The position numbers and the translations under genes are program-made. DNA of 64,000 bases, taken from contig NZ_CP128400.1 of NCBI RefSeq assembly GCF_030389965.1, forward strand, positions 2,170,001 through 2,234,000, given 5' to 3'. Under the pieces are notes generated by a model. The model worked only from the letters and a program-made list of their open reading frames with translations. It was not told the origin of the DNA and did no database searches. Shown here piece after piece: positions 1 to 64,000 of this stretch (positions are counted from its first letter, which is position 1; each line of letters starts with the position of its first letter). This DNA is from Candidatus Chlorohelix allophototropha. Its GTDB lineage: Bacteria > Chloroflexota > Chloroflexia > Chloroheliales > Chloroheliaceae.

Positions 1-151
1 CCACCAGATGCAGCAGCTTGCTAGGTTTGTCGGTGGGCGTAACGCCAGCCTTAAAGCGGGACGGGCAACTGGTAAGATGCTTGGTCATTCCGGCTTTACT
101 GAATTCAGTCTGGCAAAACTCGCACTTCCCTTTTGAACTTACTCTTGCCAT
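1..151 (-). CDS. Zinc-finger protein, N-terminal fragment (cut by window edge)
   Basis: Fifty codons are visible, reading leftwards off the window from an ATG at 151, with a strong Shine-Dalgarno (GGAGGAGG, 164-171) about 12 bases upstream. The peptide begins MARVSSKGKCEFCQTEFSK and carries a Cys-x2-Cys followed by His-x4-Cys (KCEFC, then KHLTSC), which is a probable zinc-binding knuckle. Basic residues are frequent. Similar N-terminal zinc fingers occur on proteins with a plasmid pRiA4b ORF-3-like domain, but that domain would lie outside the window, so the assignment is only a guess. What is sure is a well-initiated gene with a metal-binding start. Confidence 0.6.
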   Translation of the reverse strand, partial: MARVSSKGKCEFCQTEFSKAGMTKHLTSCPSRFKAGVTPTDKPSKLLHLV

Positions 152-222
152 AGCTTTGTTTAACCTCCTCCATCTAGGTATTAAATAAATGCAGCTGTAT
201 TATACAAAATATTGCTTAAGGC

Positions 223-3084
223 TTAGGGGGTAGGCGGCAGCACTAAGAAACTGATGGGCGTGTCGTAACCCTTGAAATCGGTCAGGCGGCGTTTGGAAGG
301 GTCGGCGCGATCGCCATCCGCCCAGAGGGTAAAATCAAAGAGGCGCACGCTGCCGAGCAACTTGTTTCCGGCATAGAGCGTCAGGTTGGCGCGAAAATCG
401 CCGATGCGCCCGTAGCTGTTAATATCCAAATCTTTAGGATTGGGCGGGTAATTCGTCACCGTTTGCCCGTTTAGGCTAGTTGACATAACTTTGGTAGGTA
501 AGTCCAGCTTGTATTCCAGCGTTCCGCCCACGCCCTGCACCGCCACCGACCAATAGCCATAGTGACCGGAAGGGTGCGACCCCCACGGATAGTTATACAC
601 ATCCAGCGTAGCAGTGTAGCTACCGCCAGCCGAAACCAACCGCACCTGCGCCACCCCGCTATTGTCCTGCCGCTGTGCGCTTGCGGTCACCAATGCCACG
701 TCCGGGCGCAATTCCACTTTACCGCTATCGGGCGAATCGCCTTGCCACAATTCCGCCCAAGCCACCATCACCTTATCGCCCGTGAAGCTGAGTTCGCGGG
801 CTGTGCCGCTGTTCATTGTCACCACCGACAAGCCCGCCGCCAGCGTAAAACTCTGCGAAAGGCTACCCGCTTTCAAAACCACCTGTGCCGGAGCGGTTGC
901 AGCAAACGCCACCCGCACATGCGCCGCTGCGCTCGGAGTCTGCCCGAAAGCGATATTGCCCGTGGCGTTACTGCGGGTAAAATCCAAACGCGCCAGCAGT
1001 TGCGGACTACTACGGTACAGTTCTAACAGGCTGTTGCGGTAGAGCAAATCCTCGCGCTGGAAGCCGTAAAGGGTGGGGTCTTCGCCCGCTTGAAGCAACA
1101 AGAAGGCGGCTTTCTGCCCGGAGGGAAGTGGCGACAAGGACTTAAAGCCCACGTTGATTGTGCCGTACAGCTTTTCGGCTTTGGTAACGCCGCTATGGGT
1201 CAGGTAGTAAGCGGGCAATTCCAGCAATTGCGGGTCGCTGCGGTTGTAGCCCACGAAATAGAGCGGGTCGTCCGGTTTTACCCATTGCGAAAGGTTGCGC
1301 ACCCATTTATCGGTTTTAAGCTCATAGATATAGGTACTGTCGAAACGGGCTGCCAGCGACACTTGACCGGAAAACTCACTCGCCAACCCTTGCTCAATGC
1401 GACTCCACAACGGCTTGAGGGTAGAGTCCGCACTGTTTATCACCAGATAGCGCACCTCCAACCCCTGCAACAGTTCCAATAGGCGGCGGCTAGGAAATTC
1501 TTGCTGGAAGGATTTTTTCAGGGCATCATAAGCGGGGGGCATGAAGCCGCTAAAGCCGTTCATGAGCGGTTGCCAGTCGGTACGCGCCCAATATTGGTAG
1601 AACAGGTTGCTGCTATCGCTACTGGAAAGCGGCACATTTAGCACCGCGCCCGCTTCGTGTTCTGCCAACCAACGATTCACCGAGGGCGGGTCTTGTCGCA
1701 GGGCGTTGCTGTTGAGATAATTAACATCGCTGACATATTCCAGACAGAGCAAGGCAAGCAGGGGAACGGCAAGATAAGCGGTTTTGAATTTCCAACGCCG
1801 TTGCAGGGTAGCCACCGCAAACCCGGCAAGCACCGCCACCGCCAGCGCCACCACATAGATAAAGCGCACCGGCACACGCAAGCCCTGAAAGCCCGGCACG
1901 AAATAGTAGAGCAGGGCGTAGGGCAGGGGAATTGCGCCGAATCGCCCGCTGTTCCAAATCGGACCAAAGGTGAAAATGATCGCCAGAATTGCCAGCAGAA
2001 TGTAAAATAGCCCATCTTTTTCTAGCTTGCGCCGTTGCCATGCCCTCACCATCCCCGCCAACGCCAGAAGGCTTGCCACCAAACCAAGATACAAACCGCG
2101 CTCACCGCCACGCGCGCTATTCCACCAGTTGAAGGAGAAAGCGGGGGCGTAGAGCCATTGGTTGAGCTTGTTCTCTTTCGCCACATCCAGATAATAGTAG
2201 GGTTGCGCCGAATAGTTTACTACTTCGGCAGGGCTACGCTCGAAACCAAGCTCAGCCTGAACGCTGAGATAGGGCAAATAGAAGGGCAGAATTAGCAGGA
2301 AGGCTAAAAGCAGCGCAAGGGCAAGCGGGAACAGCTTTTTAAGCGATTCACCCGGCTTTTTCAGAAATGCCCTTGCGCCAAATCCGGCATGATAGAGCAG
2401 ATACAGCCCCACCACCACCACCATAAAAAGCCCTAGATAGGTGCTGGAAAGAGCTTGCATGGCAAAGAAAAGCGCGAACAGGAAGGCATCGAGCGGACGC
2501 TTGCGCAGGACGAAACGGCGCAGGAATAGTAAGCCAAAGGGCATCCATTCGGTTGCTAACAGGTGCAAGTGGGAGAGTTGCCCAAAGCGATGCGGAAAGA
2601 AGGCAAAGATTAAACCCGCCGCTACCGAAGCCGTCCATTTCCCGGTCATTTCGTAAACCAGCAAATACATCGCCCAACCGCTCAGCACAAAAGAGAGCAG
2701 CAACAGCAAGTTGTAGCCCAACACCGGGTTTCCGGTCAGCCAGATAAGGGGGGTTACCAGCAGAGCTTGCCCGATGAGGCTTTCGCTGAACGCCAGCGAA
2801 TTGGCGTAGGGGTAGAAAATATTGGCGTTGAACAGGTTGAAGGGGTTGGTTGCCAGCGCGTGTGCATCCCAATCGAGCGTCCAGACCTGCAAAAGCGCGT
2901 CGCCCCACCCTTCAAGGCTGCGTCCGGCGTTCGCTACGACATTCCACAGCATCCACACGGTTATGGCGGTAAAAAAAGCCAGCGTCAACAAATGTCGTTG
3001 CCAGTTTTTCAACGCATGGGGACGCGAGAGAATTTCAACTTTGAGTATTGCCGATTCGGTTTTCACGAGATTCTTCTGCAACAA
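223..3084 (-). CDS. Large polytopic membrane protein with C-terminal extracytoplasmic domain, GT-C-like
   Basis: A 953-residue protein. A first membrane segment lies near residues 28-50. An acidic loop containing DWDAHAL follows at about 70, then a dense series of hydrophobic helices to roughly residue 460. The remaining half is soluble, Ser/Thr-rich and probably outside the cell. The acidic first loop followed by 9-11 helices resembles GT-C fold glycosyltransferases, which use polyprenyl-phosphate sugars, but no diagnostic sugar-binding motif was recognised. The listed start is TTG with a weak ribosome site; a GTG six codons downstream is an alternative. It stands alone, ending about 70 bases from the neighbouring zinc-finger gene. 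Function is unproven; cell-surface polysaccharide or glycoprotein assembly is the most reasonable guess. Confidence 0.7.
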   Translation of the reverse strand: MLQKNLVKTESAILKVEILSRPHALKNWQRHLLTLAFFTAITVWMLWNVVANAGRSLEGWGDALLQVWTLDWDAHALATNPFNLFNANIFYPYANSLAFSESLIGQALLVTPLIWLTGNPVLGYNLLLLLSFVLSGWAMYLLVYEMTGKWTASVAAGLIFAFFPHRFGQLSHLHLLATEWMPFGLLFLRRFVLRKRPLDAFLFALFFAMQALSSTYLGLFMVVVVGLYLLYHAGFGARAFLKKPGESLKKLFPLALALLLAFLLILPFYLPYLSVQAELGFERSPAEVVNYSAQPYYYLDVAKENKLNQWLYAPAFSFNWWNSARGGERGLYLGLVASLLALAGMVRAWQRRKLEKDGLFYILLAILAIIFTFGPIWNSGRFGAIPLPYALLYYFVPGFQGLRVPVRFIYVVALAVAVLAGFAVATLQRRWKFKTAYLAVPLLALLCLEYVSDVNYLNSNALRQDPPSVNRWLAEHEAGAVLNVPLSSSDSSNLFYQYWARTDWQPLMNGFSGFMPPAYDALKKSFQQEFPSRRLLELLQGLEVRYLVINSADSTLKPLWSRIEQGLASEFSGQVSLAARFDSTYIYELKTDKWVRNLSQWVKPDDPLYFVGYNRSDPQLLELPAYYLTHSGVTKAEKLYGTINVGFKSLSPLPSGQKAAFLLLQAGEDPTLYGFQREDLLYRNSLLELYRSSPQLLARLDFTRSNATGNIAFGQTPSAAAHVRVAFAATAPAQVVLKAGSLSQSFTLAAGLSVVTMNSGTARELSFTGDKVMVAWAELWQGDSPDSGKVELRPDVALVTASAQRQDNSGVAQVRLVSAGGSYTATLDVYNYPWGSHPSGHYGYWSVAVQGVGGTLEYKLDLPTKVMSTSLNGQTVTNYPPNPKDLDINSYGRIGDFRANLTLYAGNKLLGSVRLFDFTLWADGDRADPSKRRLTDFKGYDTPISFLVLPPTP

Positions 3085-3140
3085 ATGTTAGAGACGCGAC
3101 AAAGCGCGTTCCTACATAACCCTTAACGTTAACCCTGATA

Positions 3141-4235
3141 CTAGCGCATTTTGGCAAGTTCGAGCAAGCGCGTCACGCTTGCCACTATCTCCGCATCGCT
3201 CCATTCCAGCGTTGCCTCGCCCACTGTAAATTCTGTCACTGTATAGCCGGGAATGGCGCTTTCCAGAAAGAAGCCGAACAGCCATGTGCGCTCGGTTTCG
3301 GCAAGCTGTAGCACGGCAGTTTCCAGCGCAGACAACGGCGCGGGCAAAAATAGCTGAAAAGCATTGGTGTGGGGCGGTTCCGGCGCAATTCGCAACCCCG
3401 CTATTTGCGACAACAACGCCGCAATTTCACGGGCGCGTCCGCAATATTCAGCCATGCGCGGCAAGTGGTGGTGTAAACCTTCCAACGCGGACAAAACGAA
3501 CGGAAAGACCGTCCAGATATTGCCGCCCAAACGGGTGCGCCACACCTTCGCCTCGGCAATGAAATCGGGCGCGCCTGCCAGCACACAACCCGCCATTCCG
3601 CCCAAGCCCTTGTAAAAAGAAACGTACACCGAGTCTGCCAACGCGCTTATTTCGGCGCAGGTGCGCCCGTAGTAATAAGCCGATTCCCACAAGCGCGCCC
3701 CGTCAAAATGGAGCGGGATTTGCCGTTCGTGCGCCCAACCCGAAATTGCCGTCAGTTCGTCCCAAGTGGGCAACTTGTACCCGGCGTTACGCAGCGGTAG
3801 CTCAACCACAATTGCCCCAATCGGTTCGTTCAACTTCTCAAGATCGGGCAGGGTGTAGGGCTGATAATCCGTGCCTACTCGCAATAAACTTATGCCCATA
3901 TAGCGTTCAATCGCGTTTAGTTCGTTCGAATCAATGTGACTTTTGGGATGCACTGCTACCGTGTTGATGCGCGAACGTTGCGTCCACACCTTCAAGGCAG
4001 CCAATTGCGCGGTGACACCCTTCGGCAAGAAAATAGCGGCGGGCTTGCCCAATAGTTCCGCCACCTCTTTTTCCAATATTTCCATGGCAGGTCCGTCATT
4101 ATACATGTCGGGGCGCAGCGTTGCGTAAGGCGATTCTGCCAGCCTGAGTAACCATTCGCGCTGGTTGAGCGGTTTATGTCCGGTGAGATAGCGCGTACAT
4201 TGGGCGCGTAACTCACGAGCTTTAGGAGTATTCAT
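3141..4235 (-). CDS. Threonine aldolase / beta-eliminating lyase family PLP enzyme
   Basis: A 364-residue fold-type I PLP enzyme of the low-specificity threonine aldolase family, which cleaves L-threonine or L-allo-threonine to glycine and acetaldehyde. Visible family features are the HFDGARLW segment (about residues 176-183, the Asp that contacts the PLP ring nitrogen) and SFYKGLGG (206-213), whose Lys209 is the expected Schiff-base lysine. The start ATG is preceded by GAGGAATTGC, a good ribosome site. Length is typical of the family. It is monocistronic as far as can be seen. Some members act on other beta-hydroxy amino acids, so the substrate is not certain. Confidence 0.85.
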   Translation of the reverse strand: MNTPKARELRAQCTRYLTGHKPLNQREWLLRLAESPYATLRPDMYNDGPAMEILEKEVAELLGKPAAIFLPKGVTAQLAALKVWTQRSRINTVAVHPKSHIDSNELNAIERYMGISLLRVGTDYQPYTLPDLEKLNEPIGAIVVELPLRNAGYKLPTWDELTAISGWAHERQIPLHFDGARLWESAYYYGRTCAEISALADSVYVSFYKGLGGMAGCVLAGAPDFIAEAKVWRTRLGGNIWTVFPFVLSALEGLHHHLPRMAEYCGRAREIAALLSQIAGLRIAPEPPHTNAFQLFLPAPLSALETAVLQLAETERTWLFGFFLESAIPGYTVTEFTVGEATLEWSDAEIVASVTRLLELAKMR

Positions 4236-4305
4236 GCAATTCCTCGGTCTAGTACAGATACACGTAACAATTCAGTTAAATAGTAAATGACCTATGTAAC
4301 TGACG

Positions 4306-4400
4306 GAATCCGCGCGGGGGTGCAACCACTGTGCGGGGTGACAATACCCCATACGGGGCACAGGGGGTGTCCCCTTGAACATCTCTCTCCTCATATGCCC
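4306..4400. repeat. Family T G/C-run repeat, single diverged copy
   Basis: A run of G4-5 and C4-5 blocks (GGGGGTGCAACC, GTGCGGGG, AGGGGGTGTCCCCTTGAAC, CTCTCTCCTC) in the same order as the four tandem units at 61342-61720. It lies in the 383-base gap between the threonine aldolase gene and the DMT transporter. The rest of the gap shows nothing I recognise except the transporter's ribosome site at 4602-4609. Open frames across it are artefacts of the repeat. Confidence 0.7.
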
Positions 4401-4618
4401 CATAAGGATTATATACCAATCAGGCAAAATTTATGTAATTTCAGGGTTAGGACGAGGGGCAGTAGCACGCCACCTACTATTATAAATACGCCATTTAGCG
4501 GGGACTGTACGCGCAAGATACGGATAGAATTAAACCCTTGGGCTTGCTATGCTAGATAACAACACCACCCGGTATAGGCTTACCGGCACGTAACACACAA
4601 TCTTGGAGGATTAACGCA

Positions 4619-5533
4619 GTGAAAGCTAAAGACCTTGGAATGTTATTAGTATTGGCAACCCTGTGGGGCGGCTCTTTTCTGTTTATGCGAGTAGCCGCGC
4701 CTGAACTGGGTCCGGTGCTGCTTATAGAACTGCGGGTATTGATTGCGGGGCTGTTGCTTTTGGCATACGCTCGCCTCACCCGCTTTGATTTGGAAATCCG
4801 AAAGTATTGGAAACCCTATCTGGTTATCGGGCTGCTGAATTCCGCCCTACCTTTCACCTTGATAGCCACCGCCGAATTGCATTTGACCGCCGGATTCGCC
4901 GCGATTCTCAACGCTTCCACTCCTCTTTTCGGCGCACTTGTCGCCGCCGCTTGGCTGAAAGAGCCGATTTCGGGCAAAAAAGGGGTGGGGCTGGCGCTTG
5001 GGTTAGCGGGCGTTATGATTGTCATGGGCTGGAGTCCCTTCACCCTTGATACAATCTTGGTGCTATCCATTCTTTCCTCGCTATTCGCTGCCACTTCATA
5101 CGGACTGGCAAGCGTTTACACCAAAATAGCCACCAAAGGCGTGCGCCCGCTGGCATTATCCACTTGCAGTCAGCTATCCGCCGCTCTTTTCCTGTTGCCG
5201 ATTGCGCCCTTTACGATGCCCAATCACTTTCCTTCGCTAACGGTAGTGCTAGCAGTAACCGCGCTGGCGGTATTTTCAACCGCCTTTGCTTTTCTGCTCT
5301 ACTTCCGCCTCATTGCGAATATCGGTCCTACGCGCACCCTTACCGTAACCTTCCTCGCTCCGGTTTTTGGCGTAATTTGGGGGGTATTGCTGCTAAACGA
5401 ACCGCTTAGCCTAAGCACTTTGCTAGGTTTTGCGGTGGTGCTGTCAGGGGTTGGCTTGGTGGTAGGGCTTAAAATCCCCTTGTTGGGTGGCAATGCCGGA
5501 CGCAAATCTGATGCAGCGATGTTGCCAAAATAA
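4619..5533 (+). CDS. EamA/DMT-superfamily transporter
   Basis: A 304-residue inner-membrane protein with about ten hydrophobic helices arranged as two homologous EamA halves (roughly residues 8-140 and 152-288). The first half shows the typical LWGGSFLFMRVA start and the second repeats the pattern, ending in LLNEPLSLSTLLGFAVVLSGVGLV, a common signature of the second EamA domain. Such proteins export metabolites or amino acids by proton exchange; the substrate cannot be read from sequence. The start is GTG, chosen because TTGGAGGA lies nine bases upstream and the family's N-terminal helix begins immediately after. The C-terminal 20 residues are cytoplasmic and basic. Confidence 0.85.
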   Translation: MKAKDLGMLLVLATLWGGSFLFMRVAAPELGPVLLIELRVLIAGLLLLAYARLTRFDLEIRKYWKPYLVIGLLNSALPFTLIATAELHLTAGFAAILNASTPLFGALVAAAWLKEPISGKKGVGLALGLAGVMIVMGWSPFTLDTILVLSILSSLFAATSYGLASVYTKIATKGVRPLALSTCSQLSAALFLLPIAPFTMPNHFPSLTVVLAVTALAVFSTAFAFLLYFRLIANIGPTRTLTVTFLAPVFGVIWGVLLLNEPLSLSTLLGFAVVLSGVGLVVGLKIPLLGGNAGRKSDAAMLPK

Positions 5534-5542
5534 GTTAAACAC

Positions 5543-5562
5543 GGGCGTATTCAAATACGCCC
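5543..5562. repeat. Family H hairpin (TAT/ATA arms), terminator-like
   Basis: GGGCGTATTCAAATACGCCC forms an eight-pair stem with a four-base loop, ten bases after the transporter stop. It is followed by CTATCTTTTT, so it could end transcription of the transporter. One of many members of family H in this window. Confidence 0.75.
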
Positions 5563-5815
5563 CTATCTTTTTCCACCGCTTTGTGATGACAACTCTACGT
5601 TCAAATCTTAACTCTGCTATACTGTATTTTAATAACTATGTACCGTATTCTCCTGAAATAGGAATTTCATACACCAATATTAATACTTATGACAGAAAAT
5701 ACTAAAATAACCTATTACTTTGCACTTCCTCGTAACACTGCTCAGGTTAGGCTTATTGGTATAGGCTTTAAGGTATTGTGCTCTTAAAAGCACAAATTAC
5801 AGAAGGAGAGTTATT

Positions 5816-6442
5816 ATGATGAAATTTCGCAACTTAAGTATTCTTGTAGTAGTTCTTCTGTTAATGGTAGTGCTGGCAGCCTGTGGGGATAGCCCAACTG
5901 CTACTACTGTTCCAACCACCACGGCGGCTGTTACCACCACTGCTGCTGCTACTGCTCCCAAAGCGGCTGCAACCACCACGACTGTTGCAACCATCACTGC
6001 CGCTAGTGCTACCAAAGTGGCTGCTACCACCACTGTTGCCACGACTGCCGCCACTGGTGGGGATGCCGATTTACCCACCTTCGCTGGTGCTACTGTCGTG
6101 ACCTTGCCGGACAATATGCAAAGCCAGTCTATGAAGTTATTTGGTTCAGTAATAAAAAATATCAAGGTTAGTGGTTACAAAGTATCTACCAATATGGCTA
6201 CTTTGAAAAATAGCTTACCCAAGGCATTTTCAGATGCAGGTTGGGCTGATGCTGTTTCCTTACTTCCGGCAGGAACTTTCTCTGGTCTGGAAACAACCGG
6301 TCAATTTGTACAAGCTTACCAGAAAAATAAAAAGGTAGTAATTGTAGTTGCGTACCCTAGTTCTTTGATGTCTCCCCTTGTTCCTGAGTTAACAGCTACT
6401 GATAATCTCTTTGTCTTGTATGTCGGAGAGCCTGCTGGTTAA
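5816..6442 (+). CDS. Secreted lipoprotein with Thr/Ala-rich linker
   Basis: A 208-residue exported lipoprotein. A hydrophobic signal (about residues 5-20) ends in the lipobox LAAC, with Cys22 as the expected lipidated residue. A low-complexity Thr/Ala/Val linker of about 60 residues follows, and then a small domain of about 120 residues beginning near GDADLPTFAG. The domain is predicted mixed alpha/beta; I do not recognise it, although its pattern (amphipathic segment, then DAGWADAV, then hydrophobic strands) recalls small stress-type lipoproteins found in multiple copies in Chloroflexota. AGAAGGAGAG just before the ATG is a good ribosome site. The gap upstream is AT-rich and presumably carries the promoter. 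Confidence 0.75.
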   Translation: MMKFRNLSILVVVLLLMVVLAACGDSPTATTVPTTTAAVTTTAAATAPKAAATTTTVATITAASATKVAATTTVATTAATGGDADLPTFAGATVVTLPDNMQSQSMKLFGSVIKNIKVSGYKVSTNMATLKNSLPKAFSDAGWADAVSLLPAGTFSGLETTGQFVQAYQKNKKVVIVVAYPSSLMSPLVPELTATDNLFVLYVGEPAG

Positions 6443-6482
6443 GCCTAATTTGATTGTGGATTAACTATATGCAGCAAACAAA

Positions 6483-6504
6483 AGCGGCACTAACTTTTGC
6501 CGCT
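6483..6504 (-). terminator. Hairpin terminator-like, minus strand
   Basis: AGCGGCA and TGCCGCT form a seven-pair stem with an eight-base loop. On the minus strand it is followed by TTTTGTTT. It lies between the convergent lipoprotein and acyltransferase-like genes and best fits termination of the latter. Confidence 0.5.
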
Positions 6505-6546
6505 GATGAAAAAAACTAGAATTGGAACAGATGATTTGAATACGCC

Positions 6547-7908
6547 CTAGGTTTGGTTTACCGTTATCCGCTGGCGGAGGCTTGGGTCGGGTGGCGCGCC
6601 TGGGTTGGGCAATTCCGAATCCATGTGCGCCAGAAAAGCTTCGATGAAGTCGCGAAGGGTGGCGTTTTCGCAGAAACCGCTCGACAGGGTGAGCTTTTCC
6701 TTGAAACTGCTGACCGCTATAAACATGCCCGGTGGGTAAACAATCGGACCTAAAGCGTAGGAATCCACCACCGCCACCTCTCCAAAGTTAAGGCGCGCCG
6801 CCTCGGTTATCCCAAAATTGGATAAAACCCCTACCGATTTGCCCGTTTTCACCGTATTCTCGCGTATCTTCCGCGCCGCTTTCTCAATCAGGGGAAAGCC
6901 CGTCTTTGCTGACATCGAGAACAGCGCGATTGTGCCAACGCCGGGATATTCCACTTTGAACTGATTCATGGCATTGCGCGTTCGTAGCAGCGTACCCTCG
7001 AAAGATTCGCCCGGTTCGTACGCCAGCGAGGGGAAAACCGCCCCGGTCATATTGCAGATGGCAGCGGTGCGCCCCTCTGGAATGAAACGCCGCAAATTAA
7101 CTGGAACCATCACATTGAAAGCTTGCCCCGCGTGTGGTGCGCTCGATGCCGCCATCGCTCGGTAAAATGCCGCCAACAGCACATCGTTAACCGTTGCCCC
7201 ACGCGCCTTGCCATAGTCGCGAATTGCCGCAAACCGTTCCGGCGCAAAGTGCTTGAGCACAAAGCGGCGTTCAGCCTCAGTATCACCCTCTACATAGGGG
7301 CAACCCCACGTAATAGCGGACGGTCTTGCCGATACCAGCGCCTTTACCAACGCCTCCGCCCCCAAATGCTTTAACAACTGCTGCTGGCTGCGACTGCCCT
7401 TGTTTGGCTTCGGGAAAAATTCCGGCTGTTGTTCCAAACGACGGTACAACGCCGCCAACAGGTAACAAACATCACGCGCCCCGGTTGCGTCCGTCACCAC
7501 ATGGTTAATCCGCACATGCAACGTATCGGTGACAGCGCGGAAGATACATGCCGACACCAACGGGTCAACCTTCGGGTCGATGGGTTCCGCCGCAAACGCC
7601 AGCATATCCGCTTCGGGCTGGTTGGTTTTCACCACTCGGCACAGCGTCAGCGCATCCAAATCTTTGCGCCTTTGCCAGAAAGGAAAACCCCCGGTGGTGA
7701 CAAAGCGGCAACCGAGAGTCGGCTCAAGCTCCATCAACAAGCGCACCGCCCGCGCCATGCGCCGCTCATCCAGCCGTCCCGAAAAGTGGAAAACATAGTG
7801 AATCTGCTGGTCGCCTACTTCTCGAATTAGATAATTCAGCAAATCCTGAGTGGCTGCCGGAAATCGCTGCGACAGCTTCGGAAACCTAGCAAGCTCAAAA
7901 GGTTTCAT
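6547..7908 (-). CDS. Condensation-domain-like acyltransferase
   Basis: A 453-residue protein of the CoA-dependent acyltransferase / NRPS condensation-domain superfamily, stand-alone rather than part of a synthetase. The catalytic H-x3-D motif appears as NHVVTDATG (His136, Asp140). A single His replaces the usual HH, as in alcohol acetyltransferase and wax-ester/PapA-like relatives. A late NFG motif (LSNFGITEA) is also family-like. Family members transfer acyl groups to alcohols or amines. The start chosen is the ATG at 7908, because GAGGA sits five bases upstream; an in-frame ATG ten codons earlier lacks this. No biosynthetic partner is adjacent, so the product is unknown. Confidence 0.7.
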   Translation of the reverse strand: MKPFELARFPKLSQRFPAATQDLLNYLIREVGDQQIHYVFHFSGRLDERRMARAVRLLMELEPTLGCRFVTTGGFPFWQRRKDLDALTLCRVVKTNQPEADMLAFAAEPIDPKVDPLVSACIFRAVTDTLHVRINHVVTDATGARDVCYLLAALYRRLEQQPEFFPKPNKGSRSQQQLLKHLGAEALVKALVSARPSAITWGCPYVEGDTEAERRFVLKHFAPERFAAIRDYGKARGATVNDVLLAAFYRAMAASSAPHAGQAFNVMVPVNLRRFIPEGRTAAICNMTGAVFPSLAYEPGESFEGTLLRTRNAMNQFKVEYPGVGTIALFSMSAKTGFPLIEKAARKIRENTVKTGKSVGVLSNFGITEAARLNFGEVAVVDSYALGPIVYPPGMFIAVSSFKEKLTLSSGFCENATLRDFIEAFLAHMDSELPNPGAPPDPSLRQRITVNQT

Positions 7909-8044
7909 TGAATCCTCAATTTCAATCCTTGTGTACATCTAGCTTTATTATTTCGCTGAATTATACCGAATTTAGCCCGCGCATGTCAGTAGCTTATACA
8001 TCGTGTCGGTGGCGCAAGGTCGGTATCATTGCATCGTTTTGGTA

Positions 8045-8103
8045 GGGGCGCATTCCGATGCGCCCGGTTTTTATCCCATCGCGGGCGTATTCAAATACTG
8101 CGC
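8045..8103. repeat. Family H hairpins, close pair
   Basis: A full hairpin GGGGCGCATTCCGATGCGCCC (8045-8065) preceded by GGTA, and 17 bases later a decayed one starting GCGGGCGTATTCAAATACTG (8083-8103). Both lie between the acyltransferase-like gene and the stop of the secreted repeat protein, in the 3' untranslated region of the latter. Confidence 0.75.
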
Positions 8104-8112
8104 GGGGACGCG

Positions 8113-9912
8113 TTACGACCAACCCTTCTCACGCAAAAGGGCGTTGCCAAGCAAGCCGAGCAACACCTCGTAGCGAGTTCCGGCGTTTTCGGGATGCCAT
8201 TCGAAGCGATTGCGCTCGAAATATTGCACCACGTAGGTTTTGCCGTCATCCGGGTTCACTTCATAGAACTCCTCGCTGATGGGGTAGCCGTACCACGAGA
8301 GTCCTCCGTAAGTTTCCCAGTACGCCTTGAAGCTGTTGCGAAGGTTGTGCCCGGTTTGGGGAAAATAGGTCGCGCCCGGATAGTGCATATCGGCAAAATA
8401 GTTGAACGCGCCATGCCCGTTCGCCCGTTGCGGTTCGGTGAGTTGCACTCCAAGCAAGCCGAGCAACACCTCGTAGGGCGTGCCTTTATTCTCAGGATGA
8501 TACTCTAAACGCGCCCGTTCGAAATATTGGACGGTGTAAATCTTGCCATCGCTAGGGTTCACCTCGCGGAAAGGCTCAGTTTTGGCGAAACCGAGTTGTG
8601 GAACATCCCCGTGCATGCGCCAGTAATCTAGAAAAACACCGGAGAGATTGTGACGAGTTTCGGTAAAAAAGTAAGCGTTGCCAGCCGCCGCGTTGGTGGT
8701 CAAGTCTTTTCCGGCAAAGCTCAGGTCGAAGGTATAGAGTCGCTTGTCTTTAAGCCCTACCATAAAATAGGGCGCATAGGGGCTGATTGCCAAGCTTGTC
8801 ATGTTCGCGCCTAGCTTGCGCCAGCTTTTGCCGGCATCGGGAGAATACCACAGGTCGCCGCTGCCGTCAGAGTTTGACATGAACAAATTATCCTGGGCAG
8901 AAGACATGCTTAAAATCTGCGGATAAATGCCGTTCAAGGCATAGGGCAGGGGCAAAGGTTGCCAGCTTTGGGCGTTATCGCGAGAGCTTTCCAATTGGAG
9001 AGATTTAGTAAACCGCACCAGCCCGTTATTGGTATAGAAAACTAAGCCGTAGTTTGGCTGATTGTTGGTCATAAGTTGCGAGAAAGTTTTCGCGCCATCG
9101 AACGAAATATAGGTGGTGATGAGGCTGTTGCGTACCCCTGTGCCAATATCGAATTGCAAGAGATTGGCGGGGGTAGAGTTTCCGCTAGGCTGATAAAAAG
9201 TGATCCATTGCGAGAAAGTTAATAGCGGGCTGTGGTAACGGGTTTCCCAAGTGACCCCCGCATCCGCCGAGAAATAGATGGTAAAGCCGTATTGCGAAGA
9301 TGCTTCCGCTATTCTATCAACCACCAGCGCATAGATAGAGCGTCCATCTGCTCCGGTGGTCACCAGTTTCATTACGTGTTCGTCAAACTGCTGTCCGCGC
9401 TCGACCCAACTAATGCCGCCGTCATCGCTGGCAAAAATCGAGCCAAAGCGAAGGTTATTGCTATTACTAAAGGTTGGTTTAATTGTCAGAGAATAAACCT
9501 GTTGGCTGCCATCGGTGGCAAGCGCGGTGGGAATATGCTCAATCGGTACGCCCTGCGGTTCAGCTTTGCTATAGCGCACCGCTTTATTCTGGTTGTAATC
9601 AAACTTATAGGTAAAACCGTTGTATTCATTGCAATAGTCGAAGGCTGCCTCGGAATGCGAAACCTGCCCGGTGGCAAGATTGTAAGAGTTTGTGCCTACC
9701 GTTTCCCAGTTGGGGTCGGCGTTGGTTGACATAATAACGTTGGGTTGCGCTCCGTCAAAGCAGTATCCGCCAGATTTATTGAGGTAATTGGTGCCGGTAT
9801 CGTGCCAACCTTGTGGCGCGTCAGCCGCTTGTGCCGTTCCTAGCGTGGCGGCGCACACCGTAACCAACATAGTAATTGCCAATAATGCGCTAAGTCTCCA
9901 GTTCGTTTTCAT
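8113..9912 (-). CDS. Secreted BNR/propeller-like protein with two Chloroflexota-type C-terminal repeats
   Basis: About 599 residues with a classical signal peptide ending TAQA. The middle (about residues 100-395) has repeated strand patterns of sialidase/BNR type, for example FASDDGGISWVERG, YFSADAGVTWETR, YISFDGAKTFS and WYSPDAGKSWRKLG, which suggests a beta-propeller. The C-terminus carries two copies of a roughly 75-residue module: an FxETRHNLSGVFxxYW start, a GFAKTEPFREVNPSDGK centre, and a VQYFERARLEYHPE end followed by YEVLLGLLG. I know this module from many Chloroflexota surface proteins; its role is unknown, possibly wall or polysaccharide binding. The start at 9912 has AAAGGA seven bases upstream. 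A relic of the same module lies at 11740-11815. Confidence 0.8.
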   Translation of the reverse strand: MKTNWRLSALLAITMLVTVCAATLGTAQAADAPQGWHDTGTNYLNKSGGYCFDGAQPNVIMSTNADPNWETVGTNSYNLATGQVSHSEAAFDYCNEYNGFTYKFDYNQNKAVRYSKAEPQGVPIEHIPTALATDGSQQVYSLTIKPTFSNSNNLRFGSIFASDDGGISWVERGQQFDEHVMKLVTTGADGRSIYALVVDRIAEASSQYGFTIYFSADAGVTWETRYHSPLLTFSQWITFYQPSGNSTPANLLQFDIGTGVRNSLITTYISFDGAKTFSQLMTNNQPNYGLVFYTNNGLVRFTKSLQLESSRDNAQSWQPLPLPYALNGIYPQILSMSSAQDNLFMSNSDGSGDLWYSPDAGKSWRKLGANMTSLAISPYAPYFMVGLKDKRLYTFDLSFAGKDLTTNAAAGNAYFFTETRHNLSGVFLDYWRMHGDVPQLGFAKTEPFREVNPSDGKIYTVQYFERARLEYHPENKGTPYEVLLGLLGVQLTEPQRANGHGAFNYFADMHYPGATYFPQTGHNLRNSFKAYWETYGGLSWYGYPISEEFYEVNPDDGKTYVVQYFERNRFEWHPENAGTRYEVLLGLLGNALLREKGWS

Positions 9913-10259
9913 ATCGCATCCTTTCATAGATAATTATCCTAAATATGAAACGTAGCATAAACAACGAGGTTGCTTTAAACCAAGTAACGCCTTGTTAACC
10001 GGAGCTATTATAACCCCCATTTTTAATTAAAGAATCAACATTTTTAACTACCTAATTTATTTCCGCTCTAGTACCATGTCGCTAAAAGTTCTATTGAAAC
10101 CTAAACCGATTCAAGTTACTATGAGATAGGTTTATGGTTTTGGCAAATAATATTATGCAGCTTATTACTCAAGGAGGCACAACTACAGAACAGTTACAGT
10201 AACTTTGAACTGAAGGTTTTAACTATCGTCACAGTAGAGTCTTTATATGGAGTTAATTA
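9913..10259. other. Intergenic region between divergent secreted-protein genes
   Basis: AT-rich, with no repeat and no credible gene. It must carry divergent promoters for the repeat protein and the peptidase. An orphan AAGGAGG at about 10171-10177 is not followed by a start codon within range. The peptidase's own ribosome site is GGAG at 10249-10252. Confidence 0.5.
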
Positions 10260-11666
10260 ATGAAACGCATTTTTATACTTCTAGGGATTGCCCTGTTTCT
10301 AAGTATAATTCCAGCAACCTCAGTAGCGGCTGCCTCCTCCCCATGGATTAGCTCAGTCGGTTGCCCGAGTTCAGCAGATCAATGGCAGTCATTCAACTGC
10401 AATCCCTCAATCAGTGGTACGGTCACTTCGCGCTCATGGTCAGCGCCGGGTGGTTCTCCTTCCAGCGGATCAGGCTCAAGCTTCTCCACTAGCTTTAACT
10501 CAACAGGCACTAAAACAATTACGCTACGGGCTTGTAACGGCTCTCTTTGTATGAGCAAGGCTCTGAATGTTACTATCTATTCACTAAACTGGTCTGTGAG
10601 CCTATCAGCCAGCAAAACCAATCCGCAAGCTAACGAGTCGGTTACCCTCACTGCCAATGTCAATTATGATGTTGGTCCAACAGCCTATGGTACTCAAATC
10701 TATAATGCAAGCAATGGCGCAGTAGTGGTGAACTGTTCTTCAGGACGTAGTTGCTCTGCTCAAGTTTCAGCCTCTGGCGTTGGCTACGCTTACCGTGCCC
10801 GTATTGGTATGTTCAATGGTTCTGCCACTCAAACTACCTCTAATACGGTTACTATAAATTGGTCTGCCCCACCACCGACGCTTAATGCTCTTGGTTGTCC
10901 TACTTCAGCCAGTCAGGGACAATCTTTCAGTTGTAATCCTTCCACCAGCGGTAATATCACTTCTCGCGCATGGTCAGCGTCAGGGGGGAATCCTTCCAGT
11001 GGTTCAGGCTCAAGCTTCACTACCAACTTTAACTCCTCTGGTACAAAGACGATTTCTCTAACAGTTTGCAACGGCTCTGTGTGTATCAACAGATCTCAGT
11101 CGGTGACAATAAATTATTCAAGTCAAACCAAAACCCTAACAACTGTTCCTTATGTCAACCAAATAACTGCACAAGGGAAGCTTGTTAATGGCTTATGGTA
11201 TCTTTGCGGACCTTCCAGCACCGCTATGATACTCGGTTACTATGGTAAGAGTAGCAATCCGACCTACGATGCCGGTAATTCCCTGAAAAGTATCTATGAC
11301 ACCACTAATGGAACTAGATGGGATCTAATGTCTAAAGCTCTTAGGGATCGGGGGGTACAGAACAGCGGTGCACTTGGAACGCTAACCTTCGATCAAATCG
11401 TGGCTGAAATTGATGCCAACCACCCTGTCATCTATGGGGTTTGGTATAGTGGTGGTGGTCATGTTTCAGTAATTGTCGGCTACGACAAAACTGATAAAAC
11501 CATCATTGTTAACGACCCATTTGGCGCTTGGGGTTGGTGGAGTAATAGCAGCTTAATCAATACCCTCACGGTGAATAAAGGCAAAAACCAGAAGTATTAC
11601 TATGACAGGCTTTTGAATGGTTCAGCCGGAGCCCGCTTTGGCAATATGATGAAAACTTGGATGTAA
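10260..11666 (+). CDS. Secreted C39-like cysteine peptidase with Cys-containing Ig/PKD-like repeats
   Basis: A 468-residue exported protein with a signal peptide of about residues 1-25 (cleavage near VAAA). Two related beta-sandwich repeats, about residues 30-107 and 208-287, share 'GCP.SA.QxQSF.CNPS.SG..TSR.WSA', each with paired cysteines. Between them is a third Ig-like domain (108-202). The C-terminal peptidase_C39_2-like domain starts at VPYVNQ (297). Expected catalytic residues are Cys316 in WYLCGPSS, His401 in GGHVSVIVGY and Asn418/Asp419 in VNDPFG. The family cleaves peptides or bacterial walls outside the cell. GGAG lies eight bases before the ATG. No transporter or leader-peptide substrate is adjacent, so a role as bacteriocin-export protease is unlikely. 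Confidence 0.85.
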   Translation: MKRIFILLGIALFLSIIPATSVAAASSPWISSVGCPSSADQWQSFNCNPSISGTVTSRSWSAPGGSPSSGSGSSFSTSFNSTGTKTITLRACNGSLCMSKALNVTIYSLNWSVSLSASKTNPQANESVTLTANVNYDVGPTAYGTQIYNASNGAVVVNCSSGRSCSAQVSASGVGYAYRARIGMFNGSATQTTSNTVTINWSAPPPTLNALGCPTSASQGQSFSCNPSTSGNITSRAWSASGGNPSSGSGSSFTTNFNSSGTKTISLTVCNGSVCINRSQSVTINYSSQTKTLTTVPYVNQITAQGKLVNGLWYLCGPSSTAMILGYYGKSSNPTYDAGNSLKSIYDTTNGTRWDLMSKALRDRGVQNSGALGTLTFDQIVAEIDANHPVIYGVWYSGGGHVSVIVGYDKTDKTIIVNDPFGAWGWWSNSSLINTLTVNKGKNQKYYYDRLLNGSAGARFGNMMKTWM

Positions 11667-11739
11667 GGGTTTTCATTAACTCAGGAAGTGCGGCACAGAC
11701 GATTTTTACGCAAAATTCTGTGCCGCTGTCGCCTTTTTC

Positions 11740-11815
11740 CATACGACCAACGGCGCAAAAGCAAGCCCAACAACACCTCGAAGCGCGTCCCCGCGTTTTT
11801 GTGCCACTCCCACAC
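11740..11815 (-). pseudogene. Relic of a C-terminal YEVLLGLL module
   Basis: Read on the minus strand this stretch encodes WEWHKNAGTRFEVLLGLLLRRW, which aligns with FEWHPENAGTRYEVLLGLLG at the end of the secreted protein encoded at 8113-9912. There is no start and no upstream continuation: the frame enters the repeat from a G/C-rich block near 11820. It sits in the 298-base gap between the peptidase gene and dxr and is best read as a decayed fragment of a formerly larger gene, or a copied scrap. Confidence 0.6.
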
Positions 11816-11964
11816 GCGGGCGCACCTTCTCTGATTTTACCGCAATACTACACAAAGCGAGGCAAGGTTGGCATTGTTTTATCTGTTATAATTGACAATG
11901 AATCGGGCAAATATCGGTGTCCTTTCTTTATTGTCATATTGGAGAGGTTGGGAAAAAGGATATT

Positions 11965-13176
11965 ATGACCAAGCGAATTGCGCTATTAGGCTGTACAGGG
12001 TCGATCGGTCAACAGACTCTCGATGTAATAAGTTGCCATCCTGAGAAATTCCAGATAACCAGTATTGCTGCAAGCCGAATAAGTGATACCCTGAAACAGC
12101 AAGTAGCCACTTATAAGCCCAAACGGGTCGGTATCGGTGGGCAGACCGAAGAACCTTTTGAGGTGAGCGGCTATGAACCGCGCCCCGATGTAGTGTATGG
12201 CAATGAAGGGCTGGTGCAACTGGCGCTTGATCCCGAAGTTGATATTGTGGTGGTCGCTACCAGCGGGCAGCATGGTTTTGCCCCTACCCTTGCCGCGTTA
12301 AAAGCGGGTAAGCAAGTCGCGCTGGCGAATAAAGAAGTGCTGGTAATGGCGGGAGAATTGGTGACGGAACAGGCGCACAAGAGCGGTATTCAGCTTCGCC
12401 CCATTGATAGCGAGCATAGCGCCATCTGGCAATCGCTGTCGGGCGAAGGGCTTGCCAACGAACATGGCGAGGAAAATTGGTCACAGGCGAACGATAAAGT
12501 GCGCCGCCTCATCCTGACCGCTTCGGGCGGACCTTTCCGCTCTTTCACAAAAGAACAAATGGCGAATGTCACGGTTGAGCAAGCTATGAAGCACCCCAAC
12601 TGGAATATGGGTCCTAAAATTACGATAGATTCGGCGACACTTTTTAACAAAGGTTTGGAAGTAATCGAGGCGCATTGGCTCTTTGGCTTGCCCTATGACA
12701 AAGTAGATGTGGTGGTTCACTCACAGAGCATCATCCACAGCATGGTCGAGTTCGTGGATGGCTCGGTGAAGGCGCAATTAGGCACGCCCGATATGCGTTT
12801 GCCGATTCAATATGCCTTGGGCTATCCCGAACGCCTTGCCAACGATTACCCCCGCCTTGATTTTACAAAGTTGCGCGAGTTGAATTTTGAATTGCCCGAC
12901 ACCGAGCGTTTCCCCGCGTTGCGTCTTGCTTACGAAGCCGGACGGCGCGGCGGCACTTATCCTACCGTGTTGGCGGCAGCAGATGAGGAAGCGGTGCGCT
13001 TGTTCCATGAGCGCAAAATCACTTATCTGGGCATTGCCGATTTGGTAGAGCGCACCCTTGACGCGCATAACCCTGTAGCGCATCCCACCCTTGAAGATAT
13101 TGCCGAAGCCGATCGGTGGGCGCGCCATTTTGCAAGTAATTTCAGTAGTCGTGGTTCCGCCGCCTCAATCGGGTAG
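11965..13176 (+). CDS. dxr: 1-deoxy-D-xylulose 5-phosphate reductoisomerase
   Basis: A 403-residue enzyme of the MEP isoprenoid pathway. It converts DXP to 2-C-methylerythritol 4-phosphate using NADPH and a divalent metal. Visible motifs are the N-terminal NADPH-binding GCTGSIGQQTLDV, ALANKEVLVMAGE, the metal/substrate motif DSEHSAIWQ, and the long conserved block HPNWNMGPKITIDSATLFNK followed by GLEVIEAHWLF and HSQSIIHSMVEFVDGS. The start is placed at 11965 (MTKRIALLG), where GGAAAAAGGA provides the ribosome site; the frame is open upstream but carries no homology. rseP follows after 26 bases, the usual dxr-rseP arrangement, suggesting co-transcription. Confidence 0.95.
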   Translation: MTKRIALLGCTGSIGQQTLDVISCHPEKFQITSIAASRISDTLKQQVATYKPKRVGIGGQTEEPFEVSGYEPRPDVVYGNEGLVQLALDPEVDIVVVATSGQHGFAPTLAALKAGKQVALANKEVLVMAGELVTEQAHKSGIQLRPIDSEHSAIWQSLSGEGLANEHGEENWSQANDKVRRLILTASGGPFRSFTKEQMANVTVEQAMKHPNWNMGPKITIDSATLFNKGLEVIEAHWLFGLPYDKVDVVVHSQSIIHSMVEFVDGSVKAQLGTPDMRLPIQYALGYPERLANDYPRLDFTKLRELNFELPDTERFPALRLAYEAGRRGGTYPTVLAAADEEAVRLFHERKITYLGIADLVERTLDAHNPVAHPTLEDIAEADRWARHFASNFSSRGSAASIG

Positions 13177-13202
13177 GCGGAAGCGGCTAGAGGTAGTTAT
13201 AT

Positions 13203-14738
13203 ATGAACTGGCTCTGGTTTATTCCTGTTCTTCTGGTAATGGTTATTATTCACGAATTCGGGCATTTCATCACCGCCCGGATGTTCGGGATGAAAGTACA
13301 TGAATTTGGGATTGGCTTTCCGCCCAAAATTTGGTCTAAAAAGACTAAAGACGGGATGGAATGGTCGATAAACGCGCTCCCTATCGGCGGTTTTGTCCGA
13401 ATCGAGGGCGAAAACGGCGATAGTGACGACCCCAACAGCTTTGGCAAAAAGCCCACATGGCAACGCGCGATAGTGCTTTGCGCCGGGCCTTTTATGAATC
13501 TGGTGCTGGCGTTCGCTATATATCTGATACTGGCGGGTGGCGGCAAGGATGTTCCCGCCGGACCGGTTGCCATTTCCAAAGTTGAACCCGGCTCTCCGGC
13601 GGCAACCGCCGGGCTGTTGGCGGGGGATATTATCCTGAAGGTAAATTCTACCGAAGTTAATAATACCCGTGATGTGTCTATCGAGACGCGCTTAAATCGC
13701 AGCCAGCCGATTGTTTTCACGCTCAAACGTGGCAATCAAATCGTTAGCACTACTATTAAAGGACGCACCAACCCTCCCGATGGTGAAGGTACAATCGGGG
13801 TGCAGATGGGCTATGTGTTCGACTCGCTAAGGCTTGCGATAGACGCGCCAGCCTATGATTTGAAGGCGGGCGATGTGCTGACCATGATTGACGGTAAGCC
13901 CCTTGCCACTAATCTGGATTTGCTGAATTACACCCGCGATGTGGATAAAAGTACGGTTGAAGCTACCGTGCAGCGGGTTACCAACGGCAAAACCGAGACT
14001 CTAACCCGCACTTTGGCAGTCAAGTTATACGTGAACTACGTATATACTGAATCGGATGCCTCGCGCCAGAAATTGCCCGTTGATGCTCAAATCATTGCGC
14101 TGAACGATCAGAAGGTCAATACTGCGACCGAATACATAAAAATAATGACCGCCAATCAAGGGCAAGATGTAAAAATCAGCTACATTGACCCCAAGAGCAA
14201 GGCGGAAAAAGCGATTACCATCATCGCGAATTATACCGATACCAGCGGCGTAAATAATCGTTCGCCGCGTCCTTCTACCATTATAGATGGCTTGCCGATT
14301 AGCCAGATGCGGCATGTTCCGCTCAATCCTCTGGAGTGGGTGGGCGAAGCGTGGGGACAAACCACCTACGCCATTGGCTTGATTCCGCGTAGCTTCGAAG
14401 GGGTTTTCAACGGCTCTATCGGTTTGGAGAGCTTTGCCGGACCGGTGGGCATGGCGCAAATAACCGACCAGATTGTTGATACGGGCGGTTTCATGGCAAT
14501 GATTTCGCTGATGGCGTTGCTATCGGTGAACTTGGGCATTGTGAACATCCTGCCTTTACCCGCGCTGGATGGCGGACGGCTCATTTTCGTGCTGATAGAG
14601 ATGGTTTCGCGCCGCCGGGTGCCGCCCGATAAAGAAGGCATGGTGCATCTGGTAGGGATGGTGGCGTTGCTATCACTCATGCTGGTCTTTACTTGGAACG
14701 ATATTGCTCGTCTGATTACCGGGGCTGGTTTCAGCTAG
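13203..14738 (+). CDS. rseP: Site-2 intramembrane metalloprotease, RseP-like
   Basis: A 511-residue membrane zinc protease. The first helix holds the HEFGH motif (His17, Glu18, His21). A PDZ domain lies at about residues 108-180 (VSKVEPGSPAATAGLLAGD-type core), followed by a second, weaker PDZ-like region (about 195-345). The third zinc ligand lies near the C-terminus in ILPLPALDGGRL, followed by the last helices. The family cleaves anti-sigma factors or leftover signal peptides within the membrane. At 511 residues it is longer than the usual 350-450, because of an extended periplasmic segment between the PDZ region and the second catalytic helix. No anti-sigma gene is nearby to name a substrate. 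Confidence 0.9.
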   Translation: MNWLWFIPVLLVMVIIHEFGHFITARMFGMKVHEFGIGFPPKIWSKKTKDGMEWSINALPIGGFVRIEGENGDSDDPNSFGKKPTWQRAIVLCAGPFMNLVLAFAIYLILAGGGKDVPAGPVAISKVEPGSPAATAGLLAGDIILKVNSTEVNNTRDVSIETRLNRSQPIVFTLKRGNQIVSTTIKGRTNPPDGEGTIGVQMGYVFDSLRLAIDAPAYDLKAGDVLTMIDGKPLATNLDLLNYTRDVDKSTVEATVQRVTNGKTETLTRTLAVKLYVNYVYTESDASRQKLPVDAQIIALNDQKVNTATEYIKIMTANQGQDVKISYIDPKSKAEKAITIIANYTDTSGVNNRSPRPSTIIDGLPISQMRHVPLNPLEWVGEAWGQTTYAIGLIPRSFEGVFNGSIGLESFAGPVGMAQITDQIVDTGGFMAMISLMALLSVNLGIVNILPLPALDGGRLIFVLIEMVSRRRVPPDKEGMVHLVGMVALLSLMLVFTWNDIARLITGAGFS

Positions 14739-14796
14739 GACTTAATCCGGCAAGAAAACCGCTATAAAAATCGGTTCTCATGGGAATTGGTTCGTA

Positions 14797-14959
14797 GGGG
14801 CGCATTCCGATGCGCCCTTTTAAATTAGAGACAATTTGCTCAAGCCCTTTAAGAAATTAATCCGTAACTATGTGAGATTTCCGAAGGGCGGTTCGCGAAC
14901 CGCCCCTACAAAACGACCCCCATGGGAATTGGTTCGTAGGGGCGCATCGCGATGCGCCC
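14797..14959. repeat. Cluster of three family H hairpins
   Basis: Hairpins at 14797-14817 (CAT/ATG arms, TCCG-type loop), 14886-14905 (GTT/AAC arms) and 14939-14959 (CAT/ATG arms, CGCG loop). The first and third share the 14-base lead-in TGGGAATTGGTTCG before TAGGGGCG, so they are copies of a larger unit. They fill much of the 326-base gap between rseP and the DUF512 protein; the first could terminate the dxr-rseP transcript. Nothing else was seen in the gap. Confidence 0.8.
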
Positions 14960-15064
14960 GCGTTTGATGGTAAAATCTGATGGGTTTACCCCAAACCCCC
15001 TTTTACGGATTTAATTGTTAATCTTCTTGAGCAAGTTGCCTGATAAAATACTTAGATAAGGTTC

Positions 15065-16519
15065 TTGAAGTTGGATATATCGAATCATCACTCTGGCAAA
15101 AAAAGCCAAAGAGATAAAATAATCGCGGTTGCTGCCGACTCGGTGGCGGAACGCGCCGGAATAAGAGCGGGTGACCGCTTGTTGGCGATAAACGGCAAGC
15201 CCGTACGCGATATGATTGACTATCAGTTTGGAGCGGTGGATGCACGCGCTCGCCTGACTCTTGTGCGGGATGGCGAGAACGGCAAATCTATCCGGCTTGA
15301 GGTGCGCTTGAAAAACCGCGAAGGTGAACCGCTTGGTCTGGAATTTGCCGAACCAACCTTTGACGGTATTCGCGTCTGCAATAACGATTGCCCCTTCTGC
15401 TTTGTGTACCGCACTCCTAAAGGGTTTCGCCCCGGTCTTTATATAAAAGATGATGACTACCGTTATTCCTTTATGTATGGCGGTTTCGTGACCTTAACCA
15501 ATCTCAAAGAGGAAGACTGGCAGCGGATTTTTGAGCAGCGTTTAACGCCCTTGTATGTTTCGGTGCATAGCACTGAGCTTGCGATGCGCCGCCGTTTGTT
15601 GGGCAATTCCACTGCGCCGGATATTCTGGAACAAATCAGACGCTTGGGCGAGGGTGGTATTCAGGTTCATACGCAAGTGGTGATTGTGCCAACCGTGAAT
15701 GATGGGGCGCATCTGGAAAAGACCATTGCCGATTTGGCGAAGCTCTACCCTACGGTTCAGACGATTGCGGTTGTCCCGGTGGGTTTGGCGGGTGGCGATG
15801 GCTATGAAGGTGATCGGCGGCGCAGCTTTCGGGCGCATGGGCGCGGCTTTGAAAATACCGCCAGCCTGCCGATGCGGACTTATCGCCCGGATGAAGCCGA
15901 AAAAGTAATTGCGCTGGCGCACGCTTACCAGAAGCGATTCAAGAAAGAAAAAGGCGTTGCGCTGCTCTATCTTTCCGATGAGTTTTACCTGTTGTGTGGG
16001 CAAGAAGTGCCGGGACGCGCCCACTACGAGGATTTCGAGCAAATCGAGAACGGGGTCGGCTTGGTGCGCCGCTTCCTAGAGGATTGGAAGAAAACCGAAA
16101 AGAAATTACCCGCCGCTCTTTCGCAGCCGCTTAACGCTACGCTGGTGACGGCGCGCCTAATTACCCCCACTTTTCAAGCAATCATCGAGCGGTTAAATCG
16201 GGTTGAGGGCTTGCGGCTTAATCTGCTGACGGTGCAAAACCCTGAGCTTGGCGCAACCATTACGGTGGCGGGTTTGCTGAGCGGGCGCGATGTGCGCGAG
16301 GCTTTGCTGGAGTTTGCGCGTAGTGGGCATGAGGTCGGCGAATTGGTGTTCTTGCCACAGGTTATGTTGGATAAAAAAGGCTTTGGCGCGCGCTTTCTCG
16401 ATGACCTTACTCCCTCCGACATCGCGCAGGCAACCGGGCGTGAAGTGGTTACGGCGAGTTACATGAGCGAGGTTTGGGAATCCATCCGCGCTCACGTTTC
16501 AAAGGTTGTACCGATTTAG
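15065..16519 (+). CDS. PDZ / DUF512 FeS protein of the TIGR03279 type
   Basis: A 484-residue protein. A short PDZ-like domain (about residues 18-90, AERAGIRAGDRLLAINGKPV) precedes a radical-SAM-like barrel whose cluster motif is CNNDCPFCF (Cys105, Cys109, Cys112), followed by RTPKGFRPGLYIKDDDYR. This layout matches the family annotated as putative FeS oxidoreductases known from cyanobacteria and many anaerobes. The reaction is unknown. The C-terminal domain (about 360-475) is the DUF512 region with LLSGRDV and VMLDKKGFGARFLDD. The start is TTG with a modest AAGG upstream; the true start could be slightly downstream, but the PDZ part needs most of this length. Confidence 0.85.
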   Translation: MKLDISNHHSGKKSQRDKIIAVAADSVAERAGIRAGDRLLAINGKPVRDMIDYQFGAVDARARLTLVRDGENGKSIRLEVRLKNREGEPLGLEFAEPTFDGIRVCNNDCPFCFVYRTPKGFRPGLYIKDDDYRYSFMYGGFVTLTNLKEEDWQRIFEQRLTPLYVSVHSTELAMRRRLLGNSTAPDILEQIRRLGEGGIQVHTQVVIVPTVNDGAHLEKTIADLAKLYPTVQTIAVVPVGLAGGDGYEGDRRRSFRAHGRGFENTASLPMRTYRPDEAEKVIALAHAYQKRFKKEKGVALLYLSDEFYLLCGQEVPGRAHYEDFEQIENGVGLVRRFLEDWKKTEKKLPAALSQPLNATLVTARLITPTFQAIIERLNRVEGLRLNLLTVQNPELGATITVAGLLSGRDVREALLEFARSGHEVGELVFLPQVMLDKKGFGARFLDDLTPSDIAQATGREVVTASYMSEVWESIRAHVSKVVPI

Positions 16520-16614
16520 AACGCCGGGCGTATTTAACGAGGGTTGAGTTAAATCCCGCGGAATTTACCATCAAACGCTAGAACCATATCCGAACGAGGC
16601 GATTTTAATTCGTA

Positions 16615-16635
16615 GGGGCGTATTTGAATACGCCC
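16615..16635. repeat. Family H hairpin (TAT/ATA arms)
   Basis: GGGGCGTATTTGAATACGCCC preceded by TTCGTA, between the convergent DUF512 and hypothetical genes. A decayed half-copy (GCCGGGCGTATTTAACG) is at about 16523-16539, so again two units lie close together. Confidence 0.75.
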
Positions 16636-16665
16636 TTCGTTGGACGCATATGCCCGCGGTTTCTC

Positions 16666-17274
16666 TCAAAATAGCGCGGTGACGCTTTGATGAATTTGGG
16701 GAACATAACCCGCCGCTATGATTCGCACCAGTGAGGGCGGGGTTAGCACGCTAACTTCCCGGTCGGCTGGTCGCGCCACCCGCTTTATGTAACCGCCTGC
16801 CGTCCATTCCGCTAAACAATCCCCTTGAATTAGGTAAGGTTTGCGCTCTAGGGCGATAAAGCAGCCATCGGGTAGGGTGTCCAAGCGGGCGCGGCGGGTT
16901 TCTAAGGGCGACACGCGCTCTCGGTGCAAAAGCGCATCCACTTCATCAATGCTGTGAATGGGCGCAATAGCGGTTTGCCAAAGCGTGGTAAATTCCCGGT
17001 AGGCTTCGCGACGACACAGGGCGCAGGGGCGATGTCCCGCTGCTAGGGCGGTGGCTTCATCCAGAAAGAAAAGCTGAGTGTAGCGTCCCGGCTTCATTAT
17101 TTCCAGCCTTATGCCTTTATATTCCAGTAGGCAAATAATCCAACGCTTCACGGCGAATGGTCGCACCAACTCGCGCCGTTCATTGTGCAAGCAGCCGCGA
17201 TTACCCATAAATGCGCCGCGTTCTGGGGTGGCAATGATTTCGCCAAAAGGGGTGACGCGATTCTGTAGCGGCAT
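16666..17274 (-). CDS. Conserved hypothetical protein with CxxC
   Basis: A 202-residue protein from the ATG at 17274; the frame is open 15 codons further, but that part overlaps the NUDIX gene. It contains GNRGCLHN near the N-terminus, then RPFAVKRWIICLLEYKG, and the segment LDEATALAAGHRPCALCRRE with a CALC knuckle that could bind metal. I recall similar proteins as uncharacterised in Actinobacteria and Chloroflexota, without a known role. It starts five bases after the NUDIX stop, so it is very probably translated from the same mRNA as NUDIX and ricT. Confidence 0.65.
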   Translation of the reverse strand: MPLQNRVTPFGEIIATPERGAFMGNRGCLHNERRELVRPFAVKRWIICLLEYKGIRLEIMKPGRYTQLFFLDEATALAAGHRPCALCRREAYREFTTLWQTAIAPIHSIDEVDALLHRERVSPLETRRARLDTLPDGCFIALERKPYLIQGDCLAEWTAGGYIKRVARPADREVSVLTPPSLVRIIAAGYVPQIHQSVTALF

Positions 17275-17279
17275 GGAAT

Positions 17280-17816
17280 TTAAACGTGGTTGAGTGAGAG
17301 CGAGACGGTAAGCGACCAACTTAGCAGCTTGAACTCGCCGGAAACCAACGCATCGGCTATTTCTTCGCGGTTGAGATAAATCAATTCAAGCTCTTCGAGG
17401 TCATCGCTTTCGGCTTTACCCGAAAAACGGGCGTTGCGCGCCAAATAAAGATGCGCACTACCCGCGCCGCGATTGCCGTCCACGATATATTTACCCAACG
17501 AAACCCAATCGCGCGATTCGTAGCCCATCTCTTCCAGCAATTCGCGCTTGGCAGCCAGCAAAGGGTCTTCGCCCGGTTCGATGTAACCGCCCACCGTTGC
17601 CAGCGTAATCCCCTCAACCGCGTATTTGGTCTGACGGAAGCACAGAAATTGCCCATCTTCGGTCACCGCCAGCACGTTCACAAAATCGGGCGTGATTACC
17701 CACGGCCATTGGGGGATGGTGCGCCCATCGGGCAGTTCTACGGTATGATCTTCCACCGTCAGAAACTTACCGCGTTCCAGCACCTTTTCGCGTGCGATAG
17801 TTTTCCAGTTTTCCAC
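17280..17816 (-). CDS. NUDIX hydrolase, ADP-ribose pyrophosphatase-like
   Basis: A 178-residue NUDIX hydrolase. The box runs from GGYIEPGEDPL to RELLEEMGY (about residues 76-99) and fits G-x5-E-x7-REUxEExGU. The domain is preceded by a strand-rich N-terminus (FLTVEDHTVELPDG), as in ADP-ribose/nucleoside-diphosphate-sugar pyrophosphatases. The start is GTG directly after the ricT stop (TAAGCGTG), consistent with translational coupling. Members clean up nucleotide derivatives; the exact substrate cannot be given. Confidence 0.85.
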   Translation of the reverse strand: MENWKTIAREKVLERGKFLTVEDHTVELPDGRTIPQWPWVITPDFVNVLAVTEDGQFLCFRQTKYAVEGITLATVGGYIEPGEDPLLAAKRELLEEMGYESRDWVSLGKYIVDGNRGAGSAHLYLARNARFSGKAESDDLEELELIYLNREEIADALVSGEFKLLSWSLTVSLSLNHV

Positions 17817-17818
17817 GC

Positions 17819-18751
17819 TTAATCTTCCTTGAGGAATTGCAAATCTTCGGGGTCTTCTACCTCGAAAACGGTATCGGTATCGGCATCGTATCCGCCCACC
17901 AAGGTGGATTGCTCTTTTTCTTCGATGGTCAGTTCTCGATGGGGTAATTCGCTAAAAGCCCCATTATCAAAGGTTACGGTTACCGTTTGCTTGAGAATGT
18001 TGCGCCCTACTACCGCGCCGCTACCCTGCGCCCCGCACACCCGATCGCCCACTTTTGGCATATTCTCTTTCATTTTTTCGTACATGGGGTGTTCGTAGCT
18101 GAGGCAGCATAACAAACGACCGCATACCCCGGTTATTTTCGAGGGATTGAGCGGCAAATCTTGATCTTTGGCAGTTTTAATCGAAACCGGAGGAAATTCT
18201 GATGCCCAAGTAGAGCAGCACAGCGTTTCACCGCATTTACCCACGCCCCCCACCAGTTTGGCTTTATCGCGCACCCCGATTTGTCTTAACTCAATGCGAG
18301 TGCGGAAAATGCTGGCAAGGTCACGCACCAGTTGGCGAAAATCCACCCGCGTGTCGGCGGTAAAAAAGAAAGTTACCTTGCTGCCATCGTAGTTCCACTC
18401 ACACTCTACCAAGCGCATCGGAATGAGGAAAACCTTAACCCGCTCGGCGCATTTCACCAGCGATTCTTTGTTGCGGGCGCGATAGCTGAGTTGTCGATTT
18501 ACATCGTCCTCGTTGGCAATGCGCAGAATGGGCTTGAGCGGTTCGGCGAGTTGGCTGGCAGTGATACTGCGCGGCGGCAAAACTACTCGCGCCATTTCAG
18601 TATTGCGCCCAACCTCAATTACCACCCAATCATCGGGTTTTAATTCAAGCTCTCCGGGGTCGAAGTATTGGAGTTTACCGTTAGGCTTGAAGCGCACCGC
18701 TACCGTGCGGAAAGTATCTTTATTTTGATTTTGTATATCTTGAATTGTCAT
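17819..18751 (-). CDS. ricT: PSP1-domain protein, RicT/YaaT-like
   Basis: A 310-residue PSP1-domain protein. The conserved C-terminal block has two cysteine patches, GKCGETLCCSTW and GVCGRLLCCLSYEH, typical of RicT/YaaT, which in Bacillus acts with RicA and RicF as an FeS complex that assists RNase Y. Other recognisable parts are the ADTRVDFRQLVRDLA and GVRDKAKLVGG segments. An acidic 40-residue tail follows. Upstream lies holB, separated by 207 bases that contain a paired family H element; holB and ricT homologues are also neighbours in Bacillus. Partners RicA/RicF are not in the window. Confidence 0.9.
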   Translation of the reverse strand: MTIQDIQNQNKDTFRTVAVRFKPNGKLQYFDPGELELKPDDWVVIEVGRNTEMARVVLPPRSITASQLAEPLKPILRIANEDDVNRQLSYRARNKESLVKCAERVKVFLIPMRLVECEWNYDGSKVTFFFTADTRVDFRQLVRDLASIFRTRIELRQIGVRDKAKLVGGVGKCGETLCCSTWASEFPPVSIKTAKDQDLPLNPSKITGVCGRLLCCLSYEHPMYEKMKENMPKVGDRVCGAQGSGAVVGRNILKQTVTVTFDNGAFSELPHRELTIEEKEQSTLVGGYDADTDTVFEVEDPEDLQFLKED

Positions 18752-18858
18752 TTATTTTTCCCCGTTTCACTACATCTCATTGAACGCGGGTTATTGAGAA
18801 GCCCCCCGAACGCCGGGCGCATTGGAAATGAATTAACTCTCATGAGATTTGGTTCGTA

Positions 18859-18942
18859 GGGGCGATTCGAGAATCGCCCTTCTTTATTTGCCACAATCCT
18901 AACGATATTACCAACCACACGCGGGCGTGTCGAGCCACGCCC
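18859..18942. repeat. Paired family H element (two hairpins, 43-nt spacer)
   Basis: The first hairpin at 18859-18879 has ATT/AAT arms and a CGAG loop. The second at 18923-18942 has TG/CA arms (GGGCGTGTCGAGCCACGCCC). The 43 intervening bases begin TTCTTTATTTGCCACAATCC and end ACCAACCACACGC, and match the spacers of the other pairs. The unit sits between holB and ricT. Confidence 0.8.
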
Positions 18943-18958
18943 CTACGAACCGGGAACG

Positions 18959-20002
18959 TTATGCCTTTGGCAATTTATTGATGAACAAATCGCCTAACGC
19001 AAGGCGCGGCATCACATTCGCTTCGAGTTCTGCCTGCGCGTGGGTGATACCTAAAAGCATATCTTTTATTTGAATGGGCGAAAAACGCCCGGCTTGCTCT
19101 TTTAAGGTATCCAGCTTATCTACATTAGAAATATGCGCAGGTAGATTCTGGCGCACCAACGCCAAATCTCGCCACCAACCCAACCAAATATTTAACATGA
19201 CCAGCACCGAGGTGCGCTTATTGCCGCCGCTTTGCCAACGCGCGGTAAGCGTATCGGCAAAGGACAGCCGTTTAACCCGGTCGGCAGGTAGCAATTCTTC
19301 AAGGTGCATCAAGGCTTCATCGCGGTCATTGATGCGCTGTTTGGTAGTGTCGCGATACTCCTCCAACGCCCAACCGGGTCTTCCGGCAGACAACGCCGCG
19401 AGCATATGCGCCTCATTTTTGCTTGCCCCTTCGCTAAGTAATGACCGGGCAATTTCCTCGCGTGGCACAGGTCGCAACTCGATTATTTGGCAACGGCTTA
19501 CGATAGTTGGGAGCATTGGGCGATCACTATCCGCCAGCAAAATCAAAACGGCGCGGTCGGGCGGTTCTTCTAGCGTTTTGAGGAAAGCGTTGGCGGCAGC
19601 GGTTTGCATTGTTTCGGCATCGCGGATGATGATGACGCGCCAGCCTATTTCATGGGGGGGGCGACTAACTTCATGGCTGATATAGCGCACCGAGTCTATT
19701 TTTAGGTTTTGCCCGGCGTTACCCTCTTTGACTCCCTCGCTGCGGGTTTGCCATTCCAGCCCTAATACTGTAACGTCAGAGTGTTTGTTTTCTTCGATGA
19801 GGCGACAGGGGCGACACTCGCCGCAATAGCGCAAGCCATATTTTTTTGCAGGAGGGTTTTCGCAACCGAGCGCGAGGGCAAAATCCAACGCCAACCTAAA
19901 CTTGCCGACTCCCGCCGGACCTCGTAACAGGTAAGCGTGGGTAACTTTTTCGGTGTCTATGCAATTTTGCAGAAAACTAACTGCCCAGCCGTGTCCAATC
20001 AT
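18959..20002 (-). CDS. holB: DNA polymerase III delta-prime subunit
   Basis: A 347-residue AAA+ clamp-loader subunit from the ATG at 20002; the open frame upstream overlaps the thioesterase gene and shows no homology. The P-loop region reads GPAGVGKF (about 28-35) and lacks the Ser/Thr after Lys, consistent with the non-hydrolysing delta-prime class. A zinc-type cysteine set follows (Cys47, Cys60, Cys63, Cys66). SRC appears as SRCQIIELRP (sensor/arginine-finger region), preceded by FLKTLEEPPDRAVLILLADS. It begins one base after the thioesterase stop (TGATATG), which implies coupling. Confidence 0.92.
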   Translation of the reverse strand: MIGHGWAVSFLQNCIDTEKVTHAYLLRGPAGVGKFRLALDFALALGCENPPAKKYGLRYCGECRPCRLIEENKHSDVTVLGLEWQTRSEGVKEGNAGQNLKIDSVRYISHEVSRPPHEIGWRVIIIRDAETMQTAAANAFLKTLEEPPDRAVLILLADSDRPMLPTIVSRCQIIELRPVPREEIARSLLSEGASKNEAHMLAALSAGRPGWALEEYRDTTKQRINDRDEALMHLEELLPADRVKRLSFADTLTARWQSGGNKRTSVLVMLNIWLGWWRDLALVRQNLPAHISNVDKLDTLKEQAGRFSPIQIKDMLLGITHAQAELEANVMPRLALGDLFINKLPKA

Positions 20003-20003
20003 A

Positions 20004-20507
20004 TCACTGCCTGTTTTTTGCCAGCCACTCTTCCCATTCGGCGAAATCTCCGCCCACCGATTTGATAATTTCGTGGCGGGTTGCATCGGGTAAACGCACG
20101 AATAAGCCGCTTGCTTCGGCGGTAACTTCGCCTGTTTCAACGACTTGGATTCGTCCGCGCATTTCCATTGCCCGTCCGGCATCGCGCACTAATTCGCCGC
20201 TGATACGCAATTTTTGACCTAAAGGAGTCGGCTTACGGAATTTTACTTCGAGCTTTCCGGTTGAAACCCACTTATCATAGAGAAAAGCCACGCGGGATAT
20301 GGTTTCATCTAAAACGGTGGTGATGATGCCACCATGTAAGATACCGGGCCAACTCTGGTAGTATTCCGAGGGCGTAAATTCAGTCCAGACCTGCGTTTTG
20401 TTATTGTAGAAATCCAGCCGCAACCCGGCAGGGTTATTTCTACCACACACAAAGCAGAAATCCGAAGCGGGTTGACGCGAAACTTCGCCGGAATCTAGGT
20501 CATTCAT
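20004..20507 (-). CDS. PaaI-family hotdog thioesterase
   Basis: A 167-residue single hotdog-fold protein. Family marks are CFVCGRNNPAGLRLDFY near residue 17 and GILHGGIITTVLDETIS (about 55-71), with HGG at the start of the central helix and the usual downstream Asp/Glu. Such enzymes hydrolyse acyl-CoA thioesters; the CFVCG N-terminus is common in the subgroup annotated PaaI-like. It is coupled to holB downstream and follows the NERD-like gene by eight bases. Confidence 0.85.
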   Translation of the reverse strand: MNDLDSGEVSRQPASDFCFVCGRNNPAGLRLDFYNNKTQVWTEFTPSEYYQSWPGILHGGIITTVLDETISRVAFLYDKWVSTGKLEVKFRKPTPLGQKLRISGELVRDAGRAMEMRGRIQVVETGEVTAEASGLFVRLPDATRHEIIKSVGGDFAEWEEWLAKNRQ

Positions 20508-20515
20508 CGCTTAAA

Positions 20516-21595
20516 CTATTTCCTACGCTTAGCAGGGTCTCCGAATGCGCCCGGATTTGGCTTTTTCAAGGGTTCTACCGCTGCCTTGCGGGGTTTTTCT
20601 TCGGACACTTTAGCCGGGAGCGGTTTGCCGTTCAAGCCAACCCGCTGACCGGGCTGTGGCGCTGCGCCCGCGCTCGGTTTGCGCTCGCTCGGTTTCTTCT
20701 TCTCATCTTTTACTTTGGTTTTGGCAACTCGCGCGGCTTCTACCGCTAATTCCTGCTCTCGTTCCATTTGGAGGCGCTTATGGGCGGGCATGCTCAATAA
20801 TTCCAGCGCTTCTGCCTGTTCTTCTTGCGGTAATTGCCCGATCAGCAGTTTTTCTATTTCAAACTGCTCCTCTGCGGTCATGCTCAATTCGGTTTGCCAT
20901 TGGCGCACTGCTTCTCGCAAATCACTGTTCATGCAGACCGGGAAGCTCATTTCTGAAACGTTTTCAATGGTAGCGCGAGGGTTATTAAGCACTACGATGC
21001 CATCGGTGGGTATATCAAAACCTTTTTGCTCAAACCAAGTGCGCAGCCGTTTGCATTGGCGGCTCAGTTCTTGGCTTGGATTACCGATACCGGGTTCGCC
21101 AATAGTGCCGATAGAATTTACAAAACCGCGTTTCATGCGATAAAGGTCGCGTCCGGCTTTTAACTTGCCCAGTTGCCCCTTCATATTAATAAGGATGATA
21201 CCCTGCGGAGTGACCAGCATATGCTCAATCGAGATTCCGGCGATATTCAGATAGTTGTAAAGGTGGAAGCGGGAAGGCGAGCCTTTAAGCTGTCTATCAA
21301 TATCCTGTTCTTCGGATAAGAGCCTGTAACCGCCGACAGCGTGGCGGCGATTGTTATAAGCGCCACGTTTACTTAGAAAAATCCCTAGAAAGAGTAGGGG
21401 ATAGCCAAAAATGATGATAAAAAAAGCGCCCTGTGGGCTACCACCGGCTATTAGTAGGGTTAGCATAGAGCCAAGTAGCCCTGCTACACCCCCCCAGAAC
21501 ATGATGCGATTATTGCGGATTCGTTTGTTTAATTCGGCTTTATTGGTTACAACAAACACAGCCAGACTCCCGATTTCATTTGATATAGAAAGCAA
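20516..21595 (-). CDS. Membrane protein with NERD-like nuclease-related domain and basic tail
   Basis: A 359-residue protein. Two hydrophobic helices lie at about residues 34-74. A domain of about 130-240 contains IEHMLVTPQGIILINMKGQLG, resembling the central strands of the NERD domain, where the usual motif is an acidic residue then EVK; here it is NMKG, so nuclease activity is doubtful. A coiled region rich in Glu/Arg follows (about 260-310), and the last 50 residues are Lys/Pro-rich (KKKPSERKPS, GAFGDPAKRRK), which could contact RNA, DNA or membrane. The start is TTG; internal starts before the first helix are possible. Function unknown. Confidence 0.6.
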   Translation of the reverse strand: MLSISNEIGSLAVFVVTNKAELNKRIRNNRIMFWGGVAGLLGSMLTLLIAGGSPQGAFFIIIFGYPLLFLGIFLSKRGAYNNRRHAVGGYRLLSEEQDIDRQLKGSPSRFHLYNYLNIAGISIEHMLVTPQGIILINMKGQLGKLKAGRDLYRMKRGFVNSIGTIGEPGIGNPSQELSRQCKRLRTWFEQKGFDIPTDGIVVLNNPRATIENVSEMSFPVCMNSDLREAVRQWQTELSMTAEEQFEIEKLLIGQLPQEEQAEALELLSMPAHKRLQMEREQELAVEAARVAKTKVKDEKKKPSERKPSAGAAPQPGQRVGLNGKPLPAKVSEEKPRKAAVEPLKKPNPGAFGDPAKRRK

Positions 21596-21611
21596 CTACC
21601 CGCCGATTGCT

Positions 21612-21998
21612 TCAATTTTCTGGGATAAAGTTGATCTTAGGCGTGCCGGGCGGGAATTCGGCATCAATCAATAAAGTCATGTTATGGCGGCGGGCAGGAG
21701 TGGCAGTATCCACCCATTTTTCTACAACTGCCTTGTTTTGCTGCTGCCAAGTAAGTAACGCTTGCCCGCCTTTAGCCCACCAATTATTGTAGGCTTCACG
21801 ACTTTCATAGATCGTCATCGCCATGTATTTGTTGACATCTTCGCCTTCCTGAATACGGAAAAGCTTTACTGATAACACTCCCGGCACTTCCCTGTACTGG
21901 GGCAAAATCCCGTTTCTGGTTAGTTCTTCTAGGTCGCTAGCGCGTGCGCCCGCCCGCACTTCCCAGATAACAATAGTGTAAAAATGACCTTCTGCCAT
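21612..21998 (-). CDS. Antibiotic-biosynthesis-monooxygenase-like dimeric barrel protein
   Basis: A 128-residue protein with the alpha/beta pattern of the dimeric ferredoxin-like barrel: FYTIVIWEVRAG, a helix, LPQYREVPGVLSVKLFRI, then YMAMTIYESREAYNNWW. ABM-like proteins may be monooxygenases, but many are binding proteins; no catalytic residue can be pointed out. It lies six bases downstream of fabF, so a common mRNA is likely. Confidence 0.6.
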   Translation of the reverse strand: MAEGHFYTIVIWEVRAGARASDLEELTRNGILPQYREVPGVLSVKLFRIQEGEDVNKYMAMTIYESREAYNNWWAKGGQALLTWQQQNKAVVEKWVDTATPARRHNMTLLIDAEFPPGTPKINFIPEN

Positions 21999-22004
21999 TG
22001 GGAA

Positions 22005-23546
22005 TCACCTCTTAGCCTCAGGACTCTCAGGTGTATATTTCTTGAAAATTAGACAAGCGTTTTGACCACCAAACCCAAAGGAATTACTCATTCCAATGTT
22101 GATTTTAAACGGTCTGGCGCGATTTGGTACATAATCAAGGTCGCAGTCCGGGTCGGGATTGTCTAGATTTATAGTAGGATGTATCAACTCTTCCTGCATC
22201 ATGGTAATCGTGGCGATAGCTTCTACGCCTCCCGCTCCGCCCAATAGATGCCCAATCATAGATTTGGTGCTGCTGATTGGAATCTGGTAGGCGTAATCTC
22301 CAAAAACCTTTTTTATCGCTACGGTTTCCATTTTATCATTTTTTTCGGTGCTAGTGCCGTGTGCATTGATGTAATCTATGTCGCGGGGGGCTAATCCGGC
22401 ACGATGAATGGCGCGGCGCATTGCTCTGACTGCGCCGAAGGAGTCGGGGTCGGGGTCGGTCAGATGATAAGCATCGTTGGTGGCGGCGAAACCGATCACT
22501 TCCGCATAGATTCGCGCCCCTCTTGCCAGCGCATGTTCCAGATTTTCCAGAACTACAATTCCTGCGCCTTCACTGGGTACGAATCCATCGCGGTCTCGAT
22601 CAAAGGGGCGGCTGGCTTGAGTAGGTCGCTCGTTGTATTTGCTGCTCATCGCCCGCATAACGCTAAAACTGGCAAGCCCTAATTCGCTGATAGGGGCTTC
22701 ACAACCGCCCGTAATCATTACTTCGGCATCCCCACGCCGGATTACTTCCGCCGCTTCTCCGATTGATTGGGTGCTGCTGGCGCAGGCGGTGACTATCGTG
22801 CCGTTATAACCTTTTATGCCTGCTTGCAAAGCCACTTGGCTGCTGGACATGTTCGGCAAGATTATGGGGATGAAGAAAGGGCTAAGGCGCATCCCGCCTT
22901 TTTCCATTAGAGTACGTGCGCCCTGTTCAACTTCAGGGAAAGCGCAGTTACCTACTCCCAGTAAAACCCCATAATCTTCGGCTACATCATCTTCGATTTT
23001 TAAGTTGGCATCTTTGATAGCTTGGAAACTGGCAGCGACCGCAAATTGGCTGGCTCTGGACATGCGGCGGGCATCTTTAGTATCTATAAATTTCTTTGGA
23101 TCCCACTCTTTTACTTCTCCGGCTATTTTGGTAGGATACCCCTCGGTTTTGCTCAGCGTCATGGGGGCGATACCGCTTTGCCCTTTGCGAAGCCCTGCCC
23201 AAAACTCTTCTACGCTATAGCCTAGTGGGTTGATAGTGCCAAGCCCGGTAACTACTACGCGCCGTTTTTCTTTTTCGCCAGAATCGGCTAACACCGCTTG
23301 CGGTTCGGTAGTAATTATAGTGGCGGTTCCACTCATCTTTCCGATGATGTCGTTCAGTAAACTATCAATTTTACTTTCTATATCATTATCTTCGGGATAC
23401 TCGCGTTTATTTTCAAGCCGCGCCAAGTCAAGTCCTACTTGTGCCAAGCGGGTTTTAAGCTCATTTACTTCAGCCTTGTTAAGGTTTCGCCATTTGCTGC
23501 GTTCGTTGTCCATAAGGCTTTCGCCTCGGTCTCCTTTGCTAGACAT
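22005..23546 (-). CDS. fabF: Beta-ketoacyl-ACP synthase II with N-terminal extension
   Basis: A 513-residue protein whose FabF core begins near residue 97 (RRVVVTGLGTINPLG). Catalytic Cys255 lies in VTACASSTQ, His396 in NAHGTSTEKND and His433 in SMIGHLLGGAGG. It condenses acyl-ACP with malonyl-ACP in fatty-acid elongation. The first 95 residues are not part of the family: charged, probably a short coiled coil (LKTRLAQVGLDLARLENKRE), then a Thr-rich linker. GGGGAAAAA before the first ATG supports the long form; ATG at residue 71 is the alternative that would give a normal length. The extension could be an ACP- or partner-docking segment. Confidence 0.88.
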   Translation of the reverse strand: MSSKGDRGESLMDNERSKWRNLNKAEVNELKTRLAQVGLDLARLENKREYPEDNDIESKIDSLLNDIIGKMSGTATIITTEPQAVLADSGEKEKRRVVVTGLGTINPLGYSVEEFWAGLRKGQSGIAPMTLSKTEGYPTKIAGEVKEWDPKKFIDTKDARRMSRASQFAVAASFQAIKDANLKIEDDVAEDYGVLLGVGNCAFPEVEQGARTLMEKGGMRLSPFFIPIILPNMSSSQVALQAGIKGYNGTIVTACASSTQSIGEAAEVIRRGDAEVMITGGCEAPISELGLASFSVMRAMSSKYNERPTQASRPFDRDRDGFVPSEGAGIVVLENLEHALARGARIYAEVIGFAATNDAYHLTDPDPDSFGAVRAMRRAIHRAGLAPRDIDYINAHGTSTEKNDKMETVAIKKVFGDYAYQIPISSTKSMIGHLLGGAGGVEAIATITMMQEELIHPTINLDNPDPDCDLDYVPNRARPFKINIGMSNSFGFGGQNACLIFKKYTPESPEAKR

Positions 23547-23744
23547 TTTTTCCCCTTACCCTGAATTCATTCGGAATTGCCGAAATACCGGGTTTTTGAG
23601 GTTATTCTCTGCACTCTTCCAACATATCATTTTGGAGCTTTCAGAAAGAATATGGTATCAATTATGGCTGTTACTTTAGCATAATCAAGTCACCTTAGCA
23701 AACAATATTAGTAGTACACAGTCCGGACACAGAATTAATGAAAA

Positions 23745-23892
23745 GAGGTGCAGGGGAAATTCCCCGCCGGGGTAATAGGGATGTCCCCTATAAATCCTCT
23801 CTCTCTTTTCCCCCTTGAGGGGGTTAGGGGGTGAATAATTACCAATATTAATAGGTACGACCCAACAAACGAAGGGCGCATTCTGATACGCC
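23745..23892. repeat. Family T repeat followed by decayed family H hairpin
   Basis: From 23745 the G/C blocks of family T appear (GTGCAGGGG, CCGCCGGGG, GATGTCCCC, CTCTCTCTTTTCCCCC, then GGGGGTTAGGGGGTG), ending AATAATTACC; this border also occurs, inverted, before the tandem array at 61.3 kb. A decayed hairpin GGGCGCATTCTGATACGCC follows at about 23874-23892. The rest of the 398-base gap between fabF and the reductase gene shows nothing recognisable. Confidence 0.65.
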
Positions 23893-23944
23893 TGCGTGCG
23901 ATTGGCAAATTCTGATGGATTTACCGCAACTAGATTTAATGGCG

Positions 23945-24937
23945 TTAACCCACATGCGGGGGCGTTTGTAATGTGCGCTCGAGCAATTTTACCGCCGCAT
24001 ACATCGCCTCTAGGTGTGGAGTTGGTACGCCCACCAACCTGCCCAACTCTACCACTGCCCCCACGATAGCCTCTATTTCGGTGGGTCGTCCGCTCTCAAT
24101 GTCTTGCAACATCGAAGTTTTGTGCGCCCCTATTTTCTCAGCGCCCGCAATGCGCTGCTCAAGCGAAATCCCGAAATCTATACCCAATTTCTCGGCGATA
24201 AGCTGCGCTTCATACATCATGTCGTGTGCCAATTGGCGGGTCAGGGGATAGCGGCAAATATCCTCCAGCGTAGCGCGGGTTAACGCACTGATAGGGTTAA
24301 AGGCGAGATTGCCCCACAGCTTAACCCACAACTCAGCGCGAATACGCGGACGAATCGGCGCTTTCAAACCCGCGCTATTAATCGCTTGCGCCAGCCTAGC
24401 AATCCGTTCGGTTTTTGCGCCGTCAAGTTCGCCTAGCGAAAACCTATCCCCTTCCAGATGGCGCACCACGCCCGGTTCTGCCAGTTCTGCTGCCGGGTAC
24501 ACCACACAGCCAATCACACGCTCAAGCTCGATATTGGCTTCTATCACGCCGCCGGGGTCAACCGCCTCGATGCGGTACTGCTCATAGGGGCTATCCAACT
24601 TGCGGAAATACCACCAAGGCACGCCGTTTTGCGCCAAAACCACCATTGTAGTGGGGCTATACATTGCGCGCATTGCCGGAGCAATGGCAGAAAGGCTATG
24701 CGCTTTGAGCGTCACAATAACCGCCTCTTGCTCTCCGGCTTCGCGCATATCGGCGGTGGCATGCACATTCTTTGCCAAATATTCTGTACCGTCTGCCTCT
24801 AGCAATTTCAAGCCGTTGCGCCGGATTGCCTCAAGGTGCGCCCCTCGCGCAATTAGCGTCACTTCCTCGCCGGAAAGAGCCAATTTCGCGCCAAGATAGC
24901 CGCCTATCGCGCCCGCGCCCACAATCGCGATTCTCAT
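23945..24937 (-). CDS. 2-dehydropantoate 2-reductase family enzyme
   Basis: 330 residues from the ATG at 24937. It has an N-terminal Rossmann fold with GAGAIGGYLGAKLAL, family strands such as VIVTLKAHSLSAIAPAM and VVLAQNGVPWWYF, and the C-terminal helical domain with ELWVKLWGNLAFNPISALT containing the expected Lys and Asn. ApbA/PanE enzymes reduce ketopantoate with NADPH for pantothenate, but the family is broad. The ATG overlaps the stop of the acyl-CoA synthetase (TAATG), so the two are translated together and may share a CoA- or acid-related pathway. No panB or panC is nearby. Confidence 0.85.
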   Translation of the reverse strand: MRIAIVGAGAIGGYLGAKLALSGEEVTLIARGAHLEAIRRNGLKLLEADGTEYLAKNVHATADMREAGEQEAVIVTLKAHSLSAIAPAMRAMYSPTTMVVLAQNGVPWWYFRKLDSPYEQYRIEAVDPGGVIEANIELERVIGCVVYPAAELAEPGVVRHLEGDRFSLGELDGAKTERIARLAQAINSAGLKAPIRPRIRAELWVKLWGNLAFNPISALTRATLEDICRYPLTRQLAHDMMYEAQLIAEKLGIDFGISLEQRIAGAEKIGAHKTSMLQDIESGRPTEIEAIVGAVVELGRLVGVPTPHLEAMYAAVKLLERTLQTPPHVG

Positions 24938-26448
24938 TAATCCCCCGTGATGTTGAGCAGTTTCGCCATGTTTATGCGCTGCAATTTTCCGGTTGCACCG
25001 CGAGGTATTTCGCTCACAAAATAAATCTTGCGCGGCACTTTGAATTCCGCCAACAAGGTTTGGCAATAGGCGCGCAACTCGCTTTCGCTTGCTTCGCCCT
25101 TCAGAACCACCGCTGCATGCACTTCTTCGCCCAAAGTTTTGTGTGGAACGGCAAAGGCAAGCGCTTCGGCTACGGCGGGGTGGCGCAGCAAAATATCGTC
25201 AATTTCGAGCGGTGAAATCTTCTCCCCACCCCGATTGATAAGCTCTTTGATGCGCCCGGTCAGCGATAGATAGCCGTCCGCATCAATAAGCCCTTGGTCG
25301 CCCGTGCGAAACCAACCCTTCACAAAGGCGGCGGCGTTGGCATCAGGATTATTTTCGTAGCCGTCCACCACATTTGCCCCCTTTACCACGATTTCGCCGA
25401 TTGTACCGTTTGGCAGCAGATTGCCCGCCTCATCCATAATCCCGATTTCTACCCCAAAGCCGTAGCCCACCGAACCGCCTTTGTGAGGAGCGGGCGGGAG
25501 CGGGTTGGATGCCATTTGGTGGGTTGCCTCCGTCATGCCGTAGGATTCCAGCACAGGTGCGCCGAATAATGCCTCGATACGTTCCATTATAATGGGCGGT
25601 AAAGGCGCAGAGCTAGAGCGGATAAAGCGGAAAGGGTTCGCCTTGATTACCTCCAGATTGCGCTCAGCACGCGCCAATAACATTTGGTGCATGGTGGGGA
25701 CAGCCGAATACCAGGTGGGCTTGAATTTATCCACGATGCCCCAAAATTCCATTGCATTGAAACCGTTCGGGCAAACCAGCGTACCGCCTGAAGCAAGGGT
25801 GGAGAGCATCGAGGCAATGATGCCGTGAATGTGGAAAAGCGGCATCACACACAGGGCGGTATCGGCTTCACTCAGGTTGTATGTGCCGATAATGTTGCGG
25901 GCAGAAGCCGCCATATTGCGATGGCGAATCGGCACGCGCTTGGGGCGGCTGGTAGTGCCGCTGGTGTGCAGAATCATCGCCACATCTTCGGATTGCGCCA
26001 GTTCCACCGGACGCGCCTCTGCGCCCCCGCTTTCCAGCCGAAACGAAACGCTTCCCGCCTCATCGGAAACCGCGCTAATCACCGCCATGCCGGGCAACAA
26101 CGCCGCATGTGCCGCTTCTAACGTACCGGGAAAAGTGATTAATGCCTTTGCTTGGGTATCCTCATAGTAAAAAGCAAACTCATCCTGTTTGTACTTCGGG
26201 TTTAGAGGCGCAGCCGTCCCGCACATCGCCGCCGCAAAGAAAGCAATAATTAGTTCGGGGCTATTTGGCATGGCAATCGCAATGCGGTCGCCTCGTCCCA
26301 AGCCATAACCATTGAGGGTTGCCGCCAAAGCGGTGATATTCCCTTTCAATTGCGCGTAGGTCAGGGAGGGTTTATCGGGCGCAACCAACGCGGGCTGTTC
26401 ATCCGCGCCTGCCAGTAAATCGAGCAATGTTTTTTCTTGGAGAGTCAT
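24937..26448 (-). CDS. AMP-dependent acyl-CoA synthetase/ligase
   Basis: 503 residues from the ATG at 26448, which has AGAGAAGG immediately upstream; the frame is open for 25 more codons without homology. ANL-superfamily motifs are the P-loop LHTSGTTSRPKRVPI, the A5 motif ESYGMTEATHQM, A7/A8 RTGDQGLIDADGYLSLTGR followed by KELINRGGEKISPLEID, and the C-terminal PRGATGKLQR with the adenylation Lys. It activates a carboxylic acid as acyl-AMP then acyl-CoA. Overall pattern is closest to the short oxalate/medium-chain type, but the substrate is uncertain. Coupled to the reductase downstream. Confidence 0.88.
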   Translation of the reverse strand: MTLQEKTLLDLLAGADEQPALVAPDKPSLTYAQLKGNITALAATLNGYGLGRGDRIAIAMPNSPELIIAFFAAAMCGTAAPLNPKYKQDEFAFYYEDTQAKALITFPGTLEAAHAALLPGMAVISAVSDEAGSVSFRLESGGAEARPVELAQSEDVAMILHTSGTTSRPKRVPIRHRNMAASARNIIGTYNLSEADTALCVMPLFHIHGIIASMLSTLASGGTLVCPNGFNAMEFWGIVDKFKPTWYSAVPTMHQMLLARAERNLEVIKANPFRFIRSSSAPLPPIIMERIEALFGAPVLESYGMTEATHQMASNPLPPAPHKGGSVGYGFGVEIGIMDEAGNLLPNGTIGEIVVKGANVVDGYENNPDANAAAFVKGWFRTGDQGLIDADGYLSLTGRIKELINRGGEKISPLEIDDILLRHPAVAEALAFAVPHKTLGEEVHAAVVLKGEASESELRAYCQTLLAEFKVPRKIYFVSEIPRGATGKLQRINMAKLLNITGD

Positions 26449-26639
26449 TTTACCTTCTCTTACATTCGGTTTGATTATTATGGCAAGGGGGAAAATTATA
26501 TTTTCCGAGCGACTGGCATGCAACCCACAAAGAGTTAGGCGATACCGACAAAATGCCCTGAAACAATGCCTGAAAAGTAGGGTCTAAATAGTGTGACATT
26601 TAATTGTGCGCCCACCGACAATAGGAAAAGAGAATCAGC

Positions 26640-27380
26640 ATGTTAGAAACAAAACAAAACCAGCGCAACGTGACCGGAATTGTTGAGACGCGCTGGCAAG
26701 AGCTTTACCGCATCGGCTTTATAGCGAGTGTTGCTTTTCCGCTAATGATTCTAATCGCGGTTATCGCCTATTTCATCTATCCTTATACACCGGGAACGAC
26801 CGATGTGGCAAACATCTTTACCGACCTTCAAAACAACAGGTTAGCAGGCTTGGTAAAACTGGATCTTACCGTGCCAATCATCCTACCAATTTTGATTCTG
26901 CAATTTCTTGCCTTGTACATTGCGCTCAAACGGGTTAATGAATCGTATGCCTTAATTGCTTTAGTTTTGGGGTTAATGAGTGTCGTATTATGGTTTACCG
27001 CAAGACCGCTAGTTGAAATGACCAACCTCAGCGATAAATATGCCGCCGCGACCAGCGATACGGCGAAAAGTCAGTATCTGGCAGCCGGAGAAGCTTTCAA
27101 CGCGCTCTTCAACGGTACAAACTGGATGTTATCTCAATTCCTTATCGGCATTTCCTATCTTATTAGTATTCTGCTCATGTTTCGGGGCAAAATCTTTAGT
27201 AAAGTCACCGCTTACGTGGGTCTTGCCAACACTCTTGCCGGATTTTGTTTTCTTATTCCTGTGATAGGTAGCATAGCCTTGATGCTGAGTACAATCGGTG
27301 GCGCAGTTTGGAACATCCTATTGGCGCGAGACTTTTACCGATTGGGTTGGGGCAAATCCAAAGCTTCTCAAGTGGTCTAA
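26640..27380 (+). CDS. Six-helix membrane protein, DUF4386-like
   Basis: A 246-residue integral membrane protein with about six helices (near residues 28-48, 75-95, 101-120, 160-180, 188-208, 215-232) and a periplasmic loop rich in Thr/Ala after LVEMTNLSDKYAA. The same helix spacing occurs in the next gene and in the DUF4386 family; both are probably diverged copies. AGGAAAAGAG precedes the ATG. Function unknown. Confidence 0.65.
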   Translation: MLETKQNQRNVTGIVETRWQELYRIGFIASVAFPLMILIAVIAYFIYPYTPGTTDVANIFTDLQNNRLAGLVKLDLTVPIILPILILQFLALYIALKRVNESYALIALVLGLMSVVLWFTARPLVEMTNLSDKYAAATSDTAKSQYLAAGEAFNALFNGTNWMLSQFLIGISYLISILLMFRGKIFSKVTAYVGLANTLAGFCFLIPVIGSIALMLSTIGGAVWNILLARDFYRLGWGKSKASQVV

Positions 27381-27417
27381 CAAGAAAAATGTAGTAGGAA
27401 CTTCAAAGGAGTATGAA

Positions 27418-28098
27418 ATGTATTCAAACGAAGAAACCGCTAAGAGCGCTCCCAGAATTTTAGGCGCGATGTTTTTGATTGTTATTGTTATCAGCTTGGT
27501 TAGTGGTGTTGTGCTCAGTCTATCCGGTAGTATATCCGATATTCTTGTTAAGATTTCAGATAACCTTACCTTGATGCGAATCAGCATTTTGTTTGGGCTG
27601 CTTAACAGCCTCGGAATTGTTGCTCTGGCAAGTCTGCTTTATACCGTCTTAAACCAACAGAACAGAATCATTGCGCTTGTAGCTTTGGGATTGTGGCTGT
27701 CAGAAGCAATATTTTATGCCATCAGCCAGATAGGAGCATTTGCCCTGATACCCCTAAGCCAAGATTTCGTTAAAGCCGGAACTCCAGAGCATTCCTTCTA
27801 TCAAACTTTGGGTGATTTCTTGTATTTTGGGGTTGACAAGCAAGCAGTTACGATACACATGTGGTTCTATTGCTTAGGTGGCATACTGTGGTATTTCTTG
27901 TTTTATAAATCAAAGTTTATCCCAAGTGCTATATCTCTCTTTGGTCTTATAGCAGCCTCTTTGGGATTGGTTGGAGTTGTGTGTGAATTTTTAGGCGCTG
28001 AAGTTCCGATATTTGTTTACCTTCCACTCCTCCCGTTTGAATTAACCATCGGGCTATGGCTTATGCTCAGGGGCATAAAGGATAGTTCAAAAATATAG
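27418..28098 (+). CDS. DUF4386 family membrane protein
   Basis: 226 residues from the ATG at 27418, selected because AAAGGAG lies six bases upstream; an earlier in-frame start would overlap the previous gene. It has six helices with DUF4386 features, including ILFGLLNSLGIVALASLLY, ALGLWLSEAIFYAI and the FLYKSK-type cytoplasmic turn before the last two helices. It follows its paralogue by 37 bases and is likely co-transcribed. No function is established for the family. Confidence 0.75.
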   Translation: MYSNEETAKSAPRILGAMFLIVIVISLVSGVVLSLSGSISDILVKISDNLTLMRISILFGLLNSLGIVALASLLYTVLNQQNRIIALVALGLWLSEAIFYAISQIGAFALIPLSQDFVKAGTPEHSFYQTLGDFLYFGVDKQAVTIHMWFYCLGGILWYFLFYKSKFIPSAISLFGLIAASLGLVGVVCEFLGAEVPIFVYLPLLPFELTIGLWLMLRGIKDSSKI

Positions 28099-28266
28099 GT
28101 AACTACACCGAATTAACGAAAAGGGAGTTAAATTCGTAGGTCGCGATTTCTCCCCCAATTGTGCCACAAATAGCGGTAATATCCTACTTGGACTATCTAG
28201 CATTAGTTGTTACAATAGAGTAAGTGAACTAGCAAGTGTTCTAATAAGCGTTGGGAATGTAAAAAG

Positions 28267-30651
28267 CTGAACTCTAATTCTAAAAGCAAATATTTCATAT
28301 ATCTACTGCTGGCGGCTCTTTTGCTATTGGCGGGAGGGGCGCTTGTAGTTGCTGGTTCTGCTGCTTTCGCGGGAGTGAACCAAACGCAAGCCGGGCAAGC
28401 CAGCCTAACCGGAACTTTGAACGTCCAATGGGGCGACCCCGATCCCAGTTCTGGCAACAGCACGCAGCGCACCAACTACACCCTCACCGATGCTAGCGGT
28501 ACAACAACCCCTCTGGCTATTAGCGAATCGGTGTTACAGGCTTCCGGCGGCATCACCGCGCTCAACAAGCAGCGCATAACCGTCACGGGGGCGCAGGGCA
28601 ACACACAACCGGGCAGCAATCAAACACCCGCCTTTAACGTTACCTCCATCGCGCTGGTTAATCCACCCGCACCAGCGCAAGGAGCGTTGCCTGCGCCCGA
28701 AGCGTTGGTTAGCGGCTCAAAAGCGTATGTAAATATCGCTTGTAATTTCCCTGATATTGCCACCACTAACGCTACCGCTTCTTATCTGAACGGGTTGGTG
28801 GGCGATACCTATCCCGGATTAAGCCACTTTTGGCGCGAATTATCCTACAACAACGTCAATTTGCTCGGTAGCGCGAGTTATACAGGCGCTAGTGGCTTAG
28901 GCTTCACCCTACCCCATCCACGTTCATATTATTTATATTCCGATAATTCAACTAAGCTAGACATACTGGCAGGCGACTGTACCGGAGTAGCAGACTCAAC
29001 GATAGATTTCTCAAACGGTGTCTTTGGCATCAATATGATCTTTAACTCCTTGTTGAGTTCCGATCCTAACCAAAACTATGCTTGGGGCGGTAGTACACCG
29101 CTGACGTTGGATGGAGTCAGCAAAAACTGGCCCATCACATGGGAACCGCCGTGGGGCTGGGGAAACCAGAATGTGCTGGCGCATGAAATAGGACATTCCT
29201 TTGGATTACCCCATTCCCAAGACCCGGCGATAGTCGCTAACAAACCTTACACAAATCCTTGGGATGTGATGAGCAACTCTTGGTATCCCTGTAGTGCGCC
29301 CATACAAATGTATAATGCTACTTATAAATGTCTAGGGCAACACACCATCAGCTACCATATGGATATGTTGGGCTGGATACCCCCGGCGCAGAAAAAAATT
29401 GCCACTTCTGGAGTCAGCCAATATGTAACGTTAGAGCGGTTGACACAGCCCACCACCGGCGATTACCTGATGGCGCAAATTCCGGTCACTTCAACGACTT
29501 ACTTCTACACTATCGAAGCGCGCAAGGTCAGCGGTTATAGCGGGACATCCTACGATGTGGGCTTGCCTAGTAGCGCGGTGGTGATTCATAGTGTGAATAC
29601 AACCCGTAGTGAGGATGCTTGGTTTGTGAAGGCGTTGGTAAACCCCGGCGATACTTATACCATCCCGGAGACGGGGGACATTATCAAGCTCGACTCCGCT
29701 ACTGCTACGGGCTTTCGGGTCGCCATAAATAATCCGCTGCCTCCAGCCCCTCCATCAAACTTGATTGCCACTCCGGCTTCAGACCCCAAAGTGACGCTGA
29801 ATTGGACGGATAATTCCTCTAACGAGGATACCTTTGTCATCCAACGCAGCTATGATAATGTCAACTGGTCAACTATCGGTTGGACTAAGACAAATATTGC
29901 CACCTACACCGACACCACCGTAACGCTGTGCGGTTCGTATTACTATCGGGTGTACGCTCAAAACGCATTCGGCAATTCTAGCAACAGCAATACTGCACCT
30001 GTTAGTTCAATTTTGCCCCTTAGCGAAGCCCCCACCAACCTGAGCGGTTTTGCCTATTCCACCACACAGGTGCGCCTCTCTTGGAAAAATAACGCTTGCA
30101 ACCTGCCCGGACAGCCCGTTACCTTCACGATAGTACGCAATTCTTCACCGCTAACTACTACCACCGCCAATGCCGTTTTTGATGATACCACTGCTTTAGC
30201 CGGAAATACCTATTCCTATAAGGTTATGGCAACACGTACTTCGCCGACATTATCCGGTTCAAGCAATACCATTAGTATCATCATGCCGACCCAAGTTTCT
30301 ATGGCTAGTAGCGCAGAGTCGTTTGTTACCGCTTTGAATACCGCCGGAGCAGATCAGGTAATAAAGATTACGGGGAGTTTTGCCCTTACCAGCACTTTGG
30401 GTATCCAGCCCAAGCAAGGCGTATTGTTGGTGGGTGGCTGTGGCGCGAGCGGTCCGACTATCACTATTACCAGCCCTAATTATGCACCGCTCGACCTCAG
30501 TTGGTCGGGTGTCACCATCTACGGTATAGCCTTTGTAGGGCGTGGTGATAGTACTGCTACGCCCCAAATCCCCCTAGTGAAGCTGCGCACACCGGGCACA
30601 GGGAACGCCCCGAATCGCACCGTTTGTACCGCCGTGCGTTATAGCCCGTAA
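28267..30651 (+). CDS. Secreted metzincin-like metalloprotease with fibronectin III domains; start codon uncertain
   Basis: Numbering here counts from the TTG at 28321. A zinc motif HEIGHSFGLPHS (His288, Glu289, His292, His298) and a later WDVMSN Met-turn identify a metzincin of the M6/M11-like kind. Two fibronectin-III-like domains (about 478-560 and 565-655) follow, and then the beginning of a pectate-lyase-like beta helix that stops abruptly after about 120 residues. The signal peptide needs codons upstream of 28321 (KSKYFIYLLLAALLL), yet this frame has no ATG, GTG or TTG before 28321. CTG at 28267 is the only near-cognate, so the start is set there with low certainty. Either a CTG start is used or the 5' end is damaged. 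Confidence 0.7.
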   Translation: MNSNSKSKYFIYLLLAALLLLAGGALVVAGSAAFAGVNQTQAGQASLTGTLNVQWGDPDPSSGNSTQRTNYTLTDASGTTTPLAISESVLQASGGITALNKQRITVTGAQGNTQPGSNQTPAFNVTSIALVNPPAPAQGALPAPEALVSGSKAYVNIACNFPDIATTNATASYLNGLVGDTYPGLSHFWRELSYNNVNLLGSASYTGASGLGFTLPHPRSYYLYSDNSTKLDILAGDCTGVADSTIDFSNGVFGINMIFNSLLSSDPNQNYAWGGSTPLTLDGVSKNWPITWEPPWGWGNQNVLAHEIGHSFGLPHSQDPAIVANKPYTNPWDVMSNSWYPCSAPIQMYNATYKCLGQHTISYHMDMLGWIPPAQKKIATSGVSQYVTLERLTQPTTGDYLMAQIPVTSTTYFYTIEARKVSGYSGTSYDVGLPSSAVVIHSVNTTRSEDAWFVKALVNPGDTYTIPETGDIIKLDSATATGFRVAINNPLPPAPPSNLIATPASDPKVTLNWTDNSSNEDTFVIQRSYDNVNWSTIGWTKTNIATYTDTTVTLCGSYYYRVYAQNAFGNSSNSNTAPVSSILPLSEAPTNLSGFAYSTTQVRLSWKNNACNLPGQPVTFTIVRNSSPLTTTTANAVFDDTTALAGNTYSYKVMATRTSPTLSGSSNTISIIMPTQVSMASSAESFVTALNTAGADQVIKITGSFALTSTLGIQPKQGVLLVGGCGASGPTITITSPNYAPLDLSWSGVTIYGIAFVGRGDSTATPQIPLVKLRTPGTGNAPNRTVCTAVRYSP

Positions 30652-30828
30652 ATCTAACGCAACTCTAGCGCAATCTCCTTTCAAACCGCTGTTTTTAAGC
30701 CGCTTTCTTAGTAAAATCTAAGCAAATCATCTATACTGCTTCATATAAAAATAGGGTGAAGGGTGTATTCAAACGCACCTACGGGTTCGGATTCTAGGCG
30801 TTCGTTGGGGAGAGGGTTTTAATTGGTA

Positions 30829-30908
30829 GGGGCGCATTCCGATGCGCCCTCGTTGGGTTGGTAATATCTTTAGGGTGGGGGCAATCGGACGAAGGGCGTA
30901 TTCAAAAA
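30829..30908. repeat. Paired family H element, second hairpin decayed
   Basis: Hairpin one at 30829-30849 (CAT/ATG arms) is followed by 44 bases of spacer in the inverse orientation (TCGTTGGGTTGGTAATATC, ending GGCAATCGGACGAA) and then GGGCGTATTCAAAA (30894 on), where the returning arm is lost. A further decayed half is at about 30763-30785. All lie between the protease and ABC-exporter genes. Confidence 0.7.
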
Positions 30909-30947
30909 ATAAAAAAAATCATCGTATATTAATGAGGGAGAATATAA

Positions 30948-32819
30948 ATGCAAGGTCACATGATTAATATGGGGTCGCCTATGCGGGGAGGCGGCAAAAA
31001 TAATAAAAGCGATAAGTTTGAACTTAACCAAGTCTTTTCTGCTTTCACCAGCCTACCGCGCGTTTTGAAATTGGTATGGGCTACCCACCCCACCTTGACC
31101 GTCGCAATGGGAATACTCAGCATTGCGCGGGGCTTCATGCCAGCCATCAGCATCTGGATTACCAAATTGCTGATTGACGGCGTGGTAAATTCCATAAAAA
31201 CTCAGGATTTCTTCCCGGTTTTTCAATTGGTGCTACTCCAACTTATTATTGAGGTCTTTTCCCGCTTGCTCAACACTTTGGGTAACATAGTGCAGCAACT
31301 CTTGCAGGAACGAGTCTCGGTTCGAGTACAGGTGCTAATTCTGGAAAAATCCAATACCTTAGACTTATCTTTCTTTGAGAACCCCGAATTTTACGACAAG
31401 CTACGGCAAGCTTCGGAGCAATCGGTTTTTCGCCCAGTGCAGATGATTTCGCAAACCTTCGACTTGGGGCGAACGCTGATTACTTTTGTCAGCATGATTT
31501 TCTTGCTCTTGCGTTTGGAATGGTGGCTGGCAGCGGTGGCGTTAATTGTGCCAATCCCCGCGTTTATCGCCGACTCGCGCTACGGCTGGATGGGCTACCA
31601 ACGCATGCGCTGGCAATCGCCCGAACGCCGCCAGATGCAGTATTTCAACATGGTTATGACCACCGATACCTACAACAAAGAAATCAAGTTGTTCAATCTG
31701 GGCAACTTCTTCATAGATCAATATCGCAAGTTAGGCTATAAGCTTTACGATGAGAATAAGGCATTGCTCATTCGCCGCTATATGACCAGCTTCCTGTGGT
31801 TGTCCCTCTCGGTGATTGCCAACGCGGCGATTTATCTTTACGTAGCGTGGCAAGCAGTGTTGAGCCGCATAACCTTGGGCGACCTGACGCTCTTTACCCA
31901 AACGGCGGTACAGGTCAGCCAGAGTTTCCAATCCATCTTGAGCGGCATTTCCAGCACCTACGAAAATAACCTGTTTGTGGGAACGCTATTCGAGTTTCTG
32001 GAATACAAGCCGAACATTTCCTCACCAGAAAAGCCTTCTGATTTAACGGTAGCAGATACGCAAAAGGGGTTGGATGTGGAGTTCCGCAACGTCAGTTTCA
32101 CCTATCCCGGCAAGCGCGAGGCGGTGCTGAAAAACGTCAGCTTCAAAATTGCGCCGGGGGAAGCGGTGGCGCTGGTAGGGCGCAACGGCGCAGGCAAAAC
32201 CACGCTCGTTAAACTGCTGACGCGCCTATACGACCCGGACGAGGGCGAAATCCTGATGGGCGGGCGCAATATCAAGGAATACGACCTGAAAGAACTGCGC
32301 GAGCAAGTGGGCGTGATATTCCAAGATTACGCCACCTATTTTATGAGCGCGAGGGAAAATATCGGGGTGGGGCGACTGGCTGAAATCGAAAACCTCGAAT
32401 TGGTAACAGCTTCCGCCCACAAGAGCGGCGCGGATGCGGTCATTGATAAATTGCCGAAAGGCTACGAGTCTATGCTAGGGCGTTGGTTTACCGAAGGCAC
32501 GCAACTGAGCGGGGGCGAATGGCAGAAAATCGCGCTTGCTCGCGCCTTCATCCGCGATGCTCGGATTCTGGTATTGGATGAGCCGACCAGTTCGCTGGAT
32601 GCACAGGCGGAGTATGAGGTATTCGCCAGTTTCCGCGAGCTAACCGAAGGCAAGACCGCCATTTTCATCAGCCATCGTTTTAGTACGGTGCGGTTAGCAG
32701 ACCGTATCTTTGTGCTGGAAAACGGCGAAATCATCGAGAACGGTTCGCATCATGAGTTGATCGCGCTGGATGGGCGTTACGCTGAACTATTCAACTTGCA
32801 AGCCGAAGCCTACCGCTAG
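30948..32819 (+). CDS. ABC exporter, fused membrane and ATPase domains
   Basis: A 623-residue half-transporter: six-helix type I exporter domain (about 40-350) and ATPase domain (about 370-615). Walker A is GRNGAGKTT, the Q-loop is GVIFQDYATYF, the signature is LSGGEWQKIALARA, Walker B is ILVLDEPTSSLDA and the switch His is in FISHRFSTV. It resembles the group close to peptide/lipid exporters with a short cytosolic N-terminus (about 40 residues, Gly/Lys-rich). It probably works as a homodimer. GGGAGAATATAA precedes the ATG. Substrate unknown. Confidence 0.88.
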   Translation: MQGHMINMGSPMRGGGKNNKSDKFELNQVFSAFTSLPRVLKLVWATHPTLTVAMGILSIARGFMPAISIWITKLLIDGVVNSIKTQDFFPVFQLVLLQLIIEVFSRLLNTLGNIVQQLLQERVSVRVQVLILEKSNTLDLSFFENPEFYDKLRQASEQSVFRPVQMISQTFDLGRTLITFVSMIFLLLRLEWWLAAVALIVPIPAFIADSRYGWMGYQRMRWQSPERRQMQYFNMVMTTDTYNKEIKLFNLGNFFIDQYRKLGYKLYDENKALLIRRYMTSFLWLSLSVIANAAIYLYVAWQAVLSRITLGDLTLFTQTAVQVSQSFQSILSGISSTYENNLFVGTLFEFLEYKPNISSPEKPSDLTVADTQKGLDVEFRNVSFTYPGKREAVLKNVSFKIAPGEAVALVGRNGAGKTTLVKLLTRLYDPDEGEILMGGRNIKEYDLKELREQVGVIFQDYATYFMSARENIGVGRLAEIENLELVTASAHKSGADAVIDKLPKGYESMLGRWFTEGTQLSGGEWQKIALARAFIRDARILVLDEPTSSLDAQAEYEVFASFRELTEGKTAIFISHRFSTVRLADRIFVLENGEIIENGSHHELIALDGRYAELFNLQAEAYR

Positions 32820-32835
32820 GCGGTTTTAATTCGTA

Positions 32836-32856
32836 GGGGCGTGGCTCGACACGCCC
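32836..32856. repeat. Family H hairpin plus spacer forming the leader of the next gene
   Basis: GGGGCGTGGCTCGACACGCCC followed by the conserved spacer (TCGTTGGGTGGGTAAATTCG then TTGTGGCAAT). At the point where the second hairpin would start, the sequence instead becomes ACAGGAGAAAAAAGC, the ribosome site of the aldo/keto reductase gene. The hairpin lies 17 bases after the ABC-exporter stop. Confidence 0.7.
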
Positions 32857-32909
32857 TCGTTGGGTGGGTAAATTCGTTGGGCTTGTGGCAATACAGGAGA
32901 AAAAAGCAA

Positions 32910-33920
32910 ATGAAAATAAAAAAATTGGGACGCACCGGCTTAAAAGTAACGGAAATTTGCCTCGGCACAATGACTTTTGCCAATCAAGCGGACGAGCCGA
33001 CCAGCTTTAAGATTATGGATATTGCCGCCGAAGCGGGCGTTAATTTCTTCGATACCGCCGATATGTATCCGCTCGGCGCAACCCCTGAGATGCATGGCAA
33101 TACCGAAGTGGTGGTGGGCAATTGGCTCAAAGAACGCAAGATGCGCGACAAGATTGTACTTGCCACCAAGTGCGCCGGAGAGATGGGCAGCGGCGCAAAC
33201 GATAAAGGGCTTTCCCGCAAGCACATTTTTGAGGCGATTGATGCCAGTCTGCGCCGCTTGCAAACCGATTATATTGACCTATATCAGATGCATTTCCCCG
33301 ACCCGGAAACCCCGATTGAAGAAACGCTTTCCGCCTTGAACGATTTGGTTAGAGCGGGGAAGGTGCGTTACATCGGGTGCAGCAATTTCCCGGCATGGCG
33401 ACTTGCTACCGCGCTTTGGACGAGCGATAAACTGGGTTTAGCCCGTTTCGATAGCGACCAACCGCGCTATAACATTCTGTACCGTGAAATCGAGAATGAG
33501 ATTTTGCCGCTATGCCGCGAACAAGGGGTGGGCGTAATCGTCTATAACCCGTTGGCGGGGGGCTTTCTAACCGGACGCTATAATCCCGGTCAGGCTTTGG
33601 AACAAGGCACGCGCTTTACCCTGAATGTTTCGGGCAAACTGTATCAGGCGCGTTACTGGAATGATTACATGTTTGAAGCGGTGGAAAATCTCAAGAAATT
33701 TTTCACCGGACGCGGAAAGTCGCTAACCCATGTGGCGTTGGCGTGGGTTCTGGCGCAGCAAGGCATTACCTCCGCTATACTTGGCGCGAGCAAACCGGAG
33801 CAATTGACCGATAGCCTCAAAGGTCTAGAAATGTCGCTGGATGAGGAAGAAATGAAGATGTGCAATAGCATCTGGTATCGCATCCCGCGCAATGAAGACC
33901 CCGGCATTGCATTGAGGTAA
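32910..33920 (+). CDS. Aldo/keto reductase
   Basis: 336 residues from the ATG at 32910 (MKIKKLGRTGLKV); the longer open frame translates the repeat upstream and is rejected. Catalytic tetrad positions appear as FDTADMYPLG (Asp and Tyr), LATKCAG (Lys) and YQMHFPD (His). NADPH-binding segments near the C-terminus are ILGASKPEQLTDSL. It belongs to the AKR group often annotated as general-stress or potassium-channel beta-subunit-like reductases. It stands alone and is followed by a strong hairpin. Confidence 0.88.
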   Translation: MKIKKLGRTGLKVTEICLGTMTFANQADEPTSFKIMDIAAEAGVNFFDTADMYPLGATPEMHGNTEVVVGNWLKERKMRDKIVLATKCAGEMGSGANDKGLSRKHIFEAIDASLRRLQTDYIDLYQMHFPDPETPIEETLSALNDLVRAGKVRYIGCSNFPAWRLATALWTSDKLGLARFDSDQPRYNILYREIENEILPLCREQGVGVIVYNPLAGGFLTGRYNPGQALEQGTRFTLNVSGKLYQARYWNDYMFEAVENLKKFFTGRGKSLTHVALAWVLAQQGITSAILGASKPEQLTDSLKGLEMSLDEEEMKMCNSIWYRIPRNEDPGIALR

Positions 33921-33937
33921 CAACCTGTAACTATCCC

Positions 33938-33966
33938 AGAGGGGTTATCAAGGGTGTAACCCCTCT
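33938..33966 (+). terminator. Hairpin terminator-like
   Basis: AGAGGGGTTA and TAACCCCTCT make a perfect ten-pair stem with a nine-base loop 17 bases after the aldo/keto reductase stop; CCCTTTTT follows after about ten bases. Confidence 0.65.
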
Positions 33967-34495
33967 TAGAAGTATCCCTTTTTATTACTCATTTCTCTAT
34001 TTCCTATTATTGAATAGACAAGAGGAAACTTGCCGAGTCTCACGCTTTTGCAATTGCCAAAGTGGTTCGTTCTGTCATTACCGATAATTATTGCCAGATT
34101 CTGCTTTTTTCTTATTTAAATCTTCTGTTACCTGCTCAACAGAGCGATGGCTATACATTAATTGGAACTTGAGTTCCTCTGCCCATTCAATAAAGGGCAC
34201 CAGCTTTTCACGCTCCATTAATATGGCGCTTTCCTGATACCCAACTGGATGTGCCAAGTTGTTGCGAAGCTTTTCAGCCTCTTTACAAAAGTGACTTTGC
34301 AAATAGGGGAGTTTTCCTTTTAACTCCGTAGTTTTTCGCAAGATGATAATTTTGTCCCCAAATGTAATGCAATCCAGCATTCTCTCATTCTTTGCTTTCT
34401 CTTCATTTTCCCTTTGTTTGTAGCCGCGTGACTTGTAAACAATTTCTGCTTTATCCCGTCTTCCCTTTGGTAGCTTTTCTAAGAGCCATTCTTAA

Positions 34496-35351
34496 AACTA
34501 GATCAAGGCGAAAGTTTAGAAAGCCTTTTGAGAGCCAAACGGATCATAGAAATGTAAATATTGGCTTCCGAATGCTGTGGTAAACGCTCATACTCTTTCG
34601 CCATTCGTCGGTTCCGCCCGATCCAGGCATGCGTCCGTTCTACTACCCAACGACGCGGTTGTACCTTAAAACCTTTAATATCGTCGGTGCGTTTGACTAT
34701 TTCCAGTTCAAAATCGAACATTCCAGCCACCCACTCTACCAACTTTCCGCTGTAACCTCCATCCGCCCATACCAACTTCAGGGTACGGCATTTATTCTCA
34801 GCAGTGGCCAGCACTTCTATTGCCCCATCTCGATCTTGTATATTCGCAGCTTGTACTTTGACCACGATCGGAAAGCCCAAGGTGTCCACCAGCAGGTGCC
34901 GCTTGCGCCCATTCACCTTTTTTCCTGCATCGTAACCCCGTATTCCTCCAACTTCGGTGGTTTTTACTGACTGGCTATCGATGATACCAGCGCTGGGTTG
35001 GGGATTTCGTCCTGCCTTAACTCGCACTTTTTGGTGTAGTGCCTCGTAAATACGTTGCCAAAGACCGTTCCAGCGCCACAGACGGTAGTAGTGATAGACT
35101 GTTTTCCAATGAGGAAACTCTTGTGGAAGCATTTCCCATTGGCAACCAGTTTTGAGTAAGTAGAAGATGGCGCAGACTATTTCACGATAGGGATGTACTC
35201 TGGGACGACCTTCTCGACTGTTAGGGGGGAAATATGGCATAATGATTTCCCACTCGGCATCGCTCGGGTCGGTAGGGTAAGCTTTTCTTGTACTCATAAT
35301 ACGAGCTTACCCATTATTCTTTTTTATTTCAACTTTCTTCTTTACTCAGTT
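34496..35351 (-). mobile_element. IS5-family element (about 856 bp)
   Basis: The ends are set by imperfect inverted repeats starting AACT (left AACTAGATCAAGGCGAAAGTT; right, read inward, AACTGAGTAAAGAAGAAAGTT) flanked by TTAA on both sides (34492-34495, 35352-35355). TTAA agrees with the YTAR target of IS5 elements. One transposase gene fills it. Confidence 0.8.
34503..35297 (-). CDS. IS5-family transposase
   Basis: 264 residues, apparently full length. It has an N-terminal DUF4096-like region (DPSDAEWEIIMPYFPP), then the DDE core: first Asp in IIDSQSVKTTE, second in WADGGYSG, Glu in VVERTHAWIGRNRR. A single uninterrupted frame argues against the two-frame IS427 group and for IS1031/ISL2-like members. 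No stop or frameshift was seen, so it may be active. Confidence 0.9.
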   Translation of the reverse strand: MSTRKAYPTDPSDAEWEIIMPYFPPNSREGRPRVHPYREIVCAIFYLLKTGCQWEMLPQEFPHWKTVYHYYRLWRWNGLWQRIYEALHQKVRVKAGRNPQPSAGIIDSQSVKTTEVGGIRGYDAGKKVNGRKRHLLVDTLGFPIVVKVQAANIQDRDGAIEVLATAENKCRTLKLVWADGGYSGKLVEWVAGMFDFELEIVKRTDDIKGFKVQPRRWVVERTHAWIGRNRRMAKEYERLPQHSEANIYISMIRLALKRLSKLSP

Positions 35352-35852
35352 TTAAGAAACGCTCTAATGAATTTTCTCCAAAAGCCTTACAAGCCAGTTG
35401 TAGCCACTGCTCTAGGTCAATTAACAATGCGAAAAGGCATATTTTAAACTGCATTGAGTATAAAGCAGAAAAAGGAAGCCATCCAATATACTCAGCCCCT
35501 TTTATTACCAGATAAAAAGTCGGTTTCGGCTTCGCAAAAAGCTTAACCGCTTCCAATAATGGGGTATCAGCAGATATTACGGTATAAGGCAAAATTTGCT
35601 TTGTGTATTTCTTAACAAAGCCCACCTCATTATTTCCCCATGCAGTTTCAGTCCACTCAAAATAACCTATAATTCTTCCGTCATCATCTTCTACTAGCGC
35701 TATTTCTTCTAAAATATCAATCCCATTTGGGAAACAGTAACATTCATCCCAGTCAAATTGTACTTCGTCTCCCGACCATCGCGCCTTCACAGTGTCAAAC
35801 GGTTTACAAACATCCTCTACCTTGACCAAACGAGCCATTTCCTGAAAAATGG

Positions 35853-37069
35853 TTTGCTACCGTACAGATATAAAGGAGAGGAAAAGGAGGAGAAGGTTGA
35901 GGCAGAGTGGTAAACTGTAGTTTTCTTACCGACCAAAGTAGAAAGCAAAAGGATACCAAAATGAGTGACAACCTTCGCCGACATCGTGCCATAAAACAGC
36001 AATTGTTGCAACTCCACCCACAAGCGCAGGGGCGCGAATTACAATATTTAACGATTCTAGCGATGGTGATCAGTGGGATTGTAGGTAGTCGGCATAGTGC
36101 GTTGCCTAATATCGCCGCCAAAGTGCCAGATAAAACTAAACGGGAAAGCCGCATCATCCGAATGCGCCGATTGCTCAAAAATGATAACTTTAACCAAAAA
36201 GTGGTGTATGCTCCTTTCGCCAAACAATTGCTGAGTAGCCTGTGTCATTGTCCACTGGTACTGGTGATAGATGGCAGTCAGGTTGGTGCTGGTGGAATGG
36301 GCTTAGTAATCAGTGTAGTATATCAGGGGCGGGCTTTACCTTTGGGTTGGTTGGTGGTTAAGGCTAAAAAGGGACATTTAGCTCAAGCTTTGCACATCAG
36401 ATTGTTAAAGCAAGTTCACTCGTTGGTTCCGTCTGGTAGCCAAGTAGTCTTTTTGGGTGATGGTGAATTCGATGGCTGTCGTTTGTTAAGACGGTTAGAT
36501 TATTACGGTTGGCAGTATGTCTGTCGTACTGCTAAAAATAGCCAGGTCTGGTTGGATGAACAAGCTCATTATGCCATCAGTAAGTTAGGGGTTCAGCCTG
36601 GTCAGGTAGTGAGTCAGAGCGGCGTAGCATTCAGCAAACACGAGTACGGACCAGTACTGGTCATAGCGGTCTGGCAAAAGCCTTACCGTGAGCCACTTTA
36701 TCTGGTGAGTAATTTGGCTCTAGCCCAGGAAGCAATCCGGTACTACAAAAAGAGGTTTAGGATTGAAACCTTCTTTTCCGATAGCAAGAGCCGAGGGTTT
36801 CGGCTGGACAAGAGCCATTTGGATGACCCTAAACGGCTAGAAAGGTTATTGTTAGCGGCTTGTCTGGCTTATCTTTGGATTGTACATCTGGGTACGATAG
36901 CTTTAGCTGAAGGCTGGAACCGGGTCATTCATCGCACCGAACGACTGGATTTGAGCCTGTTCAATTTAGGTTTGAACCTGCTTGAGCATTTTTTGAATGA
37001 ACATTTACCCTTACCAGTCGCCTTTATCCCTTTTCTTTTAGAGGATTTCTAATTGTGTACGGTAGCAAA
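35853..37069 (+). mobile_element. IS4-like element (1217 bp) with 8-bp target duplication
   Basis: Perfect 14-base inverted repeats TTTGCTACCGTACA (35853-35866 and inverted at 37056-37069). Outside them is the direct repeat AAAAATGG (35845-35852 and 37070-37077). The complete, undecayed ends indicate a recent insertion, here into the tenth codon of the CBS-like gene. Confidence 0.88.
35961..37052 (+). CDS. IS4-like transposase
   Basis: 363 residues from the ATG at 35961, which has AAAGGATA eight bases upstream; the earlier in-frame ATG is less likely. DDE residues are in LVIDGSQVG, FLGDGEFDG and the Y-(2)-R-(3)-E-(6)-K signature YYKKRFRIETFFSDSK. The frame is intact to its stop, four bases before the right inverted repeat. 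Confidence 0.88.
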   Translation: MSDNLRRHRAIKQQLLQLHPQAQGRELQYLTILAMVISGIVGSRHSALPNIAAKVPDKTKRESRIIRMRRLLKNDNFNQKVVYAPFAKQLLSSLCHCPLVLVIDGSQVGAGGMGLVISVVYQGRALPLGWLVVKAKKGHLAQALHIRLLKQVHSLVPSGSQVVFLGDGEFDGCRLLRRLDYYGWQYVCRTAKNSQVWLDEQAHYAISKLGVQPGQVVSQSGVAFSKHEYGPVLVIAVWQKPYREPLYLVSNLALAQEAIRYYKKRFRIETFFSDSKSRGFRLDKSHLDDPKRLERLLLAACLAYLWIVHLGTIALAEGWNRVIHRTERLDLSLFNLGLNLLEHFLNEHLPLPVAFIPFLLEDF

Positions 37070-37448
37070 AAAAATGGAAGAGGTTTCAAACATGTTCATT
37101 TCCTAAAGTCCTTTCAACCAAGCTTGTACCCCATTCCCATAACTTTATAGACCGCTTCCGAATAGACCGAAGCGAGCTTGTTCAGGAATACTTTCTTTTA
37201 CTATAAGATACCGATGGTATTGTGATAATATTAATAGAAGGCGAAGTTATTATAAAGCAGCGTTTATAAATCTGCAAAGTGAGTTTAATTGGAAGATGTT
37301 TAGAGTTAGGTAAGATAATTCTAAAGGAGAGTAGCTGAGAATTTTGCCCAATCCTAAGCTATTACCTCAAAAGCAAAAATCCAGTCAGCATACTGACTAT
37401 GCTAAAATAAGGTAACAACTCATTCGGGTAGAAAATTAAGTATTCGAG

Positions 37449-37520
37449 CGGGGTTCTCAGGGTTGCAATTACTCCTAAATTCCTCTCTCTCCTTCCCCAT
37501 TGAGGGGGCAAGGGGTGATC
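37449..37520. repeat. Family T repeat, truncated copy
   Basis: AGCGGGGTTCTCAGGGTTGC, then CTCTCTCTCCTTCCCC, then GAGGGGGCAAGGGGTGA, in family T order and ending near GTTAC. It occupies part of the 467-base region upstream of topA. The remainder is AT-rich; it holds a six-pair hairpin (CGCTTC/GAAGCG, 37152-37173) and presumably the promoters of topA and of the interrupted gene. Confidence 0.6.
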
Positions 37521-37566
37521 AGTTACGCTTTAGGCACAATAACGGAAACAGGCAGATTACTTTTTT

Positions 37567-39681
37567 ATGGCTGGCACACTCGTAATCGTTGAATCGCCCG
37601 CGAAGGCGAAAACCATCGGCAAATATCTAGGGCGCGACTACACGGTACGCGCCACCATGGGGCATGTGCGGGATTTGCCGCCAGAACGACTCGGCGTAAA
37701 TGTTGAGGACGGCAGCTTTTTGCCCGAATACGAATCGGTAAAAGGGCGCGGTAAAATAATCGGCGAAATTCGCACGCTGGCAAAAGAGGCAAGCGCGGTA
37801 TTGCTCGCCACCGACCCCGACCGGGAAGGGGAAGCAATCGCGTGGCACATTGCCAGCGCGGCGGGACTAAACAGGCGCGGTCTTAAAGTGAGCCGGGTAG
37901 AATTTCACGAAATCACCGAACGCGCCATCAAACAGGCGGTGGCTAACCCGCGCCAATTGGATATGAACCTCGTCAATGCACAACAGGCGCGGCGTGTGCT
38001 AGACCGTTTGGTGGGCTATCGCCTTAGCCCCTTATTATGGAAGAAGGTGCAGCGTGGCTTGAGCGCAGGGCGCGTACAAAGCGTGGCGTTGCGGGTGGTG
38101 GTAGATAGGGAACAGGAAATCGAGGCTTTCGTACCGCGCGAATTTTGGACGGTGGAAGCCGATCTTGCCCGTAGCCCATGGAGCAAGCAAAAAAACGACC
38201 TGTTTCGCGCCGTATTATTCACCCGCGAGAAGTCGCCCCGCAAGTGGGAATTTGAGAAAGGCGAGGAAGCGCAACAAGTCGTAAAAGAGCTAGAGGCGGC
38301 GAGTTGGAAGGTGGCTGCAATCACCCGCAAAGAGAAACGCCAGCATCCCTCCGCCCCCTTTACCACCAGCACTTTGCAGCAAGAAGCCGCCCGCAAACTC
38401 GGCTTTGCTGCCAAGCACACCATGAAGGTGGCGCAAGAGCTTTACGAAGGGGTTTCGCTTGGCTCGGAAGGTAACTCCGGGCTTATCACCTACATGCGCA
38501 CCGATAGCGTGAACGTATCGCGGGAAGCGCAGGAAGCGGCGCGAGCGGTGATAGTGCAGCAGTTCAGCCCGGAATATTTGCCTAGCAAGCCGCCCTTTTA
38601 TAAGAGCAAAGCCCTTAACGCGCAGGAAGCGCACGAAGCCATCCGCCCTACCAACCCGGCGCGTCTGCCCGATGGAATCCGGCAATTTCTCGGCGCGGAT
38701 CAGCATCGCCTGTATCGCCTGATTTGGCAACGCTTTATCGCCAGCCAAATGGCGGAGGCGCGTTTGGAAGTTACCACCTACGACATTGACGCACAACCCC
38801 GCGAGCGTACAAAGCAACCTTACTTGTTCAGGGCAAGCGGCGAAAGAACGATTTTCCCCGGCTTTATGGCGATTTATCGCGAGTCGGTAGGCGATAGCGA
38901 AGATTCGGAAGAAATTAAAGGCTTGCCGCGCTTGCAAGAAAACGATGCGCTTGACCCGGTAAAGCTTCTGCCGGAACAGCATTTCACCCAACCGCCCCCA
39001 CGCTTTGGAGAAGCCACGCTGGTAAAAACGCTGGAAGAATTGGGAGTGGGACGACCTAGCACCTACGCCACCATTCTCTCCACCATCCAAGATAGAGGCT
39101 ATGTGGTGGTGCAGGGCGTGGGGCGTGAGAAAAAGTTCGTGCCGACCCCGCTTGGCAGCGCCGTTACCACGCTATTGGTGGCGCGTTTCCCCGATTTGCT
39201 GGACGTGAAATTTACCGCAAAGCTAGAGGACGAATTAGACCAAGTGGCGGAGGGCAAGCGCGAATGGGTTCCGCTGGTGGCGGAAGTGTATCACCCTATG
39301 ATGCAGCATTTGGCTTTGGCGGAACGAGAAGTGGCTAAAATCGAGGTGGCGCAATCGCCCGATTTTCCCGTTGCAGAGAAGCGCAAAACTACCGGGCGGA
39401 GTTCCTATACCCGCAAAAGCGGCAGTAGCTCTTACGCTGCTAAAACTCCCCGCACCCGGAAAACCGCCGAAAAAAAAGCCGATTATGCCACGCCGAACGG
39501 TGAACCGTCTGGCGAAAAAGTAGCGGTAAAACGCGCCCCTCGCCAGAAAGCGGTTGTTGCCGAAGAAGCGCAAGTGACGTGCGATAAATGCGGCAAACCA
39601 ATGGTCAAGCGCAAGGGACCCTATAGCGAGTTTTACGGATGCAGTGGTTATCCCACTTGTCGCAACATCCGCAAGCTTTAA
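37567..39681 (+). CDS. topA: DNA topoisomerase I
   Basis: A 704-residue type IA topoisomerase that relaxes negative supercoils. It has an N-terminal TOPRIM domain (LVIVESPAKAKTIGKYLG and ATDPDREGEAIAWHI with its acidic triad). The nucleophile is Tyr309 in GLITYMRTDSVN. The GVGRPSTYATILSTIQDRGYV block of domain I follows. After a Lys/Arg/Ser-rich linker (about 590-660) there is one four-Cys zinc ribbon (CDKCGKPMVKRKG then CSGYPTCRN). One ribbon is fewer than the three of E. coli TopA but usual in many phyla. The upstream ribosome site is weak. Confidence 0.95.
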   Translation: MAGTLVIVESPAKAKTIGKYLGRDYTVRATMGHVRDLPPERLGVNVEDGSFLPEYESVKGRGKIIGEIRTLAKEASAVLLATDPDREGEAIAWHIASAAGLNRRGLKVSRVEFHEITERAIKQAVANPRQLDMNLVNAQQARRVLDRLVGYRLSPLLWKKVQRGLSAGRVQSVALRVVVDREQEIEAFVPREFWTVEADLARSPWSKQKNDLFRAVLFTREKSPRKWEFEKGEEAQQVVKELEAASWKVAAITRKEKRQHPSAPFTTSTLQQEAARKLGFAAKHTMKVAQELYEGVSLGSEGNSGLITYMRTDSVNVSREAQEAARAVIVQQFSPEYLPSKPPFYKSKALNAQEAHEAIRPTNPARLPDGIRQFLGADQHRLYRLIWQRFIASQMAEARLEVTTYDIDAQPRERTKQPYLFRASGERTIFPGFMAIYRESVGDSEDSEEIKGLPRLQENDALDPVKLLPEQHFTQPPPRFGEATLVKTLEELGVGRPSTYATILSTIQDRGYVVVQGVGREKKFVPTPLGSAVTTLLVARFPDLLDVKFTAKLEDELDQVAEGKREWVPLVAEVYHPMMQHLALAEREVAKIEVAQSPDFPVAEKRKTTGRSSYTRKSGSSSYAAKTPRTRKTAEKKADYATPNGEPSGEKVAVKRAPRQKAVVAEEAQVTCDKCGKPMVKRKGPYSEFYGCSGYPTCRNIRKL

Positions 39682-39686
39682 TTCTC

Positions 39687-40133
39687 TTAAAGTTGTAGCA
39701 ACATGGCTTGTGCGCTAACTGGACAAGCATGGCTGAACTCGTCCGACTGTTGCAGCGCGGGGTCAACCTCAGCGCGAGAGACGGGCGCAAAGCCCAACCG
39801 CGTAAAGAAACTTGCGGCAGTTTCGGTCAGCAAGTAAAGGTTAGCAACGTTGTTCTGGCGCGCTAACTCCAGCGTTGCCTTCACCAGCGTTTGCCCGATG
39901 CCCCTGCCCCGCGCTTCTTCGGCAGTAACCACCGAACGCAAGAGCGCAGAACGCCCGTATATTTCCAACGCCGCGCTTCCAACAATTTTATCACCTTGCT
40001 TTGTCACCAGCGTTAGGGGCAAGCGTGCGATTACGCCTTCCTCCGGCAGATTGTTCTCCGCCAATAAGCGGGTAATCTCCGCAGCATCCGACAAATTCGC
40101 CATTTCGAGTTTATAAAGTGAGGCGGTATCCAT
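39687..40133 (-). CDS. arsN2: GNAT acetyltransferase, ArsN2-like
   Basis: 148 residues from the ATG at 40133, with AAAGGAG seven bases upstream. GNAT features are SVVTAEEARGRGIGQTLV (the acetyl-CoA loop, RGxGIG) and YLLTETAASFFTRLGF near the end. The overall pattern and position in an arsenic operon match the arsinothricin/arsenic-resistance N-acetyltransferase group ArsN. It is the last gene, 11 bases after arsC, and only five bases from the convergent end of topA. The exact substrate is not shown by sequence. Confidence 0.75.
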   Translation of the reverse strand: MDTASLYKLEMANLSDAAEITRLLAENNLPEEGVIARLPLTLVTKQGDKIVGSAALEIYGRSALLRSVVTAEEARGRGIGQTLVKATLELARQNNVANLYLLTETAASFFTRLGFAPVSRAEVDPALQQSDEFSHACPVSAQAMLLQL

Positions 40134-40144
40134 AGCCACTCCTT

Positions 40145-40555
40145 TCAAACAGTTTTGAGCCAATCGGCAATACGCGCCTGAATTGCGTTACGCACTTCGC
40201 GATAGGTTGCCAGTTGCGCTTCTTCGCTTCCGGTAGCGCGGGAGGGGTCTGGAAAACTCCAATGCAAACGATGGCGGGCGTTTGGGAAAACGGGACAGCT
40301 TTCGTTTGCCGCATCACAAACCGTAATCACATAATCAATCGGTTGGTTCAGGTATTCGGTCAAAACTTTAGAGCGATGCCCGGAAATATCAATTCCCAAC
40401 TCTTCCATTGATTTAATCGCCAACGGACGCACAAAAGTAACCTCAGTACCCGCGCTCAAAGCCTCAAACCTATCGCCGCCCATCGCCCGCAACAGCCCTT
40501 CCGCTATCTGAGAACGCGCCGAATTATGGGTGCAGAGAAATAAAACTTTTTCCAT
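40145..40555 (-). CDS. arsC: Arsenate reductase, LMW-phosphatase type (copy 1)
   Basis: 136 residues. The P-loop CTHNSARSQ begins with nucleophile Cys8 close to the N-terminus. The further redox Cys is in VCDAANESCPVFP (pair CD...ESCP), typical of thioredoxin-linked ArsC, and the catalytic Asp lies in SFPDPSRATGS. It reduces arsenate to arsenite for efflux. It lies 26 bases after the second arsC; the two are diverged paralogues. Confidence 0.9.
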   Translation of the reverse strand: MEKVLFLCTHNSARSQIAEGLLRAMGGDRFEALSAGTEVTFVRPLAIKSMEELGIDISGHRSKVLTEYLNQPIDYVITVCDAANESCPVFPNARHRLHWSFPDPSRATGSEEAQLATYREVRNAIQARIADWLKTV

Positions 40556-40581
40556 CCTAGTATTTTGCTCCTGAATTATGT

Positions 40582-41019
40582 TTATTTAAAACGATGTAGT
40601 TGCATTAGCATCCGAATGCGAGTTCCCAATTCTACCGCCAAGTCATTAAATACTGCCTGCTTTTCTTCCTCGCTGCCTTCAACACTAGCCGGGTCGGACA
40701 GACTCCAATGGATACGTTCAGGGTCGCCGGGAAAAGCCGGACAAGACTCTTTGATACGATCGCAAGTGGTAATAATATAATCAAATTCTTGGTCTAAAAA
40801 CTGGTTCAAATGTTTAGGATAGTGATTACTTATATCAATTCCCATGTTTGCTAAGGTTTTTATAGCTAAGGGATGTACATCAGAAGCTAACTCGTTTCCC
40901 GCGCTGTACACCTCATATCTAGCCTTGCCCAAGTGGCGAAGAATTCCCTCCGCCATTTGGGAACGAGCCTGATTGTGAGTACATAGAAACAGGACTCTAA
41001 TTTTATTTTCATTGGTCAT
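40582..41019 (-). CDS. arsC: Arsenate reductase, LMW-phosphatase type (copy 2)
   Basis: 145 residues with the same fold as its downstream paralogue: P-loop CTHNQARSQ (Cys13), redox pair in TCDRIKESCPAFPG, Asp in SLSDPASVEGS. Both copies keep every catalytic residue, so they are not a gene and a relic; differing reductant or substrate preference is possible. It follows acr3 by 21 bases. Confidence 0.9.
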   Translation of the reverse strand: MTNENKIRVLFLCTHNQARSQMAEGILRHLGKARYEVYSAGNELASDVHPLAIKTLANMGIDISNHYPKHLNQFLDQEFDYIITTCDRIKESCPAFPGDPERIHWSLSDPASVEGSEEEKQAVFNDLAVELGTRIRMLMQLHRFK

Positions 41020-41040
41020 AATTTATCCCGCCCTTATTTT

Positions 41041-42126
41041 CTAAAGTTGCTTAGCTGCCACCGGACTAATTTCTCCCGCATTGCCGCCAAAGTACCGCCG
41101 CCGGAAAAATAACGCCACGCTCACTAAGCTGATAAGCGCAGGCACTTCCACCAAGGGTCCGATTACCGCTGCAAACGCCGCCCCGGAGTTGATACCAAAG
41201 ACCGCCACCGCCACCGCTATTGCCAGTTCAAAGTTGTTGCTGGCAGCGGTGAAAGAGAGGGTAGCGGTTTTGGAATAATCCGCCCCGATGCGCTTCCCCA
41301 TCCAAAAACTGACCAAGAACATCACCACAAAGTAAATCACCAACGGCAGGGCGATACGCAACACATCCAACGGAATCTGTACTATCAAATTGCCCTTCAA
41401 GCTGAACATCACCAAAATGGTAAAGAGCAACGCCACCAGCGTCATAGGGCTAATTTTAGGGATGAATTTCTTCTCGTACCACTCCCGCCCCTTAGCCTTT
41501 AGCAGCACAAAGCGGGTAAGCATTCCCGCCAAGAAAGGAATACCCAAATAGATAAAAACACTTTGGGCTATATCCCCAATCCCAACCTGTACCACGCTGC
41601 CCTTGAGTCCGAAAATTGGGGGAAGCACCGTGATAAAAACCCACGCATACACGCTATAGAATAGCACCTGAAAGATGCTGTTAAAAGCCACCAGCCCGGC
41701 AGCGTACTCGCTATCACCCTTCGCCAGTTCGTTCCACACTATAACCATCGCTATACAACGCGCCAGCCCAATCATAATTAGCCCGGTCATATATTCGGGC
41801 TTATCCGCCAGCAGCAGAATTGCCAGAAAAAACATCAGAACGGGTCCGATTATCCAGTTCTGCACCAGCGAAAGTAACAGGATTTTCCAATTGCGGAACA
41901 CATCGCCCAGTTCTTCATATTTCACCTTCGCCAGCGGAGGATACATCATTAGAATCAGCCCGATTGCAATCGGAATGTTGGTTGTGCCAGCCTGAAAGGT
42001 ATTAATAAAGTTTTCCACGCCGGGTATGAAATAGCCAATCCCAACGCCCACCGCCATTGCGAGAAAAATCCAGAGGGTTAGAAAACGGTCAAGGAAGGAA
42101 AGACGGCTGGTTTTTACAGTTTCCAA
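41041..42126 (-). CDS. acr3: Arsenite efflux permease, ACR3 family
   Basis: 361 residues with about ten transmembrane helices (BASS fold). ACR3 markers are [12 protein letters not shown] in helix one, [23 protein letters not shown] and [22 protein letters not shown] with the conserved Cys, and [23 protein letters not shown]. It extrudes arsenite (possibly antimonite) using the proton gradient. The start is TTG with AAAGGA upstream. The gap to arsR holds an operator-like palindrome. Confidence 0.93.
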
Positions 42127-42156
42127 TCAAAGATTCCTTTCGGTTGGTAAAGATAC

Positions 42157-42173
42157 ATTGATAAACGTCAATA
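42157..42173. promoter_or_regulatory. ArsR operator-like palindrome before acr3
   Basis: ATTGATAAACGTCAATA, with half-sites ATTGA...TCAAT, nearly identical to the palindrome at 45374-45393 in front of arsM. It lies between arsR and acr3, so ArsR can be expected to repress the efflux and reductase genes here. No convincing -10 box was found beside it. Confidence 0.65.
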
Positions 42174-42189
42174 CGTGCGGACAAAAAAA

Positions 42190-42549
42190 CTAGCCGATAG
42201 TGTTATAAACGCGCTCTAATATTGCCTGTACTTCGCGGTACTTTTCCTTTATCAGCGAATAATGTACCCACTTCCCGCGCTTTACCCCCATTACTAAGCC
42301 CGCCTCCCTCAATATTTTGAGATGGTGCGAAATAGTAGGCTGCCCTAGCTTGAAACTGTCGGTGATGTCGCAGACGCACACTTCTTCTGGATTCTGCGCC
42401 AGCAAATTAAGGATACCCAAGCGGGTAGAATCTGCCAGCGCAGCGAACAGTTGGGCGGCTGCCTCAATCTGACCGGAATCTACATTGGAACGGTTGGCGG
42501 GGGTGCAACACCCTTCATTTTGAATTGTGGCAATAAGTTTCTTGATCAT
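42190..42549 (-). CDS. arsR: ArsR-family arsenic repressor
   Basis: 119-residue winged-helix repressor. The metal-binding patch EEVCVCDITDSF on helix 3 has the Cys-Val-Cys of classical ArsR. The recognition helix is in LGQPTISHHLKILREAGLV and the wing in GKWVHYSLI. An extra CC near the N-terminus (GCCTP) could supply a third ligand. Arsenite binding would release it from the two palindromic sites. It is first in the arsR-acr3-arsC-arsC-arsN2 run, directly downstream of the IS66-type insertion, which may cut it from its promoter. Confidence 0.92.
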   Translation of the reverse strand: MIKKLIATIQNEGCCTPANRSNVDSGQIEAAAQLFAALADSTRLGILNLLAQNPEEVCVCDITDSFKLGQPTISHHLKILREAGLVMGVKRGKWVHYSLIKEKYREVQAILERVYNTIG

Positions 42550-42631
42550 TTCAAAATCCCATGTGGGCGTTTCCAGCCCCTACCCATTCCAAGAGAATTA
42601 ACCCGTAAGGGCGTATTTATGTAGATTAACA

Positions 42632-44135
42632 GTAACAGTTCAGACCAAAAGCTTGGGAAGGGGAGGATGCCCACAAAAAGTGTCAAGGAGTGCTACCAAC
42701 AAATTTTCACCTTGCTTTTTCATGGTGGAAAGGTAGCCTCTTATCCGACAAAAGAAGCTGGCACCCTCCTGACTGCGAAAACAACCTGAAACTTTTTGTT
42801 GCACTTTAACCATCCGAATATCACGCTCGGCTAAATTGTTATCAAAAGGCACATCAAAACGGTAGGCAAACAGCAGCACTTGATGACGCTGTTTATCCAG
42901 CCGATCCAGTAAGTTCTTAGGCTTGCTCTGCCGGGGCTTGCCCCGTTTTCCACAAGGCCAACCACCCTCCGGAGGAGGATTAGCTGCCAGACCCTGTGTG
43001 ATCAATTGCTGGTAGCGCTCTTCGAAATGCGCTAACCGTGCACTGCTTAAACTGGTTTCAGACCTGGCCTTGGCGACTTCCACTTCTTCTTTCAAGTCCA
43101 CAAGAAGGGTGGTGAACTCAGCCGCCCACGCCTGCTTGAGTTGTTCGTGGACAAAAGCAAGTTCCCTGAGATGATGGGCGTTACACAGACCGTGGGTACA
43201 GGCATAGCGCAGATAGTTAGACCAACCGTCGTGGATCGCTACTCCCTGGAAAGTCGGTAAAATCCCAATCTCGTCTGTGGCTTTACTACCTCGCCGTAAA
43301 TGGTGAGCATAGTGGGTTAAATGTGGAGTGCTGGCTACGTGCAGCCAGTGGCGCTTGCCTTCTACATACAACCCGGTTTCATCGCAATGTAACACTTTGA
43401 CCTGGGTAAGCGCTGTCTTGATGGTTTTTTCTGGCTCAGCCAATTGCTCGTAGCACTCCGCTATCATATTGACCAAACTGCCGGGTGAAAGACTTTCGCT
43501 GTAGATTTCATTAAGTAGCTCGCACACCCGGGCATAAGGCAGCAGTTGATAAGTGATCAGGTAAACTGCCAGAGCCCGAAACCCAGGTCCGTATTGCACC
43601 CAATTCTTGACGGACTGCGGGAATTTGGCTTTGGTAACAGTCTGACAAGTAGGACACTTTTTGCTGTAAGTGCGGTGTTCGATGACGTGCAGTTTGAGTT
43701 GAGTAGGCAGCTCAAAAACCTGACGAGGCTCGAAGTGAGGTAGCGCTGCTTCTTTGGTTAAGTCAGTCTGGCACTTTTCACAGGTGGTGGGCAGATGCGC
43801 AATCACTGCATCTGGGTTTTCGCTTTGTTTAAGAGCCTGACCCTCGTGACCAGGTTGACCCCCCGGTTTCTTACCGGTGGATTTGCGCAAGCTGCGTTTT
43901 TTGGGCGAGCGCTTAAACCCGTCGGAAGAGGGTGGTTTTGATGAATTATGGCTATCTTGAGAGAGCCGGGCTTCAAGGGTTTGAATTCGTTCTATCAGTT
44001 GGGTAACCAAGGCATCCCGTGAAGTCAGTTGTTCTCGCAATTGGGCATTTTCTATTCTAAGTTGTTCTAGTTCTTGCGCAGGTGTCATTATTTTAGTCTA
44101 CCAGCCTCGTCAACTGACCCTGGCTGAATTGTTAC
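42632..44135 (-). mobile_element. IS66-family element (1504 bp) with 8-bp target duplication
   Basis: Ends GTAACAGTTCAGACC (42632 on) and, inverted, GTAACAATTCAGCC (from 44135). Direct repeat GATTAACA flanks it at 42624-42631 and 44136-44143, the 8-bp size usual for IS66. It carries only a tnpC-type gene, as in the ISBst12-like group, and sits between arsM and arsR. Confidence 0.88.
42640..44088 (-). CDS. IS66-family transposase (TnpC)
   Basis: 482 residues. The N-terminus is a coiled-coil/leucine-rich region (ELEQLRIENAQLREQL) followed by SSKPPSSDGFKR and a KKPGGQPGH linker, both hallmark IS66 motifs. A zinc-finger of four Cys (CEKCQTDL and CPTCQTV) and the DDE core (VLHCDETGLYVEGKRHW, then HDGWSNY, then NNLAERDIRMVKVQQKVSG) follow. 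Its TGA stop lies inside the terminal inverted repeat. Intact. Confidence 0.93.
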   Translation of the reverse strand: MTPAQELEQLRIENAQLREQLTSRDALVTQLIERIQTLEARLSQDSHNSSKPPSSDGFKRSPKKRSLRKSTGKKPGGQPGHEGQALKQSENPDAVIAHLPTTCEKCQTDLTKEAALPHFEPRQVFELPTQLKLHVIEHRTYSKKCPTCQTVTKAKFPQSVKNWVQYGPGFRALAVYLITYQLLPYARVCELLNEIYSESLSPGSLVNMIAECYEQLAEPEKTIKTALTQVKVLHCDETGLYVEGKRHWLHVASTPHLTHYAHHLRRGSKATDEIGILPTFQGVAIHDGWSNYLRYACTHGLCNAHHLRELAFVHEQLKQAWAAEFTTLLVDLKEEVEVAKARSETSLSSARLAHFEERYQQLITQGLAANPPPEGGWPCGKRGKPRQSKPKNLLDRLDKQRHQVLLFAYRFDVPFDNNLAERDIRMVKVQQKVSGCFRSQEGASFFCRIRGYLSTMKKQGENLLVALLDTFCGHPPLPKLLV

Positions 44136-44199
44136 GATTAACAATTAAAACCGTAAAACGAGGATTGGGGTAAATCCACCAGATTTTACCACCCAACGC

Positions 44200-44360
44200 G
44201 GGCGCATCACGATGCGCCCCTACGAATTAACTCTCATAAGATTTGGTTCGTAGTAGGGGCGGCGCTAGAGCCGCCCTTCTGAAATTTATTTACGGATTAA
44301 TTTGTTATTGTTCATGAATACGCCCGTTGCCACCCAACGAGGGCGTGGCTCGACACGCCC
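44200..44360. repeat. Three family H hairpins between arsM and the IS66 element
   Basis: Hairpins at 44200-44219 (CAT/ATG arms), 44256-44276 (GC/GC arms, GCTAGA loop) and 44341-44360 (TG/CA arms). The first two are linked by the lead AATTAACTCTCATAAGATTT, also found (ATGAGATTT form) before the pair at 18859. They could terminate arsM transcription before the rest of the ars genes. Confidence 0.75.
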
Positions 44361-44403
44361 TTACAAAATACAACCAACCGAACATTGGCGCGTACCCAGT
44401 CCT

Positions 44404-45261
44404 TTATAAAGGCTTGGTGGCACGTACAAAGGTACTGGCGAAGCGATTTACCAAATCATTGCTCAACTCATCGCCTAAAGATGCCACCCACTCAGGGAGG
44501 GGCGTACCCAAATCGGCAAGGCTGTAGCGGCGGGTGACTTCCAGATTCGCTTCGACAAAGCCGGCTGTCGCCAAATACTTCAGGTACTCGGTATCGGTGA
44601 GCGCACCCGCGATGCAACCAGCCCATGAAGAAAGGTCACGCCGGAAAGCGGTATCGTCCACCAACCATTCGGGCAAGCCCTTGTGAATAACGATGTCGGA
44701 AATGGCAAAGCGTCCGCCCGGTTTAAGCACGCGGAATGCCTCACGCAACACCGGCTGTTTATCCGCTGCCAAATTGACCACGCAATTGGAAATTATAACG
44801 TCCACCGTATTATCCGGCAAGGGGATAGCGGCAATATCGCCCTTAAGGAACTTAACGTTTTGTGCGCCCGCTTCGGCAGCGTTTTGGTGCGCCAGTTCGA
44901 GCATTGCATCGGTCATATCCAGCCCGTAAACAAAGCCAGTAGCGCCGACCCGCCGCGCCGATAGCAACACATCAATGCCGCCGCCGCTGCCCAAATCCAG
45001 CACAGTTTCACCCGCTTTTAGTTCAGCCAAAGCCGTAGGATTACCACAGCCCAACGAAGCGAGCTTTGATTTGAGCGGCAAGCCATCGAGTTGGTCAATT
45101 TCATAGATTCGATCTGAGATAGTATTTACACTTCCGGTATCGCTGCAACACGAACTATCGCAGCAACTACTACTCGATTGAGTGTCCAGAACGGTGAGCG
45201 CGATAGAGCTATAGCGAGAACGTACCGCTTCGGTAATAGCCTTATTGTCTTGAGTGGTCAT
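44404..45261 (-). CDS. arsM: Arsenite S-adenosylmethionine methyltransferase
   Basis: 285 residues from the ATG at 45261, with GGAGAC upstream. SAM-binding motif I is VLDLGSGGGIDVLLSA. The conserved arsenite-binding cysteines are represented by SSCCDSSCCSD at the N-terminus, SNCVVNLAADK in the middle and WAGCIAGAL near the C-terminus, matching the Cys positions of ArsM. It converts arsenite to methylated arsenicals. It is upstream of arsR in the same direction, now separated by hairpins and the IS66 element. Confidence 0.93.
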   Translation of the reverse strand: MTTQDNKAITEAVRSRYSSIALTVLDTQSSSSCCDSSCCSDTGSVNTISDRIYEIDQLDGLPLKSKLASLGCGNPTALAELKAGETVLDLGSGGGIDVLLSARRVGATGFVYGLDMTDAMLELAHQNAAEAGAQNVKFLKGDIAAIPLPDNTVDVIISNCVVNLAADKQPVLREAFRVLKPGGRFAISDIVIHKGLPEWLVDDTAFRRDLSSWAGCIAGALTDTEYLKYLATAGFVEANLEVTRRYSLADLGTPLPEWVASLGDELSNDLVNRFASTFVRATKPL

Positions 45262-45336
45262 AATTTGTCTCCTCATGCCTTGAATTTGAGAAAAGTTTGC
45301 ATCATCTGTTTGTAAATGAAAAGTAGTTTTATATCA

Positions 45337-45357
45337 TATTGATAATGTTCGATATAA
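45337..45357. promoter_or_regulatory. Second, weaker ArsR-like palindrome before arsM
   Basis: ATATTGATAATGTTCGATAT, an imperfect copy of the neighbouring operator, placed just downstream of the -10 box so that it would cover the transcription start. The two copies lie 37 bases apart centre to centre, suggesting cooperative repression. Confidence 0.5.
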
Positions 45358-45361
45358 GGAG

Positions 45362-45390
45362 ATTATAGCCATCATATTGATAATTGTCAA
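45362..45390 (-). promoter_or_regulatory. arsM promoter, perfect sigma-70-type consensus
   Basis: Reading the minus strand: TTGACA (45390-45385), 17 bases, TATAAT (45367-45362). The -35 box and half of the spacer lie inside the palindromic operator, a classic arrangement for a repressor that blocks RNA polymerase. Confidence 0.75.
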
Positions 45391-45393
45391 TAT
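45374..45393. promoter_or_regulatory. ArsR operator-like palindrome overlapping the arsM -35 box
   Basis: ATATTGATAATTGTCAATAT, nearly self-complementary (nine of ten positions pair). Shared with the site before acr3. ArsR binding is inferred from position and symmetry. Confidence 0.7.
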
Positions 45394-45425
45394 GTATTTG
45401 TGCAACCAACGAGGGCGCATCAAAG

Positions 45426-45445
45426 CAAGGGGATAAAACCCCTTG
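45426..45445. repeat. CAAGGGG/CCCCTTG hairpin
   Basis: Seven-pair stem with six-base loop. A near-identical hairpin is at 52814-52833 after the carboxypeptidase gene, so this is a third, smaller palindromic repeat type. The rest of the 478-base gap between arsM and the first beta-helix gene is AT-rich; beyond the ars control sites nothing else was recognised. Confidence 0.55.
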
Positions 45446-45739
45446 TCCTAACCCCTGCCACATTCCCAATGAAATTACTAAACAAAACAAACCAATTTTT
45501 ACCAAAGTTTGTTAAAATTTTACCAAAGTCTACTGGACATGAAAATCCTTTAAAGGTATAATTTTAATCCTAATCTATAAAAATATATAAAAGATTAATA
45601 TATTTTAATTAATACTTTAATATCTCGCGCTATGCCACACGCCATAACAACATTTTAGTCCTACTGGAAGGCTACCAATAGCCCGACCAGCGTCATTGAT
45701 AAAATTGATAAAGTTAAAGTGTAAGATTAGGAGGATACT

Positions 45740-47671
45740 TTGCACAAAGTATTAACAACCCGAAAGATGAAAGGCATAGCTGGAAGTTTAGTGGCTATCG
45801 CACTGCTGCTGTCTGTAAACCTATTCTCGGTGCATGCGGTGAATAACTGCACCTTGGCTGCGCTGACAACGATCGTTGGCACAGGCGGTACGCTCGACTT
45901 CGCTTGCGCCACCGATACCACCATCACCCTAACTGCTGAGCTGACGATTACCAACGACCTGACCCTGACCAACACGGGGGCAGGCAAGGTGACTATCAGC
46001 GGGGATACCAAGTACCGGATTTTCTACGTCAACAGCAACAAAACGCTGTCCCTCACCAATCTCAACCTGACCAACGGCAATGGCGCTGGTACCGGGCCTG
46101 GCGGGGCTATTTATAACAATGGCACGCTCACGCTAACCAATTCCAGCCTCTACAGCAATAACTCTACTTTTGGCGGCGGGGCTATTTATAATAACAACGG
46201 CACGCTCTCGATAACTAATTCCAGCCTGTATAGCAATACCTCTAGTGGGATCGGCGGGGCTATTTATAGCGGTGGGAGCAGCAGCACGCTCACGATAACC
46301 GATTCCACCTTGTCCAACAATTCCGCCAACAATAGCGGCGGGGCTATTGTTAACGATGGCGGCGGCGAGTTCTGGCTAACCAATTCCAGCCTCTACAACA
46401 ATTCCGTCGGCACTAGCGGTGGAGCTATTTTTAACAACACCAGCAGCACAATCACGATAACCAATTCCAGCCTGTATGGCAATTCCGCCAACAATAGCGG
46501 TGGAGCTATTATTAACTACGGCAATGTAAGTTTAATCAACGCTACTTTCGTTGATAACACTGGAACCGGCAATGGCAGAACCATCTACAACAGTGGTGGG
46601 ACGTTTGATATAAAGAACAGCCTGTTACAGGGCAGCAACATTTGTAATAGCAGCATCATCGATGGGGGCTATAACCTAGAGGTTGCTGGCACTTCTTGCG
46701 GGTTCAGCAATAACAACGTTGTCACCACCAACGCGAAACTGGGTGCTCCCGGCAATAACGGCGGACCAACCCCTACCATCGCGTTGCTGGAAGGCAGTCC
46801 GGCGATAGATGCAATTCCGTTGAGTGCCTGCAATGCGGCGTTTGGTATGAGACCTCCCGTTAACGGGCTGTTGTCAGCCTTGCCGAATGGTAATAGCGTG
46901 TACACCGACCAACGCCGGGTAAGCCGACCACAAGGCGCGGCTTGCGACATCGGCGCGTTTGAGTTTGCGGGAGCGCATCCCGCCGACCTGATACCGCAGT
47001 TGCGAGTTAGCCCGGATAGGGTAGTAGCTAACAACCTTGAGAATCTTATTTCCTTCAGCTTCAAAGTGAAGAACATCGGCATAGGCAGCGCGGGCAATAT
47101 TGTAATCACTATTCCGGTACTGCAAGGGCTGGACGTGGGCTACCTTGAGGGCGCAAGCGCGGGCGTGTGGGTTACGCAAGTGACCGCTTCATCCGTGACG
47201 ATTGCGCTGCCGACCATTGAGAAGGACAGCGAGGCGCACGGCACGCTGGTATTTCGCCCGAACGCCAACGCAGTTGTCGGAACTCAAATCGAGGTTCGTT
47301 ACGCGCTAACCTACAACGATGAAGTCAATGGCGGCAAAGCCCTCAACAGCAACAGCCAACGCTTTGTGTTCGGGGAAGTCGAGAGCAACCGCGATGAGAG
47401 CAAAGGGGCAGTGCAGCCCGGTGCAGCGGTAAGCGCGAATGTGGGCGAGAAGGTGAGCATCGTGCAGACGGGTTACCTAGCGGACGAACTAGTCTCGCAA
47501 TGGTACACCGCACCTGATGGCAACAGCGTTAGCCTCGGCGTACAACGCGCCAACGCCAAGGGTGAAGTGACCATCGTGGTGGATACCGCCGGATTGTCAG
47601 GCGATTACGCTATCGTAGGTTACGGCAACCGCTCGGAAGTTACAGAGGTGAACATTCTGACGGTAGTTTAA
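45740..47671 (+). CDS. Secreted beta-helix protein, choice-of-anchor Q / PMP-like (paralogue 1)
   Basis: 643 residues, TTG start with TTAGGAGG upstream. A signal peptide (about 11-34, ending VHA) is followed by a conserved strand-rich cap (ALTTIVGTGGTLDFAC). Then come six to eight imperfect coils of the type GGAIYNNGTLTLTNSSLYSN, as in polymorphic membrane proteins. After the helix there is the choice-of-anchor Q pattern (NNGGPTPTIALLEGSPAIDAIP, DQRRVSRPQGAACDIGAFE), then two Ig-like C-terminal domains (from ADLIPQLRVSPDRV). No LPXTG or membrane anchor was seen. Probably cell-surface, possibly adhesive or glycan-binding. It shares its ends almost exactly with the gene at 48148. Confidence 0.82.
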   Translation: MHKVLTTRKMKGIAGSLVAIALLLSVNLFSVHAVNNCTLAALTTIVGTGGTLDFACATDTTITLTAELTITNDLTLTNTGAGKVTISGDTKYRIFYVNSNKTLSLTNLNLTNGNGAGTGPGGAIYNNGTLTLTNSSLYSNNSTFGGGAIYNNNGTLSITNSSLYSNTSSGIGGAIYSGGSSSTLTITDSTLSNNSANNSGGAIVNDGGGEFWLTNSSLYNNSVGTSGGAIFNNTSSTITITNSSLYGNSANNSGGAIINYGNVSLINATFVDNTGTGNGRTIYNSGGTFDIKNSLLQGSNICNSSIIDGGYNLEVAGTSCGFSNNNVVTTNAKLGAPGNNGGPTPTIALLEGSPAIDAIPLSACNAAFGMRPPVNGLLSALPNGNSVYTDQRRVSRPQGAACDIGAFEFAGAHPADLIPQLRVSPDRVVANNLENLISFSFKVKNIGIGSAGNIVITIPVLQGLDVGYLEGASAGVWVTQVTASSVTIALPTIEKDSEAHGTLVFRPNANAVVGTQIEVRYALTYNDEVNGGKALNSNSQRFVFGEVESNRDESKGAVQPGAAVSANVGEKVSIVQTGYLADELVSQWYTAPDGNSVSLGVQRANAKGEVTIVVDTAGLSGDYAIVGYGNRSEVTEVNILTVV

Positions 47672-47683
47672 GTCGGCACCCTA

Positions 47684-47723
47684 TGGGAGAGGGGCTATCG
47701 CCTTAGATAGAAACCCTCTCCCA
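47684..47723 (+). terminator. Long hairpin after first beta-helix gene
   Basis: TGGGAGAGGG pairs with CCCTCTCCCA around a 20-base loop, 12 bases past the stop. No T-run follows, so termination is only probable. The remaining 424 bases to the next gene are AT-rich with half-hairpin scraps of family H (AAGGGCGCATC near 47818). Confidence 0.5.
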
Positions 47724-48147
47724 CAGAACCCGAATCTCCGAACCCGAATTGTAACAATTTGCTCAAGCCCCTTGTCTGAATCCTACCCCCAATTCCCCGA
47801 ATTTACACAACCGAACAAGGGCGCATCTTGTGGGAAAGAGCTATTGCGCTTGATAGTTCCCCAGAACTCCCCCAACCTCTGCCCTTTGTTGCAATTTAAT
47901 ATTGTTTTAATAACAAAATAATTGTATTTTTGTATAATATATTTAGGATGTTAATGATAATCCACAAATAATTAAATTATTTTAATAACTTGGTGCTATA
48001 CAGTTCTTAAAACTGCTTTCACTTTGTAACTGTATGCGCCTGCTTGAGTTGAGGGCGACAGGGTAGCGCATTCTCAAACTTGTTCCAGTACGACCAAACG
48101 TGGTTGTTTGAAAGGGAAAATTAAGGAGTCATGGGAAGGAATCAGTA

Positions 48148-50136
48148 ATGTTTAATCAAACCAATGTAGTAACGAAATGGAAAAAAGCAGGTGTTACAGG
48201 ACGATTAGCGGCAGCGTTGGCGGCTATTGCCCTGCTACTTTCTGTAAACTTAATCTCGGTGCGGGCGGTGGATAATTGCACCTTGACGGCGCTGACAACG
48301 ATCGTTGGCACAGGCGGTACGCTCGACTTCGCTTGCGCCACCGATACCACCATCACCCTAACTGGAACTCAAACCGTTGATGCAGGTCTGATTGTGACTC
48401 TGACCAACACCGGCGCAGGCAAGCTGACCATCAGCGGGGATAACAAGTACCTGATTTTCAATGTCATCGGTACTGCCGAGTTGTCCCTCACCAATCTCAC
48501 CCTGAGCAATGGCAGCGCTGGTAAAAACGGCGGGGCTATTATTAACAAAGGCACGGTCACGATAACCAATTCCACCTTGTCCAACAATACCACTATTTGG
48601 GCTGGCGGGGCTATTTTTAACTTCAACGGCACGCTCACGATAACCAATTCCAGCCTGTATGGCAATACCTCAAAAGATATAGGCGGGGCCATTGTTAGCA
48701 TCGGCGGCACGGTCACGATAACCGATTCCAGTCTGTATAACAATACCTCCAGCGGCGGTGAAAGTGGCGGCGGAGCTATTTATAACAACAACGGCACGCT
48801 CACGATAACCAATTCCAGCCTCTACGACAATACCACTGATTGGAGCGGCGGGGCTATTGTTAATGGCAGCGGTACGCTCATAATGATCAATTCCAGCCTC
48901 TACAACAATAACGCGGATAACAGCGGTGGAGCAATTGCTAACGGTGGCAACACAAGTGTGAGCAACACCACCTTCCTTAATAACACAGGAAGCGGCAATG
49001 GCAGCACTCTCTACACTGATGGTGGGGCGTTCGATATAAAGAACAGCCTGTTACAGGGCAGCAATATCTGTGACGGCAACATCACCGATGGGGGCTATAA
49101 CCTAGAAGTGGGCGCAGCGGGCAGCTACAGTTGCGATTTCATCAGCGCGCGCGGCAGCTTTACCACCACCGACGCGAAACTTGGTACTCCCGGCGATAAC
49201 GGCGGACTAACCCCTACCATCGCCCTGCTGTCCGGCAGCCCGGCGATAGACGCAATTCCGTTGAGTTTCTGCAACGCCGCGTTTGGCATGAGACCTCCCG
49301 TTAACGGGCTGTTGTCAGCCTTGCCGAATGGTAATAATGTTTACACTGACCAGCGCGGGACACCCCGACCGCAAGGTGCGGCTTGCGACATCGGCGCGTA
49401 TGAAGCTACACCTACTCCGATTGTGGGAGCGCATCCCGCCGACCTGATACCGCAGTTGCGGGTTAGCCCGGATAGGGTAGTAGCTAACAACCTAGAGAAT
49501 CTTATTTCTTTCAGCTTCAAGGTGAAGAACATCGGCATAGGCAGCGCGGGCAATATTGTAATCACTATTCCGGTACTGCAAGGGCTGGACGTGGGCTACC
49601 TTGAGGGCGCAAGTTCGGGCGTGTGGGTCAAACAAGTGACCGCTACGGGCGTGACGATTTCCCTGCCTAGCCTTGCCCAAAATCAGGAAGTAAGCGGAAC
49701 GCTGGTATTTCGCCCGAACGCCAACGCAGTTGTCGGAACTCAAATCGAGGTTCGTTACGCGCTGACTTACGACGATGAAGTCAATGGAGGCAAAGCCCTC
49801 AACAGCAACAGCCAACGCTTTGTGTTCGGGGAAGCCGAGAGCAATCGCGATGAGAGCAAAGGGGCTGTGCAGCCCGGTACAGGGGTAAGCGCGAATGTGG
49901 GCGAGAAAGTCAGCATCGTGCAGAAGGGCTACCTAGCGGACGAACTAGTTTCGCAGTGGTACACCGCACCGGACGGCAAGAGCGTGAGCCTCGGCGTACA
50001 ACGCGCCAACGCAAACGGAGAAGTGACCATCGTGGTGGATACCGCCGGATTGTCAGGCGATTACGCTATCGTGGGTTACGGCAACCGCTCGGAAGTTACA
50101 GAGGTGAACATTCTGACGGTAGTTTCAGCAAGTTAG
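48148..50136 (+). CDS. Secreted beta-helix protein, choice-of-anchor Q / PMP-like (paralogue 2)
   Basis: 662 residues with the same plan as its neighbour: signal peptide ending VRA, cap, about seven GGAI coils, choice-of-anchor Q closing region, and two Ig-like domains. The cap (from ALTTIVGTGG, identical also in DNA over about 75 bases) and the C-terminal 240 residues are almost identical to paralogue 1, while the coils differ in number and sequence. This looks like a tandem duplication whose helix has been reshuffled. Start ATG at 48148; the nearest purine-rich stretch is GGAAGGAA, eight bases upstream. Confidence 0.82.
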   Translation: MFNQTNVVTKWKKAGVTGRLAAALAAIALLLSVNLISVRAVDNCTLTALTTIVGTGGTLDFACATDTTITLTGTQTVDAGLIVTLTNTGAGKLTISGDNKYLIFNVIGTAELSLTNLTLSNGSAGKNGGAIINKGTVTITNSTLSNNTTIWAGGAIFNFNGTLTITNSSLYGNTSKDIGGAIVSIGGTVTITDSSLYNNTSSGGESGGGAIYNNNGTLTITNSSLYDNTTDWSGGAIVNGSGTLIMINSSLYNNNADNSGGAIANGGNTSVSNTTFLNNTGSGNGSTLYTDGGAFDIKNSLLQGSNICDGNITDGGYNLEVGAAGSYSCDFISARGSFTTTDAKLGTPGDNGGLTPTIALLSGSPAIDAIPLSFCNAAFGMRPPVNGLLSALPNGNNVYTDQRGTPRPQGAACDIGAYEATPTPIVGAHPADLIPQLRVSPDRVVANNLENLISFSFKVKNIGIGSAGNIVITIPVLQGLDVGYLEGASSGVWVKQVTATGVTISLPSLAQNQEVSGTLVFRPNANAVVGTQIEVRYALTYDDEVNGGKALNSNSQRFVFGEAESNRDESKGAVQPGTGVSANVGEKVSIVQKGYLADELVSQWYTAPDGKSVSLGVQRANANGEVTIVVDTAGLSGDYAIVGYGNRSEVTEVNILTVVSAS

Positions 50137-50163
50137 TTTAAGATTAAGTTTAAGATTAAGTAA

Positions 50164-50247
50164 GGGCGTATTCAAATACGCCCTTCTTTCTATTGCCACA
50201 GCCCTAAAGAAAATCCCAACCGCACGCGGGCGTGTTTGAATGCGTCC
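50164..50247. repeat. Paired family H element (43-nt spacer)
   Basis: First hairpin GGGCGTATTCAAATACGCCC (50164-50183) followed by TTCTTTCT, so it can double as terminator for the beta-helix gene. Second hairpin GGGCGTGTTTGAATGCGTCC (50227-50246) has two mismatched positions. The spacer starts TTCTTTCTATTGCCACAGCC and ends CCAACCGCACGC. Confidence 0.8.
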
Positions 50248-50418
50248 TCCTCTGCCTGTCTAGGTCATTGGGCGTAGAACACACCTATTCAATAGTACCG
50301 CCGCTAAATCGTTCCAGCGACGGTTATCGGTTTGCGTGATAGTTGCTATCATTAGCTTGTGAGGGAAAAGCCTCCGGTAAATAATAAAAAATAAAAGATT
50401 GCTTGAAAGGTAATGACA

Positions 50419-50598
50419 ATGAATTACGAATACTCAATTGAAATGTTAAACAATTATCGTATCCAAGAATTGCAAAAAGAAGCCGAACAATATCGCAAAG
50501 CAAGCGAAGCCAAAAAGAAACCCGCTAAAGAAAATTCTGAATACAAAGCTACGCCGCAACGCAAGCCTTTAATGGGTTTTCTGAGACTGGCACGCTAG
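50419..50598 (+). CDS. Small charged protein
   Basis: 59 residues from ATG 50419 (an ATG two codons earlier is possible), with GAAAGG upstream. The first half is a predicted amphipathic helix (MLNNYRIQELQKEAEQYRK), the second Lys-rich and ending MGFLRLAR. A rho-independent terminator follows at 50626, supporting a real single-gene transcript. Short helical proteins like this are frequent in Chloroflexota; function unknown. Confidence 0.65.
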   Translation: MNYEYSIEMLNNYRIQELQKEAEQYRKASEAKKKPAKENSEYKATPQRKPLMGFLRLAR

Positions 50599-50625
50599 AT
50601 AAAATGCAAATATATAAATGAACTG

Positions 50626-50652
50626 ACCAGCTTGCAAGGGCTGGTTTTTTTA
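50626..50652 (+). terminator. Rho-independent terminator
   Basis: ACCAGC and GCTGGT pair, with inner CTTG/CAAG extending the stem, followed by seven T. It closes the small-protein gene. Confidence 0.85.
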
Positions 50653-50760
50653 TAATTTTGAGGTAAAATAAACCTATCGGACTAGACATAAACAATAATA
50701 CGTGCTATTATCCAAGGCAAAATAGCTCCTGAATTTTATTCCCAGGTTGGAGAATTGTCC

Positions 50761-52803
50761 TTGAACCGAAGGATTCCGTGCCAGAACGCCTCCCGACGCA
50801 GGCGCGCCAAACCTGAATATTACGCCGCTATCGGGCTATTACTGGCGCTCCTCCTACAGTTGTGGCTTGCAAGTTTTACCGCACCCAAGGCATATGCTGC
50901 TACTGCTGAACCCAAAATAGACGCCCCTTCCGCGATTGCGATAGATGTTGCTGATGGGCGCATTTTATTTGGGCGTGACATTCACCAGCGTTCGGCGATG
51001 GCAAGCACTACCAAAATAATGACCGCGCTAACGGCAGTTAGTATTCCCGGTTTCAACCTAGACGATAAATATAAGACGATAAAGGATGACCTAGTAGGCG
51101 AAGCCAGCATGGGTTTGCGCGAAGGCGAAACCGTAACAGTGTTGGATTTGCTCTATGGGATGTTGCTAAACAGCGGGAATGACGCGGCTGTAGCGCTTGC
51201 CCGCTATTCCGGCGGTAAATTGCCCGGCAACGGCGACCCGATTGCTAAGTTTGTGGCACAAATGAACCTGAAAGCCACCGAATACGGATTGCACGATTCT
51301 CATTATGCTAACCCGCATGGCTTGGATCAAGATGGGCATTACAGCAGCGCCTTTGATTTGGCAGTAACCGGCTGGTATCTGCTCAAAGACCCGCTTCTTT
51401 CCAAAATTGTAGCGACTCCGGCAGCAACTCGCGCCGGTAAAGACCTACGCAGTTTGAACAAGTTTCTTTCAAGCTATCGGGGAGCAAACGGCATCAAGCC
51501 GGGTCAAACCGATGCCGCAGGGCTTTGCTTGGTTTCCAGCGCCACCCGCAACGGTAGCACCGTGATTGCGGTAGTCTTGAAGGAAGATAGCGCCGGGTAC
51601 AACTCCGACCCTGCTATTCTTACCGATTATGGTTTCGCAAAAATACAAGAGGGAGTCGTAACTACCGGAGGCGCAAGCGACACGGTAGATTATCTGGGCA
51701 AAGTTAGCGGCAACAAGCTTTTACTGTCCACCCAAGCTACCAATGCAGCGAATCCTTTACAAGTAATTGGAGGCGACTTCAATCTTGCTGGTGCGCCGAT
51801 AAATGCGCAGGTAATCAGCGGCACAGTCTCTCCCGATTCGCAACTAAGCACAGGGACACCCGGAGGAAGTGATAATAATAGTTCCCAAAAAAAGGATGGC
51901 GGTGTGAATTTCTTTTTGATTGTACTGCTATTGATTTTGGTACTCGTGGCAGTGTGGTTCGCTGCTCGAATGGGACTGATTGCGGGCGATAATGGCAGAG
52001 ACTTTGCTTATATGGTTCAGGATGGCGTGGTAAGCGGTAGTCGTATTGTGGGAAAATATGCCGGAAAGCTGTGGCACAACCTAAAGCCGGGTGATAGCGA
52101 CCAGCCTGAGAAAGCACCACCCGAAAAACCTGTGCGCAATCAGGAAAGTTTGCGTGACCGAGTCCAAAGTAACAGAACCGCGCCTACCGAACCGCCGCTT
52201 AAGCGTCCGATACAAAGCGCGCCAACCACGCAAACCAATACAGCGGACTATACTTTTAATGACAATACCAAAGTTAGAAGTAGAATGCCAAAACCTAACC
52301 CGCTGGAAAATATTTTTGACGAAGCGGAAGTGCCGAATTTTGGGAATCCTGTTTTGAACGAACAGCCTTCCCAAGCATACGAGGCAAGTTTGCAGCCGCC
52401 CCCGCCCTTATCGACTCGACCACCCACATCGGCACGTCCTGCTACTCCTCCGCCTGCCATACCAAGTTATAGTAAAGACCCTGAGCCGGTGCCAACTACA
52501 GCCGACAACCTAGCCGCAAGAGCGCGCCATGCCATTGACTATGCCATTGCCGGGCGTATGCTAGCCAGTACCGATGAGTTCCGGCGCGTGGTAGAACACA
52601 ACCCGGCTTTCGATTTCGGCAACATTCCTGAATTTGAGCAAATGCCCGTACTGGGTTACAAAGCTTTGGCTAACGCTTACCAAGCGGTGGGGCGTACTAA
52701 ATTTGGGGTTTTGTTGCTGGATATGGCAATTGAAAAATTCCCGAATGATCTAGAGTTGCGCAACATGTTTCGGGTGATGAGCCGCGAACTTGGGGGCAAA
52801 TAA
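50761..52803 (+). CDS. D-alanyl-D-alanine carboxypeptidase (S11) with membrane helix and long tail
   Basis: About 680 residues; TTG at 50761 preferred (GGAG eight bases before). N-terminal signal (about residues 22-48) then an S11 penicillin-binding domain with SxxK as STTK (Ser84 in numbering from TTG 50755), SGN at 140-142 and the KTG-like triad as KPGQTD. It trims D-Ala from peptidoglycan stem peptides. After this come a small beta domain, a single transmembrane helix (FFLIVLLLILVLVAVWFAA, about 380-400), a long Pro-rich linker and a helical end resembling a TPR-like repeat (YKALANAYQAVGRTKFGVLL). The last 280 residues would be cytoplasmic, unusual for the family. Confidence 0.85.
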   Translation: MNRRIPCQNASRRRRAKPEYYAAIGLLLALLLQLWLASFTAPKAYAATAEPKIDAPSAIAIDVADGRILFGRDIHQRSAMASTTKIMTALTAVSIPGFNLDDKYKTIKDDLVGEASMGLREGETVTVLDLLYGMLLNSGNDAAVALARYSGGKLPGNGDPIAKFVAQMNLKATEYGLHDSHYANPHGLDQDGHYSSAFDLAVTGWYLLKDPLLSKIVATPAATRAGKDLRSLNKFLSSYRGANGIKPGQTDAAGLCLVSSATRNGSTVIAVVLKEDSAGYNSDPAILTDYGFAKIQEGVVTTGGASDTVDYLGKVSGNKLLLSTQATNAANPLQVIGGDFNLAGAPINAQVISGTVSPDSQLSTGTPGGSDNNSSQKKDGGVNFFLIVLLLILVLVAVWFAARMGLIAGDNGRDFAYMVQDGVVSGSRIVGKYAGKLWHNLKPGDSDQPEKAPPEKPVRNQESLRDRVQSNRTAPTEPPLKRPIQSAPTTQTNTADYTFNDNTKVRSRMPKPNPLENIFDEAEVPNFGNPVLNEQPSQAYEASLQPPPPLSTRPPTSARPATPPPAIPSYSKDPEPVPTTADNLAARARHAIDYAIAGRMLASTDEFRRVVEHNPAFDFGNIPEFEQMPVLGYKALANAYQAVGRTKFGVLLLDMAIEKFPNDLELRNMFRVMSRELGGK

Positions 52804-52813
52804 ACATGGGGGG

Positions 52814-52833
52814 CAAGGGGCTTAAACCCCTTG
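52814..52833 (+). terminator. CAAGGGG/CCCCTTG hairpin, terminator-like
   Basis: Seven-pair stem, six-base loop, followed by TTATAAT, 11 bases after the carboxypeptidase stop. Same sequence type as the hairpin at 45426. Confidence 0.5.
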
Positions 52834-52881
52834 TTATAATCGGGTTCGGAGCATTCATTGGTGAGAAGGTTTTAATTGGTA

Positions 52882-52966
52882 GGGGCGCATTCCGATGCGT
52901 CCTTTTTGGTTGGGTAAATTCGTGGGAAATTGTGGCAACGGGCGAAGGGCGTATTCAAATACGCCC
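52882..52966. repeat. Paired family H element (44-nt spacer)
   Basis: Hairpin one (52882-52902, CAT/ATG arms, one terminal mismatch), spacer TTTTTGGTTGGGTAAATTCG to GGCAACGGGCGAA, hairpin two (52947-52966, TAT/ATA arms). A further half-copy (CGATGCGCCC) lies near 53002, beside the end of the TolB-like gene. Confidence 0.8.
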
Positions 52967-53019
52967 CTACGGGTTAATTCTCTTGGAATGGGTGAGAGGT
53001 TCGATGCGCCCGGTTTTAA

Positions 53020-54036
53020 CTATTTGCTCCAGCTTAAGCCGCCGTTACTATCGAGGTGAGCGGATTTTGTAATCTGCTTGATATTACTGGTTACTCCTCC
53101 GGCAAAATCTACGGTGTAGAGTTCAAACGCGCCATCTTTCAAGCCTAGAAACGCAATCTTGTCTCCTTTAGGAGACCATGCCGGATAGCGTGATGGAACA
53201 GAAGCCGCCAACAACGGGTTTGTGCCATCCGCATTCATTACCCACAACTCCGAGAGATTACCTTTGCGCACTACATAGGCGATGGATTGGGCGTTTGGTG
53301 ACCACGCCGGGTCATATGCGCCACTATCGCTTTCAGTTATTTGCGCGTTTTGCCCGTTTTGAACATTGACGCGGAAAATCTGGGACTTGCCGTTCTGGTA
53401 TGCCGCAATCGCAAGGCGAGTGCCATCGGGCGACCAGCTTGGCTTTCCCACCCCGCCCTGACCCGCGCCCAACATAGTAACCCGCGCGGCGTTGTTATTT
53501 TTCAAAGACCAGAGCCAAAGCGTTAAATCATCGGTACCGCGATCGGTTAGGTAAGCAATTATGTTGCCATCCGGTGACCAAGCCGGGTTAAAAGCCCACA
53601 AGCTATCATTTGAGAAACCTTGCGAACGGGGCAAACCGGGACCACGATTATTGGTCAGGCGACGAGGGTTTTTGCCGTCAGCGTTTATCAGCCACAAATC
53701 AGAATAGCTCTCATCTTGCCGGATATAAGCAATCGTCGCGCCATTGGGGGAAAGGGTCGCTTGCAAAAGAATAGGCTGATTTCCGGCTATAACCGATGCG
53801 CCCGGCTCAATCGCCATTCGCAAGCCTGTATCGCCTCGCCAAGCCCACAGAAAACCGCCTCTGCTGAACAACAATTGCCCATCAAGGCTTTCTCCGGTCA
53901 GTTTTTCGCCAACATTAATAGTAGGAAGAGCGGAAGAAGTGGGATTGTCTTTTGTTGGCGCAGTGGAAAAAATAAAAAAAGCGCCAATAAGCACTACGAT
54001 AAAAATTACGGCAAAAGCAATTAGTCGGGTTTTCAT
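53020..54036 (-). CDS. Membrane-anchored TolB-like beta-propeller protein
   Basis: 338 residues. An N-terminal hydrophobic segment (about 5-24) acts as signal anchor. Six WD40-like PD40 blades follow, each with the pattern 'AWSPDGxxIAY' (for example NPAWSPDGNIIAYLTD, PSWSPDGTRLAIA, DPAWSPNAQSIAYV, YPAWSPKGDKIAFLG). Proteins of this kind are often scaffolds; no Tol-Pal genes are nearby. It faces the cell exterior. Confidence 0.8.
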   Translation of the reverse strand: MKTRLIAFAVIFIVVLIGAFFIFSTAPTKDNPTSSALPTINVGEKLTGESLDGQLLFSRGGFLWAWRGDTGLRMAIEPGASVIAGNQPILLQATLSPNGATIAYIRQDESYSDLWLINADGKNPRRLTNNRGPGLPRSQGFSNDSLWAFNPAWSPDGNIIAYLTDRGTDDLTLWLWSLKNNNAARVTMLGAGQGGVGKPSWSPDGTRLAIAAYQNGKSQIFRVNVQNGQNAQITESDSGAYDPAWSPNAQSIAYVVRKGNLSELWVMNADGTNPLLAASVPSRYPAWSPKGDKIAFLGLKDGAFELYTVDFAGGVTSNIKQITKSAHLDSNGGLSWSK

Positions 54037-54080
54037 TTGCAGCGTTCAAACGGCTACCAATCGGGGCAGGGTTCAAACGC

Positions 54081-55055
54081 CTAACTTCTAGAGGTTTTGC
54101 GTCTCTTACGCCATACCCGGATTAATCCGCCGATTTTTTCATCTAATGGTACAAAAGCGCGACGATTGAACACATCGTAATTATTTCGCTCAATCACATC
54201 AAGAATACGGCTGTAGAGATGTGCCGCGGTTGCAACTGCCAACCTGCTATCTTTATTAAGATAGTCAATTCCCAATTCGGCGGTAGCGTAGAATTTGCGG
54301 GCGCGCTCAATCTGAAATTTCATCAGATTAATAAAGCGTTCGTTAATTTCGCCTCGCAGTAACTCTTCCTCAGTATAGCCGAATTGCGCCATTTCGTCCA
54401 ATGGAAGGTATATTCTGCCCCGCTTGGTATCTTCGCCAATATCCCGCAGAATGTTGGTAAGTTGCATAGCAATCCCAAGCTCAACCGCATAATCGAGCGC
54501 AATCGGCTCGCTATAGCCTATTACTTGCGAGGTCATTAGCCCTACCGTACTGGCAACCCGGTAACAATACAACCGTAGCTCTTCAAAAGAGTTATACCGA
54601 TTCTGGGATAAATCCATGCGCACCCCTTTTATCATATCAAGGGGGGGATGCAAGGGTATTTTGTAGAAGTTGGTAGTATGTTGCCATGCCAGCATATGAG
54701 GCTGGGAGGGAGGGAGGGATTGCTGGAAAGAGGTTTTTAACTCATGCTCCCAAAGGTCAAGTTTAGAAATTAGCTCTTCCATGTCGGCGGTATCTGCCGT
54801 ATCCACCATATCATCGGTAAAACGGCAGAAACAATAAATCGCCCACATAGCGCGACGCTTTTCTTTGGGTAAAAAAATAGTGCTGAAATAAAATGTTTTC
54901 GAGCCTTTGCGTGTTATGCGGCGGCTGAGTTCGTAGGCTTTCTCAAGCTCAGTCGGGTCAAAACGGTCATGCCCGTGTTGGTGTTGTTCATTTTGGGCGG
55001 AGGCAGCCAGTGGTGTCGCACCGGAATCTGCCTTAGCCTGAAAAGTTTCACTCAC
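54081..55055 (-). CDS. Phytoene/squalene synthase family prenyltransferase
   Basis: 324 residues. It has two aspartate-rich motifs for Mg-diphosphate, DDMVDTAD (about 80-87) and DIGEDTKRGRIYLP (about 213-226), plus AIYCFCRFTDD before the first. It condenses two prenyl diphosphates head to head, giving phytoene (carotenoids) or a squalene precursor (hopanoids). Sequence alone does not separate CrtB from HpnC/HpnD, and no desaturase or cyclase is adjacent. The first 30 residues are low-complexity His/Gln-rich. GTG start with AAGGGG upstream. Confidence 0.88.
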   Translation of the reverse strand: MSETFQAKADSGATPLAASAQNEQHQHGHDRFDPTELEKAYELSRRITRKGSKTFYFSTIFLPKEKRRAMWAIYCFCRFTDDMVDTADTADMEELISKLDLWEHELKTSFQQSLPPSQPHMLAWQHTTNFYKIPLHPPLDMIKGVRMDLSQNRYNSFEELRLYCYRVASTVGLMTSQVIGYSEPIALDYAVELGIAMQLTNILRDIGEDTKRGRIYLPLDEMAQFGYTEEELLRGEINERFINLMKFQIERARKFYATAELGIDYLNKDSRLAVATAAHLYSRILDVIERNNYDVFNRRAFVPLDEKIGGLIRVWRKRRKTSRS

Positions 55056-55192
55056 AATTGAAACCCCTTAGCCTATTTATCCCATTCTTGTCCTAGTGGA
55101 TAATAACCAAAGGCAGGACAAAGTTCAACAATTTACTACCGGAATTTGCGGCAGCTATTGGGAATAAAAGGGGTTGATTTGGTTAAGCTAGC

Positions 55193-55876
55193 TCAATTCA
55201 CATCAAAACTTGATCTATCCGGTTTCACATAGTACGCTTTTGGTGAACTGGAGTTTCCGTCATGATGATGAACCGCGACTTTAACCTTCTCTTCAGCTCT
55301 CTCAAAGAGATGTTGTACCCGCGTATGGTTTTTATCGACCCAATGCTTGAAATCTGACGGCACATTCTGACTCATACCCTCGCCTACTTTATTCAGCTTT
55401 AAGGACATCAAACCATCGCCCATTTTGCGTAACATTGGCATAGGCAGGAAAGACAAGAATTGTGGCACTTCAATCTCTATTTGAAGGTTTACCTTATATA
55501 TAATTTCGCAGTGCTTATCGTCCGCTTTTAATATCGCTTCTCCACCGAAACTTCCGGGGAACATCACGCCCGCATTTGGTCCCATGCTCTTTTTTAATTC
55601 TTGCGGGTTTATGGGAACAGGCACCATTTTCACAATATGATTTTCTACTACTTCGTGCCGTACATCAAAAACCACGCCCATGTCATGACCACGCCCATCA
55701 TCGGCGGAAAAAATCATGCGATAGCGCCCATCCTTAAAATGCAGTACCCTATTTACTTCTGGCAAACGTGGCAACACATAATTAAAGTCGGTAAAATAGT
55801 CATATACGACTTCAACGGGAGCCTCCAGCCGGATTAAACGACGGAAATCCCCACTTACCCCTACTAAATCTCCCAT
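55193..55876 (-). CDS. SRPBCC/START-like protein, DUF1997-type
   Basis: 227 residues. It opens with the helix-grip pattern of ligand-binding proteins: RLIRLEAPVEVVYDYFTDFNYVLPRLPEV, then alternating strands and the closing helix LMSLKLNKVGEGMSQNVPSDF. This fits SRPBCC/DUF1997, whose members are frequent in photosynthetic bacteria; a lipid or pigment ligand is possible. It lies 138 bases upstream of the phytoene/squalene synthase in the same direction, which may mean a shared isoprenoid context. The tail is His/Ser-rich and disordered. Confidence 0.6.
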   Translation of the reverse strand: MGDLVGVSGDFRRLIRLEAPVEVVYDYFTDFNYVLPRLPEVNRVLHFKDGRYRMIFSADDGRGHDMGVVFDVRHEVVENHIVKMVPVPINPQELKKSMGPNAGVMFPGSFGGEAILKADDKHCEIIYKVNLQIEIEVPQFLSFLPMPMLRKMGDGLMSLKLNKVGEGMSQNVPSDFKHWVDKNHTRVQHLFERAEEKVKVAVHHHDGNSSSPKAYYVKPDRSSFDVN

Positions 55877-56048
55877 AAGGCGAAAGTCTCCTGTTTAACC
55901 AGAACAATTCCGGTACTATAGTTACTACAAATGGTGTTTTAGGCAGAACACAATAATGAATATAAAAAAAGTATCGCATAGTGGCTAAACACCGTCTGTA
56001 GCAAATACTACACTGAAAGCTAAAGGGCAGTTGCAAGTTCGGAAAGGA

Positions 56049-56120
56049 AGTGCAGGTGGAACGCCTGCCGGGGTCGCAAGGGGTGTCCCCTTGAACTCAC
56101 CTTCTCTCCTCCTCTCCGGC
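56049..56120. repeat. Family T repeat, diverged copy
   Basis: GTGCAGGTGG, GCCGGGG, AAGGGGTGTCCCCTTGAACT, TCTCTCCTCC: the right half of family T, in the gap between the SRPBCC and inositol-monophosphatase genes. The rest of that 366-base gap shows only the upstream region of the latter. Confidence 0.65.
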
Positions 56121-56242
56121 GGAAGCAGCGTTTCTTGCAACAGCCTTGCTGAAAGCTAAGGGCTTGCTTTGTGCTATACTATTGAGCGTTTAGGAATAAC
56201 CAAAATTGCATAGAAACCTGATTATCAGGAGGCTCATATAAA

Positions 56243-57028
56243 TTGAAAGAAACAGCTATTCTCGCCGCCCGCGAAGCCGGAAAATTAATGCTGGATTGGC
56301 GACAGGCTCTCCCGCCCGGTCCCGCCGCAGTGGATTATAAAAGCGCCAAAGATGTGGTTACCGTAGTGGATAAGCAAGCGGAAGACCTTATAATCAGCCA
56401 TATCCGCGCGAAATTTCCGGAACATGCCATTCTAGGTGAGGAAGGCGGCTTGCTGAAAGGTTCGGCAGAATCTCCTTACACTTGGGTGATTGACCCCCTT
56501 GATGGCACAGCTAACTACGCTGCCGACCTCGCCGCCAGTTGTGTTTCTATCGGGGTGTTGGACGGTAATACTCCTGTTCTCGGTGTGGTTTACAATCCTT
56601 TCCGGGATGAGCTTTTTGTAGGTATAAAAGGTGGGGGCGCATTTTTAAACGACCAGCCAATCCGGGTTAGTCGGGAAGCCATATTAGAGAAATCGCTGAT
56701 GGCATTTGACCTCGGCTATAACGAAGAAAGAGCCATACAGCAATTAAGAGAGGCGGCTTTCTGGCGATCTCGCGTGCGAACTATGCGCATTCTGGGAAGC
56801 GCTGTGCTGGCGCTATGCTATGTAGCTTGCGGAAGGTTTGACCTTTTCTATCACGGGGCTTTACATGCCTGGGATTTGGCGGCGGCTGCCGTAATTTTGG
56901 AAGAGGCGGGGGCAATCACCAGCAACCATATGGGCGAACCACTCGATATTTACCAGCCTTCGGTAGTAACCGGAAATCCTGAGATGCACCGTCTATACTT
57001 CGAAGTTAGGAAACAATTCGCAGGATGA
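56243..57028 (+). CDS. Inositol monophosphatase family protein
   Basis: 261 residues, TTG start with CAGGAGG upstream. Metal-site motifs are GEEGG (about 71), DPLDGTANYA (about 90-99) and WDLAAAAVILEEAG near the C-terminus. It dephosphorylates inositol-1-phosphate or related sugars and 3'-phosphoadenosine compounds. Its stop overlaps the next ATG by four bases (ATGA), so both proteins are made from one mRNA. Confidence 0.9.
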   Translation: MKETAILAAREAGKLMLDWRQALPPGPAAVDYKSAKDVVTVVDKQAEDLIISHIRAKFPEHAILGEEGGLLKGSAESPYTWVIDPLDGTANYAADLAASCVSIGVLDGNTPVLGVVYNPFRDELFVGIKGGGAFLNDQPIRVSREAILEKSLMAFDLGYNEERAIQQLREAAFWRSRVRTMRILGSAVLALCYVACGRFDLFYHGALHAWDLAAAAVILEEAGAITSNHMGEPLDIYQPSVVTGNPEMHRLYFEVRKQFAG

Positions 57029-57735
57029 GCAGCAAAACTTTCATTTTGACAGGCGGAAACGAGTTTGAGAAGGGGCTGGAGTTTGCCGATCAAGAAGCTA
57101 TTGCGCTTGCCGGGGCAGCTTCAGCTTCACCCGGTTTATGCTTGGTAGTGGCTATTACTAATAGTCAGCGCAAAGGCGAGGAATTGAGTCAGGCGGGCGC
57201 GTTTTGGTTCAGCAACATGGGCGCGCGCAACTGCGAAAGGCTAGTGCTGAGTAGCCTCGAAGCTTGTAATGACCCTCAAAATCTGGCAAAGCTGGAAAAA
57301 GCGAGTTTGCTTTATCTGGTAGGCGGCGACCCGGCTTTTATGTTGGAATGTATTCAAGACTCAGAATTAAAGGTTGTCTTAACCAAAAGCCTGACCCGCA
57401 ACGGAGTGTTGGGCGGTAGCGGCAGCGGGGCAGCGGTATTGGCGCAATATGTGTACCTTGAAGATAGGGACGAATTAGTTGCCGGGTTGGGATTAATCCC
57501 GGCGGGTTGCCTCATCCCGTATCACAGCAGCAAGGGGCGCAAATGGGCAAAGCGGTTGGCGGAACTACTGCCCACTGCGTATGTTTTCGGCGTTGATGAT
57601 AAAACTTCGGCTATCGGCTATGATAACAATTGGCGCGTTTACGGGCGCGGTTGGGTAACAGTTTATAAGGGTGGCAAGCCCCGAAAGTTTGTTAGCGGGC
57701 AACCTTTTATGCTCAACCCAAAACGGCGAGTCTAA
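57025..57735 (+). CDS. Cyanophycinase-like S51 peptidase
   Basis: 236 residues. A glutamine-amidotransferase-like fold with the nucleophile elbow GGSGSGAAVL (about 130-139), preceded by LYLVGGDPAFML, and followed by a His-containing segment near IPYHSSKGR. This corresponds to cyanophycinase / dipeptidase E relatives, which cut peptides with an Asp-linked bond. No cyanophycin synthetase is in the window, so the substrate is open. It is translationally coupled to the phosphatase. Confidence 0.75.
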   Translation: MSSKTFILTGGNEFEKGLEFADQEAIALAGAASASPGLCLVVAITNSQRKGEELSQAGAFWFSNMGARNCERLVLSSLEACNDPQNLAKLEKASLLYLVGGDPAFMLECIQDSELKVVLTKSLTRNGVLGGSGSGAAVLAQYVYLEDRDELVAGLGLIPAGCLIPYHSSKGRKWAKRLAELLPTAYVFGVDDKTSAIGYDNNWRVYGRGWVTVYKGGKPRKFVSGQPFMLNPKRRV

Positions 57736-58051
57736 TCTACCCCTTCAAACCAACTTAGTTGGCAAATTATTCCCTAATTCAATAGCAAAACAAATAATAG
57801 TATTAAAATATCATTTAAATTTTAGATTCTTCTAAAATTCGATGACATTTTAATCTTTTTTGTTATGTTGGTTTTGTACAATTCTAATTAATGGAGATGG
57901 AATAAAAAAGAAACATTATGATAGTAATTTCGTAGTAAAACATGAAGGTATCTAATAATTACTATCCGTTAATAATGAAGTATGTTTTTAAATACGAATA
58001 AAATCTCCTTTGCCAGAGGAATCGTTCTTTATAGTAGAGAAGGGGTCTGAA
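57736..58051. other. AT-rich intergenic region
   Basis: Very AT-rich (runs such as TAAAATATCATTTAAATTTTAG), no repeat and no credible gene. It must contain the promoter of the small helical protein gene. The ribosome site AGAAGGGG lies at 58038-58045. Confidence 0.5.
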
Positions 58052-58357
58052 ATGAACTTTATAATTAGAGCCGCAAAAGAAAATCCAGTGTTGTGGGAAA
58101 TCAATCGCCTTGAAGAAGAACGCGCCGAACTTTTAATGCGAGATTATCTTTCTCGTACTGACAGAGCAAGGCTTACAGAACTCCGCGATAGAATAGCTGA
58201 TCTATGGGAAAAGCGTCGCCATGAAAAAGACCCGTATTATGAAAAGCGGGAATATAGTGTAAGTACGCCCCCTGAAGATGAAATGTTCTTTCGTGATAAT
58301 CGGCGTGGCCCGCGTTTGCGCACACGCTTACCAAAAGGCGATCGGGACGCAGCATAA
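58052..58357 (+). CDS. Small coiled-coil protein
   Basis: 101 residues from ATG 58052, six bases after AGAAGGGG; the frame is open 14 codons further upstream. The central part is an Arg/Glu-rich helix (RLEEERAELLMRDYLSRTDR, LTELRDRIADLWEKRR), the tail basic (RRGPRLRTRLPKGDRD). It has its own terminator. Family unknown. Confidence 0.65.
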   Translation: MNFIIRAAKENPVLWEINRLEEERAELLMRDYLSRTDRARLTELRDRIADLWEKRRHEKDPYYEKREYSVSTPPEDEMFFRDNRRGPRLRTRLPKGDRDAA

Positions 58358-58381
58358 TAATAAAATGCTTATATATGGCAA

Positions 58382-58409
58382 GCGGGGTTCATTGCCCCGC
58401 ATTTTTTTT
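58382..58409 (+). terminator. Rho-independent terminator
   Basis: GCGGGG/CCCCGC stem with seven-base loop and eight T after one base. It ends the small coiled-coil gene. Confidence 0.88.
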
Positions 58410-58426
58410 ACAAAAAAACGAATCCG

Positions 58427-58478
58427 AGTGGGGCTCTCAGAGGTGCATCCCCTGTGCGGGGTCATAGAGGGTTGACTC
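58427..58478. repeat. Family T repeat, truncated copy
   Basis: GAGTGGGGCTCTCAGAGGTG, then CATCCCCTGTGCGGGGTCAT: the left half of the unit seen at 61.3 kb, in the 303-base gap before the TIR-domain gene. Nothing else recognised in the gap. Confidence 0.65.
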
Positions 58479-58660
58479 CAATTGATACTGATGGTATTGC
58501 TTCTCGTGAATTTATTGCCTGTCGAGAGCAAGCATTAAGTTGCGAAAAACCCATAGCTATTTACATACCATATAGATTGAAACAAGATAGTCAGGTTCAG
58601 GACATTCAGTTATAATTAAAGAGATAATGGCAGCTTAAGCGCATTAGTGGGAATATAACT

Positions 58661-60136
58661 ATGCCCGAAACCATTCCCTCGCTAAAATTACAGGTTTTTC
58701 TCTGCCACGCCTCTGAAGATAAACTTGCCGTACGCGCGCTTTATGAGCGTCTGAAAACCGAGAATTGGATTCATCCATGGCTGGACGAGGAAGAACTGAT
58801 ACCCGGACAACCTTGGCGCTACGAAGTTGAAAAGGCTTTGGAAGAGAGTCACCTCATTTTGGTGTGCCTCTCCCCCCAATCTGTGGCTAAACAAGGCTAT
58901 GTTCAGTATGAAATAGAAACCGCGCTTGACTATGCCAAATATATGCCCGAAGGAATGAGTAATATCATACCTTTGAAATTGACGGAGTGTAAAATCCCAC
59001 GAAGGCTAAGCAAATGGCAATACGTCAACTATTACGAGAACCAAGGTTACGAAAAACTCCTAAAAGGTTTGAGTTTACGAGCCAAAAAACTGGAGAAACC
59101 AGCGCATGTAGCCGTTTCAATCCCTACTGCACCTTCAATCCCTACTCTATCCCGTACACTGCCCATAGAAGCATCTCGTATATCGCTCATACCATTCATA
59201 CCTTCTAAATCAATTCTTTTAATCTTATTACCCATCATATTAGTATTGTTAGTATCTTTTACCTTAATTAATCCCTTTGGTTCAAACTCTTCTGCTAATC
59301 CTACCAACACCATCTTTGCTCAACTTACAACCACAGTTACTCCAGTAAGGGTAACCTCGACATCAGTTCCAACCACAATTGTTATCCCTACGACCGCTAC
59401 TAACGTATCAGCACCAGAAGGGAGCGCCACTACAAGTTTACTAACGGCTACTCCCACCTTCTCACCGAGTCGCACAATTACCCCTCAGCCCGGTACAACT
59501 ACCAGCCCCACCGCAATAGCAGTAGCGTTTGATTTTGCTGCTCCCGGCAGCAACACTATGGGAATAGCTTGGGATGGCAAAAATCTGTGGCTATCCAACA
59601 ACGATGCAACAATTTTTCAGGTTGATACTCAAGGTAACACATTGGGTTCTTTCCGCTCGCCTGATGCAACCCCAGAGGGTTTGACCTGGGAAGGGTCTAA
59701 TCTATGGCTTATTACTAGGAATTACAGCTTCATTCACCGCCTTCAAGTTAACGGCGTAAACTTGAAGGAAGTAAGCAAATACCCCGCTTCTAGAGACGGA
59801 GTAATTGGTGGCGGAGTTATAACCGACCTTGAATGGGTAGACCAAAATTTATGGTACTCAAATCAATATGTTATACGAAAGTTGGATGCTTCGGGAAATA
59901 TTCTTACTAATCTGGCTTTCCCAAAAAATATTTTGGGGCTTGCCTGGGATGGCAAAAAATTTTGGGTGGCGCACGAAAATAAAACCCCCTTCGATATGGT
60001 AATTAGTACGGTTTCTATTGAAGGTAAAATTTTGGCTACTTTTCCCTCTCCCGTACAGGAAATAGTAGGGCTTGCTTGGGACGGTGGATATTTGTGGGCA
60101 GCTACCGAGAAACAAATATATAAGTTAAAGGTGTAG
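58661..60136 (+). CDS. TIR domain - transmembrane - beta-propeller protein
   Basis: 491 residues. An N-terminal TIR domain (about 9-140) starts VFLCHASEDK. Its conserved SPQSVAKQGYVQYEIETAL supplies a candidate catalytic Glu84 for NAD cleavage. One transmembrane helix (about 183-203) and a Ser/Thr/Pro-rich stalk (about 208-290) follow. The C-terminal part (290-491) has five blades with 'LAWDGxxLW' (IAWDGKNLWLSN, LTWEGSNLWLIT, LEWVDQNLWYSN, LAWDGKKFWVAH, LAWDGGYLWAAT), a propeller outside the cell. No signal peptide precedes TIR, so the topology puts TIR in the cytoplasm. Sensing by the propeller and signalling or NAD depletion by TIR is an inference. No partner gene is coupled to it. Confidence 0.88.
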   Translation: MPETIPSLKLQVFLCHASEDKLAVRALYERLKTENWIHPWLDEEELIPGQPWRYEVEKALEESHLILVCLSPQSVAKQGYVQYEIETALDYAKYMPEGMSNIIPLKLTECKIPRRLSKWQYVNYYENQGYEKLLKGLSLRAKKLEKPAHVAVSIPTAPSIPTLSRTLPIEASRISLIPFIPSKSILLILLPIILVLLVSFTLINPFGSNSSANPTNTIFAQLTTTVTPVRVTSTSVPTTIVIPTTATNVSAPEGSATTSLLTATPTFSPSRTITPQPGTTTSPTAIAVAFDFAAPGSNTMGIAWDGKNLWLSNNDATIFQVDTQGNTLGSFRSPDATPEGLTWEGSNLWLITRNYSFIHRLQVNGVNLKEVSKYPASRDGVIGGGVITDLEWVDQNLWYSNQYVIRKLDASGNILTNLAFPKNILGLAWDGKKFWVAHENKTPFDMVISTVSIEGKILATFPSPVQEIVGLAWDGGYLWAATEKQIYKLKV

Positions 60137-60172
60137 CACACAACTACGGCTTCCTTGCTAGGAGACAACAAA

Positions 60173-60347
60173 ATGAGAGATAACAGCCCCTTTTTGCCAT
60201 GCGGTTAATCATCAAAGTGGGGTTAACTGGATCAATGCGCAGGCTCAATTCTTAGCAGAACAAGTCAGAGATGAAACCTCTGAGGTGGCGAATAATTACA
60301 AAAAAAAAGTGGGCTACCAGCCTGACAATTCTGGCAGCCACACCTGA
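60173..60347 (+). other. Possible small gene with frameshift
   Basis: After the ribosome site AGGAGAC an ATG (60173) opens an 11-codon frame ending at 60208. The +1 frame then reads coding-like helical peptide (NWINAQAQFLAEQVRDETSE, then VANNYKKKVGY) to a stop at 60345-60347, but has no start of its own. It could be a decayed small gene or chance. The remainder of the gap to 60532 contains only the hairpin below. Confidence 0.25.
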
Positions 60348-60367
60348 GGGGGTAGGGGAAGAGATTT

Positions 60368-60403
60368 GAAGTAACTCACCAGGAGGAGTTGGTTTGTTAC
60401 TTC
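60368..60403. other. Hairpin with ribosome-site-like loop
   Basis: GAAGTAAC pairs with GTTACTTC; the 20-base loop contains AGGAGGAG. An ATG follows at 60405 but its frame ends after five codons. No function assigned. Confidence 0.35.
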
Positions 60404-60531
60404 GATGACTAATGGTAATAGTTGATCTTATCTATGCCGGTTAACTATCTTCCGGTAACTGTATTCTAGGGGATAAATATTAAGGGGGTAATAACGTCTC
60501 TTTAAAAAGATGTTATCATTGGGTTAAACCT

Positions 60532-61293
60532 TTATTCCTCTTTCCACAAGCCTATTCCCGCCATTCGATGCAAATGTCCGTTTATGTTGCGCTCTGTAAT
60601 CTTCGCCAAATCCAAACCAAACTGAGCAGAAGTTTCCGCTTCATCTATAACCAACCCTACCAGCAGCATACTATACTCAGTATGGCGCGTGACAAGTTGC
60701 GCTTTGGTTTCTTCATCGAGCTTTTTGACGAGCTTTTTTAAATAGGTTGTACCAAAAGCAATATGGCGGCTTTCATCATGGGTAGTTTTGTTGAGCATTA
60801 TCTTGAGCAGCGGGTCTGCAATGCGTTGGGCTGCCTCGTGAAAAACCTCTAAAGCCAATCCTTCCAGCAGCAAGTGCAAGCCGATGAATTTTTCTTCCGG
60901 ATTCTGCACCGCCAATAGTCGCTCTACAAATTCCCGGATATGCTCATTAGGATTCTGCACCTTGCCGAGCATTACGATATAACGATTGAAAGCCTCTATG
61001 TGGCGGATTTCATCCATAACCTGAGTTGCCAAACAAGCGCGTATCTCCATATCTTGCACTTGCGAGACTAGTTGGCTGGCAATAAGCATCGCCGCCTGTT
61101 CGCCATAGAGAAAATTGCTCAGCACCTGCGCCCCGGCAGCGCGTTGAATGGGGTCGAGGGCAGTACCAAGCTCCCACGGCAGATCAGCGGCATCCCATTG
61201 CTCACGCTTAGCGCGGTGGTATAGCTTGGTTTCTTCTTTCAAAGAAAAATCGTACTTCTGTACCATTAAATCATTTGCCTGCGAACCCGCCAT
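60532..61293 (-). CDS. Ferritin-like diiron protein
   Basis: 253 residues, nearly all helical. The four-helix ligand pattern is Glu in FLYGEQAAML, ExxH in DEIRHIEAF, Glu in LEGLALEVFHEAA and ExxH in DESRHIAFG, as in the ribonucleotide-reductase R2 / fatty-acid-desaturase / AurF-like superfamily. It could oxidise a small molecule or a lipid. No electron-transfer partner is adjacent. Start ATG with GGGGAG upstream. Confidence 0.75.
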   Translation of the reverse strand: MAGSQANDLMVQKYDFSLKEETKLYHRAKREQWDAADLPWELGTALDPIQRAAGAQVLSNFLYGEQAAMLIASQLVSQVQDMEIRACLATQVMDEIRHIEAFNRYIVMLGKVQNPNEHIREFVERLLAVQNPEEKFIGLHLLLEGLALEVFHEAAQRIADPLLKIMLNKTTHDESRHIAFGTTYLKKLVKKLDEETKAQLVTRHTEYSMLLVGLVIDEAETSAQFGLDLAKITERNINGHLHRMAGIGLWKEE

Positions 61294-61341
61294 AATAAAT
61301 ACTCCCCGATTACTTATTGTAATTATTCACCCCCTACCCCC

Positions 61342-61720
61342 TCAAGTGGGAATAGGAGAGAGGAGTTCAAGGGGACACCCCTTGCCACCCCGCACAGGGG
61401 TTGCACCCCTGAGAACCCCGCTCGGATTCGTTATCCCCCTCAAGTGGGAATAGGAGAGAGGAGTTCAAGGGGACACCCCTTGCCACCCCGCACAGGGGTT
61501 GCACCCCTGAGAACCCCGCTCGGATTCGTTAACCCCCCTCAAGTGGGGAATAGGAGAGAGGAGTTCAAGGGGACACCCCTTGCCACCCCGCACAGGGGTT
61601 GCACCCCTGAGAACCCCGCTCGGATTCGTTATCCCCCTCAAGTGGGGAATAGGAGAGAGGAGTTCAAGGGGACACCCCTTGCCACCCCGCACAGGGGTTG
61701 CACCCCTGAGAACCCCGCTC
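61342..61720. repeat. Tandem array of four family T units (98-99 bp each)
   Basis: Four nearly identical copies begin at 61342, 61440, 61539 and 61638 (TCAAGTGGG...). Each contains AGGAGAGAGGAGTTCAAGGG, GACACCCCTTGCC, CGCACAGGGG and GAGAACCCCGCTC. Spacing is constant and there are no unique spacers, so this is not a CRISPR. The left border GTAATTATTCACCCCC also occurs, inverted, at about 23.8 kb. Confidence 0.9.
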
Positions 61721-61735
61721 TGGCTGAATTGTTAC
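61720..61735. repeat. Solitary IS66-type terminal repeat
   Basis: CTGGCTGAATTGTTAC is identical to the right end of the IS66 element at 44120-44135. It joins directly to the last family T unit; no transposase or second end is present. Confidence 0.75.
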
Positions 61736-61748
61736 TAATTATTTTTGA

Positions 61749-62792
61749 TTAGCGCGGTTTCAAAGTAAGCTTGTCACGCTCTTTTCCGGTCTCATCAATA
61801 ATTTGTACGTTCATTGCTTGTTGCGTTACATCAAAACTGGCAAAATGATAGAAATCGCCACTCCACCCGGAATAGGGATAAGAACCGCTCGTTCCGATTA
61901 TAAGCTGATAAATTCCGTTACGAACACTCTTATTATACAGATGTTCATGCCCCGTGATATAAGCGGTGACATTATTATCCATCAGCAATTTCCAAAAAGC
62001 ATCGCGCTCTGCCGGGTAAGCATCGAGACTATTGCCCACATGCGGACCTGCCGGATAGGCAGGGTCATGGCTCATCACCAGAATATAGGGCTGGCGCGTG
62101 GCTTTCAAATCCTGTTCCAGCCAAGCTAACTGAACCTTGCCCAATTGGTGCGGCTGACTCGGTAGTTCGGAAGCCACCGATACAAAATGCACCGCACCAA
62201 TATCCAGCGAATAAGCATAGCCCTTAAAATCTGCGGGTCCGTTCTTGGGCAAATCGGGGAAAGCTTCCAAATATAGGGGCGTGGCAGCTTTGCGATAGTT
62301 CGTCTCATGATTGCCGATAGTGGGCAGAATGGGGATGTTGCCGAGCGCGGCAAAAGGTTTTAGATGCCCTTCCCATTGCGTCTTTACCACCGAATTATTG
62401 TCCTCAGCGTTGATGATATCGCCAACCAACAGCGCGGCTTGCGGCTTATACTCTTTGGAAAGCGCGAGCAGTTTATCAAATATAGGCGGCGGCTTCAAGC
62501 CTGCGGTTCTAATATCGCCATACACAATAAAACCAAAGCGTTGGAAGGCGGGCGTAGGCGAGGCAATCGGCAGCGCCACGGTGGTGGTAGCGGCAACCGA
62601 CTGCGAAGTTGCAACCGTAGTCGTGGGTACAACTGAAGTTGGAATAGCAGTGGGAAGTGGCGTTGGCGGTATCGGAGTGGCAACTTCCCCACAAGCCGAC
62701 AACCAACCTAGCGAAAGCCCTCCAAAGGCAAGTCCGGCTGCCTTTTTCAGAAAGCGGCGGCGCGTATTCCGGTTCATGTTATTCTGGCTCAT
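61749..62792 (-). CDS. Tat-exported metallophosphoesterase
   Basis: 347 residues. A twin-arginine signal (NTRRRFLKKAAGL) ends in LSAC, so it may become a lipoprotein after Tat export. A Thr/Pro-rich linker is followed by a calcineurin-like domain: GDIRTAG, LLVGDIINAEDN, TIGNHETN, MSHDPAYPAG and ITGHEHLYNK supply the two-metal ligands (Asp, His, Asn). It hydrolyses phosphate mono- or diesters outside the cell. AAGAGGAGAA precedes the ATG. Confidence 0.9.
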   Translation of the reverse strand: MSQNNMNRNTRRRFLKKAAGLAFGGLSLGWLSACGEVATPIPPTPLPTAIPTSVVPTTTVATSQSVAATTTVALPIASPTPAFQRFGFIVYGDIRTAGLKPPPIFDKLLALSKEYKPQAALLVGDIINAEDNNSVVKTQWEGHLKPFAALGNIPILPTIGNHETNYRKAATPLYLEAFPDLPKNGPADFKGYAYSLDIGAVHFVSVASELPSQPHQLGKVQLAWLEQDLKATRQPYILVMSHDPAYPAGPHVGNSLDAYPAERDAFWKLLMDNNVTAYITGHEHLYNKSVRNGIYQLIIGTSGSYPYSGWSGDFYHFASFDVTQQAMNVQIIDETGKERDKLTLKPR

Positions 62793-63019
62793 TTCTCCTC
62801 TTTCCTAGTTATAGGCTCAGCCACATTATAATGCGGGTTACGCCCTTCTGGAATAGCAAGCATTACCCGGAATGCTTAGAGTTTGATAAGCCTTTACCCT
62901 ACCTCCGGCAGAACAGTTGCAAGGTCGGCATTTCCATTTTCAACGACCACCCCAAACGTTAAGAATATCGTTTTTGTATCCCCGGATGGGGAATACGAAC
63001 CCGAACCTCCGAACCCGTA

Positions 63020-63117
63020 GGGGCGGTTCGCCTGCGCCCCGTAGAGGGTGTGAACCGCCCTTCTTTTATTGCCCCTACCCAAATGAATTTACCAACCCCT
63101 CGCGGGCGTGTCGAGCC
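63020..63117. repeat. Paired family H element truncated by an insertion sequence
   Basis: A long-loop hairpin (GGGCGGTTC at 63020-63028, GAACCGCCC at 63052-63060), 43-base spacer starting TTCTTTTATTGCCCC, then GGGCGTGTCGAGCC (63104-63117). The matching unit at 18923 continues ACGCCC; here the sequence changes to CATTGAGTCC, so the second hairpin is cut exactly at the element border. The rest of 62793-63117 is featureless. Confidence 0.75.
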
Positions 63118-64000
63118 CATTGAGTCCAACAAATACGTTTGTTCTAAGGTTTATGAGCATAACGGGGCTTTCTAATGAAACATAAATCAGGTGGTAAGGG
63201 CTTGTACAAGTCCCAATCAGGCGTAGGTGCAAGGATTTTAGTGCGAGTGGAGGGGCGAATAAACCGCACCTCCCGTCCATACTTTATGAAGCTTTCTAAG
63301 GGGTCATTGCCGTCATAGGCAAATTGAGGTAAATATTCGATCATTAAGGCTAACGAGACCTCAAATGGATCTACCCCAGCCCGTCCCGCTATTTCCATTT
63401 GAAAAGCTTGCAGAATTTGCGCTATGATCAAAGTCGCCCAGACCTGTTGCAAGATTACCTGGTTTTTAGCGCTCCATAACAGGTGCAGTTTCAAATGCAC
63501 TTTGAGAGTTTTGAAGGCGAGTTCGATGTCCCAGCGTCTGGCATAGAGCCGGGCTATTTCGATTATCGGCAACTGCTGCGGTTCGGTTACATTGGTAATA
63601 TAGCGGTGTAAGTGCTTTCCCACTCGGAATTGAACTAAGCGTACCGCGTGCGCCGCTTGATCGGCTCTGTAAGCCCCTAACCAGATTAGCTGATCTTTAG
63701 TATCGCCTTCTTCGAAGAAGGAATGCAGCAGGGTATAACTGGTTTTCTCACGCAAGCGACTTACCCACCAATAGGACTGTTCGGTCAGCCAATCGAACCA
63801 TTCAAAGCCAAAATAGCCCAAGTCAGCCAGCACCAAACTGTATTTGGGCAAGTTTGAAACCATTTGACGGGCTGCCACCTTTTTGTTTTGGTGAGGCTTT
63901 TCTTGGTACTCAATAGTGCGCCATTGCTGCCGACGGAGGTCAAACAGGGCGCTGAGTTTGCCGGGCAGCAAGCGCTCATCTCCTTGGGGCACTTGACGCA
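63118..64000 (-). mobile_element. IS4-like element, right part outside window
   Basis: One border is inferred at 63118, where a family H hairpin breaks off and CATTGAGTCCAACAAATACG begins. The element continues past the window end, so its other repeat and target duplication cannot be seen. Confidence 0.6.
63144..64000 (-). CDS. IS4-family transposase, partial
   Basis: About 285 C-terminal residues; the frame is open to the window end. Second-Asp region LVLADLGYFGFEWFDWL, then the IS4 signature YARRWDIELAFKTLKVHL with the catalytic Glu, and a helical C-terminus (SLALMIEYLPQFAYDG). It differs clearly from the transposase at 35961, so it belongs to another IS4 group. Intact where visible. Confidence 0.88.
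   Translation of the reverse strand, partial: RQVPQGDERLLPGKLSALFDLRRQQWRTIEYQEKPHQNKKVAARQMVSNLPKYSLVLADLGYFGFEWFDWLTEQSYWWVSRLREKTSYTLLHSFFEEGDTKDQLIWLGAYRADQAAHAVRLVQFRVGKHLHRYITNVTEPQQLPIIEIARLYARRWDIELAFKTLKVHLKLHLLWSAKNQVILQQVWATLIIAQILQAFQMEIAGRAGVDPFEVSLALMIEYLPQFAYDGNDPLESFIKYGREVRFIRPSTRTKILAPTPDWDLYKPLPPDLCFIRKPRYAHKP

Follow-up and report, generated by a model that had tools for sequence, protein, structure and literature searches.

The bacterial TIR proteins characterised to date mostly do their sensing inside the cytoplasm, and the majority of known TIR NADases are enzymes of defence or cell death. Animal Toll receptors recruit adaptors via TIR–TIR contact. In the bacterial enzyme AbTir, S140, R151, D167, V193 and W204 are needed for NADase activity, and W204 is in addition required for the 2'cADPR product, being less conserved in TIRs that make other products (PMC11374754). 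Multicellular bacteria have been described as having FGE sensors on TIR, STAND and kinase proteins, in some cases diversified by retroelements (PMC7159879, PMC8195603, PMC10907252), and FGE domains with retroelement-type variable tails are a known sensor type (PMC10907252, PMC8195603). For a bacterial receptor type comprising a TIR domain, a transmembrane (TM) helix, a stalk and an ectodomain, no description was found in the open-licence literature.

The protein described here is encoded by Candidatus Chlorohelix allophototropha L227-S17, whose published replicons measure 2.96, 2.45, 0.375, 0.241 and 0.055 Mb (PMC10972752). The host genome comprises five contigs (6.09 Mb), and the window, i.e., the whole stretch of 64,000 nucleotides that was analysed, corresponds to 2.17–2.23 Mb on the second contig. 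As judged by alignment, the protein is one member of a Chloroflexota TIR family that swaps its sensors, with cytosolic FGE proteins as its nearest TIRs, a relationship that the original prediction missed.

Domain layout and topology

The gene and its parts, all on the plus strand, are as follows.

58661–60136, plus strand: whole gene, 491 residues, intact open reading frame from ATG to TAG
58688–59089, plus strand: TIR domain, about residues 10–143
58910–58912, plus strand: Glu84, predicted catalytic residue
59210–59269, plus strand: single membrane helix, residues 184–203
59270–59518, plus strand: Ser/Thr/Pro stalk, residues 204–286
59519–60133, plus strand: predicted extracellular five-repeat beta-propeller, residues 287–491
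59570–59590, plus strand: repeat motif 1, WDGKNLW, residue 304 (motif scan, as for the next four)
59687–59707, plus strand: repeat motif 2, WEGSNLW, residue 343
59834–59854, plus strand: repeat motif 3, WVDQNLW, residue 392
59945–59965, plus strand: repeat motif 4, WDGKKFW, residue 429
60077–60097, plus strand: repeat motif 5, WDGGYLW, residue 473

The single membrane helix has a mean hydropathy of 3.21 at residues 185–203 and is modelled by AlphaFold2 (AF2) as a helix spanning residues 183–203. Three Lys/Arg residues precede it on the inner side and none follow on the outer side. The 83-residue stalk behind it, 55% Ser, Thr or Pro, is modelled with low confidence, like a disordered linker. 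The same charge bias, with more Lys/Arg before the helix than after, is found in all 15 of the single-TM proteins in the compared set, and at the place of the propeller a sibling encoded by the host has a PASTA domain that scores above the Pfam cut-off. These signals support an N-in/C-out topology, with the TIR domain cytoplasmic and the propeller extracellular. The receptor-like layout of the original prediction, with its one membrane helix and Ser/Thr stalk, is thereby upheld.

The prediction of five WDGxxLW blades outside the cell likewise agrees with the C-terminal domain. The five motifs within 205 residues compare with a maximum of one in 20,000 shuffles of the domain, and the single-sequence AF2 model is all-beta, with block pLDDT values mostly of 70–90 and the weakest (53–58) near residues 371–390. 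Glutaminyl cyclase is a five-bladed propeller, and the Zymomonas enzyme (3nol) is the top Foldseek match in the PDB, with a TM-score of 0.67 on the target and 17% identity. This best fold match would suit a reading in which the membrane helix and propeller, as an enzyme or adhesin module, do no more than tether the TIR to the membrane and the propeller perhaps acts alone, e.g., as a glutaminyl cyclase; against it stand the low identity over the fold match, the lack of any Pfam family, enzymes included, matching the domain, and the siblings that keep the TIR while the C-terminal domain differs, which together make such a module very improbable. A PDB sequence search with the propeller gave nothing meaningful. 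WDG propellers elsewhere share at most about 32% identity with that of the target across the greater part of its length, and those whose reading frames were read belong to non-TIR proteins. With the best relative so distant, the ligand surface is unreadable from conservation.

The TIR domain and its predicted active site

On the full-length protein, Pfam matches are to TIR families alone, the best being TIR_2 (residues 12–134, E=1.9e-22), and the longer defence proteins matched in PADLOC and NCBIfam align only by their TIR portions. Because single-sequence AF2 gave pLDDT values of only about 20–40 on the TIR half, this half was remodelled with 51 aligned sequences, yielding a mean pLDDT of 88 and a pTM of 0.83. 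The best PDB matches of the resulting model (Foldseek) are the TIR domains of SPARTA, TIR-1, MyD88, AbTir and BtTir. The structure prediction proposed as a check returned a TIR fold for one half and an all-beta, propeller-like domain for the other.

Glu84, the conserved Glu of the original prediction, lies on the alpha-C segment at the position of E208, the catalytic Glu of AbTir, and every one of the 51 aligned TIRs has it. Three of the residues needed by AbTir are retained: R151 corresponds to Arg25 (Arg in 37 of the 51), D167 to Asp42 (kept in 50) and V193 to Val68 (Val in 41). The other two are replaced, S140 by Cys15 (Cys in 44) and W204 by Tyr80 (Tyr or Phe in 48), so that activity or product may differ. 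An active site comprising Glu84, Asp42 and Arg25 is therefore plausible by alignment. NAD hydrolysis would be expected, with its product not fixed by the sequence, since the residue tied to 2'cADPR is the one replaced by Tyr80. By predicted fold and catalytic Glu, the domain is assigned to the enzymatic type of TIR, sharing both with AbTir, BtTir, PdTIR and the SPARTA TIR-APAZ protein; unlike these, it is membrane-anchored with an extracellular domain and has Cys and Tyr at the AbTir S140 and W204 positions.

The main rival takes this TIR as a non-enzymatic scaffold that recruits the cell's other TIR proteins by TIR–TIR contact and leaves the output to its partners. Candidate partners are present, as the subfamily of the target accounts for 13 of the 21 TIR_2 places in the host genome, and the replacement of two residues required by AbTir fits such a role. 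However, a pure scaffold would need neither the invariant Glu84 nor the nearly invariant Asp42, and we consider this reading rather unlikely.

Exchange of C-terminal domains among TIR relatives

The host genome encodes 12 close TIR paralogs with 42–71% identity to the target (tblastn). Besides the target, the subfamily comprises seven soluble TIR-FGE proteins, one TIR-TPR protein and four proteins with a membrane helix, namely TIR-TM-PASTA (L007), TIR-TM-WD40 (L010), TIR-TM-stalk with an unassigned ectodomain (L009) and coiled coil-TIR-TM-stalk (L013). L007 (C1:413825-414520), which has a 312-residue reading frame, is the TIR equivalent of the PASTA kinase receptors. Eleven of the 13 subfamily genes, the target counted, lie at 1.90–2.23 Mb on C2, a repeat-rich region that also holds three TIR-STAND-TPR genes (L035–L037) and looks like an expansion zone.

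Among 400 Chloroflexota genomes, close TIR relatives are concentrated in one family; those from a second scan, made with a TIR alignment, are mostly from Anaerolineales. Anaerolineales and related Chloroflexota include many filamentous organisms. Most family members are soluble TIR-FGE proteins, and a recurrent subset has the TIR-TM-stalk-ectodomain layout, the ectodomain being FGE, PASTA, WD40 or unassigned. At least seven TIR-TM-stalk-FGE relatives are found in Chloroflexota (L104, L109, L112, L125, L126, L131 and L134); the second scan also yields seven, some of which are the same loci as in the first. Other ectodomains follow the membrane helix in L110, L115, L133 (weakly lectin-like) and L217. 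The search for the same architecture in other genomes thus found the layout to recur, with its propeller version in the target alone: no other fusion of a TIR with a WDG propeller was seen among the Chloroflexota relatives scanned, and a single-sequence query with the full-length protein retrieved nothing related from the genome contigs.

In the TIR tree, four cytosolic TIR-FGE proteins encoded by the host form the sister group of the target (SH-aLRT 97). The tree requires 12 changes of the membrane-helix trait, a rough sign of swapping and no history, since most inner forks are weak (30 of the 48 open). TIRs of one clade carrying different sensors, together with these changes, form the basis of the sensor-swapping reading, and by comparison of the aligned proteins the family shows one TIR module joined to exchangeable C-termini.

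Apart from L056, the FGE places of the host genome (L057–L073) encode proteins that combine FGE with a TIR, nSTAND, kinase, TPR or coiled-coil part. In 15 aligned tails of these proteins, the first and second positions of C-terminal codons vary while the third stays C or T, a pattern by which the tails of the closest TIR relatives look like targets of a diversity-generating retroelement. Two template repeats, AAC/AAT-rich copies of the FGE variable region, are embedded in a non-coding element that measures about 380 nt and is 96% identical between its copies. One (L225:5868-5980; C5, about 38,867–38,979) is located about 200 nt behind a TIR-STAND-FGE gene and the other (L226:3703-3820) on C2 at about 643,702–643,819. 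The template pattern occurs in the host genome only at C5 and at C2:0.64 Mb, and is absent at the target. No retroelement-type reverse transcriptase was found in the host genome, where RVT_1 and BPP-1 Brt matched group II-type enzymes only; the templates may have lost their enzyme or depend on one that escaped recognition.

The target thus resembles the described FGE conflict proteins (TIR, STAND, kinase) in that its closest TIRs are such TIR-FGE proteins of the same genome, and differs in having a propeller, no FGE-sulfatase domain of C-type lectin fold (by Pfam) and no variable region, outside any NTPase operon. For Thoeris, no ThsA gene (STALD or SIR2) is present among the scanned neighbours, and the ThsB_TIR match of the target is below the cut-off; a STALD search of the host genome gave zero matches, but its control gave none either. 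For SPARTA, no Argonaute is encoded among the scanned neighbours, and the Argonaute-system models of PADLOC match the target by the TIR part only. The target falls outside the FGE-retroelement, Thoeris, SPARTA and Toll families.

The neighbouring genes encode an inositol monophosphatase, an S51-type peptidase, a ferritin-like hydroxylase, a metallophosphatase and a transposase. Among the scanned neighbours there is no adjoining defence partner, effector or signal receptor and no defence operon, and Rfam gives no RNA family at the locus. A 46-nt repeat is present at 58417–58462 and 61348–61745 of the window, with four tandem copies of about 100 nt among its occurrences there. Its inverted copies flanking the gene were considered as mobile-element ends specific to it; this was rejected, as the genome has at least 23 copies, mostly on contig 2.

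PASTA domains bind cell-wall fragments. The PASTA sibling, the scanned neighbours free of defence genes and the dominance of Anaerolineales and related Chloroflexota in the family would all accord with a sensor of the envelope or of physiology in place of an immune receptor, one that responds to cell-wall state, a nutrient or a neighbour by adjusting NAD or ADP-ribose signalling. Yet the retroelement-type diversification of FGE and STAND relatives would suit the recognition of non-self targets that keep changing, and known TIR NADases, as noted above, act mostly in defence or cell death; a purely physiological role seems quite improbable to us.

A putative surface receptor

We lean towards reading the target as a ligand-gated, NAD-consuming, single-pass surface receptor, in which the NADase activity, the ligand and a role in phage defence are put forward by inference. 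The NAD-consuming part of this reading draws on the TIR fold, the invariant Glu84 and the conserved Arg25 and Asp42 matching AbTir. The surface-receptor part draws on the one positive-inside helix in the target and throughout the compared single-TM proteins, from the PASTA sibling and from the TIR-TM-stalk-FGE relatives. A sensor role for the fused parts is suggested by the TIR family of the same genome that is fused to FGE with retroelement-type tails (PMC10907252, PMC8195603). Counting against the reading are Cys15 and Tyr80 at two positions that AbTir needs for activity, the scanned neighbours free of an effector or signal receptor, and a propeller whose nearest relatives are distant. Alignments and models show the domain order, topology signals, conserved active-site Glu and family-wide sensor swapping.

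In the proposed mechanism, the stalked propeller would bind a ligand in or outside the envelope. Ligand binding would gather receptors so that the cytoplasmic TIR domains assemble, with clustering as the switch, and the assembled TIRs would cleave NAD+ through Glu84, both steps, like the outcome for the cell, being modelled on known TIR enzymes. Cleavage would then lower NAD or yield an ADP-ribose signal, leading to growth stop or cell death. Such a receptor may have originated when a TM-stalk-propeller segment was joined to a TIR module that is shared with the cytosolic FGE sensors of the same cell.

The target is similar to animal Toll/IL-1 receptors in its single membrane helix, outside ectodomain and inside TIR, and differs in its reversed order (N-terminal TIR), its propeller instead of LRR or Ig domains and its lack of a known adaptor; the resemblance is a likeness of layout, with descent not shown. 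Bacterial PASTA or propeller Ser/Thr kinase receptors share with it a cytoplasmic signalling enzyme, one membrane helix, a flexible linker and an extracytoplasmic sensor. The target has a TIR in the place of the kinase, and the TIR-TM-PASTA sibling is the direct parallel.

It is possible, and we suggest it tentatively, that filamentous Chloroflexota possess a bacterial equivalent of Toll-type receptors, alike in layout as well as role, as a family of single-pass receptors with a conserved NAD-cleaving TIR inside and exchangeable outside sensors, beside a cytosolic branch with retroelement-hypermutated sensors, such that one TIR output would serve both inside and outside surveillance. The protein offers a compact system for asking how an outside ligand turns a TIR enzyme on. 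The host setting is one of multicellular filaments, in which a cell that kills itself can protect those next to it. If the reading is true, the recurrent TIR-TM-stalk-ectodomain layout would imply that surveillance by bacteria extends to the cell surface, with its NAD-based output unchanged.
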